Source of the DNA: a virus
Reading direction: 5' to 3' (one strand)
Virus record (IMG/VR): IMGVR_UViG_3300009124_000043
Location: 1 to 35,803 of that record
Length of the DNA stretch: 35,803 nucleotides
Shown: in pieces, positions 1 to 35,803 of the stretch
Layout: each line of letters opens with the position of its first letter
How positions within the stretch are numbered: position 1 is the stretch's first letter
Position numbers and translations under genes: made by a program
The notes under the pieces: generated by a model
Database searches by the model: none
What the model saw: only the letters and a program-made list of their open reading frames with translations
What the model was told of the DNA's origin: nothing

Positions 1-111
1 GGAAGATATGCTGGAAATAGGTTCAAAGTGGAAGGTCTTGAGGTTCGTATTATAAATGACGATAATATTATCGCAACGATTCTTGACCCAAAAGACATTT
101 CTTATGTATAA
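1..111 (+). CDS. C-terminal end of an upstream head-region protein (partial)
   Basis: Reading frame 1 is open from the window edge to a TAA at 109-111 and gives the last 36 residues of a protein ending in DPKDISYV. The tail is a mix of hydrophobic and charged residues with no motif I recognise. It sits 20 bp before the scaffold-like gene. In phages of this layout the gene before the scaffold is usually the portal or a small head protein, so a portal end is possible, but the fragment is too short to decide. Confidence 0.6.
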   Translation, partial: GRYAGNRFKVEGLEVRIINDDNIIATILDPKDISYV

Positions 112-131
112 GGTAATGGAGAGCAAGGAAA

Positions 132-1079
132 ATGGCTATGGCTGAAGACATTCGTGAAGACGAAGACATCGAAGAAGCTACGTCTGTTGATTTTGATGAC
201 GACGATCAAGACGTTGAAATTGAAATGTCTTCGGACGAAGAAGAAGAAACCCGAACAAATGTTCGTAAAGATTCTTCAGGAGACGAAGAGCTAGATAGCT
301 ACAGTGAATCTGTTCAGCGTCGAATCAATCAACTAACGGCAAAACGTAAGCAGGCAGCAGAGGAAGCTCAAGCTGCTGTTCAGTACGCCCAGCAAGTGCA
401 AGCTGAAAATCAGCAAATGCGGCAGCGTTTGCAGCAATTAAACGGTGCATACAACAATGAAGCGGAAAGCCGTCTAAACGCTCAAGAATATCAAGCCACT
501 CGCGCTTTGCAGGAAGCAAATGAAGCTGGCGATTATGAAAAAGTCGCAAAGGCACAGCAGGCACTAGCTAAAATTGCTATGGCAAAAGAAAAAGTTAGTG
601 AGCAAAAAGCAAGAATTGCGCGTCAAAATCAAGAGCAGGAAGCTCAACAAACGCAGCAAGCTCAAGCCCCGCAACAACAATATGTTCAACCGCCACAACA
701 GCAGCCACAGCGTGATCCCAAGCTGGAAAGGTGGATGGAAAAGAATCAATGGTTTGGGTCAGATAGAATCATGACCCGCGCTGCTCAAGCAATTCATGAG
801 CAACTCGTATTAGAGGAAGATTACGATCCTACAAGCGACGATTACTACAAAGAAATCGACTCTCGTATGCGTAGGGAAATGCCTCATAAGTTTAAGGATA
901 AACGGTCCAACGCCCAGACCGTTGCTCCTGCGTCTGGTAACGGACGGTCTGTAAAGTCAGGGCGGAAAAAGTCGGTGGAACTTACACCCGGTCAAGTGGC
1001 GTTTGCCAAAAAAATGCGCATCCCTCTGGAAAGATATGCGAAAGAAGTCGCTCGTTTAGAGCAAAACAGGAGAGATTGA
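132..1079 (+). CDS. Scaffold-like head assembly protein
   Basis: The 315-residue product is very acidic for its first 55 residues. A long helical, glutamine-rich region with coiled-coil character follows (about 58-190), then a Pro/Gln stretch and a basic C-terminus. The end contains LTPGQVAFAKKMRIPLERYA, a motif I associate with proteins encoded just before phage capsid genes. Acidic, helical, low-complexity composition and the position two genes before the decoration and capsid genes fit a scaffolding protein that shapes the procapsid and leaves before DNA packaging. A GGAG at 118-121 supports the ATG at 132; a second ATG at 138 could also serve. The role is inferred from composition and order, not from a certain family match. 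Confidence 0.65.
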   Translation: MAMAEDIREDEDIEEATSVDFDDDDQDVEIEMSSDEEEETRTNVRKDSSGDEELDSYSESVQRRINQLTAKRKQAAEEAQAAVQYAQQVQAENQQMRQRLQQLNGAYNNEAESRLNAQEYQATRALQEANEAGDYEKVAKAQQALAKIAMAKEKVSEQKARIARQNQEQEAQQTQQAQAPQQQYVQPPQQQPQRDPKLERWMEKNQWFGSDRIMTRAAQAIHEQLVLEEDYDPTSDDYYKEIDSRMRREMPHKFKDKRSNAQTVAPASGNGRSVKSGRKKSVELTPGQVAFAKKMRIPLERYAKEVARLEQNRRD

Positions 1080-1080
1080 T

Positions 1081-1539
1081 ATGGCTGACAGGACATCACG
1101 CGAAGTACAATCGCGGGAGCGCACAGAGCGCAAAATGGAATGGCGTCCCGGTACAGCCTTAGACGCTCCTGAACCTCCCATTGGATATGTTCATCGTTGG
1201 ATTCGTGAATCTGTGATGGAGTTCGATGATAAAACTAACGTTTTTAAGAAACGGCAAGAAGGCTGGGACCTCGTTCGCGCAGAGGATTACCCAGATTGGA
1301 TTGGACCTGTAGTAGACGAGGGTCGTAACGCTGGTGTCATTGGCAACGGCGGTCTTGTTCTCGCACGAATGCCCGTCGAAATGGTTGAGCAGCGGAAGAA
1401 TCACTATAAAGGTGTGACTAAAAATCAAATGGACGCAGTGGACAATGACTGGATGCAAGAAAACAATCCAGCCATGCCGAAACTTGCTCCGCAACGTAAA
1501 TCTTCTGTCTCGTTCGGCTCTAGTCGAAAAGGCGGATAA
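1081..1539 (+). CDS. Conserved-looking head-region protein of unknown function
   Basis: This 152-residue protein begins one base after the scaffold stop. It is rich in charged residues and tryptophan, with a central stretch, GRNAGVIGNGGLVLARMPVE, that looks structured, and a basic Ser/Gly tail. I recognise no domain or active site. Its place between scaffold and decoration genes in a tightly packed head operon suggests a minor head or assembly protein. Similar proteins appear in marine phages in the same place, as far as I remember. No membrane segment or signal peptide is visible. Confidence 0.6.
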   Translation: MADRTSREVQSRERTERKMEWRPGTALDAPEPPIGYVHRWIRESVMEFDDKTNVFKKRQEGWDLVRAEDYPDWIGPVVDEGRNAGVIGNGGLVLARMPVEMVEQRKNHYKGVTKNQMDAVDNDWMQENNPAMPKLAPQRKSSVSFGSSRKGG

Positions 1540-1556
1540 ATTGAAGGATAAAGAAA

Positions 1557-2135
1557 ATGGCTAATCAAGATGCCTCTTTTGGCCTTCGTCCAGTTCGTAC
1601 AAGCATTAGCTCACAACAGCAAAACCGTTATCGGATTGCTTCAGGCTATGCTACCGCTATTTTCCAAGGCGACCTTGTTGCTATGGTAACTGGTGGTGGT
1701 ATTGAGCGTGTTGCCGCAGGAGGATCAGGTTTGATCCTTGGTGTGTTCAACGGTTGCTTCTATACCGATCCAACAACTGGCAAGCCAACTTTTTCAAACA
1801 GCTACCCCGGTAGCGTTTCAGCATCTGACATCATAGCAAACGTTATTGATGATCCGGGTGCAACATTCGAAGTACAAGCAAACGCTGCATTCCCTGTAGC
1901 TGACCTAGCAGGTAACTTCGACATCGTAGACCAATCACCAGTTGGCGATACCACATCAGGTATCTCTCGCTTGGAATTGGCTGTATCAACTGGCGCGACA
2001 ACAGCAACATTGCCGTTGAAAGCCATTGATATTTCTCAAGACCCTGAGAACAGCGATGTATCAGCCGCGAACACAAACGTGATCGTAAAAATCAACAACC
2101 ACCTGTTCAGCGGTGGAACCGCTGGCTTGGCATAA
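1557..2135 (+). CDS. Head decoration (cement) protein-like
   Basis: The 192-residue product starts MANQDASFGLRPVRTSISS and is dominated by Gly, Ala, Ser, Thr and Val, with an expected beta-rich fold. Small beta proteins of this type, encoded directly before the major capsid gene, commonly stabilise the capsid surface in marine phages. There is no lysine-rich, acidic or membrane segment. A purine-rich AAGGA lies a few bases before the ATG. The decoration role is an inference from composition and the adjacent capsid gene; a minor structural protein is the alternative. Confidence 0.65.
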   Translation: MANQDASFGLRPVRTSISSQQQNRYRIASGYATAIFQGDLVAMVTGGGIERVAAGGSGLILGVFNGCFYTDPTTGKPTFSNSYPGSVSASDIIANVIDDPGATFEVQANAAFPVADLAGNFDIVDQSPVGDTTSGISRLELAVSTGATTATLPLKAIDISQDPENSDVSAANTNVIVKINNHLFSGGTAGLA

Positions 2136-2147
2136 GGAGATTGAGTT

Positions 2148-3056
2148 ATGGCTATTTCACGCTCCCAACTCGTCAAAGAACTTGAGCCGGGCCTGAACGC
2201 TCTATTCGGTATGGAATATGACCGCTATGAGAATCAGCATGCAGAAATCTTCGATACGGAAACATCAGACCGTGCATTCGAAGAGGAGGTCATGCTGGTC
2301 GGATTTGGGAATGCTCCCACAAAATCCGAAGGTTCTGGCGTTGAGTTCGACAATGCAAATGAAGCATACACTGCTCGTTATACACACGAAACAGTGGCAC
2401 TTGCATTCGCATTGACTGAAGAAGCAATCGAAGACAACCTGTATGATCGTCTTGGTGCGCGTTATACGAAGGCGCTTGCGCGTTCTATGGCTCACACTAA
2501 GCAGGTCAAAGCGGCTGCTGTTCTTAACAATGCGTTTGACAGCAACTTTGCAGGTGGCGATGGTAAAGAGCTTTGTGCGACTGATCACCCTCTCGCGGGT
2601 GGTGGTACATTCCGCAACGAGCCGTCAACAGCAGCAGACTTGAACGAAACTTCGCTTGAGAACGCTTTGATTGACATCTCTACCTTCGTTGATGAACGCA
2701 ACATGATCATTGCTCTACGTGGCACCAAGTTGATCATTCCACCACAACTGCAATTCGTTGCAGACCGCTTGTTGGAATCGACTCTTCGTGTTGGCACAGC
2801 AGACAATGATGTGAACGCGATTCGTAACATGGGTATGCTTCCAGAGGGTTACACTGTTAACCACTTCTTGACAGACCCAGATGCGTTCTTCATCAAAACT
2901 GATGCGCCTAACGGATTTAAGCACTTTGAGCGTTCTGCAATGAGAACGAACATGGAAGCTGACTTCGACACAGGCAACATGCGCTTTAAGGCTCGTGAAC
3001 GCTATAGCTTCGGCTTTAGTGATCCACGCGCAGTATTCGGTTCCCCCGGAGCCTAA
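2148..3056 (+). CDS. Major capsid protein
   Basis: At 302 residues the length suits an HK97-fold coat protein. The N-terminal helix (about 5-20), the stretch YTHETVALAFALTEEAIEDN near residues 78-97 and the following helix with LGARYTKALARSMAHTK are typical of the Mu gpT-like / HK97-fold coat family found in marine phages. It begins 12 bp after the decoration-like gene with GGAG before the ATG. A strong terminator follows the gene, as expected for the most highly expressed head gene. There is no separate protease or prodomain visible. The family name is from memory, but the capsid assignment is well supported by motif and order. Confidence 0.88.
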   Translation: MAISRSQLVKELEPGLNALFGMEYDRYENQHAEIFDTETSDRAFEEEVMLVGFGNAPTKSEGSGVEFDNANEAYTARYTHETVALAFALTEEAIEDNLYDRLGARYTKALARSMAHTKQVKAAAVLNNAFDSNFAGGDGKELCATDHPLAGGGTFRNEPSTAADLNETSLENALIDISTFVDERNMIIALRGTKLIIPPQLQFVADRLLESTLRVGTADNDVNAIRNMGMLPEGYTVNHFLTDPDAFFIKTDAPNGFKHFERSAMRTNMEADFDTGNMRFKARERYSFGFSDPRAVFGSPGA

Positions 3057-3070
3057 AGTGTGTTACAGTA

Positions 3071-3102
3071 AGGAGGACTGATGGTTTTTCATTAGTTCTC
3101 CT
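3071..3102 (+). other. Hairpin holding a Shine-Dalgarno site and a 4-codon ORF
   Basis: AGGAGGACU at 3071-3079 pairs with AGUUCUCCU at 3094-3102. The inner GAUG/CAUU pairs extend this to 13 continuous base pairs, with G-U pairs, around a GUUUUU loop. The left arm contains a strong ribosome site and an ATG at 3081 that opens M-V-F-H before TAG at 3093-3095. It may be a decayed start region or a transcript-end structure ahead of the terminator. Confidence 0.45.
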
Positions 3103-3115
3103 CCCTGTTTAACTT

Positions 3116-3145
3116 GGGGCAGCTTCGGTTGCCCCTTTCTTTTTG
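3116..3145 (+). terminator. Intrinsic terminator after the capsid gene
   Basis: GGGGCAGC (3116-3123) and GTTGCCCC (3128-3135) form an 8-bp stem with one G-U pair closed by a C(UUCG)G tetraloop, followed by TTTCTTTTTG. This is a textbook Rho-independent terminator. Confidence 0.9.
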
Positions 3146-3171
3146 TCTTAATTATGTTATTCTGATTTTAT
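3143..3171 (+). promoter_or_regulatory. Candidate sigma70-type promoter before the small virion genes
   Basis: TTGTCT (3143-3148), a 17-bp spacer and TTTTAT (3166-3171) lie directly after the terminator and about 50 bp before the next gene. The -35 keeps four of six consensus bases; the -10 is weaker. The position between terminator and gene is the main support. Confidence 0.35.
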
Positions 3172-3177
3172 CCCTGA

Positions 3178-3196
3178 CAGTCGCATGGTGCGGCTG
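3178..3196 (+). other. Short hairpin in the 5' leader of the next gene
   Basis: CAGTCGCA (3178-3185) pairs with TGCGGCTG (3189-3196) through eight base pairs with one G-U and a TGG loop. It ends 25 bases before the start codon of the small virion gene and would lie near the 5' end of a transcript from the candidate promoter, where it could protect the mRNA. The function is inferred. Confidence 0.4.
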
Positions 3197-3221
3197 ACAC
3201 TAGCCACGACAGGAGATACAC

Positions 3222-3437
3222 ATGGCTAACACAACTTTTAGCGGTCCAGTACGCTCAAAAGGCGGATTCAAGGAAATTGATGAAAACGCTACAACTGGTG
3301 CAATCACAGAGAACATTTCTATCACACACGATGGAACAAACAGCGTTGTGATTATCAAAGACCTACCAACTTCTGATCCATCTGTTGCAGGACAATTGTA
3401 CAGCAACTCAGGTGTCTTGACTGTCTCCGCAGGATAA
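3222..3437 (+). CDS. Small virion or head-fibre-like protein
   Basis: The 71-residue product ends in DLPTSDPSVAGQLYSNSGVL followed by a short TVSAG tail. This kind of ending (Asp/Pro-rich turn, GQLY or GALW, then VSAG) recurs in short marine phage structural proteins and at the ends of head-decoration proteins. It is beta-rich and has no hydrophobic segment. A good GGAG site sits 8-9 bases before the ATG. It is the first gene after the capsid terminator and starts a new run of virion genes. The exact role is unknown. Confidence 0.6.
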   Translation: MANTTFSGPVRSKGGFKEIDENATTGAITENISITHDGTNSVVIIKDLPTSDPSVAGQLYSNSGVLTVSAG

Positions 3438-3448
3438 GGAGATAGATC

Positions 3449-3853
3449 ATGGCTGACGCAGTAACGTCCCAAACACTTATCGACGGTGACAAAAAAGCTG
3501 TTATGAAGTTCACCAATATCTCTGACGGTACTGGTGAATCAGCAGTTGTTAAAGTTGATGTAAGTGCGTTAGCCGCCGATTCTCAAGGCCGCACATGTAC
3601 TGGTGTGGCTATTGAGCGTATTTGGTGGCAGTGTATTGGTATGAAAGTGCAAATCTTATGGGATGCAACTTCTGACCAATTTTGTATTGAGCTAGGTGAA
3701 AATCAAAGCGGCAATCATGATTATACTGTTTTTGGCGGTCTGACGAATAACGCAGGTGCTGGAAAAACAGGTGATGTTGCTTTTACCACTATAGGTCACA
3801 CAAGCGCGGATACTTATACAATTATTCTCTATATGAGAAAAGAGTATGGCTAA
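3449..3853 (+). CDS. Predicted virion protein, beta-rich
   Basis: The 134-residue product is beta-rich, with Thr/Gly/Asp-rich loops and a single pair of nearby Trp residues around IWWQCIGMK. No catalytic motif or membrane segment is seen. A GGAG site precedes the ATG, and the end overlaps the next gene by 8 bp, so the two are probably translated together. I recognise it only as a conserved type of marine phage structural gene. A capsid or head-surface protein is a reasonable guess. Confidence 0.6.
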   Translation: MADAVTSQTLIDGDKKAVMKFTNISDGTGESAVVKVDVSALAADSQGRTCTGVAIERIWWQCIGMKVQILWDATSDQFCIELGENQSGNHDYTVFGGLTNNAGAGKTGDVAFTTIGHTSADTYTIILYMRKEYG

Positions 3854-4649
3854 CTTTCGTTCCATAACGCAAGTTGGAACATCTGAGCCATTTGAGCTAC
3901 AGGTGGCCCGTGGTCAAATCACGGGTCATAAAACGACATTTAAGTTTGGTTACAACAACGATGTCGGAGACTCAAAAGAAACCATCTGGGAACAAGGTGG
4001 TTTGTATTCCTACCCCCCATCAGCCACGGTGATGACTATATCAAGCAGTTCGGCTAACGACACTGCCGCAGGTACTGGTGCAAGAACGGTTGAAGTTTTT
4101 GGCCTAGATGGTGACTACAACGAAATAAACGAAGTTGTCACGTTGAATGGGCAAACTGCTGTTAACACCACAAAATCTTACCTACGGATAAATCGCGGCA
4201 TTGTTCGTAGTGCGGGTAGTGGTGGCGCAAATGCTGGTATAATCTACGCTGGCACAGGAACAGTGACCACTGGAGTTCCTGCTAACATTTATCTTCTTAT
4301 TAATGGCGATGGTGATAATCAAACATTAATGGGTCTTTGGACAGTTCCCGCAGGATATACAGCCTTTCTTACAAAGATGGCTTTGTCCACAGGTACATCA
4401 ACTCAGACACCTGCTATTCTGAATGCGAGTCTTGTTGCTAGGCCATACGGAGAAGTCTTCCAGATAAAAGAAAGATTTACTCTTACAGATGGCGCACACG
4501 AGCAATTTTACACTTTTCCATTAAGGTTCACAGAAAAAACAGACTTGGAGATGAGGGCGTTTTCTTCCTCTGGATCTGTTAACTTTGATGTTTCTGCGTC
4601 AATGGAGTTTGTCTATATAGAAAACGAGGATTGGACAAATGGCTCGTAA
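3846..4649 (+). CDS. Predicted virion structural protein
   Basis: The 267-residue product is rich in Gly, Thr, Ser and aromatic residues, with a central beta-rich region and the stretch LWTVPAGYTAFLTKMALSTG near residues 165-184. That pattern is familiar from marine phage structural proteins with a jelly-roll-like fold. No enzyme motif is visible. The start overlaps the preceding gene by 8 bp and the end overlaps the following basic-protein gene by 11 bp, placing it in the same coupled operon. It may decorate the head or form part of a neck. I hold the structural call as likely and the position in the virion as unknown. Confidence 0.6.
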   Translation: MANFRSITQVGTSEPFELQVARGQITGHKTTFKFGYNNDVGDSKETIWEQGGLYSYPPSATVMTISSSSANDTAAGTGARTVEVFGLDGDYNEINEVVTLNGQTAVNTTKSYLRINRGIVRSAGSGGANAGIIYAGTGTVTTGVPANIYLLINGDGDNQTLMGLWTVPAGYTAFLTKMALSTGTSTQTPAILNASLVARPYGEVFQIKERFTLTDGAHEQFYTFPLRFTEKTDLEMRAFSSSGSVNFDVSASMEFVYIENEDWTNGS

Positions 4650-4932
4650 AAAAGAAAATCCAATACGCAAAACCACTGGTAAAGGCGGTAATTATCGCAA
4701 AACTAAAGCTGGTGCAGGAATGACCAAAAAGGGTGTTGCCGCGTATCGTAAAGCAAATCCCGGCTCTAAACTTAAAACCGCAGTTACAGGAAAAGTTAAG
4801 CCCGGTAGTAAAGACGCTAAACGGCGCAAGTCATTCTGTGCGCGTTCTGCGGGCCAAATGAAAAAGTTCCCAAAGGCGGCAAAAGATCCTAATTCAAGGT
4901 TGCGCCAAGCTCGTAAGCGTTGGAAATGCTAA
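4639..4932 (+). CDS. Lys/Arg-rich small protein (DUF6321-like)
   Basis: The 97-residue product is strongly basic from end to end, with motifs such as GAGMTKKGVAAYRKANPGSK and KSFCARSAGQMKKFPKAAKD. From memory this is the DUF6321 type seen in cyanophages and other marine phages; I could not check it. It contains two cysteines (in FCAR and at the very end) and no hydrophobic core segment. The charge suggests binding to DNA or RNA, perhaps as packaged virion protein, but that is inference. It overlaps its neighbours on both sides, by 11 bp upstream and by the single base of a TAATG junction downstream. Confidence 0.75.
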   Translation: MARKKENPIRKTTGKGGNYRKTKAGAGMTKKGVAAYRKANPGSKLKTAVTGKVKPGSKDAKRRKSFCARSAGQMKKFPKAAKDPNSRLRQARKRWKC

Positions 4933-5150
4933 TGGCTGATAAAACTGTTCACGATTTGGAGTTGGAGCTAGTGAAGTTTCAGACACAACAAGATCATTTA
5001 GTGGAAAGCGTTGATAAGCTGAAAGATGACATGAAAGAAGTCAAGATCACTTTGTTTCAAGCAAAGTGGATGATTATTGGCGCTCTGCTTGTAGCTGGTT
5101 TAATGAACAGTGACACGCTTATGGAATCTATAATAGGGCTTGCTAAGTAA
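4932..5150 (+). CDS. Coiled-coil plus single membrane helix protein, XhlA-like topology
   Basis: From the ATG in the TAATG junction at 4932 the product has 72 residues. Residues 6-40 form an amphipathic helix with heptad-like leucines and lysines (LELELVKFQTQQDHLVESVD). One membrane segment, WMIIGALLVAGLMN, follows at about 46-60. This order resembles XhlA-type haemolysin or holin-accessory proteins, but the sequence is too short for certainty. A TTG at 4920 in the same frame would add four residues; the TAATG start is preferred because the next gene uses the same junction. It lies far from the lysis cassette, so a virion membrane-contact role is also possible. Confidence 0.6.
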   Translation: MADKTVHDLELELVKFQTQQDHLVESVDKLKDDMKEVKITLFQAKWMIIGALLVAGLMNSDTLMESIIGLAK

Positions 5151-5317
5151 TGGCGATAGGTCGTTCGCAAATGGCGCAGCAAGTGATGAAACCGCCTATG
5201 AAGAGGAAGAAAAATGCCAAAAGACGCATGTTATCGAAAGGTAAAAGCAAGGTACAAAGTTTTCCCAAGCGCATACGCAAGCGGAGCAATAGCAAAGTGT
5301 CGAAAAGTGGGCGCTAG
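5150..5317 (+). CDS. 55-residue basic protein overlapping the next gene
   Basis: The ATG is part of a TAATG junction with the preceding gene, the same coupling used at 4932 and 5492. The frame runs 55 codons to TAG at 5315-5317. The product starts MAIGRSQMAQQVMKPPMKRK and becomes almost pure Lys/Arg/Ser. Only the first 20 or so residues look like a constrained protein. After position 5214 it overlaps the next gene in another frame for 104 bp. Removing one A from the run at 5210-5214 would fuse this start to the following protein, so the gene may be the broken or frameshifted N-terminus of that protein. I regard it as translated but of uncertain extent. Confidence 0.45.
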   Translation: MAIGRSQMAQQVMKPPMKRKKNAKRRMLSKGKSKVQSFPKRIRKRSNSKVSKSGR

Positions 5318-5492
5318 TAATTGGGGAAATAGTAAGAAAAAGCCTGTAAAAAAGGCTATGGGTGGTGTTATTGAGCCATCAAACGAGTATCGCAAACGTC
5401 CAGTTCGCCGCATGATTGGAGGCGGTGAAGTTATTGCAAACGGTTGTGGCAAAGTTATGTCTAATCGCCGCAAAGTAACGAAGAAAAGCTAA
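5214..5492 (+). CDS. Basic small protein with CYRKVKARYKVFPSAYASG motif
   Basis: The 92-residue product begins MPKDACYRKVKARYKVFPSA and continues with YASGAIAKCRKVGASNWGNS, a motif widely seen in marine and T4-like phage small proteins of unknown role. The rest is Lys/Arg-rich with a Gly/Val patch (MGGVIEP, MIGGGEVIANGCG). It has a purine-rich AGAGGAAG just before the ATG, inside the overlapping upstream frame. It ends on a TAATG junction with the next basic gene. Cysteine spacing (C6, C28) might bind metal, but this is speculative. It could be a nucleic-acid-binding virion protein. Confidence 0.7.
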   Translation: MPKDACYRKVKARYKVFPSAYASGAIAKCRKVGASNWGNSKKKPVKKAMGGVIEPSNEYRKRPVRRMIGGGEVIANGCGKVMSNRRKVTKKS

Positions 5493-5770
5493 TGGCTGTA
5501 CGGAAGACAAAAAAGGGTGCTGCACTTAAACGCTGGTTCAAGGAAGACTGGAAGGATGTTCGCACGGGCAAGGCGTGTGGGCGTCAAAAGGGTGAGAAGC
5601 GCGGAACTCCATATTGCAGGCCAACTAAGCGTGTAAGCTCAAAAACTCCAAAAACAGCTTCAGAGATGACATCAAGCGAAAAGCGTAGTAGAATATCTCA
5701 AAAGAAACGTCTTGGTCAGCCTGCTGGCAAACCGAAGCGCGTTAAATCGCTTAAAAGGAATAAGAAATGA
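5492..5770 (+). CDS. Basic small protein (DUF5872-like)
   Basis: The 92-residue product is highly basic and carries WFKEDWKDVRTGKACGRQKG and the stretch PYCRPTKRVSSKTPKTASEM. From memory this matches the DUF5872 family of phage and giant-virus small proteins; I could not verify the number. It begins in a TAATG junction and ends in an ATGA junction with the adaptor gene, so it belongs to the same coupled chain. The two cysteines in ACG and YCR are the only obvious metal-binding candidates. The function is unknown; nucleic acid binding is suggested by charge alone. Confidence 0.7.
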   Translation: MAVRKTKKGAALKRWFKEDWKDVRTGKACGRQKGEKRGTPYCRPTKRVSSKTPKTASEMTSSEKRSRISQKKRLGQPAGKPKRVKSLKRNKK

Positions 5771-6435
5771 CCGTATCAGGCTCAACAGACTTTGAATTAG
5801 ATGTAGCAGACTACATCGAAGAGGCTTTTGAGCGTTGTGGTTTAGAGGTCCGCACTGGTTATGACCTGAAAACCGCAAAAAGATCCATGAATTTAATGTT
5901 TGCTGATTGGGCAAATCGCGGTTTAAATCAATGGACGATTGAGCAAAGATCCTTCACGGTTACATCCAATGATGGCGATTATGATCTTGGCACTGATGTA
6001 ATAGACGTTCTTTCACTTGTTGTGCGCCGTGATGGAACCGATTATGCACTAGACCGTATTGGTCGTGATGCATATTTAAATATTCCTACAAAAACCACTC
6101 AAGGACGCCCAACTCAATATTTTGTAGATCGTCAAATCACGCCTGTGTTAAAAATGTGGCCTTTGCCAGACAATAGTACAGATGTTGTGCTGTATGATGC
6201 CTTAACGCGACTTGATGACGCAGATACATATACCAACACTCTTGGCGTTCCGTTTCGATTTTACCCCGCACTTGCCGCAGGTTTGGCTTACTATATCAGC
6301 GTAAAACGTGCGCCTGACCGTATGCAAATGCTTAAATCTCTCTATGAAGAAGAGTTGAACCGTGCAATGGATGAGGACCGTGATCGCGCTTCTTTCCATG
6401 TCGCTCCATATTTAAGAGGCTATCGTTATGTCTAA
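5767..6435 (+). CDS. Head-tail adaptor, P22 gp4-like
   Basis: The 222-residue product has an N-terminal helical part (VADYIEEAFERCGLEVRTGY, then LKTAKRSMNLMFADWANRGL), a beta-rich middle (about 58-140) and a helical C-terminal part (AGLAYYISVKRAPDRMQMLK). This helix-sheet-helix order and the motif NRGLNQWT are typical of P22 gp4-like connector proteins that join the portal to the tail and close the head after packaging. It overlaps both neighbours by 4-8 bp. The connector assignment is strong; which ring it forms is less certain because a second adaptor-like protein is encoded at 6730. Confidence 0.75.
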   Translation: MTVSGSTDFELDVADYIEEAFERCGLEVRTGYDLKTAKRSMNLMFADWANRGLNQWTIEQRSFTVTSNDGDYDLGTDVIDVLSLVVRRDGTDYALDRIGRDAYLNIPTKTTQGRPTQYFVDRQITPVLKMWPLPDNSTDVVLYDALTRLDDADTYTNTLGVPFRFYPALAAGLAYYISVKRAPDRMQMLKSLYEEELNRAMDEDRDRASFHVAPYLRGYRYV

Positions 6436-6733
6436 GTACGCCACAGGGAAGTGGGCATACGGCATTTCAGACCGATCAGGGTTTCGCTACCGTTTGCATG
6501 ACATGCGAAAGGAGTGGAATGGTCTTTTGGTGGGCAAAGACGAGTGGGAAGAAAAACATCCCCAGTTAGAGCCTCTTAGAGTGCGTCCAGACCCACAGGC
6601 ACTACGAAACCCGCGCCCCGATCCAGAAGCTGGCGCAGTTTCTGTAAGCGTTGGTGATAATATATTTCCTACCCCGCAGAATAAGATGAACACCATCGGT
6701 TATGTGGGTCAAGTTACGGTGGTGATTTCATGA
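6428..6733 (+). CDS. Conserved small connector-region protein
   Basis: The 101-residue product starts with GKWAYGISDRSGFRYRLHDM and contains MRKEWNGLLVGKDEWEEKHP, a pattern I recall from many marine phage neck regions. A Pro/Arg-rich middle (about 50-75) probably forms an extended linker, and the C-terminus is a short hydrophobic beta segment (YVGQVTVVIS). It lies between two adaptor-like genes and overlaps both, so a neck or tail-adaptor partner is likely. No catalytic residues are apparent. Confidence 0.65.
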   Translation: MSKYATGKWAYGISDRSGFRYRLHDMRKEWNGLLVGKDEWEEKHPQLEPLRVRPDPQALRNPRPDPEAGAVSVSVGDNIFPTPQNKMNTIGYVGQVTVVIS

Positions 6734-7377
6734 GCTTTACATACGACGAACTAAAAACTGCGATTCAAGACTACACTGAGAACACCGAGACAACCTTTGT
6801 GAACAGTCTTAATATATTTATTAAAAACGCAGAGGAGCGTATTTTAAAAATTGCTCAGTTAGATGTATTTCGTAAAAACCAAAGCGGCACGATGACAACG
6901 GGAAATAAGTATCTTGCTCTTCCTGCGGATTATCTTGCTCCATTTAGTCTTTCGTTCACGAATGGTAGCAATAAAGAATTTTTGCTGTTTAAAGATGTAA
7001 ACTTTATTCAATCTTTTAATCCAAACAGCGCAACGACTGGTGCTCCTCGTTATTATGCTCAGTTTGATATAGATAACTTAATCTTAGGACCAGTTCCTGA
7101 TTCTGATTATGCTGTTGAGCTTCATTATTTTTATCGACCAGCGTCACTGACGGCTGGCGCGGGAAGTGGGACAACATGGTTAAGCACAAATGCATCAGTA
7201 GCCTTGTTGTATGGATCTCTTATTGAAGCATATACGTTTATGAAGGGTGAGGGCGATTTAATACAAAATTATACACAGCGTTTTACTGAAGCCTTATCTC
7301 GTGTGAAAAACTTTGGTGAATCACAAGAAGTTACTGATGCGTATCGTACAGGTCTTATTATTAGGGAGAAAACATGA
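6730..7377 (+). CDS. Tail adaptor protein, SU10 / T7 gp11-like
   Basis: The 215-residue product opens with a helix rich in acidic residues (TYDELKTAIQDYTENTETTF), then FIKNAEERILKIAQLDVFRK. A beta domain begins at LALPADYLAPFSLSF (about 60) and includes NLILGPVPDSDYAVELHYFY. Helices follow near the C-terminus. This matches the adaptor family of phage SU10 and T7 gp11, which forms the ring below the portal. It is joined by ATGA overlaps to both neighbours. Together with the protein at 5767 it gives the phage two adaptor-like components. Confidence 0.75.
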   Translation: MSFTYDELKTAIQDYTENTETTFVNSLNIFIKNAEERILKIAQLDVFRKNQSGTMTTGNKYLALPADYLAPFSLSFTNGSNKEFLLFKDVNFIQSFNPNSATTGAPRYYAQFDIDNLILGPVPDSDYAVELHYFYRPASLTAGAGSGTTWLSTNASVALLYGSLIEAYTFMKGEGDLIQNYTQRFTEALSRVKNFGESQEVTDAYRTGLIIREKT

Positions 7378-7670
7378 TACCTGCTTTGGATATAGGATTG
7401 CCAGAAGATTTTGGCATTGAGGTTCAAACAACTAACAAAAGAGGCTTTACGCCTGAAGAAATTGCACAGCGTTGCGTTCAGAAAATTGTAAGTGTTTCTG
7501 ACTCAGCACCGCCTGCAATTCGTGATCAAGCTCGTGTTTATGAGCGTCAGATTACAAAAGTCGTCGAGTTTTATTTACGAGAGGCTATCAAAAGTGACCG
7601 AACTACGGTATATAATGCACTTACAGATGCGGGGCATCCCAACCTCGCCGAACTAATCAGGAGACTGTGA
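7374..7670 (+). CDS. Conserved small tail-region protein
   Basis: The 98-residue product is mostly helical after residue 25, with RGFTPEEIAQRCVQKIVSVS and VVEFYLREAIKSDRTTVYNA as its clearest motifs. I recall close relatives in many marine phages beside tail genes, without a known job. It begins in an ATGA junction and ends one base before the next start, so it is translated with the adaptor. No membrane segment or metal site is visible. A chaperone or minor tail component is possible. Confidence 0.65.
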   Translation: MIPALDIGLPEDFGIEVQTTNKRGFTPEEIAQRCVQKIVSVSDSAPPAIRDQARVYERQITKVVEFYLREAIKSDRTTVYNALTDAGHPNLAELIRRL

Positions 7671-7671
7671 C

Positions 7672-8106
7672 ATGGCTTTTACTGGCAACTATATGTGTAC
7701 GAGCTTTAAAAAAGAGCTTATGACTGCAACACACGATTTTACTGCGTCTACGGGAAATACTTTTAAGTTGGCAATGTACACCAACAGTGCTTCCTTTACA
7801 GCAGCAACAACAGCGTACACCACTTCAAACGAAGTGAGCGGCACAGGTTATTCTGCTGGCGGCGGTACATTGACAAACGTTACGCCTACGACATCTAGTA
7901 CAACCGCGTATACTGATTTTGCTGACTTAACGTTTTCTACAGCGACAATCACGGCGCGTGGGGCGTTGATTTATAATGACACTGCTTCAGGTGATCCTAG
8001 CGTTGTCGTTCTAGATTTTGGCGCAGATAAAACATCTACTGCGGGAGACTTTACAATTGTTTTCCCAACTGCTGGCGCAAGCACTGCGATTATTCGCATA
8101 GCTTAA
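7672..8106 (+). CDS. Predicted virion protein, Thr/Ala-rich
   Basis: The 144-residue product starts MAFTGNYMCTSFKKELMTAT and then becomes Thr/Ser/Ala/Gly-rich with alternating hydrophobic residues, as in an all-beta fold. The motif NEVSGTGYSAGGGTL near residues 50-65 is a familiar feature of small marine phage tail proteins. It is the first gene of the fibre region and precedes the repeat protein by 18 bp. Its job may be a tail or fibre-base component. The codon pattern does not differ from its neighbours. Confidence 0.6.
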   Translation: MAFTGNYMCTSFKKELMTATHDFTASTGNTFKLAMYTNSASFTAATTAYTTSNEVSGTGYSAGGGTLTNVTPTTSSTTAYTDFADLTFSTATITARGALIYNDTASGDPSVVVLDFGADKTSTAGDFTIVFPTAGASTAIIRIA

Positions 8107-8124
8107 CGTTTAAGAGGATAAATT

Positions 8125-10368
8125 ATGTCTACTGGAATAACTAGTAGACTTATTTCTGTACCCGCGCAGAATAGTGCTACTTGGACACAACGTACAGCGG
8201 ATATATCAGCTTTTGTTGGCTGTAAGGCCAGATTGGTTGTTCTTTACCAATCTGGCTCTTCTTTTACTGGTGATATTCAATTAGATGATTTTAATATTGG
8301 CGGAAATAGTTTTACTGACTTTTCTGTAAGTCAAGGATTTCAAACTCAAAATGCTTCTGATGATTCTCAGTTAACAAATGTAGATGATATTCAATCAGAT
8401 TATGACGCTGTAACATTTCAAGCAGTTGGCACAAGTACAAGTGCTTATGGCTTTTTTGTAAGAGATGCTTCTGGAACTCCATCTGGCTCAACAGGTCTTA
8501 CATCTGGCAATACTGGGTCTTATTATTTATATGCTGAAACTAGCAGTTCAGGTAGCAACAATGATTTTTGGTTACGTTCTCCAGAAGTTACAATAAATAA
8601 TGGAACATTAAGTTTTTATACTGCTCAAAGTGGTGCTACTTGTGGTCCCATATACGCATATTTAGAAATTACAGAGGGTAATACTGGTCAGACTGGATGG
8701 GGTAGAGGAACATGGTCCCAAGGAGAATGGGGCAATCCTCTTCCAATTACCGTAACTGGTGTATCTGGAACGGGTCAAATTGGCTCTGTTACTGTATCTG
8801 GTGCGAGTGATACTCCTGTTACTGGACTATCTGCGACAGGAAACGTTGGTTCTGTAACAATTGTAGCAGAGGCTAATATTTCTCCATCAGGATTGAGTGC
8901 CACAGGCCAAGTTGGATCTGTAGTTGCTTCAATACCTGAAAGTGTATCTGTCACAGGATTATCTTCAACAGGACAAGTTGGCTCTGTAACCGCATCAATT
9001 TCACAAACTGTTTCAGTTACAGGTGTTTCTGGAACAGGAAGTGTTGGGTCTGTTACCACAACAGCAGACGCAAATATTTCTGCTACAGGATTGTCTTCAA
9101 CAGGAAGCGTTGGATCAGTAACCACTAATGCAGAATCAAACGTTTCTGTCACAGGTATATCTGGCACTGGTGAAGTTGGAAGTGCGTCTGTAGCTCAAGG
9201 CATAACAATAAATGTTACAGGGCTATCCGCTACTGGAAATGTTGGGTCTGCTACCATAACGGCAGGCGCAAATGTTTCAGTCACTGGATCGTCTGGAACT
9301 GGACAAATTGGAACATCTATTGTTGATGCTCAAGCTAATGTTCCCACAACTGGGTTATCGGCTACAGGATCTGTTGGCAGTGTAATTGTTCATGAAAATG
9401 AAGTCGTAAATGTAACTGGCTCAGAAGGTACTGGAGAAGTTGGGTCAGTTACGGTTATTGGGGATGCAAATGTTTCTGTCACTGGCTTGTCATCTACTGG
9501 ATCAGTTGGCTTAGTTACTGTTATCGCGGAAGCGAATACTTCAGTCACTGGATTATCTGGAACTGGACAAATTGGAACAGTTAATGTTGATGCTCAAGCC
9601 AATGTTCCCGCAACTGGATTATCAGCCACAGGATCTGTTGGTTCAGTTACAGTAAATGCTGCATCAAATGTCTCTGTAACTGGTCTTTCAGCCACGGGTC
9701 AAGTTGGCGATGTAATTGTTCATGAAAACGAAGTTGTAAATGTAACTGGTCTTTCAGCTACAGGACAAGTTGGAAGTGTAATCGTTCATGAAAATGAAGT
9801 CGTAAATGTAACTGGCTTAGAGGCTACTGGATCTGTTGGATCAGTAACTATAATTGCAAAAGCAAATACCTCAGTTACCGGGTTGTCTGGAACTGGTGAA
9901 GTCGGAATAGCCGCTGCTGACGCTCAAGCAAATGTTCCTGTCACGGGATTATCAGCTACGGGATCAGTAGGTTCTGTAACAGTTGTTGCAGAGGCAAATG
10001 TTTCCGTAACGGGGCTTGAGGCTACAGGGGGTGTGAGTTCGGTTTCTGTAACAGCAGATGCTAATATTTCTGCCACAGGCGTTTCTGGTACAGGTCAGGT
10101 TGGGTCAGTTGTCGTTTCTCTTCCTGTAGATGTTGATGTAACGGGTGTCTCTGCAACAAGTCAGGTGGGATCGGTTACAGTCACGGCAGCATCAAATGTG
10201 TTTCCAGACGGAGTTTCTGGGACAGGAAAAACATCACAGGTTCTTGTTTGGGGTCCTATTGTTCCAAATCAAGATCCGAGTTATACTCCAATAACACCAT
10301 CTTCTACCCCTTCTTGGAGTGATGAATCACCATCTCAAACTCCAAATTGGGATGACATAGCAGCATAG
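8125..10368 (+). CDS. Long repeat-built tail fibre or appendage protein
   Basis: The 747-residue product has three parts. Residues 1 to about 190 look like a beta-sandwich (jelly-roll or MAM-like), with NDFWLRSPEVTINNGTLSFY as a clue. A bridge with WGRGTWSQGEWG follows at about 194-205. Residues 210-693 are 22 tandem repeats of exactly 22 residues on the theme VTGLSATGSVGSV, with a degenerate 23rd. The tail is Pro/Ser/Trp-rich (TPSWSDESPSQTPNWDD). The repeats probably build a beta-solenoid or stacked fibre shaft. Its place ahead of an S74 fibre and a carbohydrate-binding-like protein supports a role in host contact. The repeat DNA is very similar between units and can gain or lose copies by recombination. 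Confidence 0.7.
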   Translation: MSTGITSRLISVPAQNSATWTQRTADISAFVGCKARLVVLYQSGSSFTGDIQLDDFNIGGNSFTDFSVSQGFQTQNASDDSQLTNVDDIQSDYDAVTFQAVGTSTSAYGFFVRDASGTPSGSTGLTSGNTGSYYLYAETSSSGSNNDFWLRSPEVTINNGTLSFYTAQSGATCGPIYAYLEITEGNTGQTGWGRGTWSQGEWGNPLPITVTGVSGTGQIGSVTVSGASDTPVTGLSATGNVGSVTIVAEANISPSGLSATGQVGSVVASIPESVSVTGLSSTGQVGSVTASISQTVSVTGVSGTGSVGSVTTTADANISATGLSSTGSVGSVTTNAESNVSVTGISGTGEVGSASVAQGITINVTGLSATGNVGSATITAGANVSVTGSSGTGQIGTSIVDAQANVPTTGLSATGSVGSVIVHENEVVNVTGSEGTGEVGSVTVIGDANVSVTGLSSTGSVGLVTVIAEANTSVTGLSGTGQIGTVNVDAQANVPATGLSATGSVGSVTVNAASNVSVTGLSATGQVGDVIVHENEVVNVTGLSATGQVGSVIVHENEVVNVTGLEATGSVGSVTIIAKANTSVTGLSGTGEVGIAAADAQANVPVTGLSATGSVGSVTVVAEANVSVTGLEATGGVSSVSVTADANISATGVSGTGQVGSVVVSLPVDVDVTGVSATSQVGSVTVTAASNVFPDGVSGTGKTSQVLVWGPIVPNQDPSYTPITPSSTPSWSDESPSQTPNWDDIAA
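8752..10203 (+). repeat. 22 tandem 66-bp units in the fibre gene
   Basis: Twenty-two units of exactly 66 bp follow each other with no insertion or deletion. Each encodes a 22-residue unit starting with [VAPT][TS]G and containing TG-x-[VI]G. Some neighbouring units repeat as blocks: units 9-10, 13-14 and 18-19 all read DAQANVP followed by TGLSATGSVGSV, and units 10, 15 and 16 share the ending HENEVVN. Confidence 0.92.
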
Positions 10369-10377
10369 GGGAAAACC

Positions 10378-12606
10378 ATGCCTAGTACATATACAACTAA
10401 TAACGGTATTGAACTCATAGCTACAGGCGAACAGTCTGGTACATGGGGTTCTACCACAAACACAAACCTTGAACTTTTAGATGCTTCTCTTGACGGTCAG
10501 GTGACTGTTACGTTGGCATCGACAGGAACTTCTGGCTCGCCAAATACGCTTCCAATATCAGATGGATCTGCTTCTAATGGTCGCAATCGTTTGGTTATCT
10601 TCAATGATGGCTCTGATCTGGGTGGAACAGCTTACGTGCAGCTAACGCCAAATGACGCGGAAAAAATTGTTTATGTGCGTAACAGTTTATCTGGCTCACG
10701 CAGTATTTTGCTATTTCAAGGCACGTACAATGCATCAAACGACTATGAGGTTCCTGCGGGAACGACAGCGGTAGTTTTCTTCGACGGCGCAGGCACGGGC
10801 GCGGTAGCGGCAAATGTGTTTGATAATGCACACTTTGATGCTTTAAATATTGTTGGAAATGCATCTGTTGGTGGAACTTTATCTGTTACTAGCACCTCTA
10901 CATTTAATGATGATGTGACTTTTGTAGGCAGTACAAATAATATTGTCATTGATAAATCAGCAAATTCAATGACTTTTCAAGATGCTTCCAGAATGATATT
11001 TGGAACAGGGTCTGACTTGTTAATAGAGCATAGTGGCGCTTCTACAGAAAGTCGTATTTGGAATTACGGTGGTAATTTAAGTATTGCACAACAAGCTAAC
11101 GATGAAGACGTTGATATTTTAAGTGATGATGGTTCTGGTGGCACCGCTTCGTATTTTCGTGCGGATGGATCTACTGGAGAAGCCATGTTGTTTTATTATG
11201 GTTCAGAAAAACTTGCGACGAAAACAGGCGGCGTCGAAGTCACAGGCACTGTGACCGATGATGGTGCTACCCACGATGGTGATGTTACCTTTACAGGTGC
11301 TAACTATAACGTAGTCTGGGATAAGTCGGCTGATTCACTAGAGTTTCCAGATAATGCAAAAGCTGTTTTTGGTACAGGTAGTGATTATTCAATCTACTGC
11401 GATGGTTCTTCTACTGAAGAATTAGTATTTGAAGAAACTGGGGATGGTTCTGGAATTTTTAATTTTAAAGGCGATCTTGCTAATATAGTTGGTCCTATTG
11501 TTAGAATAGAGCATGATGTAACGACTGGAGGCAGTGGTAGCTTTCCCGGTACTTTTCAAGTGCTTACAAACGATGCTGGCGGCACTGGGTTTACAGCTTT
11601 TTCCATTACTGCCAAACTTGTAGATTCCACGTCTGGGGCATCAACCTCCGAAGCGCAGTTTGCAGTAAAAGAAGATGGTAACACTGCGCCAGAAGAATAT
11701 TTAAGACTAGATGGTGATTCGGAAAACATACAAACAAGAAAACCCCTTTCTGTTGTTGCTGGTATAACTGGCAACGTTGATGTAGCTGGCAATGTCACGG
11801 CTGATGGGCTGACTGTGGATGGTGACGTTACCTTTACAGGTGCTAACTACAATGTTGTTTGGGATAAGTCGGACGATGCACTAGAGTTTCCAGATAATGC
11901 CAAAATTGTTCTTGGTACAGGTGGTGACTATGCAATCTACAACGACGGTGCTGCGGCTGAACAATTAGTGTTTGAAGAAACTTCAGGTGCTTCTGGAGCT
12001 TTTGTTTTTCAAGGCAATCTTGCTAATTTAGTTGGCCCTTCTCTTAAACTAAAACATGATGTAACGGCTGGGGCTAGTGGTAACTTTCCCGCCCTACTGG
12101 ATATGCAGACAAAAGATGCTGGCGGTAATACTGTTGTATCTTTTAATATTACTTCCAAACTTGTAGATGCCACGTCTGGAGCAGCAACCACCGAAGCTAT
12201 TTTTTCTGTGAAAGAAGATGGCAATAGTGCAGCACAAGAATATATGAAACTAAATGGCGATGATGAGCAAATAGACGTATCAAAAAATATAGTTTCTACT
12301 GCGGATATTACGGCAGTAAACTTCAACACCACTTCTGATGCAAATCTCAAGACAAACATTAGCACTTTTGCAAATCCGTTAGATACGATAAACTCCTTGC
12401 GCGGGGTTGCGTTTGATTGGATAAATAGCGGTAAGTCAGAAATAGGTGTGATTGCTCAAGAAGTGGAAAAGGTTCTGCCTGATTTGGTGAGCACAAATAA
12501 AGAAGGAATTAAGTCGGTTAAATATGGAAACCTTATAGCAGTATTGATTGAGGCTGTTAAAGATCAACAATCTCAAATCAATGAACTAAAATCAAAACTT
12601 AGCTAA
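10378..12606 (+). CDS. Tail fibre with C-terminal S74 self-cleaving chaperone domain
   Basis: The 742-residue product starts with a fibre-base-like region (IELIATGEQSGTWGSTTNTN) and continues through beta-rich repeats. It ends in a Peptidase_S74 domain at about 648-742. The catalytic pair of this family is a Ser and a Lys five residues apart; here TSDANLKTNI gives Ser653 and Lys658. The domain also shows IGVIAQEVEKVLPDLV and a final trimeric coiled coil. S74 domains help the fibre trimer fold and then cut themselves off. The middle contains a tandem duplication of 181 codons (about residues 302-482 and 483-651). It likely binds the host surface along with the neighbouring fibre proteins. Confidence 0.85.
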   Translation: MPSTYTTNNGIELIATGEQSGTWGSTTNTNLELLDASLDGQVTVTLASTGTSGSPNTLPISDGSASNGRNRLVIFNDGSDLGGTAYVQLTPNDAEKIVYVRNSLSGSRSILLFQGTYNASNDYEVPAGTTAVVFFDGAGTGAVAANVFDNAHFDALNIVGNASVGGTLSVTSTSTFNDDVTFVGSTNNIVIDKSANSMTFQDASRMIFGTGSDLLIEHSGASTESRIWNYGGNLSIAQQANDEDVDILSDDGSGGTASYFRADGSTGEAMLFYYGSEKLATKTGGVEVTGTVTDDGATHDGDVTFTGANYNVVWDKSADSLEFPDNAKAVFGTGSDYSIYCDGSSTEELVFEETGDGSGIFNFKGDLANIVGPIVRIEHDVTTGGSGSFPGTFQVLTNDAGGTGFTAFSITAKLVDSTSGASTSEAQFAVKEDGNTAPEEYLRLDGDSENIQTRKPLSVVAGITGNVDVAGNVTADGLTVDGDVTFTGANYNVVWDKSDDALEFPDNAKIVLGTGGDYAIYNDGAAAEQLVFEETSGASGAFVFQGNLANLVGPSLKLKHDVTAGASGNFPALLDMQTKDAGGNTVVSFNITSKLVDATSGAATTEAIFSVKEDGNSAAQEYMKLNGDDEQIDVSKNIVSTADITAVNFNTTSDANLKTNISTFANPLDTINSLRGVAFDWINSGKSEIGVIAQEVEKVLPDLVSTNKEGIKSVKYGNLIAVLIEAVKDQQSQINELKSKLS
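11281..12330 (+). repeat. Tandem duplication of 181 codons in the S74 fibre gene
   Basis: The DNA from 11281 (GATGTTACCTTTACAGGTGC) reappears from 11824 (GACGTTACCTTTACAGGTGC), an offset of 543 bp. Matching protein landmarks in both copies are NYNVVWDKS, LEFPDNAK, LVFEET, HDVT and KEDGN. Differences are mostly at third codon positions near the start and grow along the unit. A shorter, more diverged relative (VTFVGSTNNIVIDKS) lies before them at about residues 180-195. Confidence 0.85.
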
Positions 12607-12624
12607 TAGTGAAAGGACACGAAG

Positions 12625-13458
12625 ATGGCTATTAAGGTAAGCGGTACTACTGTTATAAATGACAGTCAGGGCTTGACTAGTATTGCAAGTATCGACAGTA
12701 CAACAGCAGCAGCTATTCAAGCGGCGGGTGTTGGCGGAGGCGCTACTACGCCAACGCTTTCTGGAAATAGTGCTTTAACTCTATTTGACAATACATATAC
12801 TTTAACAGTGAGTAATTATTCCAGCTATACTGTTCCACTTTTCTTTTACACTATCACAGATAACGGCGGCACTTTAACAGCCACGGGTAATTTTACAACT
12901 TCCAGTACAGACATATCTACAGAAGACTTTACTGGGACAGCCCCGTGGACGATTGAAGTGATGGCAGGAGATGTGAGTAGAGGATTTTCTGCTGCTGCGA
13001 CAAAGTCAGTTTCAGATGTAACTGCGGTAAGCGCACGATATTGGAGAATTGGATTAACAGCAGACGAAGGTATTGGAGAGTGGCACTTATTTTCAGGACG
13101 AAACGCAACTGGAACAGATCATTCTCCATCAAGTTTTTTAGGCAATTACGCTGGTTATAATACCACTTATTCAAGAGACAAAGCACATGATGATATCGGG
13201 AGTACAATGTGGTGGACACTGTCGGGTTCAAGTAGTCAAGGAGGTAACACTCTGATTTATGATTTTGGAACAGCCAAATCAGTTAAGTCAATGACGTTTG
13301 TAAACTTTAGTCCATCATACGCTTTGGGGACGCACACTACAGCAGGTTGCACAGTGGCGAGTAGTACAGATAATGTCACATACACCGATAGGCTTACTGG
13401 TATTGTAACAAATGATGATACTTATGGAATAGGATCACCAAAGGTCTATGGTATATAG
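12625..13458 (+). CDS. Tail appendage protein with discoidin-like C-terminal domain
   Basis: The 277-residue product has an N-terminal tag (MAIKVSGTTVINDSQGLTSI) that is common in marine phage tail proteins, a Gly-rich hinge and an Ig-like beta region (about 45-130). From about residue 135, ARYWRIGL, followed later by WTLSGSSSQGGNTLIYDFGT and MTFVNFSPSY, resembles the F5/8 type C (discoidin, galactose-binding-like) fold. Such domains bind sugars, so this may recognise the host surface polysaccharide. It follows the S74 fibre by 18 bp and precedes the assembly-chaperone-like gene. The domain call is from motif impression, not a search. Confidence 0.6.
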   Translation: MAIKVSGTTVINDSQGLTSIASIDSTTAAAIQAAGVGGGATTPTLSGNSALTLFDNTYTLTVSNYSSYTVPLFFYTITDNGGTLTATGNFTTSSTDISTEDFTGTAPWTIEVMAGDVSRGFSAAATKSVSDVTAVSARYWRIGLTADEGIGEWHLFSGRNATGTDHSPSSFLGNYAGYNTTYSRDKAHDDIGSTMWWTLSGSSSQGGNTLIYDFGTAKSVKSMTFVNFSPSYALGTHTTAGCTVASSTDNVTYTDRLTGIVTNDDTYGIGSPKVYGI

Positions 13459-13472
13459 GAGAGGGTTAAAAT

Positions 13473-13856
13473 ATGTCAAAACAACAAACAATAGATTTTT
13501 GGATTGCGGGTTGTACCGATCAAGCAGTAATAAATATTGCAACCACTCTGGTTTCCAATGAGTTTGATGCACAGAACGCATCAAGTATTTTAGACTTCAA
13601 TATGCCTTTAGAGTTTATTGCAACATTGCAAGAAAACTTTTCAAGCTATGCACCCCCAACAGATCAAGACTTAATGGATGAACGGGCCGAAATTCAAAGA
13701 ACCAACAGAAATAAGTTACTGGCAGAAACAGATTATTTTGCATTGGCAGATGTTACACTGACATCGGAAATGACAACGTACCGTCAAGCACTACGGGATT
13801 TGCCATCACAAGCTGGCTTCCCCAACAGCGTTACGTGGCCCACAAAGCCTGATTAA
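13473..13856 (+). CDS. Tail-assembly chaperone-like protein
   Basis: The 127-residue product ends with NRNKLLAETDYFALADVTLT, then TYRQALRDLPSQAGFPNSVT and WPTKPD. The set 'RxxLLxxTDY ... YRQALRDLP ... FPxxVxWP' is the signature of the phage tail-assembly chaperone C-terminal family (Phage_tail_APC type), usually encoded beside fibre genes. The N-terminal 70 residues are less recognisable. Such proteins assist fibre folding or attachment. The start has AGGAGAGGG upstream. The match in the last 50 residues is clear to me. Confidence 0.75.
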   Translation: MSKQQTIDFWIAGCTDQAVINIATTLVSNEFDAQNASSILDFNMPLEFIATLQENFSSYAPPTDQDLMDERAEIQRTNRNKLLAETDYFALADVTLTSEMTTYRQALRDLPSQAGFPNSVTWPTKPD

Positions 13857-14021
13857 ATGTGTTTATTGGTCGCAGTTTTCTGGGGCCAATCTTTTACATT
13901 AGGTCTTTATAAGGTTTGCGTTTACGATTGTGGGTATGACAGGCCGTATTACATGTGGTACGATAAAGCCTATAAGGTTTCGCCTTATTATACGTGTCCC
14001 ATGAGGTTACATGACACATGA
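13857..14021 (+). CDS. 54-residue secreted or membrane-anchored Cys-containing protein
   Basis: The frame from the ATG directly after the upstream TAA runs 54 codons to a TGA at 14019-14021 that overlaps the next ATG. It fills the whole gap between genes. The first 17 residues (MCLLVAVFWGQSFTLGL) are hydrophobic like a short signal or anchor. The remainder has CVYDCG and a later TCPM, with many tyrosines. I recall similar tiny 'C-x-Y-x-C ... CP' proteins in marine phage lysis regions. Its position first in the lysis cassette and the expected disulphides suggest a periplasmic role, but the function is unknown. Confidence 0.6.
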   Translation: MCLLVAVFWGQSFTLGLYKVCVYDCGYDRPYYMWYDKAYKVSPYYTCPMRLHDT

Positions 14022-14485
14022 TAGAAATAGGTGTCGCAATCGCAGGCGCACAAGCGGCCTATAATTTTTTAAAAAAAGGCGTCCAAGTCGGACGAGATCT
14101 CCAAGATATGGGTCAACAGTTACAGCAATGGGCTAACTGTATGGCTGATATTGATCAGGCCGAAAAAATGGCGGAAAAGCCCCCGTGGTACAAGCTACTA
14201 GGCGGTGGTGTACAGGCACAAGCTATGGAAGTCTTTCTGGCTCGCAAGCAAGCACAAAGGATGCGTGATGAGCTAAGAGAACTCATTAGTCATCCAGCCA
14301 TATTAGGACCATCTCACTGGCAGGAATTTTTGAGGATAGAAGCAGAGATTAGGAAACAGAAGCGCGAACATGACTTTCGAAGGATGGAAATAAAGCAAAG
14401 GATCCTAGAGTGGGTGGCGGGGATATTTGTGTTTATTCTTGGAGTGGGTGCTCTTGTTGGATTCGTGTGGTTAGCCAATGCTTGA
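14018..14485 (+). CDS. Helical protein with C-terminal membrane segment, lysis cassette
   Basis: The 155-residue product is helical throughout. It has Ala/Gly-rich and Lys-rich helices at the start (AYNFLKKGVQVGRDLQDMGQ), a PPWYKLLGGG turn near 54-65, an Arg/Glu-rich coiled coil (about 72-130), then one membrane helix (WVAGIFVFILGVGALVGFVW). I remember this as a widely conserved marine phage protein next to lysis genes, without a named family. ATGA and 8-bp overlaps join it to its neighbours. A regulator of the holin or a spanin-like envelope protein are options; neither is demonstrated. Confidence 0.65.
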   Translation: MIEIGVAIAGAQAAYNFLKKGVQVGRDLQDMGQQLQQWANCMADIDQAEKMAEKPPWYKLLGGGVQAQAMEVFLARKQAQRMRDELRELISHPAILGPSHWQEFLRIEAEIRKQKREHDFRRMEIKQRILEWVAGIFVFILGVGALVGFVWLANA

Positions 14486-14708
14486 TCCCGTAGGAAGCCT
14501 GCCATTTGCCGTAGAAACACAGAAAAGCCGGGAGAGCATCGAAAACCATCAGGCGCAGCAGCAGGTGCAGGAAGAACACAATCGTGCTCACAAGCTCGCC
14601 AAGGCCCTTGAGCGGCAGCAGCTTGATTTAATGCTCAGTTATGATAGGTTTGGCAAAGCTAATAGCGACTTAAAGCCGCAAGGTAGCATCATAGATATGG
14701 AGGTCTGA
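14478..14708 (+). CDS. Small polar helical protein, lysis cassette
   Basis: The 76-residue product is mostly one long helix rich in Gln, Glu, His and Lys (residues 15-52, for example NHQAQQQVQEEHNRAHKLAK), with no hydrophobic core or membrane segment. It starts inside the end of the preceding gene (8-bp overlap) and stops just before the holin-like gene. I do not recognise it. Its strict packing within the cassette suggests a small cytoplasmic partner of the membrane proteins around it. Confidence 0.55.
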   Translation: MLDPVGSLPFAVETQKSRESIENHQAQQQVQEEHNRAHKLAKALERQQLDLMLSYDRFGKANSDLKPQGSIIDMEV

Positions 14709-14912
14709 ATGACTTTAGCTATGGAAAAAATTCTTGCTTGGAAGATAATGCCGCGTTTCATGATGTTAGTTATGACCATCATGTACATCCGCGTTATTGA
14801 ATGGGGAATGAGCTTGCCGGATTTATCAACGCAGCAATCCGCGATGATTTCAGTGGTCAGTGGTGCCATGACAGGGACGATAGCCGTGTGGCTGGGGAGC
14901 GAGAAAAAATGA
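14709..14912 (+). CDS. Two-helix holin-like membrane protein
   Basis: The 67-residue product has two membrane segments: about 13-31 (MPRFMMLVMTIMYIRVIEW) and about 45-62 (MISVVSGAMTGTIAVWLG). A short polar loop (LPDLSTQQS) lies between them, and a charged tail, SEKK, ends it. Size, topology and position directly before a 3-TM holin and an endolysin-like peptidase are as expected for a holin or antiholin. It begins right after a stop codon and its TGA overlaps the next ATG. The sequence looks like a conserved marine phage holin type, although I cannot name the family. Confidence 0.7.
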   Translation: MTLAMEKILAWKIMPRFMMLVMTIMYIRVIEWGMSLPDLSTQQSAMISVVSGAMTGTIAVWLGSEKK

Positions 14913-15367
14913 TGACGCTTTTGGGAAGCCTTCTTGGGTTTGGAACTTCTTTTTTACCAGAGGTTCTTAACTACTTTAAGGCAAATCAGCAGCACAAGCA
15001 CGATTTGGAGAAAATGCAGGTTGAGATGGACCTGATGTCAAAACGTGCGGAACTGAAATTAAATATGATGGACAAGGAAGCGGACATCAAAGAAGCGGAA
15101 GGGTTGTATAAACATGATAGTATGGATGCGGGAGGTTTTATCAATGCACTTCGAGGCTCTGTCCGTCCTGTCATTACTTATTGTTTTTTTGGGCTTTTCG
15201 TTGCCATCAAAGTGACCGCTTTGTTTGCCTTAATGGAAACAGGGCATGACTTAGGTAAGTCTTTATCTATTCTTTGGGATAGTGAAACTTCTGCGTTGTT
15301 TGCGGCTATCATGAGTTTTTGGTTTGGAAACAGGGCTTTATCAAAATACATGAAGGTGAAATCATGA
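14909..15367 (+). CDS. 3-TM holin of gene-transfer-agent type
   Basis: From the ATG at 14909, which overlaps the preceding TGA, the product has 152 residues. A hydrophobic N-terminus (LLGSLLGFGTSFLPEVLNYF) leads to a charged coiled coil (about 22-65), then 'GSVRPVITYCFFGLFVAIKV' and 'ALFAAIMSFWFGNRALSK'. The RPV...W-F-G-NR pattern is typical of the 3-TM holin family found with alphaproteobacterial gene transfer agents. It would make the membrane hole that releases the peptidase encoded next. An in-frame start further upstream at 14801 exists but would bury the gene in the preceding holin-like frame, so it is not used. Confidence 0.8.
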   Translation: MMTLLGSLLGFGTSFLPEVLNYFKANQQHKHDLEKMQVEMDLMSKRAELKLNMMDKEADIKEAEGLYKHDSMDAGGFINALRGSVRPVITYCFFGLFVAIKVTALFALMETGHDLGKSLSILWDSETSALFAAIMSFWFGNRALSKYMKVKS

Positions 15368-15819
15368 CTTTTAAATTAAGTAGACGCAGCCTTGATAGGC
15401 TTGAAGGCGTAGATGAACGCCTACAAGCAGTGGCGAAACATGCTATTACGTTAACCAAAACTGACTTTGGTGTAATTCAAGGCTTGAGAACTTTAGATGA
15501 GCAAAAAGAACTTGTCGCAAAGGGCGCAAGCAAGACTATGAAAAGCCTTCATCTTGAGGGCAAGGCAATCGACGTTATGGCCTTCGTAAATTCTAGGGCG
15601 TCTTGGGAACTCAATCTGTACGATGATCTTGCGGATGCAATCAAAGAAGCTGCAATTATTGTTGGTGTGCCTATTCGGTGGGGTGCCGCGTGGCATATAG
15701 ATGACATCCGCAAATGGGAAGGCACGATGGAGGAGGCTATGAACGCTTACATTGATTTGCGTCGATCTCAAGGCAGGCGTCCATTTATAGATGGACCTCA
15801 CTTTGAAATAAGAGAGTAA
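15364..15819 (+). CDS. M15-type peptidoglycan peptidase (endolysin)
   Basis: From the ATG that overlaps the preceding TGA, the product has 151 residues. It carries the M15C zinc-peptidase motifs: SLHLEGKAIDV gives His63 and Asp70, and DGPHFEI gives Asp143 and His146. The His / Asp / Asp-x-x-His arrangement is as in the T5 L-alanyl-D-glutamate endopeptidase. GLRTLDEQ near 40-47 matches the usual 'GlRT..EQ' motif. It cuts peptide bonds in the cell-wall stem and is the endolysin of the cassette. It lacks a signal peptide, so a holin is required. A terminator-like palindrome begins at its stop codon. Confidence 0.88.
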   Translation: MTFKLSRRSLDRLEGVDERLQAVAKHAITLTKTDFGVIQGLRTLDEQKELVAKGASKTMKSLHLEGKAIDVMAFVNSRASWELNLYDDLADAIKEAAIIVGVPIRWGAAWHIDDIRKWEGTMEEAMNAYIDLRRSQGRRPFIDGPHFEIRE

Positions 15820-15861
15820 ATTGTTCGGGTTATTTTTTAAAAAAGAATAACTCGAACAATT
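15819..15861 (+). terminator. Long near-perfect palindrome after the endolysin gene
   Basis: AATTGTTCGGGTTATT (15819-15834) pairs with AATAACTCGAACAATT (15846-15861) over 16 bp with one G-U pair, around an A/T-rich core that can pair further (TTTTTT/AAAAAA). It has no U-run afterwards on the plus strand, so it may act as a weak terminator, RNA-stabilising hairpin or bidirectional stop. The next gene is plus-strand with its own -10 element. Confidence 0.5.
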
Positions 15862-15899
15862 GTTAGCGTTACGATAGTGGCGTAAATTGAGTTTTTGTG

Positions 15900-15905
15900 T
15901 ATAAT
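15900..15905 (+). promoter_or_regulatory. Perfect TATAAT -10 element before the nozzle-like gene
   Basis: TATAAT occurs 21 bp before the ATG at 15927, after the palindrome. No good -35 is seen 16-19 bp upstream, and TGTG precedes the hexamer without exact extended -10 spacing. It is a candidate promoter with one strong element. Confidence 0.35.
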
Positions 15906-15926
15906 CGCCTTAGTAGGAGTTTGCTG

Positions 15927-18041
15927 ATGCCATTTACCAAGCTACAGTTTCGCCCCGGCGTTAATAGGGAAACTACTTCATATGCAAATGAAGGTGGTTG
16001 GTTTGATATTGATAAGGTTCGCTTTCGCTTTGGTTTTCCAGAAAAAATTGGAGGTTGGTTAAAGTTATCATCCACCACATTTTTAGGGACTTGTCGCGCA
16101 TTGCATCCTTGGGTTGCTTTGGATGGATCAAGCTATATAGGCGTTGGTACTCATCTCAAATATTATATTGAAGAAGGTGGTGGTTATAATGATATTACGC
16201 CTATCCGCGTTACAACAGCAGCAGGAGATGTAACTTTTTCTGCAAGCGCAAATACATTGAGCGCAAACATCACTGCGGCAGATACAACAATTAGCTTAAC
16301 ATCTGGAACTGGATTTCCTGATTCGGGCAGAATTAAGATAAACAGTGAGATTATTACTTATGCTTTAAAATCAGGAAATGATTTAACAGGCTGTGTAAGA
16401 GGTGTAAATAGCACAGTAGCTGCATCTCATACTTCTGGTGATGCAGTTTTATGTGCTACTTTGATTGTGACAGACGCAGATCATGGTGCGCTAGAAGATG
16501 ATTTTGTTACGTTTAGCGGTTCTACTGCATTAGGTGGTAACGTTACTGCTGCGGTGTTAGACCAAGAATATCAAATTACAGTAATCATAGATTCTAACAG
16601 CTATCAAGTTGAAGCGCGTACTGTTTCTACTATAGCAGAGATTACTACGACTTCTGGTTTAAATCCTACATATGTATTTGCTACAACATCCGATTCAGGT
16701 AATGGTGGATCTTCTACTGTTGGTGCTTATCAAATTAATACTGGAATTAATTCTACGCTTCTTGGGACTGGCTGGGGGTCTGGAACATGGAGTCGAGGCA
16801 CATGGGGATCTAGTTCATCTTTAACTGTTTCAGGCCAAACGTTGCGTATTTGGTCGCATGACAATTTTGGTGAAGATCTCATCATTAACGTTCGTGATGG
16901 CGATATTTATTATTGGGATAAAACAAATGGTTTCGCAACTAGAGCACAAAAACTATCTGGACTTGTTGGGGCAAATAAAGTCCCAACTATCGCAAAGCAG
17001 GTTATTGTATCTGATCGTGATCGTCATGTTATTGCTTTTGGTTGTGATTCTGAAATAGATCCGGGTGTTCAAGACCCATTGCTAATTCGTTTCTCTGATC
17101 AAGAGGTTGTTACAGAGTGGCAATCTCTTGTAACCAACACAGCAGGTGATTTGCGCATAGGGTCAGGATCTCAAATTATTACAGCGGTAGAAACAAGGCA
17201 ACAAATTCTTGTATTTACTGATGTTTCTCTTCACGCAATGCAATATCTTGGGCCACCATTTACCTTTGGTATCAACGAAATATCCACAAACATAACTATT
17301 GCGAGTCCTCTTGCTGCAATTCCAGTTGAAGACAATGTGTTTTGGATGGGTGCAGAAGAGTTTTATGTGTATAATGGTGCAATACAGCGTTTGCCTTGTT
17401 CTGTGCGTGATTACGTTTTCACCAACATCAACATTGCGCAGTCAGAAAAAATAACAGCGTCAACTAATACCGCGTTTTCAGAGGTAACATGGTTCTATCC
17501 ATCTGCCTCAAGTAACGAAAATGATCGCTATGTAACTTACAATTATGGTCAACAAATATGGTATTACGGTACTTTGGAGCGTACATGTTGGCTTGATCGT
17601 GGAGTAAATGCTGATCCTATTGCCGCATCTCCTGATCATTATTTATATTATCATGAAATCGGCTTTGACGATGGTAGCACCAGTCCTGCAAGCCCAATTA
17701 GCGCATATATTGAATCTAGCCAAATGGATCTTGGAGAAGGCGAACAATTTATGTTTATGCGCCGTATGATACCAGATGTGACGTTTAGAAACTCTACAAG
17801 TTCCAGTCCTAGTGCCACAATGACTCTAAAGGTAAGAAACTTTCCGGGGGGCGATTATCTATCATCAGATGCAAATTCAGTAACAAAAACTGCATCAGTT
17901 CCCGTTGAGCAATTTACAGATCAGATATTTGTTCGGCTTAGAGGGAGATCTTTTGCTTTTAGAATTGAAAGCGACGATGAAGGTGTTACATGGAGGCTTG
18001 GTTCTCCCAGAGTTGATGTAAGACCTGATGGGAGAAGGTAG
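15927..18041 (+). CDS. Tail nozzle or hub-like protein (P22 gp10 / T7 gp12 position)
   Basis: The ATG at 15927 follows TAGGAG and gives 704 residues starting MPFTKLQFRPGVNRETTSYA, a start shared by large tail proteins of marine podoviruses. The N-terminal third has EGGWFDIDKVRFRFGFPEKI. Between about 104 and 180 lies a module with ADTTISLTSGTGFPDSG and LTGCVRGVNSTVAASH that occurs in many phage tail proteins. WGSGTWSRGTWG is near 285. The C-terminal half has repeated beta strands with DRDRHVIAF and DNVFWMGAEEFYVYNGAIQR, as in a beta-propeller. I infer the nozzle or hub ring by size and fold, not by a named homologue. A GTG at 15897 was rejected because it lies within the -10 element. Confidence 0.65.
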   Translation: MPFTKLQFRPGVNRETTSYANEGGWFDIDKVRFRFGFPEKIGGWLKLSSTTFLGTCRALHPWVALDGSSYIGVGTHLKYYIEEGGGYNDITPIRVTTAAGDVTFSASANTLSANITAADTTISLTSGTGFPDSGRIKINSEIITYALKSGNDLTGCVRGVNSTVAASHTSGDAVLCATLIVTDADHGALEDDFVTFSGSTALGGNVTAAVLDQEYQITVIIDSNSYQVEARTVSTIAEITTTSGLNPTYVFATTSDSGNGGSSTVGAYQINTGINSTLLGTGWGSGTWSRGTWGSSSSLTVSGQTLRIWSHDNFGEDLIINVRDGDIYYWDKTNGFATRAQKLSGLVGANKVPTIAKQVIVSDRDRHVIAFGCDSEIDPGVQDPLLIRFSDQEVVTEWQSLVTNTAGDLRIGSGSQIITAVETRQQILVFTDVSLHAMQYLGPPFTFGINEISTNITIASPLAAIPVEDNVFWMGAEEFYVYNGAIQRLPCSVRDYVFTNINIAQSEKITASTNTAFSEVTWFYPSASSNENDRYVTYNYGQQIWYYGTLERTCWLDRGVNADPIAASPDHYLYYHEIGFDDGSTSPASPISAYIESSQMDLGEGEQFMFMRRMIPDVTFRNSTSSSPSATMTLKVRNFPGGDYLSSDANSVTKTASVPVEQFTDQIFVRLRGRSFAFRIESDDEGVTWRLGSPRVDVRPDGRR

Positions 18042-18337
18042 TGTCTAGAAACTTAAATCTTCCGTTTTTTCCTGTTCCCCCAGCAGATTATGAGCAAAGA
18101 TATTTTGCAGAAGTTGTACGTGCATATTCCACCTATCTATTAAACATGCAAAATCCCGGTGAGGGCCGTAATACATTTACTGTTTTTACAGATTTGCAGA
18201 CAGATGATAGTGGTTTAGAAGTCGGTGCCGTGTTTAATCACGGTGGCTATTTGAAAGTAACAGAAGCAAACACACCACACGTTCGTGGTTCCGCAGGAAC
18301 TGGCGGCGTTGGTACAGTAACGGTGACAACATCATGA
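18041..18337 (+). CDS. Small tail-associated protein, GTG start
   Basis: The stop of the preceding gene (TAG) shares its G with a GTG at 18041, and GGGAGAAGG lies just upstream. The 98-residue product begins SRNLNLPFFPVPPADYEQRY after the initiator, then a helical part and a beta part (FNHGGYLKVTEANTPHVRGS). It ends with GTGGVGTVTVTTS, which echoes the repeat unit of the fibre gene at 8125. It overlaps the next gene by an ATGA. Marine phages often encode a similar protein here. I think it is a virion component that attaches to the nozzle. Confidence 0.6.
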   Translation: MSRNLNLPFFPVPPADYEQRYFAEVVRAYSTYLLNMQNPGEGRNTFTVFTDLQTDDSGLEVGAVFNHGGYLKVTEANTPHVRGSAGTGGVGTVTVTTS

Positions 18338-18564
18338 GTGATACAATTCTTACAATGCCAGATGGCTCTACTTGGAAACCTTCTAGTAGCACAGATACAG
18401 TTAGTTGTGCGTCTTGTCCTAACGAGGTCGATACTCCTGCTGAGATCGCATCATATCCAGATGGCAACTGTCCAGATTGTGGCAACCCGTGGACGGGAAG
18501 TGAAAAAAGAAGTACAAATATTCGGGTTACGGCCCCGGAAGCTATTTCTGGATCGACACTCTAG
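18334..18564 (+). CDS. Small zinc-ribbon protein in the virion region
   Basis: The 76-residue product has two CxxC pairs, VSCASCPNE near residues 24-32 and NCPDCGNPW near 45-53, the pattern of a zinc ribbon. The rest is short and polar, ending with NIRVTAPEAISGSTL. It starts in an ATGA overlap with the preceding gene. Small zinc-ribbon proteins at this spot are familiar from marine phages but their job is not known. It might bind DNA, or hold two virion proteins together through zinc. Confidence 0.65.
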   Translation: MSDTILTMPDGSTWKPSSSTDTVSCASCPNEVDTPAEIASYPDGNCPDCGNPWTGSEKRSTNIRVTAPEAISGSTL

Positions 18565-18614
18565 TATTTTATACAAACATTTGGTAACTTAATGGCAGTG
18601 GTCACGAGGTTTAT

Positions 18615-19613
18615 ATGATGCAAAACATGGCAAGGTACGGAAGAGGCGGCGATACAATGATGGCGCACGTTACTCCGGGTGAGATGGTTGTGCCTAAAGA
18701 GGTTTTGCGAAACAGCCCTCAAGTGGCTCGCGGTTTAGGCACAGCATTTAGAGATGTAGGCGCAGATCCAAAACGTTATGTGGTGGGTTCAGGCCAAAAC
18801 AGCATAAACCCAGTTACTGGAGAGAGAGAGTTTTTCTTTGACAAAATTATTGGAGCATTGTTTGGCGGTGGCGGGGGTGGCCTTCTTAGCAATCCAATGG
18901 TTCAAGGCGCTCTTGGAAACCTTGCAGTACAAGCCATTCGTGGCAAAAAACCCTCTTTGCGCGATGCACTAATTGGCGGTGCGATAGGCGGTGGGCTTGG
19001 CGCAATTAGTGGCGCAGGCACAGGTATGGATTCTCTTGATGCGTTGCTAGGAGTAACAAAAGCTACAGGCGGCGCAACTACGGGAGCGGCTCTTGCGGAC
19101 CCCGCAATAAGGTCAGCTTTAAGTGGTGGACCTAAAAGAGCAGAGGGTCTTTTAGGTTTAGGAGAGCTTTTTAACACCAATCCTCAAAAGGGAATTGGGC
19201 GCATCTTAAATACCAAAGCAGGAGAGGCTTTGGCGTTCGGTCTTGGCTCTCAGTTGCTAGATTCTTTATTTACTGAAGAAGAAGATCCTGATCCATACGG
19301 CATGATGGAGCGTTTTAATCGACCATTCGGTCAAGGCCCAATACGCTTCAAGAAAGTTAATCGCCCTAGTGGAACAGCGAGTGAGCTAAGGGCAATGTAC
19401 GCAAACAAAGGTGGGCCTGCTTACTTTCCAAGGCGCAATGGTGGTATAATGCCAGAAGAAGGTTCTGGAAAAAAAGATGACGTTCCTGCTATGCTGACAG
19501 CGGGAGAGTTTGTTATGACTCGTGATGCAGTAAAAGGCGCGGGAAACGGAAACTTGAATAAGGGTATTCAGCGAATGTACGGCGTAATGGATAACCTAGA
19601 GAGGATGGCCTGA
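18615..19613 (+). CDS. Predicted ejected internal or tail-tip protein with glycine zipper
   Basis: The 332-residue product starts with MARYGRGGDTMMAHVTPGEM and has T-x-GE-x-V motifs at both ends (TPGEMV at 20-25, TAGEFV at 295-300). Between them are a Gly/Ala-rich hydrophobic stretch (GGAIGGGLGAISG, near 120-133) and an acidic linker with EEEDPDPYGMMERFNRP. A glycine zipper suggests membrane insertion after ejection. It heads a run of four large Ala/Gly-rich proteins, the layout of internal virion (ejection) proteins in podoviruses. ACGAGG before the ATG is a weak ribosome site; a second ATG follows at 18618. Its precise role is inferred. Confidence 0.6.
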   Translation: MMQNMARYGRGGDTMMAHVTPGEMVVPKEVLRNSPQVARGLGTAFRDVGADPKRYVVGSGQNSINPVTGEREFFFDKIIGALFGGGGGGLLSNPMVQGALGNLAVQAIRGKKPSLRDALIGGAIGGGLGAISGAGTGMDSLDALLGVTKATGGATTGAALADPAIRSALSGGPKRAEGLLGLGELFNTNPQKGIGRILNTKAGEALAFGLGSQLLDSLFTEEEDPDPYGMMERFNRPFGQGPIRFKKVNRPSGTASELRAMYANKGGPAYFPRRNGGIMPEEGSGKKDDVPAMLTAGEFVMTRDAVKGAGNGNLNKGIQRMYGVMDNLERMA

Positions 19614-21163
19614 TGTCAGATACGGTTACACAGATTCAAGCTAGGCCGCAGTATATACAAGACATTGATGAAGCCCTGCTTATGCGAATTTTTGGGACGC
19701 CTGATGCCTCGGGTGTCCTGCAAGGTGGTTTAATTGATGATCCTGAGCTTTTTAACATTCCCGATTATGTTCAAGCTACCAGCCCCCTTCAGGATGCTGT
19801 AGCAGGCACGTTTGCCACCCCAGAGCAACGTCAAGAATTTATGGACAGGTATCTTCCTTACTTTCAGGATGCCGAAGGAATTGCTAAATTTTTACCAGAA
19901 GCTAAATCTGCTATAGGGACTGGTGAAACCACTATAGGCAAAGCTCTTACAGATTACATGCCAGATGCAAAAACTTATTTGCAAGAAGGCAGAGGTTCTG
20001 TAGGCGCTAAAGACATTTACGATACTGAATTAACTAAGGCTAAAGAGCAGGTTGATCTTTCAACTGGTCAATTTGCTGGCTCAGAAGATCCTTATGCATT
20101 AGCGCGGGAACGTGCAGAAACTGGTTTAGGAGAATTTGGTGCGCGTGAAGCATTTGAGCGCGGCACTGGTCGTGCCTTTGAGCTTGCAGAAGAAGGTTTG
20201 GGTCGCTTCGATCCGGGTGCAAGAATTGAAAGTTTTATGGACCCGTACAAAGAGCAAGTTATTGATGCTGCTATGCAGCGGATTGATCGTGAGGGCGCAC
20301 AGCGCCGTCAGCAGGGTGCAGCAAAAGCAATCGGTGCAGGCGCATTTGGCGGATCTCGTGCAGGTGTGCAAGCGGCAGAAACAGAACGAGCCATTGAAGA
20401 GACAAAGCAAGGAACAATTGCTGATTTGTTATCTCAAGGCTTTGATAAATCTATGGCAAATGCGATTGCTACAGATGAAGCGGCTCGCAAACGTGCTTTG
20501 CAGGCGTCTGGACTTACTGGTCAGTTGGGTGCAACTGGTGCTTCTCTTGAGTCTTCAGCATATGAAGATGCAGCAAAACGTGGATTGGCTGGTGCGCAGT
20601 TAGAAACGGGCATAGCTGGCGCGGAAGAAAGAATGAGCATGGAGGCTTTTGAGGCCGCTAAAAAAAGGCAAGCAGCCGCTGCGGACATGTATCGCAGCAT
20701 GGGGCTATCTGCTGCTGACGCTCAAGTTAAAGCAGAAGAAGATGAAATGAAGCGCAGCTTGGAAGCTGGTCGTTTAATGGGTGGATTGGGACAAACCTAT
20801 GGTGCGCTTGGTGGGGCGCAGGCTGACATAGGTAAAGCCTATGGTGCTTTAGCTGGAACTTCTGCTGATATTGGTCGTGTGTATGCAGGCATGCAGCCTG
20901 CCGATCTTGGCTTTATGTATGAGCTAGGTGGTAAAGAGCGTCAATACGGTCAACAGTATCAAGACATGCTGCGTCAAAATCAATTAAACATAACACAGCA
21001 AGCACTTGCGCCATATAGCTATGGTCAGACGTTCTTAACTGGATCGCCATCTGCATCCATGTATGGTCAATTTACGCAACAGCCATCGTCAGCGCCAAAT
21101 CCGTTCATATCGGGCGTAGGGGCTTATGCGGGTCTTCAGGGCCTTAGTCAGCAAAGAGCATAG
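19613..21163 (+). CDS. Predicted internal virion (DNA ejection) protein
   Basis: The 516-residue product is almost all helical, rich in Ala, Gly, Gln and charged residues. Landmarks are FMDPYKEQVIDAAMQRIDRE and GAGAFGGSRAGVQAAETERA (about 203-265), a pairing I know from internal virion proteins of marine podoviruses and cyanophages. A repeated region with LGQTYGALGGAQADIGKAYG near 394-425 follows, and the C-terminus is Gln/Tyr-rich. It starts in a TGATG overlap with the upstream gene. It probably lies in the head and leaves with the DNA. It has no enzyme motif. Confidence 0.7.
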   Translation: MSDTVTQIQARPQYIQDIDEALLMRIFGTPDASGVLQGGLIDDPELFNIPDYVQATSPLQDAVAGTFATPEQRQEFMDRYLPYFQDAEGIAKFLPEAKSAIGTGETTIGKALTDYMPDAKTYLQEGRGSVGAKDIYDTELTKAKEQVDLSTGQFAGSEDPYALARERAETGLGEFGAREAFERGTGRAFELAEEGLGRFDPGARIESFMDPYKEQVIDAAMQRIDREGAQRRQQGAAKAIGAGAFGGSRAGVQAAETERAIEETKQGTIADLLSQGFDKSMANAIATDEAARKRALQASGLTGQLGATGASLESSAYEDAAKRGLAGAQLETGIAGAEERMSMEAFEAAKKRQAAAADMYRSMGLSAADAQVKAEEDEMKRSLEAGRLMGGLGQTYGALGGAQADIGKAYGALAGTSADIGRVYAGMQPADLGFMYELGGKERQYGQQYQDMLRQNQLNITQQALAPYSYGQTFLTGSPSASMYGQFTQQPSSAPNPFISGVGAYAGLQGLSQQRA

Positions 21164-21172
21164 GGGAATTAA

Positions 21173-22981
21173 ATGACTGATACTTCTGGTCCACTATCCT
21201 TAGATGAACGCATTGCTGCTGCACGGCGTGAGGCTGAACGCTCAACAGGTCAAGTAACAGGGTTTGGAGAAAATCTTGTAGATCGTTTGCTTGGTGGGGT
21301 TTCTGCGGGTGGATACGGGATCATGGGTGGTGTTACCGATTTGGCTGGTAACTTAGGAGCGTTTCTTGGTGGTCCGTTTAGTAAAGACGCAGCTACGTTG
21401 GAAATGTTTTCTGACGAAGCGTATCGCCGTGCATTACCTTTGCTTTTGGAGGGTTATTCTGAGGGCAGTAAAACCGCAGCCGAAGACGCTTTGCCTATGT
21501 TTTTGTTTGAAGAAAAGGCAATGCGTGAAGCAGAGGCGGCAAAACAACAAGATCCACTTTTTTTGGGTGAATTTGGCGATATTGCCATGCCTTCAGAAAT
21601 TGATCCCAAGGCTGCATCTGAGCAATTTGGTGATGTTGAATTTCAAATGGATGACATTGCTAAAGACCTTGCTGCGCTTGGTCCTGTGTCGAAAAAGATG
21701 GATGCAGATCAAGAAGCAATTACTGATTTAGCTATAGAAAACCAAAAACAAAAATTAAAAACTCAAAGATCTGTAGATAGTGCAATAAACCAAAAAATGA
21801 ACCAAGATGCTGCTGCAACTGGTGGCATAGGTAAAGTTTCCCAAGAAAACGTTGAAGATGCTTTCGTGTCGGCTCTTAAAGATTATATGGAATCTTCTGG
21901 AAAATCAGATACACCTTTACCAAAAGAATCTCGTGAAGATGCTTTAGCTCGTTATAAAAAAGAGTTTGAAGAGGCCACAGGTATAGACGCAAGCGGCAAG
22001 GTTGACAAAAGCAAAGCTCTTATGGCGTTTGGCTTGGCGCTTATGCAAAACAAAGCTGGACGTGGATTTAACGTTGGAAAAATGCTTGCATCTGTTGGTG
22101 AGGCTGGACAGGCTGCAATGCCTGCTTTGGAAAAAGCTGAAGAAAGAGCTTCTGCTGCAAAACTTGCTGCTGGTAAATATGCACTGCAACAAATTGAAAA
22201 TGATGAAAACGCTCGGGCTGCACTTGCAAAAGAGCAAAGATTGGCAGCAAAAGAAGCTCAGTTAAAATGGATAGATTTTCAACAAGAAGTTTTTCTTAAA
22301 AATCTTGAAGGCAAAGAAATTTCAGACTCCAAAGATTTAGAAATTATTCCGGGTCTTGAAATTTTGGTAGGAACCTCTGGTGGTAAAAGTGTTTTTTCTC
22401 GTCCAGAGTTTACGGCGCGTACTGTTGGAAATGCATACAGAACAACGCAAGTTGCCATGAGCGAGCTTGGTAAAATTGAAGATGCCATTTTAGAAGTACA
22501 ATCATCTGGATCACCAGCTATTAAACTTGTTGCAGACCAATTTAATACTTTTCTTGTTGGAATTGGCTTAAAGGATGCAAAAGTTACTTTTGGAGAATCT
22601 GGTGTATCACCCGCGCAACAAGCTCAGGCGTTGCGTGATTCTTTAATTGCGGAGTTTAAACGCTTCCTGACACAAGAAACTGGCAACGGTATTTCAAATG
22701 TGGACATTCAGAACATGGAGCGTTTGATGGGTAAGATGGACATCTTTGGAAACCCACAAGATGCTCTCAATCGTGTTGATCAAGTTCGTGGTATTTTTGA
22801 AGCCAAGGCAACTGCGCTTACACCATTTATTAATGATTTGGCTGATTCTTATTATTATGTTAATGATAATAGTTTTCAAAAAGCTCAAGAGGCTCTTGCA
22901 ACAAGCATGGGGTATGGCGGTTCGAAAAAACAACCATCTCTAGCTGATGGTCGCACCGTTATTGATTTAACAGGGGGTTAA
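21173..22981 (+). CDS. Predicted internal virion protein
   Basis: The 602-residue product begins with helical segments and a Gly-rich stretch (GYGIMGGVTDLAGNLGAFLG, about 42-65). Long charged helices with coiled-coil character follow (about 160-230 and 310-370) and a folded C-terminal part (KDLEIIPGLEILVGTSGGKS onward). I see no catalytic site. It sits between two other ejection-like proteins, 10 bp after the previous stop and 1 bp before the next start. The composition supports an internal or ejected protein that may form the trans-envelope conduit with its neighbours. Confidence 0.6.
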   Translation: MTDTSGPLSLDERIAAARREAERSTGQVTGFGENLVDRLLGGVSAGGYGIMGGVTDLAGNLGAFLGGPFSKDAATLEMFSDEAYRRALPLLLEGYSEGSKTAAEDALPMFLFEEKAMREAEAAKQQDPLFLGEFGDIAMPSEIDPKAASEQFGDVEFQMDDIAKDLAALGPVSKKMDADQEAITDLAIENQKQKLKTQRSVDSAINQKMNQDAAATGGIGKVSQENVEDAFVSALKDYMESSGKSDTPLPKESREDALARYKKEFEEATGIDASGKVDKSKALMAFGLALMQNKAGRGFNVGKMLASVGEAGQAAMPALEKAEERASAAKLAAGKYALQQIENDENARAALAKEQRLAAKEAQLKWIDFQQEVFLKNLEGKEISDSKDLEIIPGLEILVGTSGGKSVFSRPEFTARTVGNAYRTTQVAMSELGKIEDAILEVQSSGSPAIKLVADQFNTFLVGIGLKDAKVTFGESGVSPAQQAQALRDSLIAEFKRFLTQETGNGISNVDIQNMERLMGKMDIFGNPQDALNRVDQVRGIFEAKATALTPFINDLADSYYYVNDNSFQKAQEALATSMGYGGSKKQPSLADGRTVIDLTGG

Positions 22982-22982
22982 T

Positions 22983-25856
22983 ATGGGTCAAGTATCGGTC
23001 AACACAAAATACGGACCAATTGACTTTAAAATTACTGGCGATGCCCCTACAATTGGCGAACGCATGGAAATTGATAAAGTCATTGCAAATCCTCGTGCTT
23101 ATTTGCCTCAAGAAATAATTTCTGATTTTGATAAAAAACAAAAAGGTTTTGATCCTCAGTTTGACGTTGAAACGGGTATTAAAGACCTTGGACTGCGCCG
23201 TGCCTTGAGTTTAGCTGATGATGCGGAAGAAGAAGAAGCTGCTCTTGCAATGAAGGGATTAAAGCCAGAAGATTACATAAGAGACAATCGTGGTCGTCTT
23301 GCTTTGACGCCATCTGGTGCAGCGAAGTTTGGTGTAGAAACAGACAAGAATGTTCTGATTGATGAATCAGGCTTTAGTCGCGCTGATCTAGCGGATTTAG
23401 CAGGCATGGGACCTGAAGTCGGGGGTGCAATCGCAGGTGCGATTGGTGGTCAAGCTGTAATACCTATTCCAATTTTGGGTGCTGTAATTGGTGCCGCAGT
23501 AGGGGGTGGCGGTGGTAATTTGCTTGAAGAAGGCATTGAAGCCGCTATGGGTATATCAAGGCAATCTGCGGCAGAAATAGCCAGAGACACTGCTATAGAA
23601 GCTGGTATAGCTGCTGCGGGTGAAGGTATAGTTGGCCTTATCGGTAAGTCTTTTGGAGTTGTAGGGCGCGGTTTAGGACCACAGAGACTAACGCAAGATC
23701 AAGCAAAAACAATTAAAGAGAGCTTAGAAATGGGCGTTGCTCCAGCGCCGGGTCTTGTTGGCGCTCCTGCTCTTATTGCTCGGGCTGTTGCTACAGAGGA
23801 GCAGATATTTAAAGGCTCTGCACGTACTCGCTCAAACAATGAAGCAATTCAAACCGCGTTAGATGATCTTCGTGCAAGAGCGGGAACCAGTGACCCAGAT
23901 GCTCTAGGCCGAACAATTATAGCGGCTGTGCAGCAAGGCGATGAAACTTTGGGCCGCGCTGTTGATAATGCAGGTGTTGCCATACTTCGTGGCATGGAAA
24001 GCACTGCTGATGATTTGGGCCGTGCAGCGACCAAGGATTTGCAACTTGATCAAGATTTGTATGGTGCATTTCGTGCCGCCTATGAAAACTTTGACAACAT
24101 AGCGCAGGCAAAATGGACCCGCATCAATCGTGCAATGGAATCACCAATTGGAGACTCTAGGTTCATCCCAACAGCAGACATTGCAAAAAAAGCACGAGAT
24201 ATGAGAAAGAGCTATAGACCCACTCAAGCAGGGACAACTGGCGGGACTATGGAATCAATGCTTGAGCGTATAGGCTTGTTAGGCAAAAAATCTTCTTTTT
24301 CTGAGCTTTATAACGCTCGCAAAAGTTTAACCGATTTACTTAGGAAAAATGCTCGCTCTCAAACAATTCAACGCGAAGGTCGTGTTTTTCTTGATGCTTT
24401 GGACCGCAGATTAGAACTTCTGACAGATCCAAAAGCTATTGCATCATTTGCTGCTAATTCGGGTAGAAACATTGATGGTGCAGCATTAAGGCAAATTTCT
24501 GATGCTGCATCTGATTTGCGCGGTGCGCGTGAGTTTTACGAAAAAGGCATGAGATACTTTGATGAAGTAGGATCTGCTGCATCTATTCGTGCCATTCGGG
24601 AAGAACTTAAAAATGGTGTAGTTCCGAACGTTGAAGAAACTGTCTTCAAACTCGTAAAGCCAAACAAGCCAAGGTATTTGATCGCTGCTAAAACTTTGTT
24701 TGATGAGTTTGGAGGAAGAGGTTCTTTTGAGACTTTTCGTCAACGTATGGCATCACAATGGCTGAGAAATTCATTAGAGAAGTCTGTAAACTCAGCACGT
24801 CCTGATAAGTTTAGCGCGTCTGCATTTAATAAAGATGTTAAAGCATTAGGCACAACATTAGATCAATTGTTCGGGCAACAAGCAAATGCAATTCGAAAGC
24901 TCGCCAATGAGATTGATTCTGTAAGTCTTCGTAATGTTGATCAAAGTGTAATTGATCGTGTAATTGCATCTGGCGCAGATGAAAGTTCAGTTGGCTTGTT
25001 GCGTAATCTTAAAGAAGCTCAAAAGGAAGCGTCAGAATTTGCGCGTGACAGAGCAATCAACGCATTTCGTCGTGAGGGTCTTAGCCCACAAGAGGCGGCT
25101 GATTTGATTGTTAATGGCTCAACAAAGCCAACCACAATAACCAAGATCATGAAGTATTATGATAACTCTCCTGAAGCTATGCAGCAATTGCGTGGCACAT
25201 ATATGGAGCATATCATTGGTGACTTTGGTGAGAGCTTCTTAGTTGAACCAAAACAGCTAAAGGCTTTTGGAACAAGACTCATAAAAGAATATGACTCTGG
25301 CAAACTTGGCGCAGTTTTTGGCGAAGAGATGGCAGACGAAATGGCTAAGTTTGGTCGTGTTCTTAACTTTAATGCCCGTACTGTCGAGGGCGGTGGTCTT
25401 GTTGCGGCTAACATTGCGGCAAGTCCAGTTCAAAACCTTGGCAAGTTGTTGCGCTACAGCATAATTGGTCGCGTCTTTTCTAGTCCATTGTTTTATAAAA
25501 ACTTATCAAAACGTGTAAATGCAATGACAGGTGAAGGTGTATCTAGGCCAGAAGCTGTAGGTAGAATTATATCGCAGGCGCTATCTTCTGCTGTTGCTCA
25601 AACAAGTGCGCAGTCTATCGAAGAGGGCGTATCGGAGACGACAAAACAAAGCAGAGCTTACCTTGATTCAATGGCACAACGACAGCAGCGCCCGGCATCT
25701 CAAACTATAACCCGAACAAATATTCCGGTTCCTGAAATACCCCCGGTACAAACACCTGCTGTTTCTGATGTTTCTAATATTCGTCAACGCGCAAGAGAAA
25801 ACCCAGCAGTGGCTGCAACACTACTGGGCGGTCTTGGAAGCGCGGGGTTGCTTTAA
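22983..25856 (+). CDS. Large internal virion (ejection) protein
   Basis: At 957 residues this is the largest gene of the window. An N-terminal domain (1-130) is followed by a glycine-zipper hydrophobic region (GPEVGGAIAGAIGGQAVIPI, about 143-183) that could span a membrane. The remaining 700 residues are helical, with charge-rich coils and a Pro/Gln-rich end. No lysozyme or transglycosylase motif was found. Size, hydrophobic zipper and position at the end of the virion block fit a podovirus ejection protein such as the largest T7 internal protein, although sequence similarity to T7 is not claimed. Its stop overlaps the end of the minus-strand regulator by 3 bp (25853-25856). Confidence 0.65.
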   Translation: MGQVSVNTKYGPIDFKITGDAPTIGERMEIDKVIANPRAYLPQEIISDFDKKQKGFDPQFDVETGIKDLGLRRALSLADDAEEEEAALAMKGLKPEDYIRDNRGRLALTPSGAAKFGVETDKNVLIDESGFSRADLADLAGMGPEVGGAIAGAIGGQAVIPIPILGAVIGAAVGGGGGNLLEEGIEAAMGISRQSAAEIARDTAIEAGIAAAGEGIVGLIGKSFGVVGRGLGPQRLTQDQAKTIKESLEMGVAPAPGLVGAPALIARAVATEEQIFKGSARTRSNNEAIQTALDDLRARAGTSDPDALGRTIIAAVQQGDETLGRAVDNAGVAILRGMESTADDLGRAATKDLQLDQDLYGAFRAAYENFDNIAQAKWTRINRAMESPIGDSRFIPTADIAKKARDMRKSYRPTQAGTTGGTMESMLERIGLLGKKSSFSELYNARKSLTDLLRKNARSQTIQREGRVFLDALDRRLELLTDPKAIASFAANSGRNIDGAALRQISDAASDLRGAREFYEKGMRYFDEVGSAASIRAIREELKNGVVPNVEETVFKLVKPNKPRYLIAAKTLFDEFGGRGSFETFRQRMASQWLRNSLEKSVNSARPDKFSASAFNKDVKALGTTLDQLFGQQANAIRKLANEIDSVSLRNVDQSVIDRVIASGADESSVGLLRNLKEAQKEASEFARDRAINAFRREGLSPQEAADLIVNGSTKPTTITKIMKYYDNSPEAMQQLRGTYMEHIIGDFGESFLVEPKQLKAFGTRLIKEYDSGKLGAVFGEEMADEMAKFGRVLNFNARTVEGGGLVAANIAASPVQNLGKLLRYSIIGRVFSSPLFYKNLSKRVNAMTGEGVSRPEAVGRIISQALSSAVAQTSAQSIEEGVSETTKQSRAYLDSMAQRQQRPASQTITRTNIPVPEIPPVQTPAVSDVSNIRQRARENPAVAATLLGGLGSAGLL

Positions 25857-26077
25857 TCTTCTAATACAGAAGCAATGCCACCCAAGTTGTGACGCCTGTC
25901 ATAACGAGATGCCACCTTTGCTTGCACATCGTCATAAGCATCATCAATCATGCGCGACAACTGGCGTCCAATAGCACGATCTTCATGATCCGCTATTTTT
26001 ACTAATTTGTCGTAAGCATCTATTGAAACACCTACAGATTTGTATTTTACTGGATTCGGCATGGAGGACTTTCCCAT
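25853..26077 (-). CDS. Ribbon-helix-helix transcription regulator-like protein
   Basis: The 74-residue product on the minus strand has the ribbon-helix-helix layout: a beta strand KSVGVSI (13-19), a helix DAYDKLVKIADHEDR (20-34), then a turn and helix AIGRQLSRMIDDAYDDV. Such small dimers bind short inverted DNA repeats. It is the only minus-strand gene, lying tail-to-tail with the last virion gene and head-to-head with the DUF1064-like gene, whose start is 2 bp away. It may switch between early and late transcription. A second start at 26062 (Met6) is possible and would leave a longer leader from the embedded promoter. Confidence 0.75.
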   Translation of the reverse strand: MGKSSMPNPVKYKSVGVSIDAYDKLVKIADHEDRAIGRQLSRMIDDAYDDVQAKVASRYDRRHNLGGIASVLED

Positions 26078-26079
26078 AA

Positions 26080-26454
26080 ATGACGTTTCCTACTGTATAT
26101 AATCCCAAGCGGCGTGGGTCAAGACCCAAGTATGGTAATAAGAAAGTAACTGTTGATGGCATCAAGTTTGATTCCAAGTGGGAGTCACAGCGTTACATGT
26201 ACCTCAAGTCGCTCGAACGCGCAGATCAGGTCAAGGATCTTGAGCTACAAGTGCGCTATAATATAGCGGTCAACGGCGAGAAGATTTGCGCTTACGTTGC
26301 AGACTTTCGATACCAAAAGCAAAACAAAGACGGCGACTGGTACGAAGTTGTCGAAGATGCCAAGGGCGTTGAAACCCCTGAATTTAAACTGAAAAAGAAA
26401 TTAATGAAAGCCGTTCACGGCATAGAAATATTTTTATCTAAAAAAAGTCGTTGA
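26080..26454 (+). CDS. DUF1064-like, PD-(D/E)XK nuclease-type protein
   Basis: The 124-residue product has KYGNKKVTVDGIKFDSKWES (17-36), YVADFRY (72-78) and VVEDAKG (90-96), the signature of the DUF1064 phage family. Residues Glu35, Asp75 and Asp93-x-Lys95 fit a PD-(D/E)XK nuclease core, such as that of Holliday-junction or restriction-type endonucleases. It may resolve or trim DNA during replication or packaging. The start is 2 bp from the divergent regulator gene, with GGAGG at 26063-26067 (12-base gap) as its ribosome site. A strong -35-like TTGACA overlaps its stop codon. Confidence 0.8.
   Translation: MTFPTVYNPKRRGSRPKYGNKKVTVDGIKFDSKWESQRYMYLKSLERADQVKDLELQVRYNIAVNGEKICAYVADFRYQKQNKDGDWYEVVEDAKGVETPEFKLKKKLMKAVHGIEIFLSKKSR
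26094..26122 (-). promoter_or_regulatory. Candidate promoter for the minus-strand regulator
   Basis: On the minus strand TTGACC (26122-26117), a 17-bp spacer and TATACA (26099-26094) lie inside the first codons of the divergent DUF1064-like gene. Transcription would begin near 26087, only about 10 bases before the ATG at 26077. Confidence 0.5.
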
Positions 26455-26479
26455 CATGTCCCAAGCTATATGGGATAGG
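26451..26479 (+). promoter_or_regulatory. Candidate early promoter with consensus -35
   Basis: A perfect TTGACA lies at 26451-26456. At 17 bp spacing the -10 is GATAGG (26474-26479), which is poor. The region also has TCCCA-N7-TGGGA, a small inverted repeat that could be an operator. It is followed by a short leader and AAAGGAA before the ATG at 26516. Confidence 0.4.
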
Positions 26480-26515
26480 TAAGGCTCTAGTAATTTAAAG
26501 CGGAAAGGAATCGAC

Positions 26516-26914
26516 ATGAATAGTCGTGAACTGTTCGAGCGTCGAGAGGAACTCAAGCACGTTATCAGTGAATTGCGTGATGAGTTGAAAGACGTTGAAC
26601 AACAACTCCATGATACATTTTTTACCCAAGCGCGTGATGCTTTACGCGCAGACGGTAAAGACTTTGGCACCACATATATTGTTGCAGGCAATCGTAAGCT
26701 GAAGGCTACGGTGCGCAAGAAAGTCGTGTGGGACCAAGACGAACTTGGCTGCGTCTTAGAGGCAATGCCAGAGGAAGACGCACGTCATTACGGTAAGCTG
26801 ACACTTGCTGTTGACGAGCGTAAATACACAGCGGCACCACCCGCTATTCGCAACCTTCTTGAGCCATGTCGGACAGTTGAAGTCGGTGGCTTTACAATTG
26901 AGGAATCAGACTAA
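26516..26914 (+). CDS. Conserved coiled-coil protein of unknown function, early region
   Basis: The 132-residue product has an N-terminal coiled coil (RREELKHVISELRDELKDVE, about 9-28). A beta/alpha part follows with TTYIVAGNRKLKATVRKKVV and KLTLAVDERKYTAAPPAIRN. I recall similar proteins at the start of early operons of pelagic phages but cannot name a function. It precedes the two NGNHR paralogues and overlaps the first by one base. It could be a DNA-binding or Gam-like protein; this is a guess only. Confidence 0.6.
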   Translation: MNSRELFERREELKHVISELRDELKDVEQQLHDTFFTQARDALRADGKDFGTTYIVAGNRKLKATVRKKVVWDQDELGCVLEAMPEEDARHYGKLTLAVDERKYTAAPPAIRNLLEPCRTVEVGGFTIEESD

Positions 26915-27840
26915 TGAACTTTACTAGCAAGTTAGACGTCAAGCTGCAAGAAATGATGAATGCTTCTGATCCAATTGATCGAAAGCAAATTCTATTTAGT
27001 GCAGAAATCACCGCTGAAGAAATGAAGAAAATCAGCGAAATGAACTACAAAGGCAATCGTGATTTGCACCGCCCCACATTTCGCAAATATGTCAGGGCAA
27101 TGAATCTTAATCGTTGGGTTTTAACTCCCGAACCTTTGGTCTTTGTCAAACAAGGAACAGAATGGGTTATGATTAATGGCAATCATAGATCAAATGCTCA
27201 AATTGAAACGGGAACAACAAATTGTTATTCCATTGCAATTGTTGATTCCATCGACAGGTATAAATACTTGGATCAAGGAAAGGTAAGAACCAACGCAGAT
27301 ATTATTGGGGCGCACATCAATATTGTTCAGCCAATTCAATATCTTCTTCGTGCTTCTTCTTTCGTTTCACATCCAATGCCAGAAGATGTGGAAAACGTCC
27401 TGAGAAGTCGAATTGGTGAATTGCTTTCTGAAGTTGAATATGAAATCAAGCCACCGCGCAAAAGCGGAAGCATTTGGAAACAAACAGCGTTCAAAGCTGC
27501 GTTTGTAATGGCAATCATGACAGATCGCGTTAGCTATGAAAATGCTTATGATGTTTATGATTCACTTTCTCATGGTGATCTAAAAGAATGGCCTGATGTT
27601 TTCGTGCAGCTTTATCGGCAGGTCATGGAAAGTTCTATTTCTGTCAATAGAACAGGTCAATCTTTGGACAATGATTATTTCATGCGCGGAATGTTTGCGT
27701 TTGAACATCATAGCAGCGAAGGGAAAACCTTGGCGATTCATAACAACTTTAGAAACTCTGTCAAAGAAGACGTGTTTGAAGTCATGAAGCAGTTTACGCC
27801 AATCGAAGAAAAGGCGGCAGCGTATGAGGAGGCAAAGTGA
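26914..27840 (+). CDS. ParB/DGQHR-like domain protein, copy 1
   Basis: The 308-residue product carries NRWVLTPEPLVF (66-77), WVMINGNHRSNAQIETG (84-100, NGNHR at 88-92) and LDQGKVR (119-125). This order (strand, N/D-G-x-H-R, then D-x-G-x-x-R) is the core of the ParB/DGQHR-like fold used by ParB-type proteins, DndB and related phage proteins. The C-terminal half is helical with EIKPPRKSG and WPDVFVQLYRQVM. The gene starts on a TAATG junction and ends on a TGATG junction with a second copy. The domain may bind nucleotide or DNA; the biological role is unknown. A DNA-modification or anti-restriction function is a hypothesis. Confidence 0.7.
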   Translation: MNFTSKLDVKLQEMMNASDPIDRKQILFSAEITAEEMKKISEMNYKGNRDLHRPTFRKYVRAMNLNRWVLTPEPLVFVKQGTEWVMINGNHRSNAQIETGTTNCYSIAIVDSIDRYKYLDQGKVRTNADIIGAHINIVQPIQYLLRASSFVSHPMPEDVENVLRSRIGELLSEVEYEIKPPRKSGSIWKQTAFKAAFVMAIMTDRVSYENAYDVYDSLSHGDLKEWPDVFVQLYRQVMESSISVNRTGQSLDNDYFMRGMFAFEHHSSEGKTLAIHNNFRNSVKEDVFEVMKQFTPIEEKAAAYEEAK

Positions 27841-28751
27841 TGAATATTTTTGAAAAACTTGATCTTAAATGGCAAGAAATGCACAACACCGATTGCCCTT
27901 TGGACAGTAAGCAGTTGACCTTTAATTCTCTTCTTTCTTCAGAAGACGCAAAAAAACTGTGTGAGTTCAATTACAGTGGCAACAGAGACTTAAACAATCA
28001 AAACTATAGGCGATTTGTTAGGTCGATGAATTTAAGCAGGTGGGACTTAACCCCAGAGCCGTTAGTGTTTACTAAATATGATGGCTCTTGGGTTCTTATC
28101 AACGGAAACCACCGTTTAAATGCACAAATTGAAACCGGAAAACAAATTGCTTATGCGGTGTCAATTGTCAGAGAGCTTGAAATTTTTAAAATTCTTGATC
28201 AAGGAAAGGCACGTTCTATCCATGAAATCCTTAACATTGAAAAACAAGTAAGCGGTCCAATCGCTTATCTTTTCAGGTCTGCAACTTTTGTAAGAGATCC
28301 CTCGCATGAAGATGTTCATAAGGTCATTAATACTAAAGTTGGAAATCTCTTAATTGAAATTGAACAAGAGATTAAGCCACCTAAAAGTGCAAGAAGTCCT
28401 TGGAAATCACCTTCCTTTAGAGCGGCATATGTTATGGCGATTGAGTTGGGTTTAATTGAACATGAAAAGGCTCGTGAATTGTACAATGTAATCTGCCATT
28501 CAAACATTAAAAAATGGCCTGATGTATTTGTTTCCATGCACAAACAAATCATGGAAAAAACCATTGGGATCGAAACAGGTGGCAGGACCCTTGATAACAC
28601 AAATTTTATGAGAGGGATGTATGCCTTTGCAAATTCTGATTGGGAAGGTGATCATATGTCTGTGCATCAATCTTTTAGGAAAAAACTAAAAGAAATGGTT
28701 CCAAATTATATGAAAAAATACACGTTAGAAGAAGAAAGGATGGTGTCATAA
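27840..28751 (+). CDS. ParB/DGQHR-like domain protein, copy 2
   Basis: Starting at the ATG of the TGATG junction (27840), the product has 303 residues. It is colinear with copy 1: KLD at 6-8, TPEPLVF at 71-77, NGNHR at 88-92 and LDQGKAR at 119-125 have identical positions. By hand I count 54 identities in the first 96 residues. The C-terminal half keeps IKPPK, FRAAYVMAIELGL, WPDVFV and MRGMYAF. Third positions are visibly AT-richer than in copy 1. A GTG at 27837 would add one residue and break the exact alignment, so ATG is preferred. Tandem duplication followed by divergence, or acquisition of a related copy, would explain the pair. Confidence 0.75.
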   Translation: MNIFEKLDLKWQEMHNTDCPLDSKQLTFNSLLSSEDAKKLCEFNYSGNRDLNNQNYRRFVRSMNLSRWDLTPEPLVFTKYDGSWVLINGNHRLNAQIETGKQIAYAVSIVRELEIFKILDQGKARSIHEILNIEKQVSGPIAYLFRSATFVRDPSHEDVHKVINTKVGNLLIEIEQEIKPPKSARSPWKSPSFRAAYVMAIELGLIEHEKARELYNVICHSNIKKWPDVFVSMHKQIMEKTIGIETGGRTLDNTNFMRGMYAFANSDWEGDHMSVHQSFRKKLKEMVPNYMKKYTLEEERMVS

Positions 28752-29614
28752 TGGCTTTGCAAATTATCACAGCCGATCAGCGTCTCGCTGAAAAGAAAGG
28801 CCACAAGATCGTGGTATGTGGGCAAAGTGGTGTGGGTAAAACCACACTCGCCCGAACATTAAACAGCGCAAGCACGTTGTTCTTGGACCTTGAGGCGGGT
28901 GATGCTGCAATCGAAGGACACCCGATTGACGTTATTCGTCCTCGCACATGGACAGAGTGTCGTGACCTTGCCTGTTTCTTGGGCGGACCTAATCCCGCGC
29001 TTAGTGAGGATCAGCCTTACTCTCAGGCGCATTACGATTATGTTGCCTCAATGTTTGGAGACAGTGCAGAAATCTGGCAGAGGTACGATACTCTTTTCGT
29101 GGACTCTATTACTGTTGCAGGGCGTTTGTGCTTTCAGTGGTGCTTACAGCAGCCTGAGTCGCGCTCTGAGCGGTCAGGGAAGCTGGACACACGCGCAGCT
29201 TACGGAATGCATGGACGTGAGATGATGTCATGGCTCACACACTTGCAGCACATCCGCGAAAAGAATGTGATTTTTGTTGGCATTCTTGACGAAATCACAG
29301 ATGATTATGGGCGCAAGCAATATGCGCTGCAAATCGAAGGCAGCAAAACTGGTCGTGAATTGCCCGGGATTGTTGACGAAGTAATTACAATGGCAATCCT
29401 GTCAGGGGATCACGGTCAGTATCGTGCATTTGTCTGTCAGCCATTGAATGAATGGGGATACCCTGCAAAAGATCGCAGTGGTCGCCTCGAAACTTTGGAA
29501 GAGCCGCATCTTGGCAAACTAATGGAAAAGATGTCTAGTGGTTCTCCAGAGGACTCCAAGGATTTGACGTTCGTTGATCCTGCAACTCAAAACTCTAGCG
29601 AAGAGGTAGCATAA
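28751..29614 (+). CDS. Sak4-like RecA-fold ATPase (single-strand annealing)
   Basis: The 287-residue product has Walker A GQSGVGKT (24-31) and Walker B LFVDS (115-119, Asp118). The later motifs WLTHLQHIREKNVIFVGIL and GSKTGRELPGIVDEVITMAI are typical of the phage AAA_24 / Sak4 family. These proteins bind single-stranded DNA and help strand annealing together with the phage SSB. The following gene is an SSB-like protein, matching known Sak4-SSB pairs. The gene starts in a TAATG overlap with the previous gene. ATPase and family are well supported; the annealing role is from the family. Confidence 0.85.
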   Translation: MALQIITADQRLAEKKGHKIVVCGQSGVGKTTLARTLNSASTLFLDLEAGDAAIEGHPIDVIRPRTWTECRDLACFLGGPNPALSEDQPYSQAHYDYVASMFGDSAEIWQRYDTLFVDSITVAGRLCFQWCLQQPESRSERSGKLDTRAAYGMHGREMMSWLTHLQHIREKNVIFVGILDEITDDYGRKQYALQIEGSKTGRELPGIVDEVITMAILSGDHGQYRAFVCQPLNEWGYPAKDRSGRLETLEEPHLGKLMEKMSSGSPEDSKDLTFVDPATQNSSEEVA

Positions 29615-30240
29615 TGCTAAATTTAAATAATGTACCCGCCGACGATAATTCACAAAACCGTGAGTTTACGTTAATCCCGAACGGCACAGTGTGCCGCGCC
29701 GTAATTGTTGTAAAGCAAGGCGATACAGAAGTTCCAGAGTTTGGCTCTGGCCCGTGGTTCAAGAAGTCCATGTCATCTGCGGCAAAATGGATGGAGCTTG
29801 AGTTCACTATCATTGGTGGTGAATATGATCGCCGTAAGTTCTGGGATCGCATCTTTGTCGATGGTGATAAGATGGGCCAGAGCGGCATCCCGCAGGCCAA
29901 AGAGATTGGTTTGCGCACATTGAAATCAATTGTCGAAAGTGCGCGTAACATTGATCCTGCGGACATGTCGCCACAGGCACAGCAAAACAGAAATATTTCT
30001 GGTGTTTTTGACTTAAATGCTATGGAAATCTGTGCTAAGATTGGTATTAAGAAAGGAACAAACGGCTACAGCGATAGCAATCGCTTGGTTGCCGCCTTGA
30101 CACCTAATTCGCGGGAATTTATCCCAAGTGGTCAGGCTCCAGTAATGCAGACCCCAGCGGCTGCACAGTCGATGCAACAAGTGGCACCCACAGCGCCACC
30201 ACAAGCGTCAGGAGCAATCCCATCTTGGGCTAACAGATAA
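29614..30240 (+). CDS. DUF669-like single-stranded DNA-binding protein
   Basis: The 208-residue product has a beta-rich part (about 15-105) with GPWFKKSMSSAAKWMELEFT and KFWDRIFVDGDKM, as in DUF669-type OB-fold proteins that replace SSB in phages. A short linker and a Gln/Ala/Pro-rich flexible tail ending ASGAIPSWANR follow, like the tails that recruit partners. It is encoded directly after the Sak4-like ATPase, starting at the last base of its stop. The structured leader RNA begins one base after its stop codon, so its mRNA and protein may both be involved in controlling the next gene. Confidence 0.75.
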   Translation: MLNLNNVPADDNSQNREFTLIPNGTVCRAVIVVKQGDTEVPEFGSGPWFKKSMSSAAKWMELEFTIIGGEYDRRKFWDRIFVDGDKMGQSGIPQAKEIGLRTLKSIVESARNIDPADMSPQAQQNRNISGVFDLNAMEICAKIGIKKGTNGYSDSNRLVAALTPNSREFIPSGQAPVMQTPAAAQSMQQVAPTAPPQASGAIPSWANR

Positions 30241-30320
30241 TCTAGCGGCAAGGCCATTCCGCGCCTGCTAGACCTCTGACCGGGGGGCAGAGGGCCGCAT
30301 ACCCCCCACCAATTCTAGCG
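30241..30320 (+). promoter_or_regulatory. Structured leader RNA: H-type pseudoknot with alternative stems
   Basis: CCTCTG (30273-30278) pairs with CAGAGG (30288-30293). The loop contains GGGGGG (30282-30287), which can pair with CCCCCC (30302-30307), giving an H-type pseudoknot with a 3-base and an 8-base loop. GCTAGA (30267-30272) can pair either with TCTAGC at 30241-30246 upstream or with TCTAGC at 30314-30319 downstream, which ends five bases before the helicase Shine-Dalgarno. No U-run follows, so it is not a simple terminator. It is distinctly GC-rich for this genome. Confidence 0.65.
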
Positions 30321-30332
30321 AACAGGTGTTTT

Positions 30333-32015
30333 ATGTTATTACGTCCCTACCAAGAGGTAGCCGTGAACGATGCTATCAAGGCACTCGACAAACACGGTAA
30401 CACTCTCGTCGTTGCGCCCACAGGTGCAGGCAAAACCATCATGCTTTCCGCGCTCGTAGGCAAGCGCCACAAAGAAGGCAAAAAGATTCTTATCGTCCAA
30501 CACCGCGACGAACTTGTTGAGCAAAACCAATCCAAGTTCAAAAAGGTGAACCCCTACATTACCACAAGCATCGTCAATGGAACGGTCAAGCATTGGGACG
30601 GGGATGCAGTGTTCTCAATGGTTCAGACCATTTCACGCGAGCGTAACCTTAGACACCGCCCCAAGTTTGACATGGTGGTCATTGATGAAGGCCACCATGC
30701 TGCGGCTCCCACATATCGCCGTGTGGTTGATGCCGTGCTTGAAGACAATGACAAAGCAGAGATTGTGGGCTTTACAGCCACGCCCAACCGTGGTGATGGC
30801 AAAGGATTGCGCTCTGTGTTTAACAACTGCGCACATCAGATTGAAATCGGCTCTCTAATTCAAGAGGGCTTTCTGGTGCGCCCCAAAACATTTATCGTCG
30901 ATCTAGGTGTAAATGATCAACTGAATAAAGTCACAAAGCGCGGAAAAGAATATGACATGGAAGAGGTCGCCGCTATCATGGACCGCCAAGTCATTAACGA
31001 TAGAATTGTTCGAGAGTGGCGGGACAAGGCAGGTGATCGCAAAACTGTTGTATTCTGTTCAACAATCAAACATGCCGAAAATCTTTGCTTGGCGTTTCTG
31101 CTTGCAGACATTAAGGCAGATTACGTCACAGGCGAAACGCCAAAAGAAGAAAGATCGCAAATGCTCCATGACCTTGAGCATGGTGATTTGCAGGTTGTGG
31201 TCAACGTAGCGGTGCTTACAGAGGGGTTTGACGCCCCGCCTGTGTCATGTGTCGTCCTGACCCGTCCCTGCTCTCAGAAAGGCACTATGGTCCAGATGAT
31301 TGGTCGTGGGCTACGCATCGTTGATCCAGAGTTGTATCCAAACACAATCAAAACTGATTGCATTGTCATGGACTTTGGGACGTCTGTAATTACGCATGGC
31401 AGTATTGATGATGTCGCCAACTTGGATGGCAGGGAAAAAGCAGAAGGGGGAGAAGCGCCGACAAAAATCTGCCCAGAGTGCGAGGCCGAAGTTGCCCCGA
31501 ACACCCGCGAATGCCCATTCTGTGGTCACATCTTTGAAAAGGTTAAAAAAGACGTACTCGAAAACTTTGTGATGACCGAATACGATTTAATGCAGCTATC
31601 TCCATTTATGTGGATCAGCCCATTCCAAGAGGGCAACGCATTGATGGCTATGGGCTTCCAAGGATTTGCATTTGTAGGCCACCTTCAAGAAAATATGTGG
31701 ATTGCAATGGTAAAGCAAAACAAGGGTCGCGTTCGCACAGTAGCGATTGGTGAGAAAGTTCACGCCATGTCAGCAGCGGACGATTTCTTGCGCGAAATTG
31801 AGGACAGTGATGCAGCTAACAAAAGCAAGCGTTGGCTCAATAACAGAGCCACTGATAAGCAAAGAAGCCTTCTATTAGACCAAGGCATTCAAATCAGCCC
31901 AATGGACTTTTCATGGACGAAATATAAAGCAGGATGCGCTTTGAATTTCTTCTGGAACAAGGACGCTTTGGAAAAAGCCTTCTATGCAGCAGAGGATAAA
32001 ATCTTTGCACATTAA
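30333..32015 (+). CDS. Superfamily 2 DNA helicase with C-terminal zinc finger
   Basis: The 560-residue product has the SF2 motifs: Q-region RPYQ (4-7), Walker A PTGAGKT (29-35), DEGH (118-121), FTATP (147-151) and the motif VI QMIGRGLR (321-328). A zinc finger with Cys380, Cys383, Cys394 and Cys397 (CPEC...CPFC) follows, then a phage-specific C-terminal region. It is like type III restriction helicase subunits or UvsW-type phage helicases that unwind and remodel replication or recombination intermediates. Its start lies after the structured leader with CAGG upstream. The function in recombination-linked replication is inferred from its neighbours. Confidence 0.88.
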   Translation: MLLRPYQEVAVNDAIKALDKHGNTLVVAPTGAGKTIMLSALVGKRHKEGKKILIVQHRDELVEQNQSKFKKVNPYITTSIVNGTVKHWDGDAVFSMVQTISRERNLRHRPKFDMVVIDEGHHAAAPTYRRVVDAVLEDNDKAEIVGFTATPNRGDGKGLRSVFNNCAHQIEIGSLIQEGFLVRPKTFIVDLGVNDQLNKVTKRGKEYDMEEVAAIMDRQVINDRIVREWRDKAGDRKTVVFCSTIKHAENLCLAFLLADIKADYVTGETPKEERSQMLHDLEHGDLQVVVNVAVLTEGFDAPPVSCVVLTRPCSQKGTMVQMIGRGLRIVDPELYPNTIKTDCIVMDFGTSVITHGSIDDVANLDGREKAEGGEAPTKICPECEAEVAPNTRECPFCGHIFEKVKKDVLENFVMTEYDLMQLSPFMWISPFQEGNALMAMGFQGFAFVGHLQENMWIAMVKQNKGRVRTVAIGEKVHAMSAADDFLREIEDSDAANKSKRWLNNRATDKQRSLLLDQGIQISPMDFSWTKYKAGCALNFFWNKDALEKAFYAAEDKIFAH

Positions 32016-32172
32016 ATTAATCACAGTGCGAGAGGGCAAGACTGGTCCAGTAGTTTACATGTGGGTAGACGGAGAAGAGGTCGGTCATGTAGAGTTAAGC
32101 ACAAGGGCAGCAACTAATCTTATTAGTGACTTAGCCAAATGCATTGTGGAGAAACCTGATGCCAAGATTTGA
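32005..32172 (+). CDS. Small conserved-looking protein, TTG start
   Basis: A TTG at 32005, 8 bases after AGAGGA (31991-31996), gives a 55-residue product starting HIKLITVREGKTGPVVYMWV after the initiator. It is a beta-alpha protein with VDGEEVGHVELS and a helix at the end. It overlaps the helicase stop by 11 bp. An ATG at 31984 is in the same frame and would add seven residues but has a poor ribosome site. I do not recognise a family. Confidence 0.5.
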   Translation: MHIKLITVREGKTGPVVYMWVDGEEVGHVELSTRAATNLISDLAKCIVEKPDAKI

Positions 32173-32464
32173 AATGTATCTCATGCTTGCAGAGAAGAAT
32201 AATGGTTCTGTCGAAACGTCTGAAATCAAGATGATTTGTTGGGTTAACAATTCAGATGATTTTTCCCAAATACAGGACAGAGCAAATGAAGTTATTAAAG
32301 ACCATCTAGAAGAAGCCGACAAGGAAGTAATATTTGGAGCAGCCTCTGTCATGGTAAGAGGGCATGAGGTTTTAAACATTGGATTTAGAAACAAAGATGC
32401 GGACCCGGACGAAGTAGATGAAGTCATAGAATTGTTCGGATTACAGGAGGAGACGGCGCATTGA
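32159..32464 (+). CDS. Small acidic protein, unknown function
   Basis: The ATG at 32159, with GGAG at 32148-32151, gives 101 residues beginning MPRFEMYLMLAEKNNGSVET. The product is acidic in its second half (ADKEVIFGAASVMVRGHEVL, then DADPDEVDEVIELFG). I cannot name the family. It overlaps the previous gene by 14 bp and ends in a TTGA overlap with the next gene. A small regulatory or DNA-mimic protein is possible only on grounds of acidity. Confidence 0.6.
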   Translation: MPRFEMYLMLAEKNNGSVETSEIKMICWVNNSDDFSQIQDRANEVIKDHLEEADKEVIFGAASVMVRGHEVLNIGFRNKDADPDEVDEVIELFGLQEETAH

Positions 32465-32685
32465 CAGTACCATCAGCACCAAAGCCAATCGAAGAGTTGG
32501 CGCACATACTTGGCAAGTTTGGGTGGGACACCCGCTTTTCTGACCTAACAGAAGATCAAGTTCACACCTTAATATTTGGCATTCAAGAAGCACAAAATCT
32601 AGCAGCGGAGATTGAAATTGGAAAACTCGAAGAAACCTACTTTAAGTCAACAGGCACTTGGCCCTCTACTTCAATCCCCTTCTAA
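32461..32685 (+). CDS. Small protein with TTG start overlapping the nuclease gene
   Basis: TTG at 32461 overlaps the preceding TGA (TTGA) and follows a perfect AGGAGG (32445-32450) at 10 bases. The 74-residue product has a helical core (EELAHILGKFGWDTRFSDLT, then QVHTLIFGIQEAQNLAAEIE) and no internal ATG. I do not recognise it. It shares its last 68 bases with the start of the following nuclease gene in another frame. Confidence 0.6.
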   Translation: MTVPSAPKPIEELAHILGKFGWDTRFSDLTEDQVHTLIFGIQEAQNLAAEIEIGKLEETYFKSTGTWPSTSIPF

Positions 32686-33400
32686 TGCTGATCCAATCGT
32701 AGATCACATTAAAGCAGCCGTTGATAATGCAATTGTCACAGGCGAGCAGAAACGTGAACGCCGTAAATATATTGGCGCATCAAGTATCGGTGACGAGTGT
32801 CAGCGCAAAATACAGTATCGCTACCTTAACTACCCGATAGATCCCGATAAGGAGTTCAGCGCAAGAACGCTGCGCATTTTTCAGTTCGGTCATAGCATCG
32901 AAGATTATGCCGCCAAGTGGATTAAGGACGCAGGGTTTGATCTCCGCACAGAAGATAAACAAGGCGAACAATTTGGATTTGCAATAGCTGATGGTGAAAT
33001 ACGTGGACACATAGACGGCGTTGTTTGTGATGGACCCGTGGCTATGGGCTATCCCGCGCTCTGGGAAAACAAATCTGCTAACGATAAAAAGTTTCAAGCA
33101 TTTGTTCGCATGGGCGTGGCTAAAGCAAATCCAACTTACGCAACGCAAATCGCACTGTACCAGACGTATATGGACCTAACGGAGAACCCTGCGCTCTTCA
33201 CAGTGGTCAATAAAAACACGTCTGAAATCTATTATGAGCTAGTGCCCTACAATGCACCACTTGCGCAGGAGGCTAGTGATAGGGCAGTAAATATCTTGAC
33301 CGCTGCAAAAGCAGGTGACATTCTACCTCGCATCGCTCAGACGAAAGATTTTTTCCTCTGTAAGTTTTGCGAGTATCGGGAAACTTGTTGGGAGGAATAA
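32618..33400 (+). CDS. Cas4/AddB-like PD-(D/E)XK exonuclease with Fe-S cluster
   Basis: From a TTG at 32618, preceded by GGAG with 7-base spacing, the product has 260 residues. GHIDGVV gives Asp133, and WENKSANDKKFQ gives Glu150 and Lys152, which with Asp133 form a PD-(D/E)XK active site. Four cysteines, one early (Cys61 in GDECQRK) and three late (Cys248, Cys251, Cys257 in CKFCEYRETC), fit the 4Fe-4S pattern of Cas4 and AddB nucleases. It would resect DNA ends and feed the Sak4-SSB pair. No CRISPR array or Cas1/Cas2 is nearby, so this is a phage recombination nuclease. A TTG six bases upstream, at 32612, is an alternative start. Confidence 0.78.
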   Translation: MENSKKPTLSQQALGPLLQSPSNADPIVDHIKAAVDNAIVTGEQKRERRKYIGASSIGDECQRKIQYRYLNYPIDPDKEFSARTLRIFQFGHSIEDYAAKWIKDAGFDLRTEDKQGEQFGFAIADGEIRGHIDGVVCDGPVAMGYPALWENKSANDKKFQAFVRMGVAKANPTYATQIALYQTYMDLTENPALFTVVNKNTSEIYYELVPYNAPLAQEASDRAVNILTAAKAGDILPRIAQTKDFFLCKFCEYRETCWEE

Positions 33401-33437
33401 ATGTGAGGTGCAACCCGATCAAAAGCGCACCCCACAT
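33401..33437 (+). other. Hairpin after the nuclease gene
   Basis: ATGTGAGGTGC (33401-33411) pairs with GCACCCCACAT (33427-33437) over 11 positions with one mismatch, beginning one base after the stop codon. The loop contains AACCCGAT. A TATAAA at 33442-33447 follows, without a clear -35. The hairpin could be a weak terminator or mRNA-stabilising element before the primase gene. Confidence 0.45.
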
Positions 33438-33469
33438 TTAGTATAAAGGGTTCAGGTAGGAACAAGATA

Positions 33470-35695
33470 ATGAATATTTTACAGTTTGGCAAGAATGCAA
33501 GGGAAGTAGCGCAAAGAATTTCAGAAGAAGTTCCAAGAGATGTTCAGCTTCGCGCTTTGATTGAAACCTTCCCAAACGGCATTAGGCGCGGAAATGATTT
33601 CCTGCTTGGCTCACTAAGCGGAGAAAAAGGTCAGTCGCTTAGAATTAACATCGACACAAAAAGTCCTTGGTTTCTAAAAGGCAAAGACTTTGAGTCAGGT
33701 GATGGTGTGGGCGGCATTACCAAAATCCTAAAAGAAGGACGTGGTTGGTCCATCCAAGAGGTTGCGGAATACTTTTCGCACCACCTCTCGAAAAACATCA
33801 CGCTCCCACCAGAGAATGTTGTGAAGCTAAACAAGCCTGAAAATTTTCAGGTAACAAACACCACAGCAACAAATGGTTTTCAAAAACCCGAACAAAAGAT
33901 TGTAAAGGCTCAGATTGGACCCAACACACCTTTTGAAGAAGAGTACGACTACACTGACGAGAATGGGCAGGTGCTTGTCACAGTTCGGAAATACTTTGAA
34001 AGGGATGAAACTGGCGAAATTGTTCGAGATGGGAAAGGGAAGCCAAAGAAACAATTTCGCCAGTTCATGAGCGGAGGCCAAGGAATACCCGATCCTAGAC
34101 CCTTATATAACATACCCGACATTGTAAGCGCCGACAAGGTAATTTGGGTTGAAGGAGAAAAATGCGCGGACGCTCTCAATGAGCTAGGCTACACAGCGAC
34201 ATGCACCATTGGTGGCGCAGGTATGCTTTCTGAAAATACAGCAAGCAAGTTCGACTTCACACCATTGCGAAATAAAGATTTAATCCTGTGGCCCGACAAT
34301 GATGAAGCAGGGAAAAAGCTCGCAAAGATCGTAGAAGCACAAGCAAAAAACGCAGGTGCAAAGTCCACAGTGATGTTGCAAATCCCATCCACAAAGCCAG
34401 AAAAGTGGGACGCTGCGGACGCTATCGAAGAAGACTTTAACATTAAGAAATTTCTCAAAGACCATGAAAGTAAAGTAAAAAAACCAATATCTTTCTTGGA
34501 CGATAGTCTGATTGTAGATAAGTATTTCATTGGTGCCGCACCCGAACAAAAGTTTCTTATCGGAAACACAATACCTCTCGGTGTACCAGTGGTGTTCGCC
34601 GCAGCAGGTGACAGTGGTAAAGGCATGATGACGCTTGACTTGGCAATGAAGGTTGCCTCTGGCGCATCTATGCAAAATGCATTCGGTGGTCTGGTCGCAG
34701 AGCACGGAGACGCAATTATTATCACGGCAGAGGATGACAAAGACGAAATGCATCGTCGCATCTCTCGGCTAGATCCCATGCGCTATCGTGAAACCTATGA
34801 TCACAAGCTACGTGTTTTGCCGTTGCCAAACCTCGGTGGCGTGTTTCCAATCATGCAGAAGTTCGATCACACCTACCTCATGGGCGAAGAGTTCTCGCGC
34901 ATCTATGATCAAATGCTGGAGATGGAAAACCTCAAGCTCATTGTTATTGACCCTCTCGCATCTTTCGTTCACGCGGATGTCAACGCTGATCCCGCAGCAG
35001 GAGCAGCATTTATGGGACTTCTCGCGCAGATGGCTACAGAGACAGGTGCAACTGTAATGGTCAACCACCACATGGCAAAGGTTGACGCCAAGGAACCAAT
35101 TTCAACGCCAGAGGAAGCGCGTAATAAAATCAGAGGGACATCCGCTATCGTTGATGGTGTGCGCTCTGCATTCGCAGTATGGCAAGTGGACGAAGGCACA
35201 GGAAAGCAAAGGTGCAGGGATTTAAACGTACCATACACAAGAAACGCAGTCTTTGATGGCGCAGTCGTTAAATCCAACGGCCCAGCCAATCGTGAAATCA
35301 GGCACTTTATTCGCAATTCAGACACAGGTTTGCTTGAAGATCGCAGTGTGGACATTCAATCACTCGCAATGTCCGAAGCCGTCAGAGATCGCTTGGCTCA
35401 CGTTGTGCAATACATTCGCATGCGTGAAGAACAGGGCTTGGCAGTAACAATCGAAGGAACGCATGATGGTGTTTGGAATACCGCAAATGGGCTGGAACCA
35501 AATGAACCATGCGTCATAGCTATTCAATCCGTAAAGCCAACAACAATCAAAATGACAATCACAAGAGCTATGCAGCAGGGGCTTGTTGAGAAATACAGAT
35601 TAACACCAAGCGGACCACTAAAGTATCTCGGCGTTCCAAACGGACCACTATCTAACGGAACATACGAACCTGTTACCGGGCGCGATAATGTATAA
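33470..35695 (+). CDS. TOPRIM primase fused to a RepA/DnaB-type helicase
   Basis: The 741-residue product has an N-terminal region (1-110), a TOPRIM domain with WVEGEK (226-231, Glu228) and LWPDNDEAG (Asp276, Asp278), and a RecA-fold helicase. Its P-loop is AAGDSGKGMM (Lys384), followed by IIITAEDDKDEMHRR, LIVIDPLASFVHADV and NHHMAK. This is the AAA_25 / RepA-type replicative helicase fused to a primase, as in many marine phages. The Lys of the P-loop is followed by Gly385 rather than Ser/Thr, which is unusual. It is likely the central replication protein; a polymerase would be expected beyond the window. Confidence 0.85.
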   Translation: MNILQFGKNAREVAQRISEEVPRDVQLRALIETFPNGIRRGNDFLLGSLSGEKGQSLRINIDTKSPWFLKGKDFESGDGVGGITKILKEGRGWSIQEVAEYFSHHLSKNITLPPENVVKLNKPENFQVTNTTATNGFQKPEQKIVKAQIGPNTPFEEEYDYTDENGQVLVTVRKYFERDETGEIVRDGKGKPKKQFRQFMSGGQGIPDPRPLYNIPDIVSADKVIWVEGEKCADALNELGYTATCTIGGAGMLSENTASKFDFTPLRNKDLILWPDNDEAGKKLAKIVEAQAKNAGAKSTVMLQIPSTKPEKWDAADAIEEDFNIKKFLKDHESKVKKPISFLDDSLIVDKYFIGAAPEQKFLIGNTIPLGVPVVFAAAGDSGKGMMTLDLAMKVASGASMQNAFGGLVAEHGDAIIITAEDDKDEMHRRISRLDPMRYRETYDHKLRVLPLPNLGGVFPIMQKFDHTYLMGEEFSRIYDQMLEMENLKLIVIDPLASFVHADVNADPAAGAAFMGLLAQMATETGATVMVNHHMAKVDAKEPISTPEEARNKIRGTSAIVDGVRSAFAVWQVDEGTGKQRCRDLNVPYTRNAVFDGAVVKSNGPANREIRHFIRNSDTGLLEDRSVDIQSLAMSEAVRDRLAHVVQYIRMREEQGLAVTIEGTHDGVWNTANGLEPNEPCVIAIQSVKPTTIKMTITRAMQQGLVEKYRLTPSGPLKYLGVPNGPLSNGTYEPVTGRDNV

Positions 35696-35716
35696 CCCGA
35701 TAAAATGTTCGGGTTA
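35693..35716 (+). other. Hairpin at the end of the primase-helicase gene
   Basis: TAACCCGA (35693-35700, including the stop codon) pairs with TCGGGTTA (35709-35716) over 8 bp around an 8-base loop. No U-run follows. It may assist the terminator directly after it. Confidence 0.5.
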
Positions 35717-35752
35717 AAAGGTTAACTGCCGGGCATTCCCGGTTAACTTTTT
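35716..35752 (+). terminator. Intrinsic terminator after the primase-helicase gene
   Basis: GTTAA (35721-35725) pairs with TTAAC (35743-35747). After a CTG bulge, CCGGG (35729-35733) pairs with CCCGG (35738-35742) around CATT. AAAAG precedes and TTTTT follows (35748-35752), giving an A-stem-U terminator. Confidence 0.75.
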
Positions 35753-35754
35753 AC

Positions 35755-35783
35755 TTGCAATGTATGGGAATACTTGGTATAAA
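35755..35783 (+). promoter_or_regulatory. Strong sigma70-type promoter at the right end
   Basis: TTGCAA (35755-35760), an exact 17-bp spacer and TATAAA (35778-35783) directly follow the terminator. AGGAAAAAGGA at the window end would be the ribosome site of the next gene. TGGGA (35765-35769) and TCCCA (35784-35788) flank the -10 as an inverted repeat, a possible operator. Confidence 0.7.
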
Positions 35784-35803
35784 TCCCAATCTAGGAAAAA
35801 GGA

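Follow-up and report, generated by a model that had tools for sequence, protein, structure and literature searches.

A small gene on the minus strand of an uncultured marine phage fragment (IMG/VR record IMGVR_UViG_3300009124_000043, positions 1-35,803; hereafter the window, 35,803 nt in full) is wedged between two plus-strand genes, and its best promoter lies within the coding sequence of the divergent neighbor. A sequence-only reading of this locus regarded the product as a ribbon-helix-helix (RHH) regulator that is well placed to be the early/late switch of the phage. This arrangement raises the question of which promoters such a protein would control, and whether its control would extend past the two genes that enclose it.

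Organization of the Locus

The minus-strand gene is real, and its description as the only one on that strand holds for the 35.8-kb record alone, as longer relatives carry a minus-strand arm. The start codons of the regulator and the divergent gene had been placed 2 bp apart, which is correct for the longest open reading frame (ORF). Codon 6 is the likelier start, since it is Met in 28 of 28 aligned homologs (GTG or ATG at this position in a distant clade) and the upstream ATG falls out of frame where the spacing differs in relatives, e.g., L025, L027, and L099 (read by hand). Translation thus probably begins at 26062, 17 nt from the nuclease start (Table 1). At the other end, the stop codon of the regulator (25853-25855) overlaps that of the upstream gene (25854-25856), as had been noted. 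The latter had also been called the last virion gene, but its 957-aa product has no PHROG match at E ≤ 0.1, and Pfam gives nothing above cut-off either. The divergent gene was rightly recognized as nuclease-like, since it encodes a DUF1064/Holliday-junction-resolvase-type protein (phrog_190, E 1.1e-35; PF06356, E 4.6e-20, with 72.6 bits against a cut-off of 24.7). A blastn search with the junction gave no match.

Table 1. Features of the regulator locus and of other motif-bearing sites in the window.
Feature	Position	Strand	Details
Regulator, longest ORF	25853..26077	minus	74 aa; as given in the sequence-only reading
Regulator gene from probable true start	25853..26062	minus	69-aa predicted RHH protein; starts at Met6 of the longest ORF
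Putative terminator hairpin of the regulator transcript	25801..25829	minus	within the 3′ end of the convergent gene
Back-to-back Shine-Dalgarno sequences	26063..26075		in the 17-nt gap; read by hand
Shine-Dalgarno of nuclease	26063-26067	plus	GGAGG
Shine-Dalgarno of regulator	26075-26069	minus	GGGAAAG
Divergent nuclease	26080..26454	plus	DUF1064/Holliday-junction-resolvase type; codons 5-15 contain P_rhh
P_rhh, regulator promoter	26094..26122	minus	-35 TTGACC 26122-26117; 17-nt spacer; -10 TATACA 26099-26094
Putative operator in P_rhh	26104..26118		CCCA-N7-TGGG; half-sites frozen, center mostly variable
P_nxt, next-operon promoter	26451..26479	plus	TTGACA 26451-26456; N17; weak -10 GATAGG 26474-26479
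Second putative operator, in P_nxt	26460..26474		CCCA-N7-TGGG
First gene behind P_nxt	26516..26914	plus	phrog_2480, function not known
Third motif-bearing promoter, window end	35755..35794	plus	TTGCAA-N17-TATAAA; read by eye
Motif parts of third promoter	35765; 35775; 35784-35788; 35791-35794		TGGGA; TGGTA; TCCCA; CTAG

The minus-strand regulator gene occupies the same place in 79 of 80 loci, these being the best 80 of 582 from a search with the nuclease. One homolog was located on a contig that is binned with a Rhodobacteraceae MAG. A terminator-like hairpin follows it in 28 of 38 relatives (38 of the 39 non-redundant relatives defined below), compared to 1.1 expected from mononucleotide shuffles. 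Because this hairpin stands right behind the gene, the regulator seems to be transcribed as a separate unit, the two ends of which lie within the coding sequences of the neighbors. The plus-strand genes that follow the phrog_2480 gene include Sak4-type, helicase, exonuclease, and primase/helicase genes, and those behind P_nxt would make up one operon.

Two other roles for the gene were considered and rejected. A toxin-antitoxin pair does not fit, as the regulator's transcription unit holds no toxin-like partner and the divergent gene is a phage resolvase. A lysogeny repressor of an integrating phage was rejected on the absence of a Phage_integrase match from 11 records, which are possibly incomplete; the search covered that one recombinase profile.

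A Promoter Conserved Within the Nuclease Gene

The TTGACC-17-TATACA promoter previously pointed out in the nuclease coding start is present, and positions 26096-26108 and 26115-26123 are invariant in all 39 non-redundant relatives. The RNA start of this sigma-70-type promoter is expected near 26087 on the minus strand. The sequence of P_rhh is under strong purifying selection at synonymous sites of the nuclease gene, the signature by which the sequence-only reading had suggested the promoter be checked. Synonymous divergence is 0.066 over nuclease codons 4-16, against a mean of 0.445 for later 13-codon windows (lowest 0.356), and none of 20,000 random 13-codon sets was equally conserved. The 39 sequences have nuclease genes at most 97% identical and were drawn from 81 distinct junctions after L055, L127, and L133 were dropped; many were fetched with a peptide spanning nuclease codons 1-8, which selects residues and not synonymous codons. 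P_rhh is accepted as real on the strength of this conservation, not of scan counts, as a consensus promoter scan of the window did not list it and found no promoter excess (6 found, 6.0 expected).

It had further been supposed that binding near the start codons would control both divergent genes. This was not borne out, as the conserved repeat belongs to the promoter of the regulator itself, and the second copy comes after the nuclease, in the next-operon promoter (26451-26479). In addition, the synonymous-divergence scan revealed no conserved plus-strand nuclease promoter within the regulator gene, the first windows of which are only slightly lowered (0.33-0.40, compared to a mean of 0.47).

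Recurrence of the TGGGA Half-Site

Operator-like repeats sit in the regulator's own promoter, as expected of an autoregulated repressor of the Arc/F55 type. All 10 longer records have the strict CCCA-N7-TGGG form at P_rhh, and three of them (G001, G002, and G009) also have it at P_nxt, the TTGACA of which overlaps the nuclease stop codon. In other relatives, inspected by eye, the half-sites of P_nxt are farther apart (L025) or imperfect, or the copy is displaced (L088). G009 has one further strict inverted copy, next to a cargo gene, and G004, G005, G006, and G008 account for four more matches. The third motif-bearing promoter of the window resembles sites at G002 22946 and G003 24679. With one mismatch allowed, CCCA-N7-TGGG shows no excess in the window (8 found, 7.9 expected), and one extra strict copy lies at 8717 inside a coding gene.

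In most of the longer relatives, TGGGA is also seen in direct pairs, 10 bp apart, that span the -10 element of other small genes' promoters, and promoter-like sites with TGGGA or TCCCA precede small genes of either strand. In the 75-nt regions ahead of 669 called genes from 10 records, which are related so that the counts are not independent, direct half-site pairs occur 16 times at period 10 and six times at period 21, and 0-2 times at every other period. Inverted pairs in the same regions number seven at N7, six each at N16 and N17, four at N10, and three at N11, with 0-1 at the remaining spacings. Genes were called by a simple longest-ORF script in 10 of 11 records; G008, covered for 40,000 of its 42,019 bases, repeats G004 and was omitted. 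Two of the 16 period-10 pairs are unlike promoters (G004 6079- and G006 2999-). Inside the first 75 nt of genes there are six period-10 pairs, equal to period 12, and no direct pairs were found upstream of 175 genes in two control phages, the base composition of which was unmatched.

Sites combining TTGAC with TGGG as direct-repeat promoters number 21 distinct cases in 16 records, and 19 of them have 13 or 14 nt between the two elements (9-14 allowed). At this spacing a T/A-rich hexamer falls 17 nt from the -35 element, and the direct-repeat promoters carry good -35/-10 elements; the two sites with 10-nt spacing are unlike promoters. In three records, raw scan counts are below or near random expectation (2 vs. 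2.7 in the window, 4 vs. 3.5 in G003, and 2 vs. 2.5 in G007), and the strict direct-repeat promoter is absent from four of eight records scanned (G031, G032, G033, and G035). Cargo genes inserted beside the nuclease also carry the motif, as judged by eye from 14 cargo promoters, some lacking their first bases, that include close relatives; five cargo proteins gave no Pfam match. The presence of the same half-site at other small-gene promoters in relatives lends support to the proposed early/late switch, with the repeats shared by several promoters but not in every record, and with "early" read from gene position.

TTGACC...TGGGATT is also present in the regulator promoter of a second clade, in which the protein is about 40% identical. 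By eye, all 26 distinct upstream stretches given for 36 loci of this clade contain TTGACC with TGGGATT(A/G)TAT; a stricter pattern matched 20 of the 26, which include close relatives. P_rhh of this clade has no CCCA half, and the TGGGA half alone is kept. Searching with the promoter pattern alone found 10 contigs of at least 29 kb, all of which carry the regulator (six previously known for it and four newly shown). Among 20 tested pattern-found contigs, 16 that are 11-22 kb long are without the regulator; the terminase of the family is present on 11 of the 16, and these appear to be pieces from a different region of the genome. Whole-genome statements here rest on IMG/VR records, the ends of which are not proven. 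Motif and regulator are associated within one phage family, yet it does not follow that one is bound by the other.

The Regulator Protein

Weak matches suggest that the regulator is an RHH protein, and the assignment made in the sequence-only reading stays below threshold. RHH_7 of Pfam was matched at E 0.14-0.16 by four of 28 homologs (0.16 for the window protein), far below curated cut-offs, and two distant homologs matched RHH_5 at E 0.034 and MatP_C at E 0.073, also below cut-offs. No homolog reached a significant RHH profile match in Pfam (E 0.03-0.16), and unrelated families scored equally or better (TraH_VirB8-like, 0.0071; HetR_C, 0.011). Against PDB sequences, a profile of the family matched HP0222 (E 0.11) and the antitoxin Rv0298 (E 0.87), both of them RHH proteins, among nine matches with E ≤ 10, the best being a designed protein (E 0.04). 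A deeper profile retained HP0222 as the only one of the two (E 0.21) among four matches. When profile A5 was compared to 69 proteins of phage P22, Mnt and Arc, RHH proteins as well, ranked second and third behind gtrA (P about 0.02, not significant). Among PHROGs, the matches were weak and confined to families without an assigned function (phrog_5118 for 11 of 26, best E 0.0025).

Neither of two AlphaFold monomer models reproduces the RHH fold, as both contain helices and no beta strand. The first is a single long helix (19-65), and the second has helices at 14-27 and 29-59 with a helical N-terminal segment (pLDDT 74). Foldseek with the predicted structure gave no match at E ≤ 0.001, and the best VIA structure match was to a MerR-type regulator (Z 6.0). 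RHH entries are absent among the structure matches listed, which excludes nothing. Both clades show little or no variation over much of the predicted DNA-reading strand, and the regulator, probably dimeric, would bind DNA through this strand.

Proposed Mechanism and Alternatives

With moderate confidence, the regulator is proposed to be an autoregulated repressor of phage early promoters, a small and probably dimeric RHH DNA-binding protein. Early in infection, host polymerase would fire the motif-bearing promoters. The regulator would bind pairs of half-sites, either inverted (N7) or direct with a 10-bp period, lying on one helix face over the spacer and the -10 element and thereby blocking RNA polymerase. 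As the regulator accumulates, the early set would be shut off, its own gene included, and late genes would keep their transcription; expression of the nuclease would probably depend on read-through out of the late operon.

A wider claim, to which we give somewhat less than an even chance, is that this protein represents an undescribed family of phage master repressors, in which one small protein from a nested unit commands a genome-wide early regulon via TGGGA pairs on one helical face across the -10 element, and interchangeable cargo genes join by bringing the same promoter. The term "undescribed" rests wholly on two kinds of search. tblastn of the regulator and of a distant homolog found no match in 50,697 annotated phage records, and no RHH operator in early genes of lytic phages was found in open-licence literature, where the two papers on RHH repressors and viral early promoters dealt with archaeal viruses (PMC9608457 and PMC11065993). 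By word search, a study of 80 pelagiphage genomes makes no mention of ribbon-helix-helix, promoter, or Holliday (PMC9599517).

The strongest competing explanation, though an unlikely one, is that the TGGGA repeats belong to another DNA-binding protein, encoded by the host or by a different early gene of the phage, and that the regulator is merely one of its targets. Co-occurrence does not separate a regulator from a target, and a scan of 19 small proteins of G001 revealed HTH_28 matches in two (best E 4.6e-4) and an HTH_8 match in one (E 3.1e-5). Against this stand the location of the best-conserved motif copy ahead of the regulator gene, the near invariance of much of the protein's predicted DNA-reading strand across both clades, its presence in every motif-found contig of at least 29 kb, and the frequency of autoregulation among RHH repressors (PMC5569661).

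It is improbable that the regulator is instead an activator or dual regulator of early or middle promoters. AvtR, an RHH protein of an archaeal virus, can act as activator and as repressor (PMC5569661), and P_nxt of the window has a weak -10 element. However, the sites lie between the -35 and -10 elements and across the latter, where a bound protein normally occludes polymerase, and the direct-repeat promoters have good -35 and -10 elements of their own. Slightly less probable still is a purely local circuit, in which the regulator controls itself and the level of the adjacent operon and the other TGGGA promoters share an early-promoter sequence with no operator role. The constancy of the strict inverted form at P_rhh relative to P_nxt fits such a circuit, yet a second TGGGA 10 bp on, past the -10 element, is superfluous for sigma-70, and period 10 nonetheless dominates. 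Finally, lower synonymous change is common at gene starts and the promoter is predicted from sequence, but it is very improbable that the conservation reflects translation initiation or a structure in the nuclease mRNA, since codons 2-3 vary (0.56 and 0.36) whereas codons 6-9 and 12-14 are frozen, the start of the control gene nxt is not frozen (0.37 over codons 4-16, by which a translation-start effect was rejected), Rfam has no match in 25600-27000, and the frozen letters spell a -35/-10 pair resembling those of intergenic promoters.

Comparison With Known Systems

The proposed repressor resembles Arc and Mnt of the P22 immI region, small phage repressors with operators inside promoter elements; in the P22 record, O-arc (14798-14818) lies within a promoter (14793-14821). 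It differs in that the window gene is isolated, with late genes on one side and replication genes on the other, in that P22 carries an integrase whereas the 11 records searched here have no Phage_integrase match, and in its proposed targets, which are many early promoters as opposed to one antirepressor promoter. No significant sequence similarity links them.

In its proposed behavior, the regulator also resembles F55 of the archaeal virus SSV1. F55 is an RHH repressor of early genes; the short sequence to which it binds is present in a number of early promoters as well as in that of F55 itself (PMC9608457), and the regulator of the window is proposed to act likewise. F55 acts on archaeal promoters with an 11-nt consensus, ATAGATAGAGT, and has a role in the carrier state and UV induction (PMC9608457). 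SvtR of SIRV1, another RHH protein, represses its own gene and other viral promoters, but its highest-affinity target is a structural gene with a site distal to the promoter (PMC5569661), unlike the window phage, where the sites lie within promoters of other genes. In archaeal viruses, a conserved early-promoter motif marks early accessory genes and has been used for finding anti-defense genes (PMC11065993). The motif-bearing cargo genes beside the nuclease are similar in this respect, with an anti-defense role of the cargo being hypothetical.

Implications for the Phage Family

In this phage family, selection would maintain both the promoter and the putative terminator of a regulator within neighboring coding sequences. 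If the proposed repression holds true, an uncultured marine phage family would gain a defined early regulon together with its likely regulator, and a DNA signature would list early genes of unknown function from sequence alone. Should the master-repressor reading also be correct, the operator would become a search key for host-takeover and anti-defense genes in uncultured marine phages.

Gene neighbourhood and start of the regulator

The virus record (35,803 bases) is probably a fragment of a longer genome, since contigs of relatives reach 55-60 kb. From left to right it carries head and tail genes, a gene for a 957-aa protein without a family match found, the minus-strand regulator gene, a DUF1064/Holliday-junction-resolvase-type nuclease gene, and replication-type genes. 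Those right of the nuclease include Sak4-type, helicase, exonuclease, and primase/helicase genes, as well as two neighbouring genes for proteins of the unknown family phrog_5931, an apparent tandem duplication. The regulator gene overlaps the 957-aa gene at their stop codons. Homologous loci were drawn from a regulator query (54 loci) and a nuclease query (best 80 of 582); in 79 of these best 80, the regulator lies divergently upstream of the nuclease, and in the exception (L096) the contig end cuts the nuclease. The sole homologue found in the genome collection (L240, WTIQ01000492.1) sits on a contig that was binned into a Rhodobacteraceae MAG, a weak hint of the host.

The sequence-only reading placed the two start codons 2 bp apart, which holds for the longest regulator ORF but not for the likely start. 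In relatives whose spacing differs, the ATG that opens this longest ORF falls in another frame (by hand), while 28 of 28 homologues have Met at codon 6 and a second regulator clade has GTG or ATG there; thus, 26062 is taken as the probable start. The gap to the nuclease then becomes 17 nt, with both ribosome-binding sites back to back inside it.

Features of the window, of homologous loci (L) and of longer relatives' records (G)
Record	Position	Strand	Feature
Window	8717		Third strict CCCA-N7-TGGG, within a coding gene
Window	25790-25856		C-terminal end of 957-aa protein
Window	25853-26062	-	Regulator gene (longest ORF 25853-26077)
Window	26080-26454	+	Nuclease gene
Window	26094-26122	-	P_rhh, putative regulator promoter
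Window	26096-26108, 26115-26123	+	Invariant blocks
Window	26451-26479	+	P_nxt, putative promoter of next operon
Window	26460-26474		Second CCCA-N7-TGGG
Window	26486-26492		TCTAG(T/A)
Window	26516-26914	+	Next gene
Window	26914-27840, 27837-28751		phrog_5931 proteins
Window	35755-35794		Third motif copy, right end
L074	6393-6740		Cargo gene
G022:C1	47543-49020		Broken terminase match
G001	957-, 2156+, 54793-		Promoter-like sites (examples)
G002	27486-, 29485-, 30809+		Promoter-like sites (examples)
G004	5120-, 6376+		Promoter-like sites (examples)
G005	1395-, 3730+, 4863+		Promoter-like sites (examples)
G010	28765-, 30144+		Promoter-like sites (examples)
G001	54912	+	MG(I/Q)xG(T/M)Q-like frame
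G002	27611	+	MG(I/Q)xG(T/M)Q-like frame
G003	27352	+	MG(I/Q)xG(T/M)Q-like frame
G005	4741	-	MG(I/Q)xG(T/M)Q-like frame
G006	3072	-	MG(I/Q)xG(T/M)Q-like frame

A putative promoter within the nuclease gene

Two blocks inside the nuclease codons, reading CTTGACCCA and TTGGGATTATATA on the minus strand, are invariant in 39/39 non-redundant relatives, and five of the six bases separating them vary. Across these relatives, synonymous divergence is 0.066 in nuclease codons 4-16, against a mean of 0.445 (minimum 0.356) in later 13-codon windows and 0.37 at the start of the next gene, used as a control; 0 of 20,000 random 13-codon sets were as low. Conservation at synonymous sites had been proposed as a check on the promoter predicted here, and it bears the prediction out: judged by these values, the putative promoter is under selection. 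A plain consensus promoter scan of the window did not flag P_rhh.

A terminator-like hairpin occurs 3' of the regulator in 28 of 38 relatives (1.1 expected from mononucleotide shuffles), an excess that may be due in part to conserved coding at the 3' end of the convergent gene. Because a selected promoter lies on one side and this hairpin on the other, the regulator seems to form a separate transcription unit, embedded in the coding ends of both neighbours. The hairpin is located at the C-terminal end of the 957-aa protein, whose residues there (TLLGGLGSAGLL) also occur in an L074 protein; the best matched stretch of the L074 counterpart is only 26% identical.

Half-sites at P_rhh, P_nxt and cargo genes

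The frozen half-sites (TGGGA/TCCCA) in the P_rhh spacer form CCCA-N7-TGGG, and a second copy lies in the gap after the nuclease, beside TTGACA. With one mismatch allowed, the window holds 8 such matches against 7.9 expected; therefore, this form is not striking by itself. Among ten longer relatives, the strict form is found at P_rhh in all ten and at P_nxt in three (G001, G002, and G009). G009 has an additional copy beside a cargo gene, and four further strict matches occur in G004, G005, G006, and G008. At P_nxt of other relatives (by eye), the spacing is wider (L025), the half-sites are imperfect, or the copy is shifted (L088).

Cargo genes, extra minus-strand genes between the nuclease and the next gene, are present at 14 of 81 distinct junctions, and each of the 14 has a promoter of the TTGACAT type with one or more half-sites (by eye). 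Pfam gave no match for five cargo proteins. These genes are interchangeable, most share a common leader (by eye), and at their junctions a terminator-like G-run/C-run replaces the usual nuclease 3' end.

A candidate regulon

A search of 11 family records for TTGAC with TGGG after it revealed promoter-like sites ahead of small genes on both strands. In most, TTGACa and TGGGA precede a TATA-like -10, which is followed by another TGGGA, TCTAG, a ribosome-binding site, and ATG. By raw count, eight records have more matches than expected at random (e.g., G001, 10 vs 3.1; G002, 8 vs 1.8), without clear excess in the window (2 vs 2.7), G003 (4 vs 3.5), or G007 (2 vs 2.5). Two control phages of unmatched base composition (HTVC027P and 023Pt_psg01; terminase 60% identical to that of G001) have one site each, neither ahead of a gene.

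In the 75 nt 5' of 669 called genes from 10 records, direct TGGG pairs number 16 at period 10, 6 at period 21, and 0-2 at any other period; inverted pairs number 7 at N7, 6 each at N16 and N17, 4 at N10, and 3 at N11. The first 75 nt within those genes contain six direct pairs each at periods 10 and 12. In the two controls, 175 genes were covered, and no direct pair lies upstream of any of them. Whole-record counts, coding sequence included, give the same peaks in blunter form (period 10, 54; period 12, 24; period 6, 22; inverted N7, 19). TTGAC and TGGG are 13 or 14 nt apart in 19 of 21 distinct direct-repeat sites (16 records scanned), which therefore positions a T/A-rich hexamer 17 nt from the -35.

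The window's third motif copy has TTGCAA instead of TTGACA (by eye). About 30-35 nt past TTGAC, close to where the RNA is expected to start, the window and most candidate early promoters of relatives carry TCTAG(T/A), which is absent from P_rhh. In five records, a small frame with an MG(I/Q)xG(T/M)Q-like start (by hand) lies near a left-arm promoter, has its start codon inside a 10-bp TGGG repeat and could be a leaderless early gene.

Co-occurrence and a second clade

As sole query of the viral collection, the promoter pattern retrieved 103 stretches, including ten contigs at least 29 kb long, all of which carry the regulator (six known beforehand, the other four confirmed). The regulator was not found in 16 shorter pattern-matched contigs tested, 11 of which have the terminase of the window's phage family, as expected of fragments from another genome part. 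In two of the four newly confirmed contigs the regulator is only about 40% identical, and a query from one of these yielded 67 loci. In this second clade, TTGACC...TGGGATT(A/G)TAT precedes the regulator in 26/26 distinct stretches listed, a stricter promoter pattern matches 20 of the 26, and P_rhh is without the CCCA half. TGGGA-type promoters also occur elsewhere in second-clade records G012 and G020. The strict direct-repeat pattern gave no match in four of eight records searched (G031, G032, G033, and G035); when G031 and G032 were scanned with a looser pattern, both showed P_rhh, and G031 alone had TGGG-CTAG sites (two). The terminase match of G022:C1 is broken over frames with internal stops, which may stem from sequencing errors or decay.

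Identity and role of the regulator

The regulator is a probable rather than a proven ribbon-helix-helix (RHH) protein. Its weak family matches recur to RHH families (RHH_7, RHH_5, and MatP_C), and unrelated families score equally or better (TraH_VirB8-like, 0.0071; HetR_C, 0.011). A search of the PDB with its profile places HP0222 (E 0.11) and Rv0298 (E 0.87) behind a designed protein (E 0.04). A deeper profile ranks Mnt second and Arc third among 69 P22 proteins, after a 9-column match to gtrA. AlphaFold (monomer, shallow alignments) gave helices and no strand, and structure searches with the models returned no significant match.

Repression is favoured as the mode of action, since half-sites sit in the spacer and -10 and one copy would be autoregulatory. 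Arc/Mnt of P22 is a known parallel, the P22 record placing O-arc within the promoter; the archaeal-virus RHH proteins F55 and SvtR offer others (PMC9608457; PMC5569661). Immunity would be the alternative to lytic feedback shut-off of early genes, but no Phage_integrase match was found in the 11 family records, so that shut-off fits better. For HTVC027P, a virion relative, all early expressed genes are reported to have unknown functions (PMC12753301).

The predicted regulator gene is thus conserved and nested, and probably autoregulated. Conservation and spacing support the putative promoter and repeats well; the identity of the binding protein, the direction of control, and its timing are inferred, with the TGGGA promoters forming a candidate early regulon.

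Follow-up and report, generated by a model that had tools for sequence, protein, structure and literature searches.

Two genes of the phage DNA analysed here (the window, 35,803 nt, an IMG/VR phage record) are separated by a short GC-rich stretch in which a stem, a pseudoknot and a repeated hexamer had been noticed. The question raised by this locus is whether that stretch is a structured RNA and, if so, what it could do between a gene for an SSB-like protein and a gene for a helicase.

Neighbouring genes and layout of the element

By sequence, the product of the upstream gene (Table 1) matched phrog_2300 alone, a family for which no function is given; searches with Pfam and NCBIfam HMMs gave no SSB match, and matches to PDB sequences of triosephosphate isomerase were rejected as spurious. 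An AlphaFold model made from an alignment of 57 diverse homologues had a pLDDT of 84.7 (12 close sequences gave only 41.6), and Foldseek matched this model to PrgE of pCF10 (E = 1.5e-4), more weakly to RPA and bacterial SSBs, and also to phage DUF669 and SSB proteins. The original prediction of an SSB-like protein is borne out as a predicted fold, the model supporting an OB fold of the PrgE/DUF669-like type. Further upstream, two adjacent genes (26914–27840 and 27837–28751) both match phrog_5931, function not given, and look like a tandem duplication.

Table 1. Coordinates in the window of the RNA element, its helices and the two flanking genes.
Feature	Position	Strand	Basis or remark
SSB-like OB-fold protein gene (predicted fold)	29614..30240	+	phrog_2300; AlphaFold, Foldseek
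Whole RNA element, hairpin + H-type pseudoknot	30241..30307	+	CM R1 match (window + 57 loci); covariation
P1 5′ strand UCUAG	30241..30245	+	abuts SSB stop TAA (30238–30240); partner 30268–30272
Bulge GGC, proposed P4 5′ strand	30247..30249	+	partner 30294–30296; weakest helix
P1b 5′ strand AGGC, first hairpin	30251..30254	+	types AGGC/GCCU, AGGU/ACCU, GGGU/ACCC
P1b 3′ strand GCCU	30263..30266	+	partner of AGGC 30251..30254
P1 3′ strand CUAGA; GCUAGA with G30267	30268..30272	+	complementary also to copy at 30314
P2 5′ strand CCUCUG	30273..30278	+	12 combinations; complementary 57/57
P3 (pseudoknot) 5′ strand GGGGGG	30282..30287	+	variants GGGGAG/CUCCCC, GAGGGG/CCCCUC, AGGGGG/CCCCCU
P2 3′ strand CAGAGG	30288..30293	+	partner of CCUCUG; covariation
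GCC, proposed P4 3′ strand, within P2–P3 loop	30294..30296	+	parsed cores, CM alignment
P3 3′ strand CCCCCC	30302..30307	+	partner of GGGGGG; covariation
Downstream UCUAGC copy, alternative GCUAGA partner	30314..30319	+	TCTAG retained in 54/57 tails
AGG, probable helicase Shine-Dalgarno core (ATG 30333)	30324..30326	+	sequence
SF2 helicase gene, ResIII/Helicase_C	30333..32015	+	nearest NCBIfam RadD, below its cut-off

The pseudoknot was present as first described, with a 6-bp stem (P2), a loop that reads directly as ACC followed by GGGGGG (30282–30287) and CCCCCC eight bases 3′ of the stem, together spanning 30273–30307; the C-run is followed by ACCAATTCTAG. The two TCTAGC copies with which GCTAGA (30267–30272) could pair were confirmed at 30241 and 30314, the second lying 4 nt 5′ of the AGG of the helicase ribosome site, and the direct repeats AATCTAGCG and AATTCTAGCG do flank the element. 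The hairpin P1b, which lies before the pseudoknot, proved to be an integral part of the RNA. The high GC content that had been noted was also evident, at 70% compared with 48% in both flanking genes and 44% in the entire window; only 6 of the 35,736 segments of element length in the stretch were equally GC-rich.

Taken by itself, the fold of this single window could be chance. The folding z-score of the element was -1.2 (with the pseudoknot left out), and comparable 6 + 6 bp H-type pseudoknots, of which the one at the element is the only example in the window, arose about 0.3 times per simulated window of the same composition (13 in 40). The significance of the fold therefore comes from covariation across relatives and not from the window.

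Covariation of the helices across relatives

Protein searches with the SSB-like protein and with the helicase as queries yielded several hundred loci, mostly on fragments of marine phage contigs, and some of the loci had been picked up by searching for the pattern of the element itself. The element-bearing set comprised 328 loci entries, many sharing contigs, which reduced to 65 distinct stretches and 57 distinct cores. At the loci found by protein search alone the element was present without exception, and it was found in every one of the fetched relatives of the SSB-like gene at about 60% identity or more that had enough downstream DNA.

All 57 cores could be parsed, with P1 (UCUAG/CUAGA), a bulge GGC-A and then the hairpin P1b, which was of the types AGGC/GCCU, CAGGU/ACCUG and GGGU/ACCC and had a loop variable in both sequence and length. 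P2 was 5–6 bp, usually with a loop of 1–3 nt after its 5′ strand, and was complementary in 57 of 57 versions (shuffle mean, 16) while being made up of 12 different sequence combinations. P3, the pairing of a G-run with a C-run, was 5–8 bp and abutted P2 directly in nearly all versions, and the loop between the two helices started with GCC in most. Both things that the original prediction had called for, compensatory changes in homologous leaders and a G-run/C-run pairing kept in close relatives, were thus found, the former in P2 and in the variants of P3.

Covariation was counted on a CM alignment (A7, 56 distinct rows) together with the separate parsing of segments; a MAFFT alignment (A3), in which some helices were out of place, was not used for these counts. 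In A7, 97.0% of pair cells held standard pairs, compared with 88.9% in shuffles, double-change cells numbered 78 as opposed to 19.7, with none of 500 shuffles as high, and the covariation score was 0.209 against 0.070 for shuffled alignments. When the partner columns were slid by 1–3 positions, pairing fell to 44–57%. Nine pairs in total had changed on both sides in this alignment; such changes were found in five pairs of P2 and three of P3, as is expected of an H-type pseudoknot, and the P1b pair 17–27 covaried (CG/UA). On the SSB-gene tree the four variable inner pairs of P2 showed at least 8, 4, 10 and 4 changes, equal on both sides, numbers that recombination between phages may have inflated.

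P1 is nearly invariant and so lies outside the reach of covariation, and it is the complementarity of its strands that suggests this helix. For P4, in which GGC would pair with GCC, the evidence comes from two lineages, one with CGC/GCG (L365) and the other with an extended GUGGC/GCCAC (L120); A7 misaligns this helix in some rows, and it is a probable second pseudoknot helix. Non-Watson–Crick changes in P1 and P2 included three G-U and no A-C, and the occurrence of the former but never the latter fits an RNA of the sense strand. Judged from these alignments, the element is a structured RNA on that strand, with covarying P1b, P2 and P3.

Position, distribution and origin

In all versions P1 started at -1 to +2 nt from the SSB stop codon, and the distance from P3 to the following start codon ranged from 20 to 35 nt, a spread of 15 nt. 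The gene after the RNA was the helicase in 121 of the 134 distinct contexts with enough downstream DNA, and a nuclease gene (PDDEXK_14) followed by the helicase in 13, so that the helicase would not always be the directly controlled gene. This putative endonuclease gene, possibly a mobile cargo gene, sits exactly between the TCTAGC of the RNA and the helicase start (for example at 3502–3915 on the minus strand of L199, and also in L035, L101, L116 and L226).

Ten records each carried one copy of the element per genome. A minority of the pattern-search matches were without the gene pair and pseudoknot and were rejected as chance; all others lay at the SSB–helicase position. Among 397 genomes from the family of a Rhodobacteraceae MAG, the sole real match was the phage contig of that MAG, which may be a binned phage, and three weak matches (E 0.04–0.08) were judged to be chance. 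Because the contig carries the element, Rhodobacteraceae are suggested as the host family, and on this evidence the clade probably infects them. The phrog_2300 family was seen in 59 of 395 genomes from the order of the same MAG, presumably in prophages.

L458 and 80 further loci encoding relatives of its helicase (46–50% identical to the helicase of the window) were compared, and both genes were present in 73. None of these 73 had the RNA, and in 70 of them the two genes were 7–18 nt apart. A cmsearch of 68 stretches with distant helicase relatives did not find the RNA, and in 80 loci of distant SSB relatives neither this helicase nor the RNA was found. By this comparison the element is specific to one marine clade; it would most simply be an addition in that clade, repeated loss being a less simple alternative, and since the relatives without the RNA have the gene pair mostly 7–18 nt apart, it appears to have replaced ordinary coupling. 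The suggestion that the element was inserted therefore holds in part: it is absent between the same genes in distant relatives, but with one copy in one place it gives no sign of mobility.

Possible functions and comparison with known systems

A two-state switch had also been proposed. GCTAGA does have mutually exclusive partners, and the downstream TCTAG was retained in 54 of 57 tails, whereas the best unrelated pentamer reached 23 of 57 and the surrounding tail has diverged; three of the 57 versions (L343, L345 and L346) have the RNA and not this copy. The two states were computed by partition function with the G- and C-runs of the pseudoknot held unpaired. The free RNA adopted the P1 state in most sequences, and when the first 9 nt were covered, to imitate a ribosome at the SSB stop codon, pairing with the downstream copy reached 0.45–1.0 in 13 of 13 copy-bearing sequences. 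The computed effect of covering was inconsistent: the Shine-Dalgarno sequence lost accessibility in the window and gained it in other versions. The model thus gives a pairing that is structurally sound in most versions but not universal, and a plausible candidate switch. A trans-acting seed, GCTAGA against TCTAGCGAA before the SSB start (29594), was dropped, as the motif is absent in many lineages; TCTAGCGAA (29594–29600 in the window) is found ahead of the SSB ribosome site in many relatives as well, within the last part of the Sak4-like gene.

Most likely, the RNA is a cis-acting translational element. The specific form of this reading that we favour, a quite possible one although we would stop short of calling it probable, is that the RNA acts in cis within the SSB–helicase mRNA and sets translation of the next gene, be it the helicase or the inserted nuclease, by ribosome traffic at the SSB stop. 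With no ribosome there, P1 would form and the entire domain would be folded; a ribosome terminating on SSB would cover UCUAGCGGC, so that P1 and P4 would melt, and the freed GCUAGA could then pair with UCUAGC beside the downstream ribosome site and change initiation of the next gene, either on or off. The fixed spacing from stop to P1, as opposed to the variable stretch between P3 and the start codon, speaks for such a reading of termination, whereas the near invariance of P1 leaves it and its alternative without covariation support. More tentatively, the element may be a phage regulatory RNA of a new class, in which a hairpin is joined to an H-type pseudoknot by a GGC/GCC pseudoknot, and which sits at a stop codon, reads SSB termination to set the next replication gene and has replaced close coupling in one marine clade. 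The strong covariation comes with a clean contrast: the marine clade has the RNA between these two genes, and distant relatives have the gene pair without it. This makes cause and effect testable by simple reporters.

Other roles can be set against this reading. In one alternative, modelled on T4 gp32, the RNA would be an operator: the SSB-like protein, or a different phage protein, would bind to the pseudoknot and so repress the gene that comes next. The neighbouring gene encodes the predicted OB-fold protein and has the RNA immediately 3′ of it in every case, and the helix sequences vary freely while the shape is kept, which would suit a protein that recognises shape; many SSB relatives in the same family, however, are without such an RNA, and we consider an operator rather unlikely. 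It would not in any case be autoregulation, because the RNA comes after the SSB gene and does not lead it. T4 gp32, cited earlier as a precedent, acts on its own leader, whereas every version of the element starts at the stop codon of SSB, which speaks against a T4-type SSB operator and leaves an analogy. Its fixation at this stop, always with SSB even if another gene precedes the helicase, and its compact, GC-rich fold would suit a 3′-end stabiliser or processing boundary that blocks exonucleases, so that the SSB mRNA outlasts the downstream part. An ordinary hairpin would suffice for that purpose, however, the retained downstream TCTAG would be left unexplained, and the element has no terminator-like site (no intrinsic terminator, a GC stem with a direct T run, was found in 29500–30500); this role, too, seems doubtful.

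Known RNA classes gave little to hold on to. Scanned with cmscan against the 4227 families of Rfam 15, both at gathering cut-offs and permissively (E ≤ 10), the element matched none of them, and neither did its counterparts in ten relatives. A Group I intron (RF00028) was seen at 11843–12114 on the minus strand of L185, a viral contig unrelated to these. A compact pseudoknot with few conserved unpaired bases, 5′ of a ribosome site, could be a ligand-binding riboswitch controlling the helicase, but this is improbable, given that no Rfam riboswitch matched even at E ≤ 10, that the hairpin loop is variable, without a strongly invariant core, and that the downstream genes process DNA and have no metabolic theme. 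Still less probable is a function as DNA, for example as a packaging signal or a single-stranded origin. The surrounding block of replication and recombination genes could house a phage replication origin, but the placement is tied to a stop codon and a ribosome site, and G-U outnumbers A-C among the changes in P1 and P2, although such events are few and G-T is possible in sense-strand ssDNA. A self-cleaving ribozyme of HDV-like topology is hardly credible. The strand order, and that alone, agrees (P1, GGC, hairpin, P1′, second hairpin, GCC); no Rfam ribozyme matched, and the element has the additional pseudoknot P3, absent from HDV. In the HDV ribozyme the catalytic C lies in the segment corresponding to the junction of P2 and GCC (J4/2), where the element has zero nucleotides. 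A frameshift or readthrough pseudoknot was rejected, as the SSB–helicase gaps of 91–99 nt are not frame-preserving and no slippery heptamer was seen by eye at the SSB end.

The window contains a second conserved phage RNA with no function assigned, Mu-gpT-DE (RF03012, 76.5 bits, 3172–3224, just 3′ of the major head gene), which is like the element in these respects but unrelated in sequence and in place, being in the head gene region. The ssNA-helicase motif of Weinberg et al. (2017) is reportedly found only in metagenomes, upstream of helicase genes. The element, which precedes a helicase gene in DNA from metagenomes, fits this description by position. The motif gave no match (E ≤ 10) in the 11 stretches with the element that were scanned, its presence in Rfam 15 being inferred from its listing as an Rfam 14.6 family (PMC10044938). 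As far as could be tested by the Rfam scan, the RNA is absent from Rfam; if the published ssNA-helicase alignment were this RNA, it would be already known and its structure extended here.

In repZ of the IncI plasmid ColIb-P9, a pseudoknot gives way when ribosomes terminate on the reading frame before it. The mechanism proposed here would follow this principle: in computed folding, covering the stop region changes the fold of the element, with an inconsistent effect on the ribosome site. The repZ system belongs to a plasmid, is controlled by an antisense RNA, has a short leader peptide and bears no sequence or structural relation to the element; its pseudoknot switch, too, is described as lying upstream of the ribosome site (Asano and Mizobuchi 1998, as reported in PMC8383071).

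Regulatory pseudoknots are known from few phage mRNAs, and a 2010 review considered T4 gene 32 perhaps the sole viral pseudoknot in translational autoregulation (PMC3014915). In T4, T2 and RB69 the pseudoknot operator is located upstream of the SSB gene under its control, with an A+U-rich tract for gp32 binding after it (PMC3014915, PMC535899). By analogy, the element resembles gene 32 control in its ingredients, namely a phage, an SSB gene, an H-type pseudoknot of compact, coaxial-type geometry in the message and a neighbouring gene product that is an OB-fold protein by predicted fold. It differs in arrangement, as it lies after the SSB gene and before a helicase, and it has a GC-rich P3 and an additional 5′ hairpin. 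The element is a second case of a phage pseudoknot beside an SSB gene, with no relation to that of T4 in place or structure.
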